NCBI RefSeq assembly: GCF_021134715.1
Contig: NC_060027.1
Span: 2,542,001-2,606,000, forward strand
DNA from: Daphnia pulex
Taxonomy: Eukaryota > Arthropoda > Branchiopoda > Diplostraca > Daphniidae
Direction of reading: 5' to 3'
DNA length: 64,000 nucleotides
Shown: one piece after another, positions 1 to 64,000 of the stretch
Layout of the letters: every line of letters begins with the position of its first letter
Numbering within the stretch: position 1 is the stretch's first letter
Program-made: the position numbers and the translations under genes
Notes under the pieces: model-generated
What the model saw: only the letters and a program-made list of their open reading frames with translations
The model's database searches: none
Told to the model about the DNA's origin: nothing

Positions 1-3000
1 TTGGTTGGTTCAGACAAAAAGCCTGGCCGTGATCGTGATGGACGTCACAAACAAGAGGAAAAAGAAAAAGGGGGAAACGGCCCAAATGAAAAGCTGGATT
101 GGTGGTTTTCAAGCCGACAGAGCCATAGCACACACACACACGAGTCTTTAGCCTCCCCCCGTAAACAAAAAATAAAAGAAACAAAACACAGGGCTAGGCC
201 TTGCTCCTATTTTTGGTTTTTTCTATACTCGGTAGCTCGGTAGACGTCTATATAATCCCTGGGCATGTACATACAGGAGCTAGGAGCACAAACAAACAAT
301 CAATACTCGTGATCTATCAGCATTCGTCGGCCCTGGTGGCGGCTGCAGGAGGCAAATGCCCAGACTAACCTAACCCTCCTACTCACCGCGAAAAAAACAT
401 AACAAAAAAAACCAGAAGGAGCGAAAGAAAAGAGAAAACACCACGTGATGTAGTAGGGGAGAGCCAATCTGACGTTAATGTGGAACAAGATTTTCCCGTT
501 CGAGTGTAACAAACTCAACCAGACAATAACAGGCGGGTATAGAATAGGAGCAAACAAGGAAGAAGAAAAAGAGATTTTTTCCCCCTTCCCGTTAGGAGCA
601 GGGGAAAAAGAAGAAGATGCTCCTTAAATCTATACACTCTGTGTGTGTATATGCCTTGGAGAGTAGTATTTACCCATCAAAATCGACTCCCGCTTCGGGC
701 TCTCCATCATCTCCGCCATTTTCTTTTCTTTTTTTCTAACTTGCGCATATCTACCCTGCGGCTATAAACCAAATTCGCTCAATTGGAAAAAAAAAAAGAT
801 GAATTAAATCAGATGAACTCGATGAAACAACAAAAGGAGAGAATAATAATTTACGGTTAAAAACTCGAGTCAACAAAGGAAAATAAAAAGACGACAGGCC
901 CTCCCGAATAGCCCAAAAATAAGGAAAGATGATCTTTCCGGAGTGGAGGAGGCCCCCCAACATCATTGCGAACAGCGTCGGCGGGAAATTTAACGAGATG
1001 GTCGGGGGGAAACGAGTGGAGCGTGAGGCCGAGTATAGAAGCAGCAGTGTTAACACGTATAGGAGCCGCCCGCTCCTCTATATTATTACAGCTAGCAAAT
1101 AAAAAGAGAGTGTGTGTGTGTGTGTGTGTTGGTGGGAATGTACGTATAGTACATGTTCTAGATTCCCGAAAAAAAGAAGAAGAAGAAGAAGAGATTTTGA
1201 CAGTTCAATTTCAGTCGGGACCCTGCGATTTATGGATCTTGTTTCATCGGAGGGAAAATATTATTCTTTTTTTTTACTTTGTGCCGCCCCCTTCTTTTCT
1301 GACGTAACAAGACGAAGGCGACAGCCAACGAAATGGAGAACATCACACAATCAAAACACTCACACACACACACATAGAAAAGGAAAAGGGATGGAATGGA
1401 AAAATAAAATAGTGATGGAAACTTAAAAAAAGAAAAATGTACAAAAATAACTGCCCTTACACTATTTCATATCCCTGTGTCAAATAATGTGCAAATTTTT
1501 GATTCACTTTCCTGGTAGACAAATTTTTTTTTACATCAAATCATGGCGAAAATTTTTTTAAATATTTTGAACGACAATTTTTTCTTCTAATATGAAATCC
1601 CCCCCTCTCCCGGGAACAATACATAAAAGTTTTGTTTTTTTGTTTTTTTTTTTTTTTTTTTTTGGCTGGCAAAAACTTACATGGCTGTGTGTCCGGCGGT
1701 GGATCCACTGTGATCGGGCAGCAAGCAGCACACGCACGCACGCAAATAAAAAAACAAACAAAAACGAATAAGATCAAACGGAAAACCGAGTAGAACATAA
1801 AAAACGGGAGGGAAGAAAAAACAAAACAAAACAAACAACGCGGAAGACATGATGCGCAAAAAAGAATGAAAAAGATAGAAATTCTAAGTTTGAAAAAAAG
1901 AAAAATCAATCAAACTTTCTGGGATTGGGAGAGAGTTAGTAGTTGTTTGTTGTTGTTTTCATCAAGTAAAATATTTAAAAAACTGGAGTGTCGATTGTCG
2001 ACTCGGGGGGATTTTGTGCATCGGCCTACTAGTATATACACCAAACTCGTTCAATAAATGATCAAAATGTTCATCAACTTCTACGACGTGAATTCTATCA
2101 AAACAGCTCAGACTAGAATAATATTTTTTTCCAAAAATACCGCCAAATCTAAACAAAAATTTAAAAATAACAAAAATGGGGCCAGGAAAAGAAAGATAGA
2201 AAGAAAAAACCGGGTTTTTTGGGTTGCCAAAACGAGACCGTATGTAATCCCGGCCCTGGAAGAACAAAATCGGTGATAATCCGCATTGATTTAGCATTTT
2301 CCGAAATCTGATTTGGGGGGGGGGGCAGTCGGGGGGCTAAATACAAATTGAAAAGGAACGTGTGTGTGTGTGTGTCTGCCTCGACAGTCGGAATAAATCC
2401 AGCGGATGGCGATCACTAGCCACCAGGCCTTTTGGTTTATTTACAGCTTAAAGCCTTTTTTTCTTTACGTATAGTGACGACTAGGAAATGTCATTGGGAT
2501 AACAAAAGGAGGAAATAAAACTTGGATCGGAGACCCTTTCTTTCACTCTGATCAATCGAGACATCGTTAAAAGCTTCTAGCCTAAGCCGGATGTAATAAC
2601 AGCTGACCAGCAGCTGACGTCTACACAAGGCGGGGAAAAAAATAAACTTTTGAAAAGTAATAAGACGCAAAACTCTCCACTATGTATACCCCACCCGCCC
2701 CATCGGTCTCACAGAATAATAATAATAAAAAAAAGGGAATCAAACAAAGTTGTTTAAGATTACAAGACTTCTTCTTCTTCTTCTTCTTCCTCTTTTGGAC
2801 TTTTGCTCGTTTATCTCCCGAAAAAAGTAGCAAGAAAAAGAAACAAGAAAACTTCCCGTTGCTGACACAACAACACCACGCCCACCATCTGAAAATGTTT
2901 GCAAGTTTGCAGCACATTTGCAATTTAAATTTTTTTTTAAACTTTTTTACCCCCAAAAATTTTATTTGGGCACAAAATCCTCGAGGGTATTTGGGGACAT

Positions 3001-3307
3001 CGAGTAAATCTCTTTATTGTTAAAGAAAATCCCTGAAAATGCTTTTTTTCCCCAATGGTCACCAATAGTCACAACCTCGATCGATTCTGTCCATCTTTTT
3101 CGCCAGGCAACCGAAAAATTGGAAAAACCCAAAAAATAAAATAATTTCGCCAAACTCAAATAAAAATAAAATAAAATAATTGATCAAAAAATAAAATAAA
3201 ATAAAATGGGGTTTTGTGGTTTTGGTATGTGTGTGATCTGTTTTTGGGTGGTGATGGTGGTGGGTAAAGGGCTTGTGCGGTTGGTTGGTTGGTGTTGATT
3301 GTCTTAC
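1..3307. other. non-coding, low-complexity DNA; probably intron of the CUB gene
   Basis: No convincing exon is seen, and the second half of the CUB domain that starts at 3485 was not found here, so this is probably intron. It contains a TG run (about 1111-1129), a long T run (about 1642-1663), a CTT run (about 2768-2789) and many purine or pyrimidine tracts. One weak possibility is a first coding exon on the minus strand near 672-720: an ATG in a good context (AAAATGG), 15 or so codons, then a GTAAAT donor. It has no recognisable product and was not called. Confidence 0.6.
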
Positions 3308-6300
3308 TCTGGGGGCGTGCCGCGTAGATTGAACATGTTGAAAGTCAGATGAACGCGCTCTCCCGGGGCGGCCACGAACGTGAACAGACATTGGCGCACG
3401 TGTCCTTCTTGGTTCTCCAACAGCGGCGAAGCGAACGTCCCGTTGCGAGACCCTTCGTTCGTGCTCACAAACGTCCGATCGCATTCTGAAATAACAGAAA
3501 AACATTTTTCAAGAGAAAAAAAGTAATTTAGTCGAGGGGAAAAATATTTCATCAATTAATTCCTTGAGTAAAATATGGCCAAGAATAGAACGACCAAGGA
3601 AGCCAGCTGTTATTTGTCTAGCCTCTCCACTTGATATGGAAATAACTGTAATAGCCAAAGGACCCTGACACAGAAAAAAGAAGAAATCGCAGTGACATGC
3701 CCTCCCTTTTATATTGCCTAATCATAAAAGAAAAAAAAAAGAAAAAAATTCATGAATTATGCATGCGACTGGTCGGAATCAGAAAATGTTTGTGTGTGTG
3801 TGTCGTCGCATTTGATATCCATCCGCATCTGTTGTCGAGGGAGGAGAAGATCAATTGAAACATTTCGGAAATAAAAAAGCCAAAAAAAGTTCTCCTTGAA
3901 AAAGGAAAATAAGAAATTCAGCCGACAACGACGACCATGTCAATGAAAAAGAAACGCCATCTCCTTTTTCTTCTTCTCCGCTGCCGCCGCTACTACTATT
4001 TTTTCTTTTTCCAGCTGTAAATCCATGTCGCTTTTATGGCCCTTAATGCTCTCTCATGGTTTAACAGTTCAGCGGCTATATACCAAAGCTTCTTTTCTTT
4101 GTATTTTTCTTGACTGTATACACACACACACACTGGAGAAGAGAGAGACTGTACTGTCTTCTTTCCTTTACACACATATCTATATTTTATCAGTCTTGCT
4201 CTTCTTTACATTCGGATAGGAGCGAGGACAACCGACACAGCAGCAGCAGCAGCCCAGTTTCAAACTTGCTGGGCTGACTGGCTGGCGTGTGTGTGTGTGT
4301 GGATCCGACGTAGGAAAATAAATCGATAAGGGCCGCCGCCGCCGCCGGAATAGAACGCCGCGCAGTAGCAACACCCTCAACTCCCCCATCATTGGACGAT
4401 TGCTCAGTCCACAGTTGTGCTCCTGGCCACTTATTATGTATCGCCACTCCGGGTGGTCACCCCCCTCCACCCTCCTACTACTCCTAGTCCGGAATTCAAT
4501 CAACTGTTACGTATATAACGAAGTATAACAAGTCAATCAGAATCTAAAATACACTCAACCAAACGAAATAAATTAGGCCTATTAATCAACTGGACGCTCA
4601 TCTCTCGCCCCGGCCAACATAAAAAAGTGTTGGTCGTTTTCATTGATATCACGCAAAAAAAAAAGGAGGTTCCGGATATTATTTATAGCAGCCGGGCATA
4701 TCCATCAGGGCGACACGAGAGTGGAGGCCCAGCGGCCGTTGTCCACATAAACTATCAAAACAAACAGCACACACACACACACACACACAAAAGTAGTCGA
4801 GAGAGAGAGAGTGACCAGTCCGCTGGAAAATGTAATAGTCAATCTTGGGGACGGACAGCCGAGAGAGGAGCTCCTATCTCTCTCCCTCTTTTTTATAGTT
4901 CATGGCTGTAACAACAGGAGCAGGATGGCCCGAAAAAGAATTGTTTTTTTTTTGTTCCGTTCGTTCCTTCTTTGTCCATCTAACGTCCTTCGCTCCTTAA
5001 AAGAATAAAAAGCTCCTACTTCTCCAATGTCCACCATCCAACCCCATCTTTTTTTTGTCTTTCCCTTCTATACTTTTTGGGGGCTCCTTATTCTTTTCTA
5101 GGAGCCTCTTGAGTTTCTCTCTGTCTACATTCTCTCTCCCAACAGACCCAATCTACCCCAAACTCCTTGGCCTTGGTGTTGTGTACTGGTGCAAAGAGCT
5201 CCCAGTTGGGTCCAATTCTCCAGCTCCTTTAGATCTTTTTTCCTACGCTCCGCTCCACTCCACTCGACGACGACGACGACGGCGACGTTAGACGACCTAA
5301 AATCAATAGCTTCACAGCAGCAGCGCCTTTAGTAGTACACAGTATGTGTGTCTCTCTCTCTGCTCTCCGTTTCTTATTGATGCTAGGAGCTCAAGGAGCG
5401 TTCCCCCATCTAAAAATACACTTCGGCGGACCCCCAAAGAAAAAAAAAGAAACATATGTTGCAGCGCAACCACCGCACAAAAGAAGAAGAAGAAGAAGCT
5501 TTACAACAATAACTAGTACCACACAACCAGTTTCATAACTACCAACTAGCTCCTAGCTGGACACCGTACCTTTCTTTTTCTCTCTCTAGAGAAACCACCC
5601 CCCAATAAACAGTGGCTATCATTTTAGACATGATTTAAGGAGCCTCAGCTGTTCAACTCTTGATCGATTGCCGTTCCACGCAGGATTCTTTTTATTTCTA
5701 CTGTGTGTGTGTGGCTGGAACGTGTTCGGCCTTAGCAAAAAAAAAAAAGAAACCTAAGCTAAAGCTAATACGGAGCCAGGAGCCCCGAGGTCTTGTAAAG
5801 ACAAAGGAGCCAGGAACAAGGAGGGGGAAAAAATAGGAGCCTTGTGATATTAAGGAGCAAGAAAATAGTCTTGGACTTGATTCATCATTCAAAAGAAAGA
5901 AAAGAAAAGAGAGAAGGAGCTGTTGGGAGCCAGGGCTTCAACAACTAATCCTATTTAGTCTCGATATTATTATTGTATATATATGTTTAATCTAATCAAT
6001 CCTATAGCCTGGTAGACGCCAGGATATCCCATAACAGTATATATCCTTTTGTCCTCATCTTTCTTTTGGCCCTCCCCTACCAACAATGGGCTCCTTTCCT
6101 TCACTCTCCTATTACACAGCCAAACCCAATAAGGGGCACGTGTGTATAGAATAGGTCTATATGTTAACACTCGGCGAATTCTTGATCATATATACTATTT
6201 ACACGTCTTCCCGCGAAAAAGTGATGATCCGCCATCTCCCAACAACCCCCGCCAACATCCTTTTAACACGCGCTAGTACAAAATACTAACGAGATCATTA

Positions 6301-7693
6301 AACCCCAGCGTTAGACTTTGTTCTGTTATTATTATTAGTACCTTTCCTTGTTGCAAACACAGTGTCGCGCAATTAGTGCCGAGCTAATGGCATCATTAGT
6401 CTCGACAACAATGAAATATTTTGCCTTTTTATTTTTTCCAGGAGCCTGGAAATCATCAAAATCAAAAGTCGTCTAATAAACACGGGTACAGTTTTTGCGG
6501 GCTCGTCTACATCGTAAAGGGGAAAAAGTGGATATCTATGCCAATCGATTGATACAGCAGTTGGCAACAGTCGTCGGGCAATGGCAAGAAAAAAAGGGAA
6601 AGAAGAAAAAATCCTGCGCTATAAAGCGAAAATAGGTCGTCCGTCGAGAGAGAGAAGAGAGAAGAAGAAGGAGCCGCGCGCGCAATAGAAAGAACATCCT
6701 CCTTGCCAGCGTGTAATATTATATGACCGTTCGCTTTGACTGCGGTGAAGATGCTGCAGCAGCAGCAGCGATGATCAATGACACACACACACAGAGAGAA
6801 GGAGAGCCGCTCGTAGATAAATGGATATAAATGTATAAGGAGCCCGACACAGAATTGGGAGAGGGGGGTTGTGTGTGTGTGATAGTTACAAAGAGCCGGA
6901 AGGAAATGAAAGACGACGCCAAAAAAGATTTTTGGCACTAAGACTAATAATCATCGTACGACTCGTGTGTGATCATCCTCCCCTTTCCAGCTTAGAGACT
7001 ATCTGTAGATAGACGCCCATAAAACTATACTACAATGAAATAATATGCCGGAATTTGTCTTACTTAGTCCGTCGTTAGTGGTGGAGACGGAGATCTTGGT
7101 GTCGTCCAGCGACGTACCTTCCTCTTCCAAGTCGATAAACACGTCGTAGCCTGTGGTAGGATCGGATAAAAAAGAAAAAATCGAATAAATCAATGAAATG
7201 AACAACCAACCGGGTCTGACCATCCCCCCCGCTGGCCATTCATCAATCAAGAATGTAAGCCGGAATCTTTGACCCCAACTTGGTATTAGACTACGTACAG
7301 TACTAGTAGTCCAGGAGCTCTCAAAGTCAACTAACTCAGTCGTGTACAACAACAACAAAGTTGGAAACAATCACCACCCCCCCCACCGCTCTCTCTCCGC
7401 CTGGGCGGATGGAATGCGGACAATAATCCACCAGCGTTGTTGTATATATATTTAAAATGAAGATTTCCCTTTAAAACATTTAGAATTGATGTGTGTACCT
7501 TGAGCTGACAAGGAGCGAGGCAAGAGTAGGATGAGCAAGAGAGCTGTCATCAGCCGGAGACGAGTTGTTGTTGTTGCTGTTGTTGTTGTCGTTGTTAGTG
7601 AAGCCGGCCGTATTAGTTGTCGGCAAGGTTTGAAGCGGACGCGAATTTTCGACAAGTACTCTGACGAGACCTTCATGATGGCCGGTGCCCTTC
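3308..7693 (-). CDS. CUB-domain secreted or membrane protein, 5' part only
   Basis: Three minus-strand exons join in frame: 7693-7499 (5' UTR end, then ATG at 7676), 7150-7064 and 3485-3308. Intron phases are 1 and 1, and the last exon leaves in phase 2, so the gene continues left of the window. Residues 1-59 are a Thr-rich stretch followed by a hydrophobic signal or anchor segment (MTALLLILLLPRSLSAQ, from about residue 43). A linker of about 30 residues rich in Asp, Glu, Ser and Thr comes next. The last exon is the first half of a CUB domain: CDRTFVS, then SRNGTFASP, RQCLFTFVAAPGE and LTFNMFNLRGTPP, which fits the family pattern of a first Cys, a GTF/ASP strand and a Cys-x-ΦΦ-F core. Such proteins act at the cell surface or outside the cell. 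A CUB-LDLa receptor-like protein is possible, but later domains are outside the window. Confidence 0.72.
3486..7063. other. 3.6 kb intron of the CUB gene
   Basis: The splice acceptor (TTATTTCAG before AATGCG) and donor (CTAA before GTAAGA) define this as one intron. It holds GT and CA runs (for example about 3789-3804, 4769-4789), GCC and CAG triplet runs near 4240 and 4332, and many GCTCCT/AGGAGC hexamers between 4.2 and 6.9 kb. No exon-like open stretch with splice sites and conserved coding signal was seen on either strand. Confidence 0.6.
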
Positions 7694-10600
7694 CTGCGAA
7701 ACCATAAAAGAAAAAGGAAAAAAGAATTTCAGAATGAACTCGACCCCGTCATCATCTCTCGCCACACACACACAAAAAAGTTGATGCTCAATTTGAAATG
7801 AAACAATTTGTGGGAGGGATGGAAGAAGAAAATGGAATAACACACATAAGGATGTAGTATGTAGTCCAGTCGAAAACTTGACTGGACTGCCAAAGTTTGT
7901 TAGTCGAGTAGGGACGGACGGACGGCCGGCGGGTGGTACCCCCCCGTGCTGCAAGGCTTGTTTCAATTGGACCGAGCATCAAGGAGCCAGGAGCCCAAGC
8001 CAAGTAAGTAAAAAAAAATAAATAAATAAATAAAATAAAATAGAAAATAGAAAAATAAAAACCTCTAACCCAAAAAGTAAAGAGCAACTCGGTGGGCAGG
8101 AGGAAGAAAAGCTAATGATGTTGTGTGTGCTGGCCCCAGCGCAGGGCAAGCAAGTCTCTATACGGGCTATTGCTGGCCGCTGTGCTACCCCACAATCTCT
8201 TTATTTTTCTGTTGGTTCTAGTTGGTTGGTTGGTTGTGTGTGTTTTAGTTTCTCGTGTCCTTGGACATCGGTGGGAGACTTGACATTGTATAACTATAGG
8301 AGCGTAAACCCTAGAGAATTATTCGAGCTCCTTTGGGCTGGCCGGCTGTTGGCTGGCTCCGGTGCGTGTGTCATTTCCATTTGCCACTACGCTTGTACGT
8401 TTTCTTCTTGGCGGGATTCATTTCGTCAATCTAAGAGATCTGCTTTTCTTTTTTTCTTATTTTCTACCAATCAAAAACGAAAAATGGCAAACCCATCAAA
8501 AAATAAATCAAAAGAATCTCTGCAAATCAAAGAGGAGAGAAACAAAGATATGGCAAGATTGTGTGTGTGGGCCGTCTTTGGCTATTATACGCAGAGCGGA
8601 TCGATATGGGAGCGCTGTCAACTGCGCCCAGCTATACATCTGGCGGCGGGCGCGCGCGTGTCTCTAGTAGTAGTGTGTATCAATATATATTACACATCTA
8701 TCGCGAAAAAAGAGCGACTATACACTTTTAATATATACAGGAAAACCCTCCTCTCTGCCGCCCTTTTGGCTACCAATAAATCAAATCAACTCCCCAACAT
8801 CCCCAACAACACCGAAAGAACAAAAAAAAAAGTAATAATAAACGCCGGAATTCCGCTAGTAGATGAGAGCACATCTTTCTTTTTCCACCCCATAGCGATT
8901 TGATATACTAGTTAGTAATAATCATCATCGCCCTACTTGTTTTTTGCGCGTGTGTGTGTCTTATCTTATACTACGACCCCCAACACACACACACGTCATA
9001 AGACAACCGAGAGTATTATTAATCCAGCAGCCGGATATTAGATTGAATGTGATTTACCAGTTTCCATCATTGAGATGGGTAGGGAAAAAAATGGAATCTG
9101 TCAGGGTTATTTTTTTGCTTGTTGTTGTTGTTGTTGTTATGAGGACCATCCATCCGCGTAGCGTCCTCCGCTTCAGCGGATCTCTAATTTCTCTCTCTCT
9201 CTAGTTTGATCTTGATCTTTGTTGCAATAACGAGAAAATACACTTGGCGGATGGGATGGATTATTTGCTGCTGCTGGTTTGATGTATCGATCGCCCGGCG
9301 CGCATCTTTACTCGGCCCTGGGAATATTTTTAGGGTCGCCAAGAAAATGATGCGCATTATGTAACAACAACACACAGCCAAAGGAAACCCAGAAGAAAAT
9401 AAACGGGTTCCTCGTCGTGAGAGAAAAACCAGCTGGATGCGTTTGGCGAGTGCCCATTTATTTGGACTTGTTCCGCACATACATACAGAGAGACAAGGAT
9501 CCTGGGGTTTTATCCGTGTGAATCTCAACAGCGGATCCTAACCTTCCTTTTTTTTAAAAAAATGGCGCCAAATAAATTTTGAAATTTAAAAGTCTCCTTA
9601 ATCAAAACAGCGGCCCAGCCCAGTTGACACAAAGTTTGATCGGCAACAACTTTCTGATTAGAAATCCGGCAGCAAAGCAATTTTCCGATCCTGCACGACT
9701 GTCAATGGCCGGCCTTGTAGAGACAACAGGAGAGCAGAGCTCACACAATTGTTGGTATGTAATTAGTAAATCTCTCGTCTGGGAAACACAAGTTATATTG
9801 ATGGATAGAAATGAAGAGCCCCGCCCATCTCACACAAGATGCGTATTTTTTAAAAAATTCCACCTAGACACGGCCTGAACTATTAATATCTATGCGCAGA
9901 AGGTGGCCCATCTTGATAGATGGAAAGATAAAGAGCCGAGTTGACTCTTTCAAAAAGAAGACTAGTTCCATCTTTTTCTCTTCGGCATATGTGACGTCAT
10001 TGGCCCTCTCCCGCACCCCGGCAACCTCCTTCAGTCAATAAAAACGACATCTCCGCTCCTCTTCTTCTTTTGATATGTGAGATACACCTTCACTTGTACA
10101 AACGATGAGCCAGCCAAGAGCAGAGCAGAGTCTCTCTCCCTTTCCCCTCCCTTTTTGTCGTCAATAATTGGATTTGAGGCAGAGAGAGCAGAAGCACAAC
10201 GGATGGTGGGATGTTGCCAAGGGACAGCACCGAGCACCTCCTAACCCATCCACACACACATGTCTGTTTCTTCCGGCCGGCACACAAGAGAGAGAGAAAA
10301 CGACTTTCTCCCGTAACGGCCTACCCCGTTTTCACCAGGCCGTTGTCACGGCCAGGATATAACACACACACACAAAGTAGCTGATCGAAAAATAAAAGCC
10401 AAACACATCCAATTGATTCGTTTTTTTGGGGGGGAAAAATCTTCCGTGTCTTTGATTTATTTGTCGACCGGCAGGATCACTCGGCTGGGTTGTTGTTGTG
10501 CGGTTATTTTCGTGGTATGGGGTGGTGGTGGGGGGATCCTGTGTGGCCGGATGGATGATTAAAGGATCGATACAACGACACAATAACACAGCGCAACTCT

Positions 10601-11449
10601 GGCTGCTTTTATCCTAACCACCCGCCTCCTCCCAGTAGCGAGGGTGGGGGGGCCGTGAGTGAAAAGTTTTCAGGCCTCGTCTGCCTCGTTGCGGTTCTGT
10701 GTGTGTGTGGCGGCCCCGGCACACACAGGACTTTTGTTCCCTGTTTTTATCTCCAAAGGACCATACCCACTACTACTCTCTCTCTCTCTGCCCCGTGCAA
10801 CTCCCGACGTTCTAACCCATTTCTTTTTTTTCTTTTTGGCGGTTTCTACCCGCCTTCGTCCGGATGGAATACCGGATGAGAGAACAAACGCTCGGCGTGA
10901 CACACACGGGGGATAAAATGTCTACATGGGAAATCATGACCTCCCCCTATCTCTCTTTCTCAACTTTGGCTATTAAATGTAGACCAGTAAAAATATAAAC
11001 TAAATACGAAAATAGCCAAACATTTGATTTTTTTGAATTTCGCGCGCAAAAATTTGAAAAAATAAAATCGCCTTTAACTGGAAATAGAAAGAACGCCAAA
11101 TAATAATTTAAAAAAAAAATTGTGTTGGATCTCTTCTTTTCCTTCCGGTCGCTCAGAGTTACCACCCCCCGTTCCACCCCACCAGAAGAAAAAACGAGAG
11201 GAGGAAAGGAGGGAGAGGACGGCGCCCAAGGGATGGAGAGGAGAGAGAGAAAATCAATAGGACGGAGCATGGATGCTCAGTGGGAGAGAGAGAGACTGTA
11301 CTACCAACTACAATCCAGCGGAGCAGCTGGAGAATCTCTCTCCTTTTTTTCCCTCCAACTCCCCCCAAAAGTCTCAAAAGATTTTCCGGAATGGAATCCA
11401 CCTGCTGTACTCCCCCTCTCAAAGAATAACCCAAAAAATCGACACTTAC
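7694..11449. other. probable 5' UTR intron of the CUB gene
   Basis: The coding exon at 7693 begins after a TTTCGCAG acceptor, so at least one upstream non-coding exon is needed. This stretch has no recognisable gene. The long plus-strand open frame from about 8115 to 8903 has no family signature and crosses low-complexity DNA. It is treated as chance. Confidence 0.5.
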
Positions 11450-11900
11450 CCGGGCAACATGCTGGACCGTAGGATCCACCGTCGACGACCGACTCGTTCA
11501 AAGCGGTCGCCGCCGCCTCTGCCCAACAACCGACGAGCCGCTCCTGTTCCTGCTCCTCTGGTTGTTGTTGTTGTTGTTGATTCCACTCAAACTGATGGCT
11601 CGCATCGATGGAGCCGATCGAGTCCGTCGTCGTCGTCGTCGTTTTCCTCCCGATCCGAGTCAACAACAGCAACAACAACTTTGCAACTTGCACTTTGCCT
11701 TGGCGGACGAAAATGGCTCCTGGCGGCTCCTCGATCCAAGATTTCCCATTCAAAACCGTTTCACTGGGCAAAGGTTTCCGTCATTTGAGACACTGAGACA
11801 CTGGCCGACACATTGCCGGACGAGAAAATAAGGATCGGTACATGACACACACGCACGCACGCACACACAGAGACACCACAACAACAACAACTCGGCTCAG
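11450..11900 (-). other. candidate 5' UTR exon of the CUB gene
   Basis: On the minus strand a strong donor (CCGG followed by GTAAGT) lies at 11450/11449. The exon-like DNA upstream is open but has no ATG in its open frame, so it is best read as untranslated. It carries CAA/CAG runs around 11550-11580 and CGA/CGT-type runs near 11625-11640. Joining it to the acceptor at 7693 would give the CUB gene a leader separated from the start codon by a 3.8 kb intron. The upstream limit and the transcription start cannot be seen. Confidence 0.35.
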
Positions 11901-14900
11901 GACTTGTCTCCTGGTCGGTGGCGGCTGAGGGAATGTCGAGAGTGTTGCTCCTGAGCGATGGCCGAAGGTGTTGAGGGGCTGGAAAAAAGAAACACACACA
12001 CACACTGGCGCGCACACACACTCACACACACACACACACGCACACACTCTCCACCAGTTATACAAGGAACGAACGACGACGACGCCGGGAGTAGGTGGCA
12101 AAGAGATGGTACGGGTGGTAGGGTGGTTAAGAGAAAAAGAGGTGGAAAAAGGTGGGTGGGGGGGGGGGGATCGACTTTGGAAGGAGTCGGGGAGGATTTC
12201 TTTTCAAATGCAAGTGGCGGTTGGATGGGGTAGGGGGGATATGCTGATCGGAGTATTTCCGAGACGACAGCAGCAGCAGCGGCAGCGGCGGCAGCAGCGC
12301 GGGAGTTGCTGGCTGGACTTTGACTGGGCTCTCCTCTTGGTGTAGCCAAAAGTTTGAGAACGGGTAAGGGGAGAGAAAAGAGGCAGAGATGGAGTGAGGG
12401 ATGGTGTGAGTCTGTGAAGAATGAACGCGAGTCGCGCCGAGAGGATCGGCGCAGAAAGGAGGAGGAGCCAAAATATCCGAGAGAGAGAGAGATATAGACC
12501 AGCGGGGTACACGCACTTGACGTTTTGTGCCAACACACTGCGCCGGCGTTGGACCCTGGGCAAAAGAAAAAGATACGAAAAATTATTTGTGAAAAAAGGA
12601 AATTTTTTTGCTGGGCAGAGGAGAAAAAAAGATGCAATAGACTATATAATCCAGCTGATGTCAGCTGTAAATATTATATTTAGAGATAACACCGTCCCTG
12701 TTTGGGTTGGCAGACGAATATGACACGTCCACTCATTTCCTCTTGGGTCTGAATTATTATTTTTCTTTCCTTTTCTTTTCCAGCAGCTTTTTTTAAGGGT
12801 CGGACGTCTGCGATTGACCCGATTCTCTCCAATCGTTTGACGGGAAGAAAAGAAGAGGTCCGCGTCCATCCACTTTGATCGTTTCTCTATCGGAACCAAT
12901 AAGGAGCCAAGGGTTAGTTTTGGGGTCGATCTGGGAATCTATCTAAGCCATAGTAAAGACTTACTTACTACCTGCTGCTGCTGCTGCTGGTGGTACCGTG
13001 GGCGGAGTATAACAACCTGGCGATGGCGCGTGGTATCAAATTGATGAAAGCTGTGGGGGATTTTCATTTTCGAGGGCTTCTTACGTAACCAGTTATCAAA
13101 AGATATGGGGGGAAGACTTGAAGAGATGCCCGGTCAATTCCTCTTGCGCAATTTCCATCCATTTCACGGATGAGATTGGCGTTTTTCTCTTTTTCAAGTT
13201 GATGATCTCCGCGATGAAAACGGACGTGAATTGATGGTCTCTCCCGGGCCATAATTAATTATTTACGTTTTACTTTGCGCGTCTTTGAAAAAAACTATCA
13301 TCGATTTTACTCCTCCTCACCCGACCCGACGTGGAGGACTCGACGGGCTGCCAGTCGTTTCTCACCGAAACCGGTTCTAAATCAATTCCGGTTGACTGGG
13401 CGACGATCTACGTTGGGTTTTCAATCCTCATCATCCTGCTGCTGCGAGAGAGACCGGAACTCGTTGCGCGCGTCTGCAACCATATTATAGTTTCTCAGAT
13501 ATTGCCCAGTTACACACACTCTCGACCATTGCAACAAACTCCGGGTCCGGCTGGCGCGCGCCCTAGCCAAAAGAGCTCCTGAATAGAAAAAGAAAAGAAA
13601 AAAAAGGTCTTAAAACACACACAACGGAAAAAGAGATTGGTTTACGAGGAGATAACAAAGTTGATTGCGTTATTACCTACGAAGCAGACACACACATAGA
13701 GAGAGAAAGGCCGTCCGGAATGGGTGTGGTGGTGATGTAATGATATGATATATTTTTTGGTCCCGATTCCTATAGCCTGGTCTGTGTGTGTGTGTGTGTG
13801 TGGCTCCTGCTACTTAAGACACTACACAGAGACATGGGCGGCCATTTTGGTGGCAGATAGATAATGAAAGCTGCAAACATCTTTTGGCGAGACAAAAGGG
13901 GATAATAACGGAAACAAACGCCAAGAGAGAAAGATAGAAAGAAAAAGAAAAGAGGGAAAGTTGCCATCATTACCGGCGAGTCGAGTGTGTGTCGAATTCG
14001 ATCCAAATGTCAAACCGAGTGGAAAGAGGGGACGGAATTGGCGAAAGAAGATCAATTCATCCAGACGTGGGGACCTCCTGAAACAAAACAAAACAAAAAA
14101 GCCAGCAGATATCCAAAGAAAAATATTGGCCATTAAAGCGCCAGGAGGAGTTGGCCCCCAGCGAATCCCCTGGAAAACAAAAAACAAAAGGGACGGTCGG
14201 AAAAATAAATGAAAAAGAGCAAAAACAAATAAATGAAATGATAAATCTCAAATAAAGAGTCATCGTCTTCCAAAGAGTTATTTGACTGCCAAGAGCCCCA
14301 GTGTGTGTGTGTGTGTGTATCTCCTAGAGAGAGAGAGATAATCTGGTGAAAGACAAGGAAGTCGTTGGTATTCGATCAATAAGTTCCTCTCTCTGCTGCT
14401 GCTGCCGACGACGACGACTACGTCAGTATAACATTCAGACTCCTCCTCCCTCCATCCCTTTTGACTGTGCAGAGGGTCGTCGCCAGGATCCTTTGGGTTA
14501 AATACAAAATAAGAGAAGGAAAATTGGGGAGGGTCTCTGTATCACTTTGGCGAAACGCGCGCCCCATCATCTAATGAAACCTTCCCCGCCGCCACTACTC
14601 CCCGGCAAACAAACAAATGGAAGAGATCCTTCCGCTCCTTCTTCTTCTTCTCTTTTTCTTCTTTCGCTCCGGCTCTATGTGTGTCTGTTTTCTCTGCTCC
14701 TGAGCTGATACATACGCATGAGTGAGACATGCGACAGGGCGAGAATATGCTGTGCCATCTCGACTGTTTTGCGAAGGGGGGGATCGTTGGTGATGTACGC
14801 AACTGGGCGCCTCAGTCGTTGGCCGCCAACAAAAGGGAAGAAGAAAAGAAACGAGCGCGCACAGTCGTCGTCGTAGAAGAAGAAAAAAAAGGACGGACAG

Positions 14901-16824
14901 GAAAAGTAACGAGACTCGTGCGTCTACACTGACGACACACACAAAAGGAAAAGAAAGAAAATGCTGCTGCTACAGTATAGTGTATACCGGGCGCAAGTAT
15001 GTAAGACTCTCTCTCTTCGCAATCAACTTTGAAGGGTGCCCAGTTGACGGGCTCTGCCTAGCGACACGCTTCTTTTTTCTTTATTCTCGACTGCCAAAGA
15101 AAAGAAACTTTTTCTTTCCTTTTCTTTTTTCCGGCAGCCTTGTACACACACAAACACGTCGCGGGGAAAATCATATTAATAAAAAAAAAGAAGAGAAGAG
15201 TCGAATGGAAGAGAAGAAGAAGCAAAAGCCACGGCGTTCAACAATAAAAAAAAGTTTGTTCTTCTTTTTTAACAGAGAGAAAAAAGGATGTCCTTTACGA
15301 GGAGAGAAAAAAAAGGAGTTGGAATGTTGTCTAAATATTGAATCGGCCGAGGCTCTTTTTTCTACCAAGGGAAAAGAAGAAAAATAGAAGAGCAGCAGCA
15401 CTCAACTCTTTTCGTCTCTTTAACGATATTCCAATGTAACTCCTTTTCACAGAGTGCAGGACGAGTGATGAGAGAAGGAAGAAGAAAAAAAAAGATTGGA
15501 TCCAACTTCATCAGGGTCTCCTTGATTCAATACTAAAAGGGGCTCCATTCCACTAAAACAGCGATCCTGATTTCCACCCGCCAAAAAATCAACTGAAATG
15601 ATTTCAAAAAAATATTTAAAAAACAAAATGACAGTTAAACTTGAACACCAAATCACCAAAATCTTGACGAAAACCCTTCAAAGGACATCATGTGCGAAGT
15701 GCATGGAGAAAAAAAGGGGGGGGGGAATTCCATACGTAATTCCAATGGCTCTCGGGTTCTTATTCTCTTTTATGGACGTCCGATACGCACGTCGACTCGC
15801 CGAGTGCCGGGGCTGGAAGCAGAAAAAAAAAATGAAATAAAAATAAAAGTAAAAAAAAGAAGAAGGAATATGCGTTCGTGTTTGCAATGTCGAGCTGTCA
15901 CTTCCAGAGAGGGTGGGGAGGGGGATATGAAATCTCCACTCACTCTCTCCTCTATTCGCATGGCCGCTCTTTTGATGACCCCCGCATACACACAAGACTC
16001 GATGATCAAAAGAGAGATCTTCTTCTTCTTCTTTTCTTCTTCCTTTTTTTGGGATTTTTCTCTCTGGTCGCGTCCGTTCACCCCCCTCGCCCGTTTCCAC
16101 CCAGAGAATGTGGCGTCGAATCACAAGCAGCAGCAGCTTCGGGAGATCCGCTTGATGGCTTCCATTAGAAATTCTTTGCTCTCTCTCCTCTCGCGTTCGC
16201 CCTTCCATCTCTCACCTCTCTCCCGTCTCTCCTCTGCGCGTTTCGTATTGACATGATTCCGTTCCAATCAGTGGACCATTATTTCGACCAGGATTTTCTA
16301 TGCACCAGATAACACACACGAGCATCTGACCCGTTTGCACACCCTAGACAGGAAAAATAAAAAAAAAGAGGTAAGAATAGTTAAAAGAAAGTTAAACAAA
16401 CAAATAACAAAAAAGCTTTTAAAGAGTCAAACTGTTAAAGGAGTCGAGAGTTTAGAATCTTTTTTTTGGGGGTGGGGGGCTTTAACAAGACGTGGGCGAT
16501 GGACATGAGTGTATTGCTTTCTCAACCGAGACAGCTGCTCTCAGCCGGCTCAAACAATCATTCGCAAACGATTCCACGAAAAACCGCCACCAAGCAGGCA
16601 GTTCTGCACAAAATTTAACAAACAGGAAAACAAAAATGTGTGTGACAGGAGGAGGTCGCCAATTTTTCTTTTTCATTTTTGGCTCAGATTTTTTTTTAAA
16701 TTTTTTGGGTCGTTAATAAACGGAAAAAAAAGGAAAGGAAAGAAAATAAATTCCGTGTCATGAAAAAATTGCGGGTTGAAGTTGAAAGGCGGGAGAAGCG
16801 GAGAGCCTCAAAGCTTCTTCTATT
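11901..16824. other. microsatellite-rich intergenic DNA
   Basis: The stretch holds compound CA repeats (about 11989-12045), GCA/GCG runs (about 12266-12300), GT runs (about 13782-13802 and 14302-14318), GA runs and A-rich stretches. Many open frames occur because the repeats lack stop codons. None shows a conserved domain, and they overlap one another on both strands. It may contain the promoter of the CUB gene, but no TATA box could be tied to a start. Confidence 0.6.
11989..12045. repeat. compound CA microsatellite
   Basis: An ACACAC tract interrupted by TGGCGCGC and CTC makes a compound dinucleotide repeat. It is one of the longest of about a dozen CA/GT runs in the first 19 kb. Confidence 0.85.
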
Positions 16825-18065
16825 TTAATCGGACGTGATTCGCTCCTTTTTGATTTTCTTGGCCGCGGGATCTTCAATGCCGACTGCTGGTGGGTCCGCG
16901 TTCGGTTCCTTTTTGATTTTTTTGGTCGCTGGATCCTCAGATGACTCAATGCCGACTGCTGGTGGCGCTGGATCAGCGTCCGGCTCCAGTTTAATTCGCT
17001 TTTCTTCGGGTTCGCTGGAAACGGTTTCGGCTGCTGCGGCAGCGGTGGCGGCTGGTGCCGGATGTTTGGTGCCGCCAGCATCGTTGAGTGACGTCTGAAA
17101 TTCGGCACTCATGTCCATTTTGATGATCTCTCTAAGGGCCATGGTGGCGTACGACGAAGCGGGCAGGCTGAATTCCAACACCAGTCCGAGGTAAGCGCCA
17201 TCTATTACCATTTGAAAAATAAATATTTACAATAAAAGGGGGTCAAAAAGTCGCATAATGGCACAAAGTTTCACATTTCAGATTTCATGTTTCACGAGTG
17301 ACACGGAAGCCAACACTATTACCGGCGCACAAAGGCCGGAAGGAGGAAGAAATCCCAGCCCGTGTTCCGTCATCGATTGGATACCAAGATCCCCAACCCA
17401 CCACCCCGTCCCGTTTCAAAGACAACACGAGAGAAAGGCGAGTAGTGTAGGAGAAGGAACAGCCAGCCGGGCTCCTAGTTCCTAGCTCCGTGTTCTTTGC
17501 AACGTCAATAATGGGCGCAAGTGATGTGTGTGACGTCTTCTCGACGGGAAAATGAAGCATTTTGGCACTACACTAATGAAGCGCGGGCCAAGGACCAAGG
17601 AGGAGTCAAAAGGGCAAAAGTGAATGGGATTTGCTAGAATGAATGTCGACAATCTACTCTTACTCTCCTACTCTCCTCTATCCCCCCTCCCTCCTGTTCC
17701 TACTCGGCTCTTTACTCGAATTCCCCCATCGTTGGCGAGTCAACTTTCCATCTATCGCGACATTCATAACGGACAAACTTCTCTTGTCGTCCATTCCAAT
17801 ATCCGACCGGCACCAGCCCGTCAACAATCGTGCGCGCAGACAGACAGACACATAATATAGCGAACCCCCACACGACAAACCTCCTCCCCAAAACTCCTAG
17901 CTCTCTCTCTCTCTCTGCTTCCTCATTGGCTGCAGACGTTGATTTCCTCTCCTTTCGCTCCGACAGCCAACGCCGACACTCACAAAGGGCGACGGCGGTA
18001 ACAACAACAAGAGTGAGGCAGTACAACACACAAACGGCCATTCATAATGCCTCGGCGCAATCATC

Positions 18066-18096
<31 letters not shown>

Positions 18097-21000
18097 ATTC
18101 TTCTACTGCTGCTGCTTTTCTAGCCGCCACGAGTCTCAGAAAAATAACCCGGTCCGGTTGGCTAAAGAAAAAACAACCTAACCAAATAAAAACAGCGCCA
18201 AAAAGTATTGATTTCTTTTTTTTCTTTTCCCTCCTTGTCGGGAGTGTCAAAATAGGCGAATACAAAAATGAAAATAAATTGTCCTCCGAATAAAAAATAT
18301 TTAGAAAAAAATATGGCGGGCAAAAGAGATGGAAAAGTTGTCCACCCATCGCGCAAGAACCAACATAAATATTGTGCCGAAAATGTAAGAGCCACTTTGA
18401 ATAGGGGAAAAGGGGGCGAGTTGAACAGAGTGGCGATCAATGCATTGGCTCCCTTATCTAGCTCAGCCTACCATCTACTACTTCTTCCATTCTTTATGAC
18501 TTTTTCTTTTTCTTTAACTACCGTCGCTTCTTTTCCTTTCTTTTTTTTACATATTTAAATTGTGGTGATGCAGAGAGAAAAAAAAAGGAAAAATAATTCA
18601 ACATGATGAACGTTTGGGGTCGTCTTCTCACTTTAAAGAAAGAAAAAGAAAGTCGGGTCGGAGGACTGTGTGTGGTTAAGCTGGGAAGCACCCAGAAACC
18701 TCCGAAACAAGATCACCGACCCAGTGGAAATCAATTCAACCACCACTACCGAGGCAACCAAAAAATATAAAAAGAAAAGGAGGACAAGGAAATTTTCATA
18801 GTCTTCTATCTTTCCGCGAGAGAAAGTATAGCGAGAGAGAGAGAAAAGAGGGACGGATATAATAATAAAAATGGGATTATTTAACCTCGTACAGACGCTT
18901 CAAGCGAAAGGAAATAAAGTGCAACCATAGGAGATGGAGAGAGCGACAAGAAGGGGAGGGAAAAACTAATAAACAAGTGGAGCTCGGTCGATCCATCAGC
19001 TCGAGATGAAAAACTAACTTAAACCCCGCAAGAAAAAGAAGAAAAAAGACAAGTCTTTCGCCCTAAGAATTAAATCCCAAAAGATTTTCCTCCTCAAGTT
19101 TCGATAACACCAGATAGGCGAGCGGGAGAAATGTCCCGATCCTTAAACTCATTTCTTTTCCTCATGTTTTCCTGCCTTCAAGGAATGAGGAGGAAGAAAG
19201 TAAAAAGCAAAGAAATTTTTGCTTTCCAGATGGATGGGAAACGTTCCACCGTAGCAAGTAAAACACAAGAGAAAAGGAAATGGCATAGCAACAAAAAAAA
19301 ACCCTGCCATTGAGCCAAGGGGATGATACCTTTCACGGCGGCGGCGGCGGGAGGCTGGGTCTTTTCCAGTCGATCCCAGTCAGATGGGATCAGGCTCAGA
19401 GTAGGATCATCGTAACGTACGAATTTCCATTTCACATCGGACGGCTTTGACATCACGAGTCGATACGCTCCACCGAGATTGTAGGTTCTGTCAAGAATGC
19501 GAGGAAGGGGAGAATATAAAAAAGATTTAAGTTTGATATAAAAGGGGGAAATAAAATAGAAAACATATATACTTTGTGCTTTGTTTGAAATCCATCTCAG
19601 TCAAGCCATCCGCTTGAAGGAGCTCTGTATACCATCCGGCAACTTCGTTGGAGGGATACGTTATGTCAAAGCCAGGAAGTGGAAGAATAATGTCGTTGAT
19701 CGTGTAGTCGTTTATGTTGTTCTCGTCAATGAACATGACTTTGCGCTGATTGCGCTGCGCTTTTGCGTTGGACTTTTCACCATCCGCTTCCTTCTCGCTG
19801 GATTGATCATTTGCAGGTTCCAGAGCACTGGATTCCTCGTTCATCAGTTCCATTTCCGCGTCGACTTCAGGATCGCAAGTGCCTGGAACGTAGACCAAAT
19901 CGCCAACAATCGGTTTCGGACCGAACTTTGAAAGACGCTTGGAAACGACAGTGTTCCAGAGGAAACTCTGATAGGCGTGAATGTAAGTAAGTCGCAAGTT
20001 GCGAGGAATCTTAAAAATCAAATAAAAATATTAATGAAACAAATGGTAGAAGATTTTAGTTAACGTCAAGGGGAACGTACGGAGTTCAGGGCGCCGACGA
20101 GATCTTTGCCAAATTTCTTCAAATGTAATAAAAGTTGAGCTTCGATTGTTTGAAGGCTCCTTTTGATTTTCGAAAAGGCTTTATGAGCGTCCCTTGTGGA
20201 TTTGTACTCGATACGCGCTTGTGTGAGGTCGAAATCGCGTTGAAATCTGCCGTTCAACTCGGGTGGCTCCAAAATTAAATCAATGGCCTGTAAAACATTT
20301 GAAATGAATACGAAGATCTGAAAAGCACCTTATAAAATTGAATTACTTTTTGCCACCGCCCTAAAATCAGCTGTTTTCCAATGAAATGCGTTGGAACATG
20401 TCGAGTTCCAAAGCGTTGGGACCCGTAATAGTTGATGAAACCTACTTCTTTCAGCGACTCGAGGTTTGCCAAAATTTGACTCTCGTCGCCAATTACATTT
20501 CTAAGTGCTATTATGAAACGATTACCCTGTAATAAATTATGATGATTATTAGATGAAAACAAAATGGATTCGGATGAGCGGTACCTTCAGATTTCCCAAT
20601 TGAAGAGGTTGTTTGGTGAAGGAAAAATTCCCAACAGCAATCTTAGGGTTATTCCGTACACTGTTCAAAATCTTAAGAGGTTCTGTATTTTTCAACGTCA
20701 CTAACTGACTCGTAATTGCTCTTTTATCTTTCGTTCCAGCAGTCATTAAGTTTCCGGCTTTCGTCCTAAAATAAAAGTAAGAATTGATTTTTTTTCGGTG
20801 AAAATGTATGAAGGATGGTAAATATTTACTTAAGCGCTCGAGCGATTGTGTTGACTGCTTCCATTGTGCTCAGATTTTCTTTATACAACACGAATTGAGT
20901 ATAAATGCAGCCCATGCGCCGCTTTTCGTTACGACGTCTTTCTTGTTTTCCTTCCATCTTGAAAATTTTCATAATTGTTCTGCCATCAACAGGTCCTGAG

Positions 21001-21641
21001 TTGCTGGTAATATTTTCCTCTTCATACTTTGTCCTCACAGTTTTATGGATATTTTGTCTTTCCTCCTTACTCTTTTCTGTTACGTCAATTTCAACAGTTT
21101 TTGGATCCCCTGTTTTAACCATTGCTTCAATACTATTCCATTGGTCTGCTGTCAAAACATCAGAATCTTCCGCCGTTTCAGTGTCATTAGATTCAACATA
21201 CTTAACAATAGTCTGATCTGTTAAATGAATAATGTTGCCAGCCATGTCAATTTCATGTACCTTTACGTTGAAAAAAAAAATGGATTAATATTGTTAATAA
21301 TGCTATGGTATTTTTACTCATTTCACCTGAAAATCAGAGTAACGTTGTTTGAGGATAGCTGAAAAGCCTTGTCCTTTACAAACATATTCGGAGATGCCAA
21401 CATCAATTTCCTTCCTTTCAGTCTTTACATATTCTCGTTCCCCACCATAATTGTGTTTTTCAGGGGTAGCTTTTGGGCTAGCAGGAGGAGTTGGTTTCTG
21501 CTTTGACGGGGCCTTCATTCGCAATTCCTGTTCTTGTTGTTTCTTCAAGTTATATTTGGCCATGGCCTCTAGGACATTTACTTTCTTTTTCATCGTCTGG
21601 CCCTTCGCTTCACTAACACTTTCGCAGTCATTGTCTTCCAT
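16825..21641 (-). CDS. PUS7: PUS7-type pseudouridine synthase, copy 1 (conserved catalytic copy)
   Basis: Eight exons: 21641-21327, 21260-20830, 20765-20585, 20526-20347, 20287-20081, 20009-19573, 19487-19330, 17201-16825. All intron phases agree (0,2,0,0,0,2,1), giving 761 residues. The family turns uridine into pseudouridine in tRNA and mRNA. Motifs in order: ILKQRYSDFQVHEI (TruD motif I with its basic residue), GTKDKRAITSQ (motif II with the catalytic Asp), GNRFIIALRNV, INYYGSQRFGT, IHAYQSFLWNTVVSKR, GDLVYVP, IILPLPGFDITYP, GAYRLV and the closing strand YLGLVLEFSLP with YATMALREI. The ATG at 21641 matches the start in copies 2 and 3. Residues after about 685 are a tail with three near-repeats, each with a basic IKxE core (RIKLEPDADP, KIKKEPNADP, KIKKERITSD). 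It is the only copy with every TruD motif intact, so it is probably the housekeeping enzyme. Intron 7 is unusually long (2.1 kb). Confidence 0.9.
17202..19329. other. 2.1 kb intron 7 of PUS7 copy 1
   Basis: Donor AAAG/GTATCA and acceptor GGTAATAG/ATGG bound this intron. It contains a CA run (about 18068-18092), GA runs and A-rich DNA, and no exon-like segment. It is in the same position as the intron that carries the NET cassette in copy 5, but no NET-like reading was found here. Confidence 0.7.
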
Positions 21642-22525
21642 TGTCAAAAATGTATATCAAGTTGAACAAAAATTCTGTAATCAATAAGGCAGAACACCGG
21701 TTTTTGAGTCAACGCACGTGTTGGCTACTGTGACACGCTAAACCGTTTTACAGAATACAGTCAAGATTCTACGAGAAAACAGCGAGTGAACAATCCAACT
21801 TGGTTATCTACATAAAATAACGAAGAGTCGAAAATTTAACCGAGAATAGATTTTAACAAATTTGAAACGAGCTCGTGAGCCATGCAGGCGAGTTCTCAGG
21901 GACAGGGACCACTTAAAACTCGTCTGCTGTAGACATTGTTGCCTAGTAGAACAACGTCGTTTACGCGGTACAAAAATCCGGTTCCGGTATTCCGGATCCG
22001 GACTACCTGTAAAACTGAAATAACAATTTATAATTTACAATAAATTTATGCAGGTACTTTTGGAGTTTTGGTCAAATGAAAATATATTTAACTTCAATTA
22101 GTTCTGAATTATCGAATTGGATATCAGTCATATCACAGCGTTAAATATTAACTTGGACCAGACAAGAGAAAGGGTTGATTGGGTTGGACCACATAAATTC
22201 AAATGACCACTTTCACAAATCTCCAAACAGAAGAAAATTAGGGTAATCGTGTTTCAAGCAGTTGTATAACACTTCCCGTTGAATAAGGCACCTTTTTAAA
22301 AGAAAATAAACAAGAAACATTTTCCATTTAACAAAATTAAACCGCTAAGGGTATTTTTCCATCGGCGCACAATTGCCAACTAACTTAAATTAAACTTCAG
22401 TGGAAACCAAAAAAAAAGGTAATAAATAATAATGATAAAGAAAAACTGGAAAAAAAAACAATAAGAAAGAAAATGACTTAAAGGTTTTCAAGTTCATCAA
22501 AACAGAGGACCTAAGACGAGTGCAC
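21642..22525. repeat. spacer between PUS7 copies 1 and 2, duplicated at 27.0-27.6 kb
   Basis: No gene is seen. The part from about 21815 to 22400 is closely similar to 27000-27600. Shared blocks include ACGAGCTCGTGAG, GCAGGCGAGTTCTCAGGG against GCAGGTGAGTTCTCAGGG, ATTGTTGCCTAGTAG and TATATTTAACTTCAATTAG. The promoter of copy 1 must lie in its left part. Confidence 0.7.
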
Positions 22526-25500
22526 TCAATCCTCTTGATCGGAAATGATATCGATATATATGATACTCTTAAACTTTGAGCCATTGCAGGACTGAGTGAT
22601 TAACACTTCTTCTTCTTCTTGATCCGGATCTAACTTGATTTTCTTTTTCTCAGGTTCCTCACAAGACTTGGTGAATGCTGATGAATGCATTTGACAAATG
22701 CCGGACTCGACCTTAACATTAGTTTGGGGTTCCTTCAAGCATTCGTTTACTATGGATTGAGACTTTTGACAAGTGCGGGGCTGTAGAACAACTAGATTTT
22801 TCTGTAGCTCTAAAACAAAATCTGTTGCTATTGGTGCAGATTGTTTGCTGGTCCCCGGTTCTTCCTTTAATAGAGGTTTCTCAAATGGCTCTCTGGTTTC
22901 TGGTGTCTGATTTTCAATCGTGGCCGGCGTTCCTTTTAGTTCGAACTCCCGAGACTCGCTGGTGGATTCTTGATGTTGATTCTTACGTTGCTCCACCAAT
23001 TGTTTACTGGCGACTGGTTTTTCGGCGATTCTGTTTGTTTGGAGAGGTTCCTCGAATGACTCATTGTCAATTGACGGTTGTTTTTCCACAGTGCCCGATT
23101 CGGGCTTGATTTCTCTGAGCATTTTTCCCTTGGATAATGGGCTGGCTGCTGATTCTAGACGGTTTTGATTTATGTCTAAGAAAGACTTGCTTGATTCTGA
23201 TAGAGGTGGATCGGTCATGCACGACTTTTCCTTGGTTTCCTTAATCTGGTCTTCGACGGCTTCTTTGGTTTCTAATGGAGATGGGCGCTTCTGTTTAGGG
23301 CACACCTTGTTCAAACGAACTTGTTTTTTCAATTTGGTTTTCTTGCAACGGAATCCCTTGGATGATTTCCGTAATTCGGCTGTCATGTCCATCTTGAGGA
23401 TCTCTCTCAGAGCCATAGTCCCCCAAGCGAAGGCCGGCAAACTGAATTCGAGTACAAGTCCAAGATATACGCCTTCTAAAATAGCAAAGACAAATAACAT
23501 ACTGATAGACAGCGAACAAGAATGTTGTAGTTGAACTGTAGAAGAGTTCAAAATATTTCATAAATTTCACACAAACAATTTGATTCCACTTCTATTTTTG
23601 AACCAGCAGCAAACGAGCACGTCAGCAACAGTAATTTCTGGACATAATTTCCCTATCTATTTATCTACCTACCTAACTTTCATTATAAAAAAAAAGTTTA
23701 ATAATAATATTTTGATATTTAGAGTCCTGAAAATGTTTTTTATGCGAAACATTACAGTAAATAAACAGGAACAAAGCATAGCGATTTATAGAAACAGAGA
23801 AAATTGAAAAATACCTTGCGAGCTGACAGATGGGAGCTCTATTTGGTGTAGTCGATCCAAATCAGACGGAATCAACTTCTGGCCAGGATTATCGTAATGC
23901 ACGAATTTCCATTCCAAATTAGAAGGCCTCAACACCACGGGTCGATAAGCTCCATTTTTAATACCATAAGTCCTACAATCATACACATAATTAACACATA
24001 ACTGAGAAAAGCGGAGTGGTAAAAATCCATGTTTGATTCGAGGAAAAATTAAATACTTTAAACCCGAATTGAAATCCTTTTCCAACAGTCCATCTGCCAA
24101 TAAATGGTCTTTATACCAGTCGGCAACTTCGTTGGCCGGATAAGTAATATTAGAACCAGGAAGCGGCAGAACAACGTCGTAGATGGTGTACTTATTAATG
24201 TTATTTTTGTCGATGAAAATGACTTCTCGTTGATTGTGCTGTCTCTTATTATTATCACGTCCGCCACTGTCGACTTCCATTTCAACCAATAGTTTGATGT
24301 CAAGGTCTATGTTATGGTAATATTTTGTTCATTATTACCTGGAGCATAAACTAGATCACCCACAATCAGTTTTGCACCAAATTTTGCAATGCGCTTGGAG
24401 ACGATAGTGTTCCAGAGAAAACACTGATAGGCGCGAACAAAAGAAAGTCGCAAACAAAAAGGGATCTATAGACAAAAAGAAAATGTTTTAATACTGGAAG
24501 ACAGCGTTTAAAAATTGGCGTCAATGTTTTCAATACATACAGCATTTACTGCTTTATCGAGATTTTCGCCATGGATTTGAATATTAGACAAAAGTTGGGC
24601 TTTTATTGAATTCTTTAGTGTATCCTCATCAAAAGTTAGATCGACAACTCTGGAGAATTTATACTCAATACAAGCCAATGTAATATTCTTAAACCGATTA
24701 TCTCTGATCTTCAACTCGGGATGAGGCTGTAAAAATAAATCAACAGCCTAATAAAAAGGCAAAAAATGTTGAAATATCTACATAATTTGACAATGATTAA
24801 TAATATGAATTACTTCTTGCCATTTCTGTAGTAGAAGCTGCTTTCCGATTAAATGTTTTGGGGCATCTCTTATTAATCCAAAGTGCAGGTTTTCATAATA
24901 ATTTACGAACCCATTATCTTTAAGCGATCTGAGATTCGCCTCAATATGACCCTTATCACCAATTATTTTCCGTAGAGCGATGCTAAAATGATTGCCCTAC
25001 ATAAATTATGAGTAAGTTTTAAGGTAACATTGGTTACGAAGGAATTAAACTGACCTTCAGATCACCCCGCTGAAGGGGTTTAGGGGCGAAGCTGAAATTT
25101 CCAATCGAAATATTTTTGAGGGATTCTGTGAGACAAAGACCAATACAATCCTCCATTTTCATTGTCACTAGTTGACAGTTTGATTTTGATCTTCCAATGT
25201 TGTGTTCAGCAGTCATAAAGCAGTCTGAGCTTTTTCTGTAATTTACGACCAGGAAAGGAATAATGAAAGAAAAAATAAGTCAGGATTTCGATAAAAATAC
25301 CTGAGACTTGTTGCGATATTGTCGATTGCTGTCTTTGTGCTTATCTTTTCTGCGTACATAGTGAATTGAACATAATCAAGTGATCCATCTTGGCGGCGAA
25401 TCTCATCTTGCATATTGCAAATCTTCAAGATTAGTTGTTTACCAACATACACAGGCTCATGGACATGAAACTTCTCTTTCAGAATTTTCTGGAGATTGTC

Positions 25501-26241
25501 TCTCTGATTTTCACTTATATCTGTAATATCAATTTCAGTAGTTTTAATCTCTTCATCATCATCTGTTTTTAACATTATGTCATCAATGCTGTTTAATTGC
25601 TCAGGTGTTATGACAAACTCTCCCTTACAAGGAAAAGGTTTGATAAGAGGATTGTTCATTTTTGTTAAATGAACAACTGATCCATCTAAACTGATTTCAT
25701 GTACCTATAAAAAGGACAAAATTTTAGTGCTGAACTAAATTTTCCTAACAATTTACAACATTCATACCTGGAAATCAGAGCAAGAGTGATTTATATCAGC
25801 AGAAAAGCCTCGTCCTTGAGAAATATATTCAGTGATGCCAATTTCAAAATCATTTTCCAAGTGTAGTTTGTTTTCACTTTTTGCTGCATTTTTCAGATGT
25901 TTCATTAGTAGTCTATTTCTTTTGTTTTCGTACTGCTTTACATTTATTGCTGTAAATTGTGACTTCCTTGTCACTAAGGGTTTGACAAACGATTGCTTCT
26001 CTAAACTAAGCTTCTTTCCTTTTCTTCCTTTAGATGTTTCATTTGATACTTCACCCTTCACTGACAATGCCGGGGAATCATTTAATATTACGTTTCCCTT
26101 CGACGGACCGGCTTTCGTTTCCATGGTATGCTGTTGCTGTTCTTGTTGCTTCAATTTGTATTTAGTAAGGGCCTCAAGGATATTTTCCTTCTTTGGCGAT
26201 TCGTTTGATACAAAGACGATTTCACACTCCTGTTCTTCCAT
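22526..26241 (-). CDS. PUS7-like paralog, copy 2 (catalytic Asp lost)
   Basis: Exons: 26241-25768, 25704-25301, 25235-25055, 24996-24814, 24747-24541, 24465-24339, 24306-24057, 23972-23815, 23475-22526. This gives 977 residues if a 32 nt segment (24338-24307) is spliced out. Read through, it gives an in-frame TAG at 24309-24307. The TruD fold is recognisable: SDFQVHEI, VRAYQCFLWNTIVSKRIAK, VVLPLPGSNITYP, GAYRPVVLRPS, YLGLVLEFSLP. Motif II, GTKDKRAITSQ in copy 1, is here EHNIGRSKSNCQ with no Asp. Motif I has lost its basic residue (DINHSCSDF), and QRFG has become LHFG. The last exon is long and encodes about 270 charged, low-complexity residues ending IIYIDIISDQED. The protein is probably inactive as a synthase. 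A recent pseudogene is the main alternative, but the rest of the frame is clean. Confidence 0.75.
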
Positions 26242-27696
26242 TTTGTCAGACTAGATGATTAAAACAGTTTTAGTATATTTCTTCATCTCCACGTGCCCAC
26301 GACCCGAGTGGAGCACTTGGCCGAGTTTAACAAACTACAACAACAAATCAACAATTGAAATTTAGCAGACAACTAAACACAATGTTGTCAAATCGCTTGA
26401 ATTCGCTCCCGTCATCAGGAAGGCGCTCCGCGGACCGCGGCCCGCGCTACTCCTGCAGACGTGTAGTCCTGTTTGCTGTTCCTGCCTTCTCTCCTCTCCC
26501 CTCTTTTTTTTTTTTTTTTTTTTTTTTAACTTTTTAGTAACTGTTTAAGATAGCATATCAATACAGTAAGTTACAGATACAGTAGGTCGACACAGGTATG
26601 TAACAATCGGTACGTGAGACCAACTAGACTAGCCGAGACAACTGGTTGTATTTTTTTAAAGGGTTCTGATCTTTATTAAAGATGTCCTTTATGGCATCAG
26701 GGCGCCTTATACAATTTACCACACTTAAATCTTTAAATGTGTTCTCATTACCTGACTTGCGCTGGAACCACCTTTCCCTTCCCTTCTCCCCTGCAGAAAA
26801 AAAATGGGGGACGGGACTTCAGCATCCGAATTCCATACCGGAACTCGTGCGAACAAGATGTTCTGGGTTGGATTTTACACAAAACTGTAAAATAAAAATA
26901 GTTTCCATAGTTCTACTATTTACTAGAAGCCTAATTTTTAAAAATAAAAAAAAAAAACGCTCAAAACTAGTGAGAAAAATCATACTTAAAATCATACTTT
27001 TATCTACATAAAATAACGAAAACTTATCCGAGAATAGATTCTAAAAAATTTGAAACGAGCTCGTGAGTCATGCAGGTGAGTTCTCAGGGACCAATTAAAA
27101 CTCGTCTTCTGTAGCCATTGTTGCCTAGTAGTAGTAGGTCGTCGTTAACACCCATTAACCTCGCATCGCATGAAATCCGGTTCCGGTGTTCCGGACTACC
27201 TGTAATAGCACCTTTAAAATGTATACCGGTAATAAATGTATTAAGGGATTCTTGGTCTAATGACAATATATTTAACTTCAATTAGTTCTGAATTATCGCA
27301 TAGGATATCAGTCATATCACAGCGTTAAACGAGGATTTAGGAATATTAACTTGGTTGGAGCAGACAAAAGATGGGTTGGCCCACAAAATTCGATAAATTC
27401 GAATGTTCACTGTCACAAATCTTCAAACGGAAAAAAATTATGGCAATCATGTTTCATACGGGTTGTGTTCAACACTTTCCGTTGAATAAGGCACCTTATT
27501 AAAAAGACGAAAAATTTCCATTTAAATGCTGCTGGGTAGTTTTCCATCGGCGCATTTTACTCCAATTGCCAACTACCTTAAATTCAACTTCAGCAGAAAC
27601 AAAAAACAAATAAAATAACTTGGGCAAAAACTGTAAGAAAAAATTATTTTTCAAGTCTTTTCAAGTTCGTCAAACAGAAGACCTAGACGAGTGCAA
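26242..27696. repeat. spacer between copies 2 and 3, with duplicated segments
   Basis: No gene is seen. The right end of copy 3's 3' side (about 27000-27600) matches 21815-22400. The left part (about 26540-26900) matches 31720-32090, with shared blocks AATAGTAAGTTACAG-like and GACTTCAGCATCCGAATTCC. A T run of about 24 lies near 26503-26526. These are the spacer parts of a tandem duplication unit of about 5 kb. Confidence 0.65.
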
Positions 27697-30600
27697 TCAG
27701 TCCTCTTGTTCGGAAATGAGATCGACATACATGATACTCTTAAACTTTGTGCTTTTCGAAGACGGAATGATTAACACTTCTTCTTCTTCTTGATCTGTGT
27801 CCGGATCTAACTTGGTTTTCTTTTTCTCAGGTTCCTCACAAGATTCGGCGAATGTTGATGAATGCGTTTGAAAAATGCCGGGCTCGACCTTAACATTAGT
27901 TTGGGGTTCCTTCAAGCTTTTGTTTACTTTAGATTGAGGCTTTTGACAAGTGCTGGGCTCTTGAACAATTCGATTTTTCTTAAGCTGTTTTAGTTTAGGT
28001 TTCTTAAATGGCTCCCCGGTTGTTGGTGGCGGATCATCAAGTGTTGCCGGCTCCAGCGTGATTCCTTTAAGTTGCGACTCCCGAGACTCAGTGGTTGATG
28101 GTGAACGATCTTGATTCTTACGTTGCTTAACCGAATGTTTATTGGCGACTTGTTTTTCGGTGATTCTTTTTGTTCGGAGAGGTTCCTCGAATGACTCATT
28201 GTCCCTTGACGGTTGTTTTTCGATAGTGCTCGATTTCAGCTTCATTTCTCTGAGCGTGTGACCATTTGATAATGGGCTGGCTGCTGATTCCGCACGGTTT
28301 CTATGTGTGTCTAATAAAGACTTGCTAGTTTCTGATTGAGGTTGATCGGCGATGCACGGCTTTTCTTTTCTTTTCTTCTTCTGTGGTTCCTCGAGCGCTT
28401 TGTTTGTTGCTAATGGCGACGGATGCTCCTGCCTAGGGCACACCTTGTTCAAACGAACTTGTTTTTTCAACTTGGTTTTCTTGCTATGGAATCCCTTGCA
28501 TGATTTCCGTAATTCGGCTGTCATGTCCATCTTGAGGATCTCTCTCAGAGCCATAGTCCCCCAAGCGAAGGCCGGCAAACTGAATTCGAGCACAAGTCCA
28601 AGATATACGCCTTCTAAAATAGCAAATAAAAATAACATACTGATTGACAGTGAACAAACATGTTGTAGTTGAAGAGTTCCAATATTTCATAAATTTCACA
28701 CAAATAATTTTATTCCACTCCTATTGTTGAACCCACAGCAAACCAGCAAATCAGCAACAGTAATTTCTGGACTGAATTTCCCTACCCATCTATCTACCCA
28801 CCTACCTTCCATTCTTAATCTTAAAGTAATAATATATTTTGGTATTTAGTGTCCTCAAAACGTTTGTGAAGGTACACATTACGTTAAATAAACATAAAGA
28901 AAGCATAGGGACATGAAGCTATAGACAGAGAAACATAAAAAATACCTTGTGAACTGACAGACGGGAGCTCTACTTGTTGTAGTCGATCCAAATCAGACGG
29001 AATCAACTTCTGGTCAGGATTATCGTAATGCACGAATTTCCATTTTAAATCAGAAGGCCTCAACACCACGGGTCGATAAGCTCCATTAATACCATAAGTA
29101 CTATAATCATAAACATAATCCAAAATAAAATATAACTGGGAGGGAAAGTAGGAGTGGCAAAAATACCAAAACTGTATGATCAAAGAATGAATTACTTTAA
29201 ACTCAAATTGAAATCCTTCTCCAACAGTCCATCTGCCGATAAAAGGTCTTTATACCAGTCGGCAACTTCGTTGGCCGGATAAGTAATATTACAACCAGGA
29301 AGCGGTAGAACAGCGTCGTAGATGGTGTAATTGTGAATGTTGTTTTGGTCGATGAAAAGTACTTCTCGTTGATTTTGCTGTCCATTATAATCACGTCTGC
29401 CACTGTCACCTTCCATTTCAATCAATAGTTCGATGTAAAACTCTATATAGCGGATGTATAATGAGATTGTATTATTCTGGTCATTATTACCTGAAGCATA
29501 GACTAGATCACCCACAATCAGTTTTGCACCAAATTTTGCAATGCGCTTGGAGACGATAGTGTTCCAGAGAAAACACTGATAGGCGCGAACAAAAGAAACT
29601 CGCAATTCAAGAGAGATCTATATGAAAAAAAAAAATATATTTTAATATTGAAAGATGGCGTTTAAAAAATTGGCGTAAATGTTTTCAAAATACATACGTC
29701 ATTTACTGCTACAGCGAGATTTTCGCCATGGATTTGAATACTTGACAAAAGTTTGGCTTTGAATGAGTTATTTATATGATGAGTCTCATCAAAGGTTTTA
29801 TGGACAAGCCTTGAGAATTTATACTCAATACAAGCCAATGTAAGGTTGCTTAAATAGTCACCTGTGCTATTTAACTCGGAAGGCTGTAAAATTAAATCAA
29901 TAGCCTAACAAAAAGGCAAGAAATGTTGAATCTACACAACTTGACGATAATTTAAAAATTGAATTACTTCTTGCCATTGTTTTAGTAGTAGCTGCTTTCC
30001 GATTAAATGCTTGGGAACGTCTCTTATAAATCCAAAGTGATTGTTATCATAATAATTTATGAAACCATTATCTTTTAGAGATCTTAAACTCGCCTCAATT
30101 TGACCCTTATTACCAATTACTTTCCGTAGTGCGATGTTAAAATGATTGCCCTACATAAATAATGAGCAAGGTTTAAGGACAGATTCGGTTAGCGACGGAA
30201 TTAAACTGACCTTCAGATCGCCCAGCTGAAGGGGTTGAGGGACGAAACTGAAATTTCCAATTCCAATTGAAGTATGTGAAGCGAGACAAAGACCAATAGA
30301 ATCCTCACTTTTCATCGTCACCAGTTGACTTATTGATCTTGCAAATTTGTTTTCAGCAGTCATGAAGCATTTAGAGCTTTTCCTTTAATTATTTCCGATC
30401 AACAACGGTACAAACGAAAGAAAAATGAAGTTAAGATCACGTTAAAAATACCTGAGTGTTTCGGCCATATTTCTGATTGCTGTCTTTGTGCTTATCTTTT
30501 CGGCGTACAAAACGAATTGAATATAATCAAATAATCCATTTTGGGGATGTCTCTCATCATGCATTTTACAAATCTTCAAGATTAGTTTTCCACAAACAGA

Positions 30601-31439
30601 TACAGGTTCATGGACATAATAATTTTCATTCTCTTTCAGAATTTTCCTAAGGTTGATTCTGTCAATTTCTTCCATTTCAGTTATGTCAATTTCAATAGTT
30701 TTTATCTCCTCATTCGACTTCAACATAATGGCATCAATGTTATTTAATAGGTCATATGTTATGACAAATTTCCCATCACAAGTATTAGGTTTGAAAAGAG
30801 GATTTTTCATCTTTGTTAAATAAACAACTGATCCATCTAAACTGATTTCATGAACCTATAAAAATCATAAAATTTTAGTGCTTTTGGCGAAAAATTTTTT
30901 CAACATTCATACGAACCATACAAAAATTATTAATGCAATACCTGGAAATCAAGATAAGACTGATCTACATCAGCTGAAAAGCCTTTTCCTTGAGAAATAT
31001 ATTCAGTGATGCCAATTTCAAAATCATTTTTCATGTATGTTTTGTTTTCACTCTTTGCTAAATGTTGCACATATTCCAGTTGTAGTCTATTTCTTTCATT
31101 TTCATCATACTGCCATGGTAAAGGATTATACTGCTCTTTATTAACTTCTGTGATTTGGGACTTCCCTAAGGATTTGGCAGATGATTGCTTCTTCAAACTA
31201 ATCTCCTGTCCTTTCTCTTCTTCAGATGTTTCTTTTGATACTTTAGACTTCACTGGCAATGGTCGGGAATCATTTATTGTTTCGTTCTCCTTTGACGAAC
31301 CGGCTTTCATTTTTATGGCATCATGCTGTTGCTGTTCTTGTTGCTTCAATTTGTATTTAGCCAGGGCCTCAAGGATATTTTCTTTCTTCTTTTGCGATTT
31401 GTTTGATACAAAGACGATTTCACACTCCTGTTCTTCCAT
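27697..31439 (-). CDS. PUS7-like paralog, copy 3 (catalytic Asp lost)
   Basis: Exons: 31439-30942, 30855-30452, 30382-30211, 30150-29968, 29904-29698, 29617-29196, 29100-28946, 28613-27697. Phases match copy 1 throughout and give 985 residues. It is the closest relative of copy 2, with the same exon layout and the same long charged tail. Motif I reads DVDQSYLDF (basic residue lost), motif II reads ENKFARSISQ (Asp lost), and NYYG-QRFG has become NYYDNNHFG. Structural motifs (VRAYQCFLWNTIVSKR, AVLPLPGCNITYP, YLGLVLEFSLP) are kept. The tail has EKKKTKLDPD, NVKVEPG and ends IMYVDLISEQED. Exon 6 contains a 48 nt GT...AG segment (29508 region down to about 29461) that is in frame whether spliced or not, at the same place as the 32 nt segment of copy 2. 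It is probably a non-catalytic nuclear protein. Confidence 0.78.
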
Positions 31440-32311
31440 TTTGTCAGACTAGATTTAAATAATTTGTCTACTTCTTCTACTTAGTACTTGGCTACAATTT
31501 CCACGTGCCCATGACCCGCGACCCGAGTGGTCGAATTAACTAAACTAAGCAAGTATTCAACAATTGAATTTTAGCAGAAGCAGACAGATCTAAAAACATA
31601 AAACAATGTTGTCAAACCTTTAAATACCACCCATCCGATAAGATGGCGCACGGCGTTTTATTACTGTTTTTTTGTTATTTTTAATGTTTTTCCTCTCCTC
31701 TACTCCATTTTTTATTTGTACTTTTTTAATTTATGATATGCAAATCAATATGGTAAGTTACAGTCTACAGATACAGTAAGTCAAACTCGATTCAGTAAGT
31801 AAAGTTCGGACTTCGGAACTTGAGACTAACTAGCCGAGACACCAGGTTTTAACTTATATGGGATACAATTTTTATAATAGACGTCCTTTACGGCAACAGG
31901 ACGCCTAATACCATTTACTACACTTTCCATTTCAATTCACATTACCTGACTTGCGCTGCCTTCCTTCTCCTCTGCAGAAAAATGGGGACTTCAGCATCCG
32001 AATTCCGCACCTGCTCGTGCGAACAAGATGTTTTTGATTGGATTTTACACACAACTATGAAAAAAAGATTTCCATAGTTCTGCTATTTACTAGAAGACTA
32101 GAAACTGAACACTTGTACAAAGAAAAATTATATGAGGTAATAATTCATTTTGTCATCTGTCGCAAATTTTTCAAAAAGTGAGTGAATAAAAGTCACAAAA
32201 CATTTGCTTCAATAACACAATAGGCCAGCCAAATTGAAAAGAAAACCACAATTATTCCAGTTAGGAGGATCAATGGGATCATGTGGCATTGTCCACTTGT
32301 CATCTTGCTTA
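31440..32311. repeat. spacer between copies 3 and 4
   Basis: No gene is seen. About 31720-32090 is a diverged copy of 26540-26900. The first 100 bases upstream of the copy 3 ATG resemble those upstream of copy 2 (TTTTGTCAGACTAGAT, CCACGTGCCCA), so the two genes share promoter sequence including a CACGTG E-box-like site. Confidence 0.6.
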
Positions 32312-35250
32312 TTAATCAGACGTGAGATCGACGAATATTATTTGCTTCTCAGATGCTTTTATCAAGGGGTTGCTAGTTTCTTCTTGACGCTGATGGCTCG
32401 TGCTTGGCTCTTCTTTAATTTTCATTTTCTCCACTACAAATATGGTCGGTCTGTCGAGGGCTATTGGTGCAGATTTATTGCTACAACTCGGCTCTAGCTC
32501 GATTTGCTTCATCTCGGCGTCTTCTAAGGATGCGCTGTCTTGACAAAGCGCTTGGCTCGTTTTACGTTTCAATTCAACTTCTTTGTCAGCATGATTTGCT
32601 ACTGATACATTTGTGTTACTGATTTGCTGCTCTTCCTCCAATGGGGTTGTATGGGGGTCTTCGGCTTTAGAAGTAGATTCCATAGCTCTTTTCAGCTTCC
32701 TGTTTTTCCACTGGGATTCCATAGGAGTCTTGCTAGTTGGTTCTGAACGCTTTCGTTTTTGATCCCGCTCCGTTTTCTTCTCCAAGTACTTAACGTATGA
32801 CTTGTGCCAGCAAGCAGCTCCTTTTTGGGGCATTTCTGCCAACAGGTCGGTGAGGGAGGTTTGAAATTCGGCACTCATGTCCGTCTTTGTGATCTCCCTC
32901 AGGGCCATACTGACATTGGAGGATGTTGGTAGACTTAACTCAAGTATGAGTGCAAGGTACCTGCCACCTGAAAATTTGGCCAACCATAAATCAAAGTTGA
33001 TGATCAATATTCGTTCATGGTGAAAAATTCAAAGCGATCAAATGTTTTAATTGAACAAATGAAAATGCGTAAAATTAGTTTTGTCAAAAGTAGTGTTTTA
33101 ACAAATAAAGAAAAATTATAAGACACAAGTTCATTACCTTTAACCTCAGAACAAAGTGGCTGAGAATTTTTCATACGATCCAAGTCGGAGGGTATTAGAC
33201 TCCGTGATTTATCATTATAACGCTCAAATCTCCATTTCACATCAGACGGCTTCAAAATCAGAGGCCGATAGGTTGCTGAAAAGTTATATGCCAAATTTTC
33301 AAGAGCGAAGTCTCTATATCAACAAAGAATGAAATAAATTAATGAATCAGATGCCATCAAGATTTTCGACGAATGTGTACGATAACAACCGGAAGCGTGT
33401 TGATTGTTCAAACCGTAAAAGCCAAAATAAGAAAAACCACTAATTTTAACCCTTAATTTAATCAAATGCTCACATGAATACTAGTGAGAAAAATCATACT
33501 TGTCGCTTATTTCGAAATCCGTCTCCGACAGCCCATCCGCTAGTAAAAGGTCTTTATACCAACCGGCAACTTCATTGACCGGATAAAGGATATTGTAACC
33601 AGGAAGCGGTAGGACAATATCGTAGATAGTGTAGTTGTGAAGGTTGTTTTTACTGACGAAATTTAGTTTCCACTGATGACGACTATTGCTGGACTCGTCA
33701 TCATCTCCTGTGTAATTAGACGATAGGTTGTTGGCTTCCACTTGAACGACGTTGTCTTCGCCGCCGTCACTGACTGGAACGTAAACCAGGTCACCTGCGA
33801 TTGGCTTCAATCCAAACTTGGCGATACGCTTGGAAACAACAGCGTCCCACAAAAACCTTTGATAGGCTATTATGCAAAATAACCGTATTTTAGCAGGAAT
33901 CTGTTGATAATGAAAAAATTTAAACATGAATCAATTTTATTGAACAAGAATACTTACCGTTTCCATAGTGATGTCTGAATTATGATTATTATGTGATTTC
34001 AGATTTAACACGAATTTACGCACATCTTCCACCCAAATCGGCCGTAACGACTTATCGAATATTTGTATATCCTTGCGGACTTTCTGTGGTAATGTGTAAT
34101 CAACGAGGCGAGCCAGCGGAATATTGTGAAGTTGTTTAAATTCGACGGGTAGATCTGACATCAAGGCTGAAACAGGGAGCTCTGATAATAAATGAAAAAC
34201 CTAAAGAAAGAACAGGGTGCAAATCACGGTTAATACGAATCAAACCTTTACAATACACTATAGTATCTCACTGTCTGCCATTCCTGCAACAACACATTTT
34301 TCCCGATTAACTGCATTGGTGCGTTAACATAGCACTTGTTTCCATTATAATTTATGAACCCCACATTTTTCAGCGACTCTAATTTAGCCACTATATGGTG
34401 CTTGTAGCCGATAACATTCCTTAGTGCCATGATGAAACGATTACCCTGTAAACATGAAGTAATTTGCGCTTTGTAAAATGTTTTGTTTTTCATTTAAAGA
34501 GTCTCTCACCTTCAAATGGCCCTGCTTAACCCGCTTATGGACTAAACGGAAATTTCCAACAGCAATATTTGATTGAGATTTCAATTCACGACAAAGCCTT
34601 TCCACATTAAAATTTTCATTTCTAATCGTGACCAGTTGACTGGTTATTGATCTTCTATCTTGACATCTGTCTATAGACTCCGAAGTCATAATTCTTTCCA
34701 TTTTCAACCTTTAATTCGGAAAGAAATATTATGTTAACGAAAAAGAAAAATTTTAATTGGATGAATAATACTTGGGTGTTCCATCACTAATTTTTAGTAT
34801 GAGTAGCGCTTCCATCATGGTCATGTTTTCTTTACACATGACAAACTCAGTTAACTTGTAGGGATTCAACCGTTTTCCAACGAGGTCTAAATATCGTCGT
34901 TTTTCTTCATATTCTTGAGTTAATGGTTCTGTTAAATGAACAACTTTTCCATCAATGCTGATTTCATGTACCTGTTTATTAAACAAAACATTAAATGTGA
35001 AAAAGAAAATTAATTAACTGTATTTCTTTCCCTTTACCTGAAAATCAAAGTAGCTTTGTTTCACAATAGCCGAAAAAGCATAGTTATGGGAAACGTATTC
35101 GGTTACGGCACTCTTTAAAGAAGATTTGTTATCATTTATGCGGCGATTAATACTTTTCTGAGATTCTTCCTTTTTCTTTAAATCTTTATTTTTATCTTTA
35201 TTTTTATTTTTATTTTTATCTTTATTTTTATTCTTCCTTTGATAGAACAT
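32312..35250 (-). CDS. PUS7-like paralog, copy 4 (Asp kept, other motifs degraded)
   Basis: Exons: 35250-35038, 34971-34772, 34708-34510, 34445-34272, 34200-33958, 33900-33500, 33313-33138, 32967-32312. Phases are consistent and give 753 residues. Motif I (IVKQSYFDFQVHEI) keeps its Lys. Motif II is CQDRRSITSQ, keeping the Asp and a basic neighbour. However, the NYYG-QRFG motif is reduced to NYNGNKCYV, and the exon 1 product is short and built from Lys-Asn-Asp repeats. The fold markers IIAYQRFLWDAVVSKRIAK, IVLPLPGYNILYP and YLALILELSLP remain. The tail contains KMKIKEEPSTS and ends QIIFVDLTSD, a SUMO-interacting-like motif. It could still be catalytic with altered substrate choice, or be on its way to inactivity. 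Confidence 0.75.
35175..35237. repeat. TTTTTATCT/TTTTTATTT tandem repeat inside copy 4 exon 1
   Basis: A short T-rich tandem repeat on the plus strand encodes the Lys-Asn-Asp run near the start of copy 4 on the minus strand. It explains why the N-terminus of this copy differs from the other paralogs. Confidence 0.8.
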
Positions 35251-36506
35251 GTTGTGATTTGGTTTCTTTTCGATTCAAGTTCTATCAAATTTTTTTCCTT
35301 TGCTCCTTGGACCTTGGACCTTCAGTGTTTACCTTTCTACCGGTGGGGCGTTTCACAAACAGAACAAAAATTAAGCTTCAAAACAAGCTTGAAATTATAA
35401 AAATAATATATTTGCAAATTATACCTTGATATCGTCGATTGGGAGTTGGTGCTAGTTTAAACAAAATCACAAGTGAAGCAATCCGAGGATTTTGATAGGC
35501 TGTAACTTGCCACCATCAAACTTACATCGGCTCAACGCAACAAATGTACGAAATAATTACTTAAAGTTTAGCAGAAAGGATTCTACGCCGCTGCCAAATT
35601 ATTATTATTATTTTTTAATGCGCTACTGCGGAATGCATTGTTCTATGTAGTGGTCTAATGGGTCTGGATTCGCCCTTGAAAAATGTTTTTTAGTCGAGCC
35701 ACAAGAACGGACCGCAGGGACGACCCAAAAGAAAGAATTGGGATTACTTCGACCTTTTCTGTGTCCATCCCACCCCTTGAGCATCGCTTTTGCTTTCGCA
35801 ATGAACAAAAAAGCGTATGTTAAAGAGGAAGGTGTACCTAGGTGAAAAGCCATCTGGCTTCCCTTTTTCGGATAATCGCATTGCGGAATCGATGAGCCAC
35901 TATGAATGCGCTATTCTATTAGTATACACTGGAGTCTGGAGTTACAAAAATGATTTCTTACTCGAGTCGCAAAACAAAACAAAGAAAGAATCGGAATTCG
36001 AAAATTAATTTCTTAGTTATTTAACGTTCTCAGTTAATCTTCTTTATTTGAAAGAAATCTTCGTCAACACGATGCACTGATACGATAATTGAACAACGCA
36101 TTTGACTTTAAAAGGCAACTTGAAGTGAACTGGAGTAAACTGTCTAATCGAACATAGCAAATGATATCTCTGGATAACCGTGCTGGATTCTCAACCGAGC
36201 ACATGCGAAAATACTTTAACACACAAAGAAAATGGTTGGCATAAATGCGGACTCAAACAATCATCATCGATCCGCAAAATGACCATAGGTAAAATAAGAC
36301 GGGAAAGGACTTCAACAACAACGAGATGCACAACGAGTCAGCATTTAACAGTTTGCACATTGCACAAAAAAACGAGGAATGTGGAAACTTCACCGTTTTT
36401 TGTAAAATTTCACGCGAAATGATTGGCTATTTCTATTCTTGGTTAACTATAGGCATTTAAATTGCTTACTTGATCTTTGCTGAACATAATCATTAAGTTG
36501 TTGTGT
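35251..36506. other. spacer between copies 4 and 5
   Basis: No gene is seen. Two stretches, about 35625-35750 and 35880-36000, appear to be diverged copies of one another (GCGGAATGCATT against GCGGAATCGATG, then GTCTGGA, TCGAGYCRCAA and AAAGAAAGAAT). This suggests a small local duplication. The rest is AT-rich. Confidence 0.4.
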
Positions 36507-39500
36507 TCAACTTAAATCGCACAGCTTCATCAATCGCTTTCCCCGGGTTGTCATCGATGCTTCGCTTGATGATGTGATCTCGCTGGCGTCGACAGTTTCG
36601 TGAATTCTAGGCTTTTTCTTCCGGGATCCCTCCGAGTCTGAGGACTTCAACGTTGCTTGTGAAGAATGTTGGATGGGATCGTTTTGTTTCCCCAACACTG
36701 CACTGTTGTCTACCTTCATGATTTCTCTAACGACCATGGAGGCGTAAGATGACGGCGGTAGGTTGAATTCGAGAATAAGACCGAGATAATTAATATCATC
36801 ACCTGAATAGAAAACTGGTTAGTCCTAGTAAAAATGTAGTAGTATCGCACAGGGGAAGTGTACTTCAGTGTGGAAAGAAAAAACATACTGAATTATACTT
36901 CGCGGAATATGGAAGACTGCGAATATTTGCCAGAGCTTTATTAAGAATGATTAATTAAGATTGAGAAAATAAGAAGCTTACCCGTTTCCAAATCCGTGAG
37001 AGCTGAAGCATTAGAACTCAATCCAATGCCGGAACCAACTTGACTAACAAGGCATTCAGCGTCTTTGACATTTTCTGCAACACGTTAACACACAATTTAC
37101 AATTATACGATTTACAATTGCAACACCTTAAGAAATTAAATGCATTCGTTTGTAAGTACTCTTGGTAGGATGAAATGTTTTACCTTTGCGATGAACCTTC
37201 TTGGGTGTAAAATTTTCCTTTAGCTCCAATGTCTCTTCCATCTTTATATCCGATTGGTTTTTTCCTGTAAAGCCCAGAAAAATTACGATTACACATTCCC
37301 ATAAAATAATAATATAAACGATATAACGCACCGTATGTTTTAAGAGGCTTCGGGCTTAGACAAGATTCCACGTATGTTTCAAGTGATCGGAGAGTCAGCG
37401 GTTGAAGAGCTTCAAAATCTAGTACAACTTCATCAGGATCCCAACCAGCTAACTTTGGCTCAAGTGAACGCAAAATATGGACTACTCGTCCAAGCTTTTT
37501 ACCTATCAATCAAAATGTTACTTGTGATAAATAAATACAATAAGAGACGAACAACGACAACAAAGGAAAAATATACAGACCTGGAAGCAATCTGATGTTA
37601 GAACTCAATTGTTTTTTTTCGTCGTACGACATTGGTTTGGCGTCGCTATCGTCTTCCGAATCACCTGAAGGAGAAAGAACGGGTTTCTTCTTAACTGGCT
37701 CTGGTGACTCCAAGGTTTTTGGCATTGGGGAATTCTTTAGTTTTAGTTGACCACTCCTAGTAATCCTCTACAAAATCACGTGAAATGTAATAAGACATAC
37801 ACAAATTTGAAGGTGTTGATCTATTACCTTTTCCTGGTCCGTTTGCACCTCTGCGGAATTATTGTGATTCAGCAATGTGCAGTATGCAACAATATAATGG
37901 TCACCACAAATAAAACAACAGCAATTATAAGGACAATATTAAGAAAAGTTAATTAACGTCTATCTATATCTGTGCCTTTCATCACATTCTTAAACTCTTA
38001 TCCTATGACACTCGGAATTCGATGAAATATTCCTTCATCACGCGCTATATTTAAACAGAAACAAAAATAGCGACCCATTTGGCTAGAGTGATAGTACCTG
38101 TCACTGCCGTGTGTAGGAACTGAGTCTTTTCCAGTCGATCCAAATCAGATAATATAAGCCTCTCCGTTGGATTAGTGTACCATAAAAATCTCCAGTTGAA
38201 ATCGGAAGGCTTCAAAATCAGGTGACGGTACGCTCCAGAAAGGCTATGATTTCTGAAACAGGAAGATAACTCTTACAAAAAGATTTGGGCAAGTACTCGT
38301 AATTCAATACTTGGCGCTTCTTTCGAAATCCACCTCCGACAGCCCATCCGCTAGTAGAAGATCTTTATACCAATCGGCAACCTCGTTGTTAGGATAAGTT
38401 ACATCGTAACCCGGAAGCGGTAACACAACATCGGCTATTGTGTAGTTCGGGATGTTGTTTCTGTCGATGGACACGATTGTTGGATTACTGCATTCCGATT
38501 GGTTACTGGAATTGCTTTCATCATTGCCCATTTCTTGAAGTTCGTCAACGCTTCGAGCATAAACTAAATCGCCTAGAATCGGCTTTACACCAAATTCTGC
38601 AATACGCTTAGAAACGATACTGTTCCAGATGAAACTTTGATAGGCATGAATATAAGAAAGCCGCATTTCAAAGGGGATCTGATTATAGAACACAATACAT
38701 ATTAAATATATAAAACGTTTAAAATGTAGATAAACGTACAGTATTCAAAGCGCCAACGAGATCTCCACCATGATTCTTCATGTAAGATAAGAGCTGGGTT
38801 TCCATTGAGTGCAAGTGCTCATGCCCCTTGAATACCTCTGCAATCAAATCGATAGCCTGCAAGAAACAGCGAAATGAGAACGAGTTGGTAGTAGAAGGCA
38901 TTTATCTCTTACTTCTTTCCACTGGTTTAATAATAGTTGTTTTCCAATTAAGTGAGTCCTTGTTCCAAAACATTCAGTTCCATAATAATTTATAAAACCG
39001 TATTCTTTCAGTGACTTGAGATTCGAATCGATTTGAATCTTATCACCGTTAACATTCCTCAATGCAATGACGAAACGATTACCCTTGACATCGAAAGAGT
39101 GTTCCAAAAATTAAAGTTATTGTATGTATGTGTGTGAAGAAAAACATTTGTTACCTTCAGACTTCCTTGTTGGACTGGTTTGTCGGTAAAGGTAAAATTT
39201 CCGAAAGCTAACTTGGACTTGGACTTGGATTTCAAATCGCATTTCATTTTCGTTGGATCTAAATTCTTATTAGCAGTTACGAGCTGACTAGTGATTGTTC
39301 CTTTTTCATGTGTTGAACAGGCAGTCATGAATTCCGGTGAATGTATCCTAATTTAAACAGAAAAACATCACGTAATAACGCGTAAGAAAACAACAAGTAG
39401 AATAAGCACGGAAATCGCCATATCGTTATCGTTATCATACTTATTTTTCTTGGCGATTTTGGCAAGTACAAAATTTGCATCAACTGTTTCTTGATTTTCC

Positions 39501-39901
39501 ATGTACAATACAAATTCAGTGTATGAAGATACATGTGGCACTGCATTATCTTGGGACTTTCTTCTCACTGAAAATCTTTCTTTTTTCTGTTCAGGGTTCA
39601 GCTGACTGAGATCTGTTAAATGGACAATCTTCCCATCCATGCTAATTTCATGAACCTAGTATATTAAACATTGAAAGATAACAATTAATATTTTAGTACA
39701 AAAATAGCAGCTGCCTACCTGGAAATCTGAATTACATTGCTTCAAATGAGCTGAAAACTGTTTTCCTTTTTTGGCGTATTCTTGTATACCAACTTGAGCT
39801 TCCGTCACTGGGCCTAGTACATTTTCATGATGGATTGTCTGATGGTTTTCTTTCTTTGTAGAAGCAGCTAAAGCCTTTTTATGTTTGTTTCGTTTTGCCA
39901 T
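36507..39901 (-). CDS. PUS7-like paralog, copy 5, with an inserted BET-type NET domain (TruD-NET chimera)
   Basis: Thirteen exons: 39901-39719, 39655-39441, 39347-39155, 39083-38913, 38856-38740, 38678-38311, 38252-38098, 37850-37828, 37767-37581, 37502-37332, 37264-37184, 37074-36982, 36802-36507. Phases agree at every junction, giving 750 residues and no internal stop. Exons 1-7 and 13 are Tru[14 protein letters not shown], then [11 protein letters not shown] where the catalytic Asp is Glu, [42 protein letters not shown], and in the last exon [18 protein letters not shown]. Exons 8-12 (residues about 468-652) carry a NET domain at about 520-594: [47 protein letters not shown], followed by a Lys-rich linker. 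In BET proteins NET recruits chromatin regulators. No bromodomain is present. Exon 5 is about 30 codons shorter than in other copies. A separate nested NET gene is possible but fits the phases less well. Confidence 0.8.
37332..37767 (-). other. NET (extra-terminal) domain exons 9 and 10 of copy 5
   Basis: These two exons encode the whole NET fold. Helix 1 comes from [12 protein letters not shown], the [13 protein letters not shown] turn and helix 2 span the exon junction, and the acidic strand and helix 3 are [12 protein letters not shown] and [12 protein letters not shown]. In BET proteins the strand reads DEIEIDFE from memory. Here one of the two glutamates used to hold partner lysines is replaced by Val, so partner binding may differ. 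The preceding linker ([21 protein letters not shown]) resembles the Ser-Glu-Asp-rich run before NET in BET proteins. Confidence 0.85.
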
Positions 39902-40427
39902 GGCTTTTAAGTAATGATTCTAGATGGTTTTCATCGCTATGAAGTTAGAATAACTTTGCTGGCTACTTCACTTTTCGAATTCTCTTGATAATTCGAAAGA
40001 CTTCAATCCTTTTTTAATTGAACTATCCTAGAATTTCATAGTTACTTAAAATACAGAGAAAACGAGAAATATCAGTGCTGCCGACATTGATTGACCATGC
40101 TTTCTGATTTAGTGATTTCACTAAACGCTAGCCAAAACGCCTAAAGAATTTCTAACAACTAAAACAATGAAACGATGAATCCTGAATTTGATAGGAGAGT
40201 CAAGCAAAGTAAACTACTTGAACAATTTTTATCATAAAAGGAGACGAGCTTATAATAAATTCACAACATGAAATCTTCGTTTTCAAAAAGTTACTCAGCT
40301 CACTCTCAGCTCAGCAAGTCAGCATCGGCGTTGCCAGTTTCGTTTTTTTTCGAATTTCGATGATGACGAACACGTGTTTTCATAGCAGACGGCATTTTAG
40401 AATATCATTAACAGCATCTCGATAGCA
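39902..40427. promoter_or_regulatory. divergent promoter region of PUS7-like copy 5 and MIX23
   Basis: The start codons of copy 5 (minus, 39901) and MIX23 (plus, 40428) are 526 bases apart and face away from each other. No TATA box in the right place was seen for either gene. The region has CACGTG-like sequence (AACACGTG near 40370). This is the usual arrangement for a shared housekeeping promoter, inferred from spacing only. Confidence 0.5.
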
Positions 40428-41251
40428 ATGGCAGAAGCCGGGGATAAATCAATTTGTTATGATATCTTACAATTTCAAGTATGATTCTAATAACATTAGT
40501 TTTTTCGTCTATTTTTTTTTGAACTGAGCGGTTTGTATGGCTTAATTCAAATTTTTGTTTTTCAGTATTAAAATCATAACAAAAAGCCAGCCAACACTAA
40601 TGTCAACTTGAAAGTTGAAACTGTTATGTCATCACTTTGTTTGTGTTACAAATATCAAAAGTGGTCAAATCCAATTATTTTACAAGAAATTTATTGCCAA
40701 TGCTTAAGTTTCTATGTTTAAAAAAAGTTATTTTTTGTTTCTCCTACTAATAAGATTGTATTACACAGGAAACCCTCAGAAGGATGAGGACGTTGGACGA
40801 TAAGATCATTTACACTTTCAATACATCAATGCCAACAGACTCTTTTAAAGGGCAGTTCAATGCATCAGCTACTTGCAAGCATTTACACGATGAGGTATAA
40901 CATTGTGTTGTGCATCGCAGGCAACTTTTTATTTGATTTAATTATTTGTGACGTAATTAACACTTCCTTAAATTTATTTCTGTCTTTCAGTTACAGAGTA
41001 ATTATACCAGTAGGGAGAACAAAATCAAGCAGTGCATTGACGTGTTGGCCAGCGAGGTTCGTTCGCTTAAGCAGGAAAAAGACTCGCGTCCCGACAATAT
41101 TCAATTGCTCAAACACTTGAGGAGGGAACAGACTTCCCTTCGCCTTCTACAAACCGAACTCGGAGTGGAGGAAGTCATCAAAGAAAGAACAATGAAGGTC
41201 TTTCACGAACATTGCCGCAATTATTATAAGCTTCCCGATGCCTCATCATAG
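40428..41251 (+). CDS. MIX23: MIX23 (CCDC58), mitochondrial intermembrane space protein
   Basis: Three exons (40428-40478, 40769-40894, 40991-41251), both introns in phase 0, give 145 residues, the usual length for the family. The start MAEAGDKSICYDILQFQ and the following ETLRRMRTLDDKI match the conserved N-terminal pattern of CCDC58. The core has TSMPTDSF, SATCKHLHDEL, a Cys about 21 residues later (IKQCID), then LLKHLRREQTSL and VEEVIKERTMKVFHEHC. The protein is mainly helical and predicted coiled coil, and family members work in the mitochondrial intermembrane space in support of protein import. A polyadenylation signal AATAAA lies at about 41287-41292. Its divergent neighbour is copy 5 of the PUS7 cluster. 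Confidence 0.9.
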
Positions 41252-41973
41252 CTTAAGAAGACATTATAAAAATCAGTTAGTCCAATAATAAAATTTTGTT
41301 TCGTAAAACAATGCGATCATAATTTATAATAACTTCTTATCGTGTCTATTGATTTTCAGTTATGTTGGATTTTTTGATGAACTTTCAATTCTGGGCTCAG
41401 GTTTGAAATCTTTTTGGAAACTCAGTCGAGTATTATTGACCTCATTTTCCCCCAAAAAATATCCTGTTTGTAGAATTGCAAATGGTTCTAGTCTGCTGGT
41501 TGAGCTGTTGACAATTTCTTCATATCGCGTGAGTTAGAATTTCAATAACAAAAGCTCGTACGTTAGACAACCACCAAGCTATAAAGTTTCAAGTTTTAAA
41601 AAAGCTGTCGATTCAGCAATTGACCAGAATGCGCGTCACAACGTATTTTTCAAAAAAATATTTCAACACCATTAATGATTTCTTTTCAACTTTTCAACTG
41701 TATTTAGAATACAACACAATTTACGGACAGAATGCAAATTCAAAAGTAGAGGGCCAAATAATGAGAGGACTCAATACTATATACCGATCACATCATCATA
41801 CAACGTTGAATTTCCAGGCCAAGTGTTAAGAACAAACTATCAAAGACAAAACAGTTGGTCCGTATACATTACACCATTATTTAATTTTTTTTTTTTTAGA
41901 TTTTTGACTTTTTTGTTGTTTTTTTTGTTTGTTTTTGCTATGGACATTATTTATATTAATCACTGAGAGTCGT
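41252..41973. other. 3' flank between MIX23 and FAM162 copy A
   Basis: Convergent 3' ends, with no gene. About 41755-41830 shares short blocks (AAATGAGAGGACTC and a CAGTCACA/CGATCACA block) with about 47450-47500. These lie just beyond the 3' end of the second FAM162 copy, so the FAM162 duplication extended into 3' flanking DNA. Confidence 0.5.
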
Positions 41974-42510
41974 TTAATGATGATCGTTTTGAATAGGATC
42001 GTATTTGTGAGCCTCGTTGTATCGTCGGTGCCATTCGGCGTTGTATTCGTTGATGTTCTCACCGCGATGGGCGGCGTTCTTGCCGCTGATGACCATCAGG
42101 AAAGAGCCGAAGATGGCAGCTCCGGCGACGATCAGATTCACCTTGATCCGGAAGTGGCTGCGAGCGTTCTCAATCACTGCGTTCCTGTTAGGTGCCAATA
42201 ATGAAAGCAAATTGATTGATTTAATTAACCTATCCAATATTAATGATAGGTATAGTGAACTTACGAGACGAGAGAAGGAACTTCGGAGGTCTTCTTGAAC
42301 TGGCCACTCCAGACGAGCAATCGCTGCTCAAAGGGGCTGACTTTGTGGGCAATTTGACCTTAATAATTCGCACACAAATGTATAAGCACCGGGCATTTAA
42401 ATCTTGAATTAAAAGAACTTACCAAGTTGGGAGACTGGCGAAATGTATCGAGCAGAGTCGGACATGAGGCGCTTAGCAACAATGCTTGTCTTGGTGAGTT
42501 GAGATGCCAT
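41974..42510 (-). CDS. FAM162: FAM162 (UPF0389) family membrane protein, copy A
   Basis: Three exons (42510-42423, 42358-42265, 42184-41974), phases 1 and 2, give 130 residues. The N-terminus (MASQLTKTSIVAKRLM) is basic and amphipathic, as in a mitochondrial presequence. The second exon has HKVSPFEQRLLVWSGQFKK and EVPSLVS, the family signature. The third has one membrane span (VNLIVAGAAIFGSFLMVISG) followed by KNAAHRGENINEYNAEWHRR. In mammals FAM162A is a mitochondrial, hypoxia-responsive protein linked to cell death. The role here is inferred only. A TATAAAAA box lies about 250 bp upstream of the ATG. Confidence 0.88.
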
Positions 42511-42756
42511 TTTGATGATGGAACTGAACGTTTTAAATTTTTTAAAAATATTAATTCACTTTTTATTTACAATTGTACTATTTGATTTATTCAGTTTGTC
42601 GTCGGAAAAGGAGAAAGTTCAAACAATACCTTTTTTTGAAAAAACGTTGGGAAATAACTTTCAAAAAAGAGAGTTTGAAGATGCAATAGAATTGCTTTGC
42701 GTTTGAGCTGGTTGGAGCTGAGAGACGGTTTGATTCGAATGAGCGAAGGGGCCGCC

Positions 42757-42764
42757 TTTTTATA
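42757..42764 (-). promoter_or_regulatory. TATA box of FAM162 copy A
   Basis: TATAAAAA on the minus strand, flanked by GC-rich sequence, lies about 250 bp before the ATG at 42510. The distance implies a 5' UTR of about 200 bases, perhaps with an intron ending at the CAG just upstream of the ATG. Copy B has the same octamer in a similar place. Confidence 0.6.
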
Positions 42765-42819
42765 CGCCGAGTCGGTCCCATGTTGAGAATGGAGGTGGAA
42801 ACGGGTGGATGGGGTGGGG

Positions 42820-45800
42820 GGGCCGCCACATGGATAGGCGAAGAAGGAAGCAAAACAGAAAGTCCCAAACATGGGAGGCGTTCCACAACAACAATAAGGG
42901 ACTCGACGACTAAAAAACTTCAATGGTAAATAGACGAACGAAGGGAGAGAGGTGGTAGATCGGTCACGTACGCCACTCTCTGCCATGTGCACGAAAACAC
43001 ATTGACATTATCTAACTCTTATTTTTCTCTCCTACGTAATAGCAATACTATACTCGACGAGTGTGTCTACGTGTCCGGCCACATATCTAATAGATGCGTG
43101 CGGAACCTTGTCGGAAGATAGCTCTAGCAAAACAAACGGATAGACGGACGACCGTTGTGTCATCAGAAATATAGGTTGCCTGAGATAAGAGCTCGATTTG
43201 TTTGTCAACGACAGATCGAGGACGAAACTCTCAACCTCGGAAGTGGACGGCACTTGGAAATTTTATTTCAAGGCCCACAATTGTAAACTAAAAACATTTT
43301 TATACATAAATAGAATATCAAAACTGTGTGAAGGCCTTTTGAATTTAAAGAAATATTTAACTTTGTCCTTAAATAACTTTCTTTCCTCATATAGAAATAA
43401 TTCATGAGTACAACGCGGATGGGCACGTGGGTATCAGCTGGGTATAACCAACCCTTGGACCCTTCAAATAAAACACGGAGGGGTGGAATCGAATTAAAAA
43501 GTAGGCCTAGGTGCTGCGCACTAACCTATACAACCACCCGCATTGTGTGCGAGTGAGAGAGATCGATAACCTTTCCGTCTGACCTACATAAACTACGTTT
43601 TATATTATAGGCTCATTGTCTGGATGTACTAGAGACGCGGCCTACCTTTGTCCGTCATCTCGTCCTGCCAAGTGATTAAATGAAACGAGTTATCGCTGGA
43701 ATCTCCTACCAGATAATTTCAGGTATTAGAATTAGTAGTCTCGAGAGCTAATTAATTATTCCCCAAGTGTACTTCATTTGCATATCCGAAAAAATCTATT
43801 CTAAAATAAGTTGGGGAAATCCATTTTTCTTTGCCCTTCGTTCATCTTATTATCAAGTTCTACAACCGGATCGAAGAACATTCGAGAAACCAAAATTGTT
43901 GTTGTTGTTGTTTTGAAAACCACGCGAAAACCTGTTTCTGTTTACATCCAACAGTTCGCCGAATGGCCGGGAGCCCCCGAGGGCACTTTTGTTACACACG
44001 TGTTGCGTGCATGTGATGGAAGAACTGCGCAGTATATTTTGCCGGCACGACGAACTCAACGAACCTCCCGGGAGAGCAACAGCGCGCAGAAACCACCGAC
44101 TAGAATTATCAAAATGCACATGGCAACCGAAATTGTTATCACCATTTAAGGCGCGTTGATTCTTAAATTTGTTTTTAAAAGAAGAAGAATTCAATGTGAA
44201 TAATCTGAGAAGAAAAACAAAATAGCCGATGAAGGACAAACGGTACGTGGCCTCGACCAGATGAAGAAGAAGAAGGGAGTCGTCAGCGTGAGTGTTTTGT
44301 TTGTATACAAATTCACCGTGCCCAGCAGTACATTTATAATGGCTCCAATAGGAAACCAGTTTTTCAGATGGCCTACGTGCCGCTCAAAACGTTCGCCCAG
44401 CAACAGAGAGAAAGATACACGCTGTACAGTGCGTCGCGGTTGCTAGTGCTGCTGGCCTTATCGAAGACCGAAACAACAACTCACAGCACCCAGACTGACT
44501 GAATGTTTTTAATTTCTCTCTTCCCACCGGCATTCATCAGTTCGTTCCTCTTTGCTCCATTTTTCTACACATTGGGCAGAGAAAAAAAGCTCATGCTCTT
44601 TCGGGAAGCCGAAACATTGTCACTCTTGTACAACCGCCGATAAGAGTCAACATCTGTTGGGTGGGGGGATGTCTATAGGGGGAAATTCTATAGGCCTCCA
44701 GCTGAGGGTATTTTTGAAATGTGTGTAAAAGTCATTTTCCAACCACGACCTACTTCTTTTTTTTCGTTGTGCACTGGGAAGAAGAAGAAGCCGAGCTATA
44801 CAGCAAGGGAGAAAATAGAATGTAGAGGGTTGCTTGAACTGCAGACGGCCTAAATCACGAACTCATTATATTTGTCTAGCTCCCCTACCATTTCTTTTGC
44901 CAAGGGAAACTTTTTGAAGGAGCTATAGGAGCTAAAGGAAAACAAACTGGCAGAGACCTCGAGGTCTTTCAACCTGTCCTTTGACACGCGTTCCTCATCT
45001 TGACATGTTTCTCCTAGTAACAGCAGCCGGACAGGCTACCAGAATACCAACAACTCTACACACAGTTGGCAAGGTAGATCGCTCCTATACAAACAAACAA
45101 ATAACTCTGATTTTATTTTCTTCCTTTTTTTTAAAAAATGTGAATCAAAAGATAAGAAAATGGCTCTCCTTTAAAGCGGCTGTTATATTTATTTACTCTT
45201 GTAATCTTTTTTAAATAAATAACGTGTGTGTAACGGGCGGCACAGGAAATTCCATTTGTTTCCACGGTTCTCACAGTGTGTATCCAAGTGCGTGTTGTTT
45301 GTAAACACAACTTTGAACCCGATCAATCACGCGATAATATGCATGCGTGTAGAGTCCCCATCATTTAACGATTTCTGTAACGCAATAAGAATGTATTGCC
45401 ATTAGATTTAAGGTTATTTAAATGTTTTATTCTACGATGACGCATATGAATATATCAAATGGAACAAAAAAAGGAGGGGCTGTGTTCTGTTTGCCAGTTG
45501 TTGTTGTTGTTGTTGTTGTTTTCGTTTGGAGTTTCGTTCCCAGTTTCACCTGGGACGAGCGGTTTCAGGTTTTCCCGTACGCAGCTGCGCTCAGACGTGC
45601 GTGTCAAACTTATTTTGGAGACAGCTCAGCTTTATAAGGTGACTCTCGAGTATGTGTGTATCTCCTACCAACTTTATTATTCAAAATAAATAAAGTTTCG
45701 GTCGGGATTCTTCATTTCAACCCCAAATCAAATTTGACTTTCCCTCGACGCAGATGAACGACGCACTAAATAAATAATAAAAATAATAACAAGGCACTTT

Positions 45801-47600
45801 GTTCTGTTTAGTTTTTTTCAGTTTTTATTGTTGGGTTTTGTCATTTTCTATGTACAAATTAATTATTCAAAAAGGCTTCGGTCGGGATTCTTCCCCCCTT
45901 GAACGCCAATAACCCAAAAGTGATGTAACAATGCACATGAAACCCCAAAATGATGTGGAATAATTGAATTAAATAAACACCCGAATTATAGTGACCCAAA
46001 ATGTTCACCAATAAGAAATAAAAGACCGGCTCTCGTGCGATGGCGCAGTCGCGTGACTGGTTCAAAGAAAAACCTTCGACATTACCATAAATGACCACCG
46101 CACCAACATCCCCTCCCCTACAATTTGTCGTGAATAGTATATTTTTAAATAAAACGAGGGCGAATAACAGAGACTATACTACATCTACTGCCCGATTACA
46201 TCACACATACGACTCTAAACGAAAGTTATTTAACCAGCAGTGAAAGTCACGTTTTTTATTCACGTGCGTCGTAGTAGTATAGATACAATACACTCCCGGA
46301 CCTGCGGGATTTTACGTCTACTGCTGTTTCTGCTATAAACACATTTCTTGTTGATGATGGCGTCCTAAAAAAATCGCCTGGGGCGGTCTGGGGGGGATAC
46401 AAAAAATAGTCGGTTACCACATAATACATACGCAACTGCGCAGCAGCAGCAACATCGAGTTGTTGTTGTTGTTGTTGACGGTGTGTGGGGTGACGGTGGT
46501 GTACGTGGTTGGCCCGGCCCCGCACACGTCTAGAGTGTCGGTGACTTTCTTATATGTGCACTCACTGTACAAATCCTCCAGTATCTGTACATATGTCTGG
46601 AGGGCGAATTCAGGTGTGCGTGAACAACACATTATCCAAACAGGATATGCGAATGATGGACGAATAGGCGGTGGCCAAACGAGTTTTCTTATTGGGCTGA
46701 TATTTTTCTTTTGCTAAAAGTTTGGATTTTTTAAGGAGCCGTTGACTTTATTCGCCGTAGATGCGCATCTCATTAATTTTGGTTTGGTTTCTTATTTATC
46801 AACCTGAACGTTCGGTTAGCAACGAACGAAGAAGTATGTGTGCGGTTTTTTTCACGGACAAATGACCGGTGTATATCTGGTCTAATATAACACACCCAAG
46901 AAAGAGACAAATTCTTTTCTGTTTATTTTCTATGGTATTAGTTGCTAGGCCAACTCTCGACCAGACGTAAATGGAGTGGTTTGGCAACCACTCCCAATAT
47001 AATCATGTCAATCTCGTTTTAATATGTGGGGGGGTATAGAGAGACGCGGGAGAACTGAAAAAAAAAATAATAAAAACTTGTTTACGTTCGTTGGGTAGAA
47101 AATGTACATAATCAAACGTCTGTTTGGCTCATGTGTGCTGTATAGCGCTGGCGGCTGAAATTCCAAACGGACGACGGGATATGTAAATGCGCGTTGCCAA
47201 ATCCGCCAACTGTTATTACATCATCGACAACGGATGAAAACATTCAACATTTACTCGATAAGATGTTATCGACTGAAATATTTGTCATCATGATAATGAT
47301 TTTGTAATTTTTCTAGAGTGCGTCAAAGTGTTGTGCTTCAAACCACGTAGGCTGTACACAAAATTAAGTAGCGACATATGCGTGAACTTGAACTTTCAAC
47401 TGTTTATTTCAGATAATACGAAATCTTTCCTTGGAACAGAATTCTAAAGAGTCAAATGAGAGGACTCTCTAGTCTACAAAATAATACCAGTCACAACACA
47501 GATCGTTGATTAATCACTATTTAAAAAATAATTGGCAGAAGCAAATGAAGAACAAATTTGAGCGACTAAAATTCTAGGCTGGAATGGGGGGGCTATATAG
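42820..47600. other. 4.8 kb intergenic region
   Basis: No gene can be supported. It holds a GTT run (about 45498-45523), two copies of CTTCGGTCGGGATTCTTC-like sequence (about 45695-45715 and 45876-45894), a tRNA-like relic near 43.5 kb and CA-rich stretches. Open frames here are short, lack splice-supported neighbours and show no known domain. Confidence 0.55.
43480..43540 (-). repeat. tRNA-like relic, possibly the head of a SINE
   Basis: On the minus strand the segment begins GGGTGGTTGTATAGGTTAG and ends AATTCGATTCCACCC. The first part resembles an A box, the second a B box (consensus GGTTCGANTCC), and GGGTGG can pair with CCACCC as an acceptor stem. At about 60 bases it is too short for a normal tRNA and the T stem is poor, so a decayed tRNA or tRNA-derived SINE is more likely. 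Confidence 0.35.
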
Positions 47601-47723
47601 CGATACACTATCACCAGTCACGACATCTAACAGTCGATTCATTGTCAACGTCCTCTTTTTTTTACAATTTCCGCTTGTTTTAAATGAACATTTTTTCCTC
47701 GTTATTAACCTAATAATATCAAT

Positions 47724-48269
47724 TTAATGGGTGGGGTCGAACTTGTGAGCCTCGTTGTATCGTCGGTGCCATTCGGCGTTGTAGTCGTTGATGTTTTCAC
47801 CGCGATGGGCGGCGTTCTTGCCGCTAATGACCATGGCGAACGAGCCCACCACGGCGATTCCGGCGATGATTAGATTGACACGAATCCGGTAGTGATTGCG
47901 GGCCCTTTCCATCGTGTCGCGTCTAATAAATCACGAAAAATTAAAGGCGTGAAAACGACGACAACGTGATAATAATTCAATGATAGTAGTACACTTACGA
48001 GACGAGAGATGGAACATCCGTGATCTTTTTGAATTGCCCGCTCCACACCAGCAATCGCTGCTCAAACGGGCTGACTTTGTGACTGATTTGACCTATATGT
48101 TACGTCATCAATTCAATTCTATTTCTCCTGTAATTTTAAATGACAAAATTAAAAATTATTTACTTAGAGCTGAGACCGGTGAAATGTATCTGGAAGATTC
48201 GCTGCCGGATGCTGACGACGACATCAGACGCTTGGCAACAATACTTTTGATCATTTTATTGGACGCCAT
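47724..48269 (-). CDS. FAM162: FAM162 (UPF0389) family membrane protein, copy B
   Basis: Three exons (48269-48164, 48092-47999, 47922-47724), phases 1 and 2, give 132 residues. It is a clear duplicate of copy A: exon 2 (HKVSPFEQRLLVWSGQFKK) and the post-membrane motif (GKNAAHRGENIND, YNAEWHRRYNEAHK) are nearly unchanged. The N-terminus has a short Ser-rich insertion (SSSASGSESS), and exon 3 starts with a few different residues (RDTMERARNHYR). One membrane span follows (VNLIIAGIAVVGSFAMVISG). As in copy A, the basic N-terminus suggests mitochondria. A TATAAAAA box lies about 185 bp upstream. Confidence 0.88.
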
Positions 48270-48450
48270 TATTATAATCTGAATTTAAAAAAAAAAATCA
48301 GGAAAAATCCAAATTTAATAAGCCCAATCAACTTAAATGTATTAAATACCTTATATTCTGCTGAGATTCTTGAAATGGGAGATGGCACGTATAAACTGTT
48401 AGTTGCGCTGTTGAGGAATTGTTTGATTTGAAAAAGCCAAGCGCTCCGGC

Positions 48451-48458
48451 TTTTTATA
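48451..48458 (-). promoter_or_regulatory. TATA box of FAM162 copy B
   Basis: TATAAAAA on the minus strand in the context GCGGTATAAAAAGCC, close to the context in copy A (GCGTATAAAAAGGC). The promoter was therefore duplicated with the gene. Confidence 0.6.
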
Positions 48459-48479
48459 CCGCGCTTGACTGGTCAGAGT

Positions 48480-50365
48480 GTCGTGTTGCCTTGGAGAACC
48501 TCGCCAAAGTTGAATATGGTGATGCTGGTGAGAGGTGGGGACAACAACAACACTTTGACTTTGTCTGTCTGTCTCTGTGCTGTGTGTTTCTTACGACGAC
48601 AAATAATGCGCATATAATTCCGCGGTGGAAATAACAACATGGCGGGCTTATTTTTCTCGATAGCGTTTTTTGGCACACTTGTATTCTGTTTGGCCATCAC
48701 TAACCGGGCAATATAGACGACAACTTGGACACGTAGACTGGTAAACTGCGCATCCGTTTGTGGGTTGCAAACCCAAACAAAAAACAAACAAAAATTTCAG
48801 CCAAATCGCAAAAACAATTTCTGACGGTCGTCTAACATTTTTATGATCAAATCTGTCAGCCAGATGACAACCTTCCCATGTGATGACGTCTTACAAAATA
48901 TGTCTATACCCAGTGACCCTTGGAAAATACTTATCTGATCCTTGGGAATCAGCTTTGGATGCTGGAATTGCGAGAAAATGTTGGCGGAGAACTTTTGGTT
49001 GCCAAGTGAGGGGATAGCGGATCAGTTGCAGATTGATGCCTTGAGGTCATTTGCTATTACGCGCATACCTTGGACTGCCGAGTTTCTAGCGTGTAACAAA
49101 AATCAGCGGCGGTGACCTAGAGACTGAGCTGAATATCAAACATCTCAATGCGCACGTTAATCAGCCAAAACGTCAGACCGATATGTGCGCTTTTTAGCGT
49201 GAATGAAATCAATACACTCCCGTGCAGAGAACAAGGGCGTGAAGGTTGGCATTAAATGAGAGTGATGAACAATTTAATTAAAGAGACCACACACAGCCGG
49301 TAGCGAGAAGAAATTTGTCGACAGGCGGTGATGTAAAAAATTAATAATAACTCTGATTATAAAAGGTGAAAGCTGCGCATTGTTATATTCGGTTTGTTCG
49401 TGTTACAGGCAATTGAAAGTAGGCCATCAAAATTGAAATAGAAGAGTTCAATAACCTTATAGAATTTGCATTCAATTAGTTGACTTTGAAAAAATATATA
49501 ACTTTCTAAACCTGTTGTCCTTATAGCTTTCTTCCGACTGAATTAGTACAGATTTGTTTTTAAAATTTGCAGACCTACTCTTTAATTCGTGCGGTTGGCA
49601 ATTTAATGGAGCGAGAAATCGTTAAAAAAAGGAACTTTTTGAGAACCTTTTCAGTTTAAAAAAATAAATGTCGCCCATTATTATGCGGATGTAATAAGCT
49701 GTTGTCATGAGTGACATTTATTTGAGGAAGATAGTCTCTAGTCAACAAATTTTGTCGACGAATATCTTCCACATGGGATAGAAGTCACGACGTCACTCAG
49801 AGAAATCGACCTCAATCTTTTGACCATTGACCAATGTGCGTGTACAAAAACGATTTCATGCCAATTGCTCAATCATTTTCAAACCCGGCGGCCTTCTATA
49901 CGCAAACATCACCAGATCAAATATAGACGCTGGAGAATCCAAATTCAAAACATTCAAAAACTGCTCAAGGAGAAATGATATGCGAAATCATTTGAAAATG
50001 GTGCAACCAACAGCCGACCAAGTACATATTAATCTAAAGCCCATTATATTCGTACAAAAGTTGCGTGCGCTCCAGCACGTAGTTAGAACGATTATTTCCC
50101 GGCCAGCTGGGCACGCACCTGACGTACAGCAGGTATGTACAGTAGTATTTGCTGAGGGAAAATAGATTTCACGAACGGCCCAGCAGCGGTACCGCGATAG
50201 AGCTGCTGTATTTACTCGACTAGATCAAACAAATTTACTAACCAATTCCAACCAGATTTTCTATATTAAAAGCGCTGCTGAACAGATGCGCATCCGCGAT
50301 TACCGGAACCGTATCAACCTGTAGCAATAATAAGGAATCGATCGATTATTGTTAGCGATACTGCA
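48480..50365. other. intergenic DNA without a recognised gene
   Basis: AT-rich, with a few open frames of 60-110 codons that have no recognisable domain. Nothing further could be supported. Confidence 0.5.
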
Positions 50366-50370
50366 ACGAG

Positions 50371-50376
50371 TATAAA
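50371..50376 (+). promoter_or_regulatory. TATA box of the Lys-Pro-Thr repeat gene
   Basis: TATAAA 55 bases before the ATG at 50431, a spacing that gives a 5' UTR of about 25-30 bases. This is typical of small, strongly transcribed secreted-protein genes. Confidence 0.65.
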
Positions 50377-50430
50377 TTGACAGGTCGTTTGATGTAGAGG
50401 CCCATATAATATCTCCTGTCCAGCTCCAAA

Positions 50431-50818
50431 ATGAAATTCTTCGCGATCCTAGTCCTGATTTTCGTGTGCCTCGCTGTCGCAACGGTAAGATAGAAATTAA
50501 ATTGCTAAAATATGTTGAATTGAATTTATTTATAAATTATTTGACGGAATATAACAGGAGGCCCAGACGACGAAAAAGCCCAAACCGACGACTGCGCCCA
50601 AACCAACTGCTGGACCTAAGCCAACGGCTAAGCCTAAACCGACTGCTGGACCGAAACCGACTGCTAAACCCAAACCAACTGCTGGACCTAAACCCACCGC
50701 TAAACCCAAGCCAACGGCTGGACCCAAGCCAACGGCTAAGCCAAAACCAACTGCTGGACCCAAGCCAACAGCTAAGCCCAAGCCAACGGCTGCTCCTAAG
50801 CCCACCAAGAAACCATAA
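50431..50818 (+). CDS. small secreted Lys-Pro-Thr-Ala hexapeptide repeat protein
   Basis: Two exons (50431-50484, 50558-50818), phase 0, give 104 residues. Residues 1-20 are a clear signal peptide ([20 protein letters not shown]). After a short [12 protein letters not shown] linker the rest is about twelve hexapeptides KPTAGP alternating with KPTAKP, ending KPTAAP and KPTKKP. The product is highly basic, Pro-rich and has no Cys. Thr next to Pro invites O-glycosylation, so a mucin-like coat, cuticle, gland secretion or antimicrobial role are all conceivable, and none is shown. The exon structure (signal exon, then mature repeat exon), the TATA box and a downstream AATAAA at 50988 support a real gene. 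The complementary strand is also open but only mirrors the repeat. Confidence 0.82.
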
Positions 50819-50987
50819 GCTGTAAGGCTACGGCAGCCCCCAAGAATAATTGAAGAGCTGACCGCCGCGAGAAGATCTAATAGAAATTATTGCAAACTAT
50901 TAAAAAAATTGGGCATGATTATTTAACTGTTTCATTAGTTGGGAATAATTACATTTGCTGTTATTAATTGGAAAAGAATCAGCCTAA

Positions 50988-50993
50988 AATAAA
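50988..50993 (+). terminator. polyadenylation signal of the KPTA-repeat gene
   Basis: AATAAA about 170 bases after the stop codon. The same 3' UTR sequence with AATAAA is repeated in the decayed copy at 52.6 kb. Confidence 0.55.
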
Positions 50994-51059
50994 ATGATTT
51001 GCCCTAAAATTTGCCGTGTTTTAGCACGAATTAATTATTTGTCATGACGAGTTAAAATA

Positions 51060-52340
51060 CAATTGCACAGCAGAAAGTTGGCTGATAAACAAATTCCTAT
51101 TAATACCGTTGCGCAACACAGTATCTAGCCCAAACGGTGCCAAATTTAAACACTGTTCGATAGGATAACTTCCGGGCCGCCTAGTTCATGCTTCGATAAA
51201 CGTGAAATTGATTGCCAGCCACTTCCGGAGGCAACAGTTGCGGATAAAAAATATAGGATTACGATTACCCTCAGAATTTACCACTGGCTATACTTATGGG
51301 TTATGTAAGCCCCTCAAACATAAGTCGTTATAAACACTGCGCTAATTAATCGAATAAATTTTATATTTTCCCACTGAGAAAATCGTCTAGATTCCCGCCA
51401 GATCTACCAGCTACATCAAAAACATGTTGGTGGGCTGATATAATTGAATCAGGAAAGTTTTATTTTAATATAAGTTGTTGCCGGTCGTCAGTTTTGATGA
51501 GCGCGTCGAAAGGAATAATTTAAACGTGTTGATGGCTTATGAGTATGATCTAATAATTTCAAATTTAACATTTTTTCAACGCGGGAAAAATTTTAATCTT
51601 CAATCGCGGGTAACTCGTTTTCGTTCACGGAATTTTAGCGTTTCCTACCGCAGTCATTAAGGTGGTGCAATAATAATGTCTGTGATTAATATGAACATTT
51701 TCATTGGTCATACGTTTGTTTGGTTCTTATAGCCACCAAAGAACAGTTTGCCCCAGGTTCGTCCGCTTTAAAACTATGTTCATTATGCTTTTAATTGCAA
51801 TTTTCAAGTTATGACCTTATGAGCATTGATTGCAATTGAACGAACTGCCAGTTTCTTTGATTTATCTGAAAATCGAATGCATAGAAGTCTTTCCATGCAG
51901 TTAATAGCTGCGGCACTAATGCCACTCGTTTTAGGTTGATTCTTTTAGTTGATATTCTGATAATGAAATCAGTGAAAATTAGGAATAGGATAACTATTAT
52001 TTGTTGTTCAGAATACCGGCTTGGTTGTCCATATCTAGCCAGCAATCAGATTCTTTCAGATTCCTCTGATAATAGCTTTTTGCTATAATAACAGACTCAA
52101 TCATGAAGACAGATAATAGTTATCTCACATTAAATTATTAAGAAAATATGAGATTATATATCATCACTCAGTAGAAAGTGGGTTGACAAACACACTCCAG
52201 TTAATACCGTTACGCAACACACTAGCTAGCACAGCCGGTGTTAAATTCAGACATTTGTCGATAGGATTACTTCCGGGCCGCCTAGTTCATTCTTCGAAAA
52301 ACGTGTAATTGTCAGCCACTTCCTGGCAAAAGTTGCGGCG
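51060..52340. repeat. paired copies of a promoter-proximal-like block around the KPTA gene duplicate
   Basis: About 51062-51250 and about 52167-52340 are alike. Shared blocks are CAGCAGAAAGTTGG against CAGTAGAAAGTGGG, AATACCGTTRCGCAACACA and CTTCCGGGCCGCCTAGTTCAT. The second copy directly precedes the gene relic. The stretch between has no supported gene. Confidence 0.65.
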
Positions 52341-52344
52341 CCTT

Positions 52345-52625
52345 CGGAATTCCCAAACCAACGGCTGCTCCAGCAAATGCTCCAGCTTATACGGGGGGCA
52401 ACGGGGCTTTTGGCCACCATAAGAAATCATAAGCTGTGACGCAATGGCAGCCCCGAGCAGCCCTCAAGAATAATTGAAGAGCTGATCGCCAGAGAAGAGC
52501 TAACAGAAATAATTGCAAACCACAACAAATTGGGCATGATTATTTACCTATATCATTAGTTGGAAATAATTACATTTGCTGTATTAATTGGGAAAAAAAG
52601 CCTAAAATAAAATGATTGCCCTAAA
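52345..52625 (+). pseudogene. decayed 3' half of a second KPTA-repeat gene
   Basis: The reading CCCAAACCAACGGCTGCTCC resembles the end of the intact gene (repeat KPTAAP). It is followed by a different tail with GGNGAFGHHKK and a stop, then a 3' UTR closely matching the intact gene (GCAGCCC, CAAGAATAATTGAAGAGCTGA, GGGCATGATTATTTA, an AATAAA). No signal-peptide exon or repeat array precedes it. It is probably a truncated duplicate, though a short gene with an unseen first exon cannot be ruled out. Confidence 0.6.
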
Positions 52626-52639
52626 ATGTGTGTTTTTAT

Positions 52640-54600
52640 CATGAATTCATTATTTGATGATAGTAAATTCAGCTTAATTAATAGAACGTACGAATGCAAT
52701 ATGGTATATTTGCTGTCTATTTGAACAAATGTGATCAGCAAATATCTAACTTTCCCAAAGCAAACAATTCAACTGAACATATGTTTCCTTTGGGAAGTCT
52801 GGGCGTTATTCTGGGGGTCTAACGCAGGCACGGTAATTCTCACGCAATATGCCAATCCAATAGTGTTTCTACCTGAAATTTGAATATCACACCACATAGA
52901 ATAAAATGCCCAAGAATGATATTCCTATTTCTAAATCCGATTCTTTTACATTTTGGAGGATCTGATGGTTTCAAATAAAAACGTGCCAGAATTTAATTCG
53001 ATTTCCTTATAGATAAAGATTTACTCTTTCACGCGAAAAAGAACCGCGGATCACGTCGCTCTTCTGTATAATGTTGGAACTCGTCATCCCCATCACGCAG
53101 ATCCCGCTGTCCGCATCACGGAATAACTCTCGCGAATTCCGGGAACTGCTAGACGTTGGACGAGACTCAACTTCGTGAGCGAGAGGATCACGCGGGAAAA
53201 GCGCATAAGCCTCTTCACGAGAGCATCCAAAATCCGCCAAACCGCATTTCTCAAGCATTTCTGCACGTGCAATCCCTAATCCTTCCCCCATGTATATAAG
53301 ACGGATGTATTTCAGTTTGATTATTCTTTAAATTTAAAACGCCATATAAATGAGACTGCGCAATTCAATCGAGATATATTTTTGTCTTTTCCTTGTAATA
53401 AACGATAGGCTACTACGCACCAAGCCCTCGTAAAGCGCTCGTGCGGGACGACGGCGGCGTTTATAAAAGAATTGAATCATCGTTTTAAAGGAGTCTATTA
53501 ACCTTATTTTCTTCATCTTATTAATAGATCTATAGAGTGCTGCAAGCTGCAACACATTGCTGTTGCTACAGTATATATAGGTAACTATGACAGATGAACA
53601 TGTCCCCGCTACGAGACGACGTCGTACACACATATATACAGGCCGGAGTCGCTTTAAAGTAGCGACGTTGACGCGTGACTAACCGGAGAAACGCCAGTCA
53701 ACCGAATATAGTGGCGGACGGAAATAGAAACGATACACAAGGTTTATAGATCATCGCCATTTATTTGCGTTGTATCTTAGACATCCAAGTGAACGAGCCC
53801 CTCCCTTTCGCCAGCAAATCGATTTTCTTTTAAAAATCTTGAAAAAGATAACCAGAAATAAAACCCCGAACAGGTGCGCAGCATCCGTGACCGCCTATGC
53901 AGTACATTTCTTTATTTCGGTGGTGTGCGATATCGCAAAAACGTTTTCCTTGTAGTACAATGTATAAGCGGAGGCGGAACAATAGAGCTCTGCTGAAGCC
54001 TAGAATGCATGAAGCCCGCGTGACACGAAACTCACGTGATTGTGGCCTTATCCAAGATATAGCCAAGAAAGTGCTAGTGCTACCACTCAAAGGACAATCT
54101 TCTCTTTTTTTTCCTTTGGTAACATTTTATTTGAATGGGAGAAATGATTTCCAGCTTTTATGTACGTCACGCGGGAGTCTTTTTTTAAATCACGAAGGGG
54201 GTATAGGACTGCTGACATTTACATGTTTCTATTATACTTTTTTTCGTTTGTCTTTTTTGTTTGTTTTTATGCGTCGACTGCTATAGCCATAACGACCTGC
54301 ATGAACAATGAAGTTGAAAATTTGTTTAGAAAAAGTTTCTTTTATGAATAGAAGCCTAACAAGTAACAACATTCGTGAACGCTATTCCCTCTTGGCTTCC
54401 AAGAGGTGGGGGTGTTATTGTTGTGGCGGGTTTCGGTCTAAAAGTATAATTATTTGTGGGTTTTGTGCTGATTTTTACTTTTAACTTGAGTGTGGTAAGA
54501 GGGATTTAGTAAAACTTGATGAGACGAATTATTTGATACTAAAATAATCCCGATCCATTCTGTAAATGTCGAGCGCGGGAAATTAAACTGCTTCTATTGG
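52640..54600. other. intergenic DNA; one minus-strand open frame of 94 codons
   Basis: From 53291 to 53007 on the minus strand an ATG-started frame of 94 codons is richer in GC and CpG than its surroundings, with a TATA-like TATATAC just before the ATG. Its product (MGEGLGIARAEMLEKCGLAD at the start) was not recognised and has no signal peptide or membrane span. It could be a lone exon, a transposon remnant or chance. Nothing else is supported here. Confidence 0.3.
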
Positions 54601-55454
54601 TTGAGAGCGGTTTGGAATTAGGGGAAGGGGTATATCGATATCTTAATCGTGAATAATTAGAAGATTAGTGTCGTCTGCTTTCACCATTTCCGAAATAAAA
54701 TTACGAAAGTGTGGTCTGGTGTGGTCGTCGTGTTTTAACTCTTGTGGTCGCGTGTCTTTATGGAATAGCTAAAGACACATTCCATGCTGTTGAGCAGGTA
54801 AATAAAACCAAGATTATACAAATAGAATGATAATGGGAGGATAAGAAGAGTTAAACCTGTCTCAAATGTGTGAAATCTTATTAGTTTCTGACTAGAACAT
54901 TTATCTTGTAAGCCCCCTTGTGTATGCATGGCAGTTTGTTTGCACTATTTAACCTGTTTCTTTGTGCAGATTTAAGGCTTGAAACAGCCACCAAAACATA
55001 AATGCAAGTTTTGCTTGTGCTGGACCTGGTATCAGCAACAATCTCAGTGTCATCGCTTGGGTATAATGAATTTCATAACTTTGATTAACCTGTGCATGAC
55101 TTGAGCCAATACAGTGTATTAGAGTGAGACCTCAAGTTCTCTTGTTTCTTAAAATTTTGGGTTTACCCACTCACATTCAACTTTTCCTGACTTGTCGTTT
55201 CTGTGTAAAAGTTTTACGTAACTAATTTTTTAATTTTTTATTTAGATAAACAGCATCCAGTTTGAAAGGAGAAACTACCGATGTCGGCCGAGTATCTAGC
55301 TTCCCCTTTCTTTAAATCCCCCTGTCCACGTGTACACCCATACGAGTGTGGGTGTATTCACGAGACCCTTTTTCCTATCCCGCCTGTTTGGTGGATTCAA
55401 CTTTTCAGAGGACCGAGCACTTTTGGAAGCCTGGCCGTATTTCCCAGGCTTAAA
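54600..55454 (+). ncRNA. candidate spliced non-coding transcript or 5' leader
   Basis: Three exon-like segments with canonical borders follow one another. They end at about 54797 (GAGCAG/GTAAAT), run 54971-55060 (TTTGTGCAG/ATTTAAG to CTTGG/GTATAA) and run about 55247-55454 (TTATTTAG/ATAAAC to TTAAAG/GTAGGA). Joined, they do not give a long open frame. The last one has an ATG at 55281 followed by 58 open codons to the donor. An ATTGG box stands upstream. No known family was recognised. Confidence 0.25.
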
Positions 55455-55969
55455 GGTAGGAAAAATTCATCTCTATTCTTCCTTTGTGACTATTTGGTGG
55501 CCTTGATTTCAAATCGTTACGAAGTAGGATTATAGATTATACCTGAGCTAGGCGGATGATTGCAACTATTTTCTCTTGTCGATTTTTGTAAAACTACTGG
55601 ACCTCTTCGTTTTGACGAGGTAAAAATACCAGCCTGTTTCGCGTGTGCACTTGTTATAGTAGGGAAAGTCACGGTTTAATTTTATTGGAATTATTTATTT
55701 ATCAAAACAAGTATACAAGTTAAATCTTCTAGAATATCTGGTAACACGGGAGCGATAGGAAAAAATGTCGGGACCCGCCCATCAGTCGTTTCACATATCT
55801 GTTTAAAAAACTTTGAATCATATGGAAAAAAATCACAGTTCGCCAGACTAGAATTGAAGGAAAATTGAAATGAATTCGAATGGCAAGTTGAGTTGATAAT
55901 AAGGTATAAGGTAGCAAGACGGATGAGGATGTACAGATATTAGGAAATGGGAGAGAATCCATCGGCGGA

Positions 55970-56636
55970 TTAGCAAGGTGGATAGTTTTCGGTGTGAACG
56001 AGTTCGAGGAAGAGTCCCGACTGGAGGAAACGAAGGTAAGAATCGCGTTCCATCATGTGCTGGATGCGTCTCTGGGCACGGTCAAACACATGCTCATCCG
56101 GATTGCCCGACTGGATGTTGTTCAAAGTGACGAGTCTCGTCTCGGCATCCAGATTGACCTGTTGATTAAAACAAACGAGAGTAAAGAATTAGTTTTCTGT
56201 CGAATGATAATGATGATTTGATTTGAAAAATAATTCAATTCAACTCAAATTTTAAGGGAGGGTTTGAATAATACGTACTTCTTTGGGTGCCTGGACGGCC
56301 ACGAAATCTTTGTAAATCTGTTGCGCTTTGGCTGCCATCTTCTTGGGTTTGGTGTTGCGGTAATATTCGACGGCCAGCCAAAATTCCAGGTTCTCGTTGC
56401 TATATTCGCGGAGTAAAAACGCCCGGTAAAGTGACGATCCATCTGTAGAAAGAAAAATCAATCATTAAGTAAAGATTCTCATGTGGATTTGAGTGTAGAT
56501 CAAATTACATTTAGATGTCATGAGAGTGGTGAAACATTCAGACCACTTCTTGGCCTCTTCCGGCAGCGGTCGAGTCGACAGAGGCGACTCTGAGCTCTTC
56601 CGGCTTAGAAATCCAAGGTGAACCCGCATTTCAGAT
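55970..56636 (-). CDS. small RGS-domain protein (regulator of G-protein signalling)
   Basis: Coding exons are 56636-56509 (ATG at 56629), 56442-56279 and 56158-55970, phases 1 and 0, giving 157 residues. A 5' UTR exon probably ends at a donor near 56708 (AAACG/GTCAGT). Residues 1-38 have no domain. The rest is one RGS fold: KKWSECFTTLMTSK, YRAFLLREYSNENLEFWLA, IYKDFVA, then TLNNIQSGNPDEHVFDRAQR and SYLRFLQSGLFLEL. The size and single domain resemble the small R4-type RGS proteins, which speed GTP hydrolysis by G-alpha subunits at the plasma membrane. The REYSNENLEFW segment fits the family's Ser/Glu-Glu-Asn-Φ-x-Phe-Trp consensus. A TATATAAA box lies at 56835-56828. Confidence 0.88.
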
Positions 56637-56827
56637 CTAAAAGAAAATAATTTGAGAAAAGTTAAAAAACAAATTTCTATGACAAAAGATTTCGAAAAAA
56701 TAACTGACCGTTTCTTTGATTTCAATTCAATTTTCCAAAAGATCGAGATTGAGAGAGAGATGAGATGTAGACTAGTTTGCACTGCGAAGCTGAGAAAGAG
56801 AGTGTACGTGATACACGAACAGTCCCG

Positions 56828-56835
56828 TTTATATA
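56828..56835 (-). promoter_or_regulatory. TATA box of the RGS gene
   Basis: TATATAAA on the minus strand about 120 bases before a 5' UTR donor and 200 bases before the ATG. A GA/TC tract lies just downstream. Confidence 0.55.
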
Positions 56836-56849
56836 GGAGCAAAGATCGT

Positions 56850-59800
56850 GATCCTGGGTAGCAGCAGCATCAGAAACCAGACGCCATCGCGGGATTGGAC
56901 AGATTGCTTTTTCAATGGGTTATATGTACATTGCGCGCGCATCTCTCGAGTGCTATCGAGTGCTATCAAATGATTTAATGAATCTTTTGAAGCTTTTGTT
57001 GACCGTCTAGCGAAATAACTCACGTCATCAACGTATAAGAAATTCTTAATTTCTTGATTAAGAATTTTTAAAAAAATATTTGTAGTAACATGTTTGTTCG
57101 GCGATAATTATCAGGCATTTTGATTTTGTTTGTTCGTGCAACATATTAAAAAGCTGCCGGGAACGTGTGTCGTTCACGAGTCTCGTGACGGCCATCAACT
57201 CCATTTGATTGAAACATGAATTTGTTTATTTATAAAACTGAGTGGGCAACGAAGGCCTGAAAAATTGATTTCAGTTGCTCGAGTAACTTGTAATTCCATC
57301 CCCAGAGTGACCAATATTTTGGGTCTTGCTGCGCACATAAGAGAATTGCGAAATCTCCCAGGGAGTAGACAAAGTCCTTCCACGTACGTCACTCACGTAT
57401 TCGTCGCTAAAAGCAAACTGCATAATTAATTACGTGATTCTCAAAGTTCTCCATGAAGAGCAGCACTCCCAGTAATGGTTCTAAGCCTTTTGGTTTGCTT
57501 ATAAATGCCAATGAAAATGATCACGAAGCAGGTTTAAACTTAATCGCGCAATTATTTTGTGCATTAAAATGGCAAGTGCATTGAAAGGTAGCGGGAGAAA
57601 AAGCTGCTCCCGGTAAACAGGAGCCAAGTCAAGTTCGTTGGCCCCGACCTTTATTGCCCTCTAGAATATAACTGGAAAAGAGAATTGAAACTCTTCCGTC
57701 GCAGCACTAAGAGTCAACAAGTGCCGAGATCGACGGACACGGACAGGAGTCTCGTGTCACGCTCTGACGACTCGGCAAGTCAACGCCATCCCGAACGTCG
57801 TAGTAACTTTAGACCCGTTTTTGTTATTTCCCTCCTCTTTTCGTATATAGACGACGTGTCAAAGTCGACAAATATAATCAAGTCCGGGATCACTCAAAGC
57901 TTCGCACGAGTGCTCTTTGCCATCTTTGGGCCGAACGTGTCGCTCTTACACGTTCGGCGAAAAGAAAAGGAGGAGAAGATTACGATCAAACATTTTCTCC
58001 AAAAGAATTGGAGATGAGAGCATCTCTGTTTACCAAGAAAAACGCATCCGCCAGCAACTGCTGCGCACACACAGCGGATAAGCAATCGATTTCCCGGCGG
58101 ATTCAACGGTCTAGTTCAATTTATATTGTAAAAATAGATGATCAAATAATTCAGTTATAACAACTTTTTGAAAATGATTAGATTTGAGCAATGCCCGTCT
58201 TCTGCCAGTCCCAGTCGCCTTATAACTGAATTCGTTAGAAAAGTAATACAAGTGGAATATCACGTGGGTTTTGGGACTTACAATGAAGTTGGTTCTGTCG
58301 GACTCGTTTATGCTCACGTCGTTGTCATGGTGATAGCTATAGGCCGGAACGTGTCGCCCAAGTCTCGTGTCCCGAGTCCCATTCGCAGTTCCAACCATTC
58401 GCCGTGTACTTTTCCCCCTTCTTTGTCGTTATATTCAATATTGTAGGTATATATTAGTGCGTTCTTTGGAAACGGCTAAACTTGGTACCTTTTATGGCTA
58501 TTATTATATGCATGTGTTAGCCCCCCCCCCCAAAAAGAGAGTGTGTGCTTGGGTGAGATGTGTACGTGCGTTACTGGGAGTTGGATGAGAATGGGGGGGA
58601 TTGAATGTATAGCCGGATAAAAGTCTAGGAGAAAAGTACCCAAGCAACTAGGAATATATCCTGGCAACACTGTGGCAATTGGGTACTTCAATTCCAAGCC
58701 GAAGTGTCACATAGAGGTCTTCCAAACCTGTCAGGATCTTTTGCCTCTTTTTATCTTACCTGGGCAAATCGATAGACTAACTGGCGGAGTCATGGAGTGT
58801 GCCAGATGCGATGGCGAGTTTGATTCTATAACGACTTCTATATGTAGAAGCTGTAAAAACTTGTATCATTTGACTTTTCTACACAAAAGTCCGGCTCTTT
58901 TCGTAATAATCAAAACTTGGCTGTTAGACTTTTGGCGAGACTTTTGGTGTATAAGTTTCCAACTCGGCATCACGTACGCATTCACCTATGGCTACACACT
59001 CGTCGAAACTTTTTTTTTTTTTTGATTTTGTGACTAATGGTAAATGCATCGGCGAACGGAAATCAAACCGAGAGTAAGAAAAAAAAAAGGAGGGCAGCTG
59101 AACGTGAAAGGAAATGAGATCACGAGAAAGAGACGTGCATGTAGGAAACGGCTACACGTGTCATCCGCAGCTTGTACACTCGGCCATTTAATCGATTGGA
59201 AGCACTCACGGACAGCATGCCTTTTTATCCAAGTAGACACACAGGTTTCTATAGTAATGGCCAAGGTGTTTCTTGATTCCGTGTTTCCCTGGGTATTTCT
59301 TCAGTATTTACTCCTTTTCAGGGCCGTCTTTTATTATGGATGGAGGGCACTCATTTTAACGTGATTGCATTTAACTTGATTGTTAAAAATTTCGTCGGTT
59401 ATCGATAGCGTTGCAAATCTAGTTTTGCCAATATCTAGTTCAAAGCTGGCAGAGGTAGACACAGACATAGCTTTCTTTATTACGTTTTTCCGAAAAAACC
59501 AAATGATTAAATTTTGTTTAATTTCATTTTTTCAAAACTAAATTTGCAACGCTAGTAATCAAACAAGTTGCAACTATATCCGTTACTATGCTGTTCAGAA
59601 ACAAGAGTTTTTAAAATTGTTTGGGCTACATTCAGGTATGAACTTTTTGAACACTGGGATATAGAGCAGAGTTAGAGCATACAAGTTGCAATTTCCACGT
59701 CAACTTATGTATTTCATTTCATCAAGGAACATGGGAAATGCCGGGAAATAGTTTCATTTCACTTTCCTTGAGAGCTTAATTAGATTCGCAAATCAACAAA

Positions 59801-60540
59801 GCCGAGGTTAAGGCTGAATTTAAATTCACCAATAGTCCACCAAACTTCAATGCTGATCGTGAAGGAAGCGGTAGAAAGTCAAAAGGAATAGTAACAAAAC
59901 TCGATAATGTTTCTATTCCATACATGCTTAAAAATGGCCGGCCGTTTTGGCTGAAAACCGGTAGCTGCATTTATCTAACTACCTGGCGTTGTTCGATCAC
60001 GTAAACCAGCGTATAAAACGGCCCCCCGAAGGTGAAACTGACGTTTTACATTCCAAAGGTTGTTTGCACATGGAATGACAGCTGCTTAATTTATTCTAAC
60101 CGGTTGCAATCTCGCCTTTTGTTAATTGAATCAGCCTTTTTGAACACTCCATTAGTGGTAATAATACAATTATTCTTTTTCCCTCCCAAATTCGGGACAT
60201 CCTTCAACGACTGAAAATTGTCGTTTAATTTGCATGAGAGAATGTCCTATTTCGGGCAGTTGGCTGTCGTTCCATTGCGCACACGGTTCGTCAAAGTTTA
60301 AAGCTTTTATTGAATTTGAACAAATATGTAAATTTACGATACATTGAATAAGAGGTAAAGGGATAGCTCGTATGTTGTCGTTTGGGTGGATTATTAGTTT
60401 ATTACGTAAGCGAAAGGGATTCTGATTGAACTTTGAACAATTCCCAGATATTTGGTCGAGGTATAAAAGGGAACAACTTTGGAAATCAATACAATTGTTT
60501 ACCATATAAACAATTGAATATCGTTCTGGATTAAAACCAA
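56850..60540. other. intergenic DNA between the RGS and aminopeptidase genes
   Basis: No complete gene is supported. At 58792-58870 on the plus strand a short frame encodes a Cys-x2-Cys-x11-Cys-x2-Cys-x4-His pattern that looks like the first half of a PHD-type zinc finger. It lacks the second half and may be a mobile-element remnant. Around 57.7-58.0 kb is an open frame of 110 codons with no known domain. Other open frames look random. Confidence 0.45.
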
Positions 60541-60558
60541 ATGGCATCATCAGGGTCT

Positions 60559-63500
60559 TCAGCTAAAGGTTTGATTTCGAAACCAAGAGTCCAGCAATTT
60601 AGTGACAGTAGGAAGACGTCGCTTTTTCCATTCCAAATTGATCCGAGTTCGCTCCAGCGCTTGTTGGACGGACCGAGTTGCAGTACCTAAATCACCTCTG
60701 CCTCCTTCGCTTAACGTCACCAACTGCAAACACAATTAAGAATTAATTGATGAGCACTAGACGCGTAACAATCTAATCAATCTTACATTCTTTAGATGTG
60801 TTTCATTGTCCAGCGTCTTGGATATCGCCTCTACTAAACGCCCCAGAATGTTGAGACTTGGGAATCTGTCAAATCAAGTCCATCCCAGTTAACGTGAGTC
60901 ACAAGATCAAAGATTATTTTTATAATAATTGAGATCCGGGTTGTATTTAACTTACGCTTTAACCATTTCGTCCCAATGCAATAGGGCAAATTCGAAAACC
61001 ATTGAAGATCCTAATGGATTTGTCGAGACGGATCGGAAAACGGTGGACGAATCTTGGCGACGGATACCGGAATTGGCATCCAAGGCCCACTCGAGTAACC
61101 TTATTACAATATTTCATTAAAAATAATAAAAACTAGGGCAATATCGGGAATTTCCATTTAGGAAGCAGCGTACGTGTTGAGAGCTTCCGGACTGTTTGAA
61201 CAGCTGAGAGCGTTGAGGAGCATTTCTTTTTCGCTGGACAAGTCGGTGGATAGATAACGCTCCAAGGCAAAGTCCCATTCCTCGTCGCCACTGTTGGCAA
61301 TGGCAGCGCAGGCGACTTCTTTTTTGTAGTTGGAGTTGACCCAACTTGAAAAGAAAAAAAGGTATCAAATAATGTTTATATACTTGACATATCTTGATAG
61401 CAGATGAGAAAAACGTCACTTTACTTGCTGTTGTCAGGCTGAGCCATCCACAACTTGTAGAGCGACGTGGCGTTGTTGACACATTCCGACACTCCGAGAC
61501 GACACGCCCAAGAGATGATTTGATTGCGATTCAGAATAACCAACTGGGAATCGCCTTTACTCTCCTCAAAGCCAATTTGCTCGTAGGTAGGTAGAATCAA
61601 CCATTTGATGTATTCCTGCGTGAATTGTGAACACTTGTGTTATAGTTTTCGCGGAATTTAACTGATGTTTTAGAATCAGATATATACCCGCAATTTGTCT
61701 TTGCTGGCCGTGTGGTAAAGCATGCTATCCAAATAGTTGAAGACCGTCAAAGCGGAATACCACGGAGCGAAATCTCTTTCGGCCCGGAGGTAACTGCTCA
61801 ATTGGAGAGCGACGGAATACGGAAGCGAACCCATGCGCGCGATGTTCAAACTGTCGTCTATCAACTGAGATCGACTCAGAGTCGATACGGCACGGTGATC
61901 TTGAAGCAACTGCTGGATAATCAGTTTCCAGTTGGTTTCGTCGTAGTTGACGCGATAGTAACCTACATAGAGATATCACACAATTTGTCAGTTTTATACT
62001 AGAAATAGGCCGAAAATAGTCTCTGATGTGTACTCAACCGATTTGATCGACATTGAAAAGGACCCATTCAGTTGAGGTTGAAGGCAATTCGAGCTCGATG
62101 CCGTCTTCCGTGCCCATCATCCACGCCTGGAAAGTTGTGTTGAAATTGGTGGTGTAAGTGAGCGGAATCCACCACAGCGGGAAATCGGATGAATTTCGAT
62201 CCCCGAGTAAATAAAATCGCTCCTGTTTTATCATGTAGAAGTTGTGTAAGTTCTATTTTTGGGGAAAACTTTGTCGTGTGTAATTTACCTGGGTCACAAT
62301 CGCCGATTGGAAATCGTAGTTTCTCCTAACGGTTACAATCGGATAACCAGTTTGAAGGGACCAACTGTTCATAATGGTTGTGATATCTGATGGTAATTCT
62401 AGAGCCTCGATGGACTGATTGCTCATGGCCTTCCAAAGGTCGTCGTTGACAGCGCTCTGATATTTCCTGCATTTATTTAAAAATAAAGTATAAATTTTGT
62501 GGCCGTTTATAACTGTATATGTGTTGTCTTCCGAACTTGCTATCCAGGTAGAAAGTGAGGCCATGCTGGAATTTGCTCTGTCCAATGAAGCCGGCAAACA
62601 TTCGAATGACAGCAGGACCTGGAGCGGTTTTAAATTAGAAACGGTATGTTTGAGTATAGTCAATCTATTTCCTCCCTTCGACTGTCACCTTGGCTAGCCC
62701 GCGCTTACCTTTTGAATATGGAATGGAGTCAAACAGCTCGTTAATCTCGTTTCTTTTCTTGACAGGAAACGACATGGCGTGCGACGACATGAGGGAATCG
62801 ACTTCGAAAACTTTTTGGGTTTCGCTAATGGTGAACTGCTGACCTATTTGCAAACTAGGCTCCACCTGTCATGCAGAAATGTATGTCAACTCGGGTCAAA
62901 ACTCAAAATGATTCCGGAAAAGTTAACGGTAAACCTACCACGTCCAATCCAACGTACATCAAATAGGAAGCGAAACCTAAAAAATATTTATCATTTGAAA
63001 ATTATTGTTCTAATAGACATAATTAATTCATTCAACCTTCTTTGAGCCAGAGATCATCCCTGTCAAAAAACGATAAAAATTGATTGAATTGAAACAATTA
63101 ACTACGAAGTCATTTCATCATTACCAAAAATCCATTGTTACTAGATTTCCAAACCATTGATGTGCCAATTCGTGGCCGATGACATGGGCTATTCTTTGCT
63201 TTTCGGCACCGGAGGACCGCACTGGATCATACAGCAATGCGGTTTCCCTATTACCACAAATAAAACAACTTGAGAAAATAGTACGTCCACTGTTTTGCAA
63301 GATTCTATTAAATCAAGCTTTAAACAATTGCAACCCGAAAGCTTGAAATCGTTGGCAAAGTATACACATCCTTGTGCTTATTTTCTTACAAGGGCTCAAA
63401 AACACGTTACCTTGAAGCTCCCACAAGCAGAGATCCCCAAGGCGGACGTGAAACCACCGGTTAAGAAACAAAAACCAAGGCTAAAAAAGGATACTGACCT

Positions 63501-63911
63501 GTAGGTGATTAGCCCCCAGTTCTCCATGCCACTAACGACGAAATCCGGAATGGCGAACATGTCCAACTTGGGAAGCGGAAAACTGATGTTGAAATAATTT
63601 TCAAAAAATCTCAACACCCTCGGGCCCAAGATTCGAGCGTACCTGCAATCAAGACAAAAATATGCGCATAAGCCTAAGTATAATCCTGATATTTCATCAT
63701 TTGCCCATAAACATCCGTCTTAATAATAATAATATACTCTGTTTGTTTGCCAGCTGACGGCCTTGTCCAAGTGCGGAATTGTGTGTGATCCTGCAATTCC
63801 AATTCCGGCGAATCCAAACCTTCGAATTCCGAGACGATAAATGCCAAAATGTAAGTAGACATGGGTAAAGTTTTGTCAAACTCATCCCATACGTAATCCG
63901 GTAAATCCTCA
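60559..63911 (-). CDS. M1 aminopeptidase N, 5' end outside the window
   Basis: Fifteen exons: 63911-63738, 63642-63499, 63247-63125, 63059-63037, 62976-62939, 62865-62709, 62618-62537, 62466-62289, 62222-62039, 61962-61688, 61615-61425, 61344-61174, 61099-60956, 60865-60787, 60723-60559. They give 708 residues in frame to the stop. Perhaps 250-300 N-terminal residues are missing. Motifs: [13 protein letters not shown] (exopeptidase GxMEN), [10 protein letters not shown] with the third zinc ligand Glu exactly 18 residues after the second His (DDLWLKEG), [15 protein letters not shown] with the transition-state Tyr, and GYYRVNYD opening the next domain. All zinc and catalytic residues are present. 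Arthropod members are usually gut or membrane ectoenzymes that trim peptides from the N-terminus. The C-terminus ([16 protein letters not shown]) has no clear GPI signal. Confidence 0.92.
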
Positions 63912-64000
63912 CTGATAATCAATCGATAAATGATTCTCAGTATTGTTTTCCCAAATATGTTATGTCATTATTCAGATACTTTGGATAAGTTCGCTTTATG

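Follow-up and report, generated by a model that had tools for sequence, protein, structure and literature searches.

An fs(1)h-type ET-domain exon cassette in the reading frame of a PUS7-like gene

The PUS7/TruD cluster and the exon structure of copy 5

Five tandem PUS7/TruD genes, all of which were modelled and are numbered here as copies 1 to 5, lie on a single strand at 16825-39901 of the window, which is the whole 64,000-nt stretch of DNA that was analyzed. At least nine TruD matches were found in the genome, and all of those reported fall within this cluster. The preliminary description had claimed that copy 5 contains a five-exon cassette that enters and leaves in phase 1 within an open frame of 750 codons. 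This exon chain is present in the DNA exactly, as 13 exons on the minus strand separated by 12 introns, all of them GT-AG, with 750 codons and a stop. The features discussed below are as follows.

16825..21641, minus strand: copy 1, a PUS7 gene with intact catalytic motifs and, as in copy 5, a phase-1 intron ahead of its last exon; no ET match
39719..39901, minus strand: copy 5 exon 1, with the ATG at 39901
39441..39655, minus strand: copy 5 exon 2
39155..39347, minus strand: copy 5 exon 3, the TruD catalytic loop, reading STHEKG against human GTKDKR
38913..39083, minus strand: copy 5 exon 4, with ECFG and a gap in place of QRFG
38740..38856, minus strand: copy 5 exon 5
38311..38678, minus strand: copy 5 exon 6
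38098..38252, minus strand: copy 5 TruD exon 7, leaving in phase 1
37828..37850, minus strand: cassette mini-exon 8 (23 nt), entering in phase 1 and leaving in phase 0, with a weak acceptor
37581..37767, minus strand: cassette exon 9, a lysine-rich linker and the start of the ET domain
37332..37502, minus strand: cassette exon 10, the remainder of the ET domain
37184..37264, minus strand: cassette exon 11, a shortened homologue of the fsh exon with the KKVHRK end
36982..37074, minus strand: cassette exon 12, a shorter homologue of the serine-rich exon of fsh (which we take to be of SEED type), leaving in phase 1
36937..36942, minus strand: AATAAA in intron 12, which may serve as an intronic poly(A) signal (chance expectation 0.17 per 179 nt)
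36507..36802, minus strand: copy 5 last exon, with the last TruD strand, the tail and the stop (36507-36509)

The five cassette exons (37850-36982) sit within the phase-1 intron ahead of the last TruD exon, and exon 7 ends in the same phase in which the cassette enters and leaves. Leaving the cassette out keeps the frame and gives 565 aa and a stop; including it adds a 185-residue insert, bearing an ET domain, ahead of the last TruD strand. The corresponding phase-1 intron is far longer in copy 1 (2128 nt, 17202-19329) than in copies 2-4 (339, 332 and 170 nt).

Copies 2 and 3 (23200-31439) are the youngest pair in the cluster, with 73% amino acid identity and a dS of 0.26. Their pairwise omega of 0.635 is high, the other nine pairs ranging from 0.18 to 0.36 (all omega values are from a custom pairwise codon model), which suggests relaxed or diversifying evolution. 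Exon 6 of copy 2 (24057-24465) contains a stop and a frame change unless a 65-nt intron at 24274-24338 is spliced out, and the exon was treated as split by this possible intron in the motif and omega comparisons; copy 3, its close relative, is open across the same region.

Domain content and active site of the predicted protein

Pfam scans covered four of the five copies (1, 3, 4 and 5). In the 750-aa copy 5 protein they matched TruD (PF01142, 2e-46) and BET (PF17035, 2e-20, residues 520-583, 73.1 bits, cut-off 24.5), and a third match, DUF1400 (0.073), was under its cut-off. The union of a NET (ET) domain with a TruD protein proposed in the preliminary description is thus borne out at the profile level, with both families over their Pfam cut-offs in one reading. 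Solved structures matched by the protein include human PUS7 (5kkp, 1e-73) and yeast Pus7 (7mzv, 7.7e-60) as well as the ET domains of BRD2, BRD3 and BRD4, the best of these at 1.3e-27. The alignment with 5kkp puts the cassette between positions 510 and 521 of the human chain, ahead of the last matched stretch, at a site that may form a surface loop in the PUS7 fold. The Pfam scan found no bromodomain in the copy 5 protein, and none of the 39 bromodomain matches listed for the genome is inside the window; a protein of this composition, having no bromodomain, would not itself read acetylated chromatin.

Copy 5 has a Glu aligned to the catalytic Asp (human D294, assuming a chain offset of 98 for the register of the 5kkp alignment), and QRFG, which we take to be an active-site motif of TruD enzymes, reads ECFG and then a gap. 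Copy 1 retains TKDKR and QRFG and is likely a working PUS7, copies 2 and 3 are without the catalytic Asp, and copy 4 retains DRR without QRFG. Because both active-site motifs are found in copy 1 only, the other four look like paralogues that have diverged or become pseudoenzymes. A D294N form of PUS7 has been termed catalytically inactive (PMC12575831), and copy 5 is probably no active pseudouridine synthase; with Glu for Asp and a broken QRFG, RNA binding without catalysis is the likelier activity. A link from RNA modification to chromatin through the cassette is accordingly not supported. Compared with copy 1, the TruD part of copy 5 gave an omega of 0.25 and a dS of 1.86, and over 33 residues the last TruD exons of the two copies share 66.7% identity; this low omega and the identity of the last exon suggest that transcripts probably reach the last exon of copy 5.

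Since the bromodomain is absent and the catalytic motifs are changed, copy 5 fits neither the BET nor the PUS7 class. It is like the PUS7/TruD synthases (5kkp, 7mzv) in matching the TruD profile over most of the protein and in retaining the last strand and helix, but differs from them by the Glu for Asp substitution, the ECFG and gap, and the ET-bearing 185-residue insert. Likewise the cassette shares its ET domain with the BET proteins (fs(1)h; BRD2, BRD3, BRD4) and its intron positions with the fsh gene of this genome, but the copy 5 protein has no bromodomain, carries the ET domain inside a TruD protein, and has the pocket changes N623R and E653V. There is a precedent for BET parts being split among proteins in Drosophila, where tBRD-1 is without an ET domain and tBRD-2 has one (PMC4345279). 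Unlike copy 5, tBRD-2 keeps a bromodomain, and no RNA enzyme is named in the available text of that report (PMC4345279).

An fs(1)h-type donor gene in the same genome

The Pfam BET profile was searched against one genome (133 Mb, 13 contigs, window included), and three places matched: one on contig C1, the copy 5 cassette, and a weak one on contig C12. The weak match (L003:1501-1656, 28.9 bits) resembles, when translated, what we take to be the C-terminal domain of an AF9/ENL-type protein. The ET match on C1 scored 62.8 bits (3.3e-15) and is preceded on the same strand by two bromodomain matches (C1:8225043-8225225 and 8223799-8224065), an arrangement that identifies the C1 gene as a BET gene of fs(1)h type, called fsh here.

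Cassette exons 9-12 pair with four adjoining fsh exons, and the intron positions and phases are identical. The exon lengths are 187/199, 171/171, 81/120 and 93/156 nt (cassette/fsh), and every one of the differences (12, 0, 39 and 63 nt) is a multiple of three. Alignments scored relative to single-base shuffles, and computed with three of the four fsh exon starts set one base too late, gave z-scores of 13.1, 13.8, 7.2 and 5.0 for the exons, whereas the four introns reached 2.1, 2.8, 1.1 and 1.8, weak at best. Beyond the exon 12 equivalent, fsh reaches a stop just past the donor (GGT TAG) where the cassette reads GGT AAG instead. Mini-exon 8 did not match the end of the preceding fsh exon significantly (z 0.9), and its donor begins GTAATA, as does the donor of that fsh exon. 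No convincing similarity was found for the outer introns of the cassette: against the fsh flanks, copy 5 introns 7 and 12 had z-scores of 2.3 and 0.0, and the best p against the same intron in copies 1-4 was 0.023 among eight unadjusted comparisons.

A misassembly or a recent haplotype copy was ruled out, because 25 of 70 ET residues differ from fsh and the introns align weakly at best. Two features of an exon-shuffled chimera were found, namely flanking introns of the same phase and a donor with common intron positions. The proposal in the preliminary description that an ET (NET) module was placed by exon shuffling just ahead of the last TruD strand is therefore supported, and the source of the module can be named as the fsh gene of the same genome.

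Transcript readings, constraint and predicted role

Scored with a local matrix, the splice sites at the two ends of the cassette do poorly. The acceptor of mini-exon 8 is weak, scoring -2.2 and ranking at the 54th percentile among the strand's AGs, and the donor of exon 12, GTAAGC, has a low score of 1.8 that places it at the 80th percentile of the strand's GTs. A phase-0 donor that lies in frame at 38105 and scores 1.7 offers an alternative entry, as it could join exon 9 and omit exon 8, and three more phase-0 donors lie beyond exon 7 where the frame is still open (scores -5.2 to -9.1). The only two other AGs of the right phase in intron 7 were rejected as cassette entries, as stops lie in the way. 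At the other end, the AATAAA at 36942 begins 40 nt beyond the last base of exon 12, following a 12-codon read-through. This arrangement leaves room for a possible shorter TruD-ET isoform or a nested ET-only gene, although with the hexamer expected 0.17 times per 179 nt its occurrence in intron 12 may be chance.

The nested gene, which we consider unlikely, would start in intron 7 or exon 9 on the same strand, end in intron 12 and produce a free ET protein, while TruD transcripts skip the cassette. An in-frame Met within exon 9, the weak exon 8 acceptor, the preservation of the frame upon skipping, and a read-through of the exon 12 donor that yields 12 residues and a stop beside the AATAAA are consistent with such a gene. 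Arguing against it are the chance expectation for the hexamer, the loss in the cassette of the stop that fsh has past this donor, and entry and exit phases that suit the host intron. Also unlikely is a transcript in which exon 7 is spliced to the cassette and the intron-12 poly(A) signal sets the 3' end, so that a TruD-ET protein without the last strand would be made alongside a full TruD isoform produced by skipping. The open read-through into the AATAAA and the symmetric phase 1 would allow both products, but the exon 12 donor keeps its GT and its phase and outscores 80 percent of GTs.

Constraint on the cassette was assessed by comparison with fsh. The two share 45 of 70 ET residues, and with BRD2 and BRD3 as outgroups 22 ET changes can be assigned to the cassette lineage and none to that of fsh, which indicates that the cassette evolves faster than its parent. 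Over 76 ET codons an omega of 0.5, the rough expectation for a freely drifting cassette alongside a constrained fsh, was rejected (2dlnL 19.3), and the free fit gave an omega of 0.008 with dS saturated at 29.6. For the whole cassette (172 aligned codons) omega was 0.23 and dS 1.83, with 2dlnL of 10.1 against omega 0.5 and 38.9 against omega 1. In neutral simulations started from the cassette sequence, with 2000 runs at each distance, the probability that 177 codons contain no stop was 0.011 at 0.2 and 0.0015 at 0.39 substitutions per site, and 0/2000 runs were stop-free at 0.6 substitutions per site. These tests are rough, as they use a single genome and synonymous sites near saturation, and they support a cassette that appears to be held under constraint and not to be drifting freely. 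The cassette is unlikely to be a neutral remnant, spliced rarely or never, of a partial copy of fsh in the intron: its faster evolution than fsh and the weak exon 8 acceptor fit that history, but exons 9-12 are without a stop or a frame-breaking length change, the splice dinucleotides of all four internal introns are intact, omega values of 0.5 and 1 are both rejected, and simulated neutral sequences rarely stay stop-free.

It seems probable, on balance, that a segment of fsh was copied into the intron of a PUS7-like gene, yielding an in-frame, 750-aa RNA-binding pseudoenzyme that carries a predicted ET adaptor. Under this explanation a segment of the fs(1)h-type gene, comprising the ET-domain exons and the next two with their introns, would have been copied into the phase-1 intron of a tandem PUS7-like paralogue, kept its internal splice sites, and been spliced in frame in vivo, placing the ET domain just ahead of the last TruD strand. 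The resulting protein, if it folds as predicted, would most likely be an RNA-binding pseudoenzyme because its TruD active site is broken, and it may recruit ET-binding partners to the RNAs that the PUS7 fold recognizes or, alternatively, may be a competitor of fs(1)h for the same partners. One possible partner is the tail of copy 1 (16828-17201), which contains KRIKLEP and two KKIKKE stretches; we take these to be similar to the basic-hydrophobic peptides to which ET domains bind.

Published work identifies the ET residues in contact with JMJD6 or NSD3 peptides and reports weaker binding for E651A/E653A (PMC5701133). At the 14 client-contact positions taken from that source the cassette is unchanged from fsh at nine, with three conservative changes (I637L, I652V, I654L) and two strong ones (N623R, E653V). 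Non-contact positions were kept at 36/56, and by comparison with this 9/14 does not point to special conservation of the client pocket. N623R and E653V would alter the pocket, and the groove may possibly accept somewhat different partners. JMJD6 removes methylation from the 7SK cap, and both it and BRD4 work together with P-TEFb (PMC5701133); 7SK is also modified by PUS7, whose loss releases P-TEFb (PMC12575831). These connections suggest that a TruD-ET protein might tie ET partners to 7SK-type RNAs. A more specific proposal, which we regard as rather improbable, is that a maintained TruD-ET chimera has converted a dead synthase into an RNA-guided adaptor for chromatin and elongation factors, acting on 7SK-type RNAs to tune pause release, with optional skipping of the cassette.

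Exon shuffling into an intron of the same phase is a known kind of event, and what seems not to have been described before is the pairing of TruD with an ET domain. No TruD-ET fusion was present among the literature matches listed, in the text available for them, and no relatives were found in the viral_contigs and genome_contigs collections, neither of which is intended for crustaceans. The locus offers a case of exon shuffling in an animal in which the donor gene, the host intron and the host gene are all visible in one genome. Proteins of this kind would test whether an ET domain can serve as a portable adaptor when separated from bromodomains, and whether RNA binding survives the loss of catalysis in TruD pseudoenzymes.
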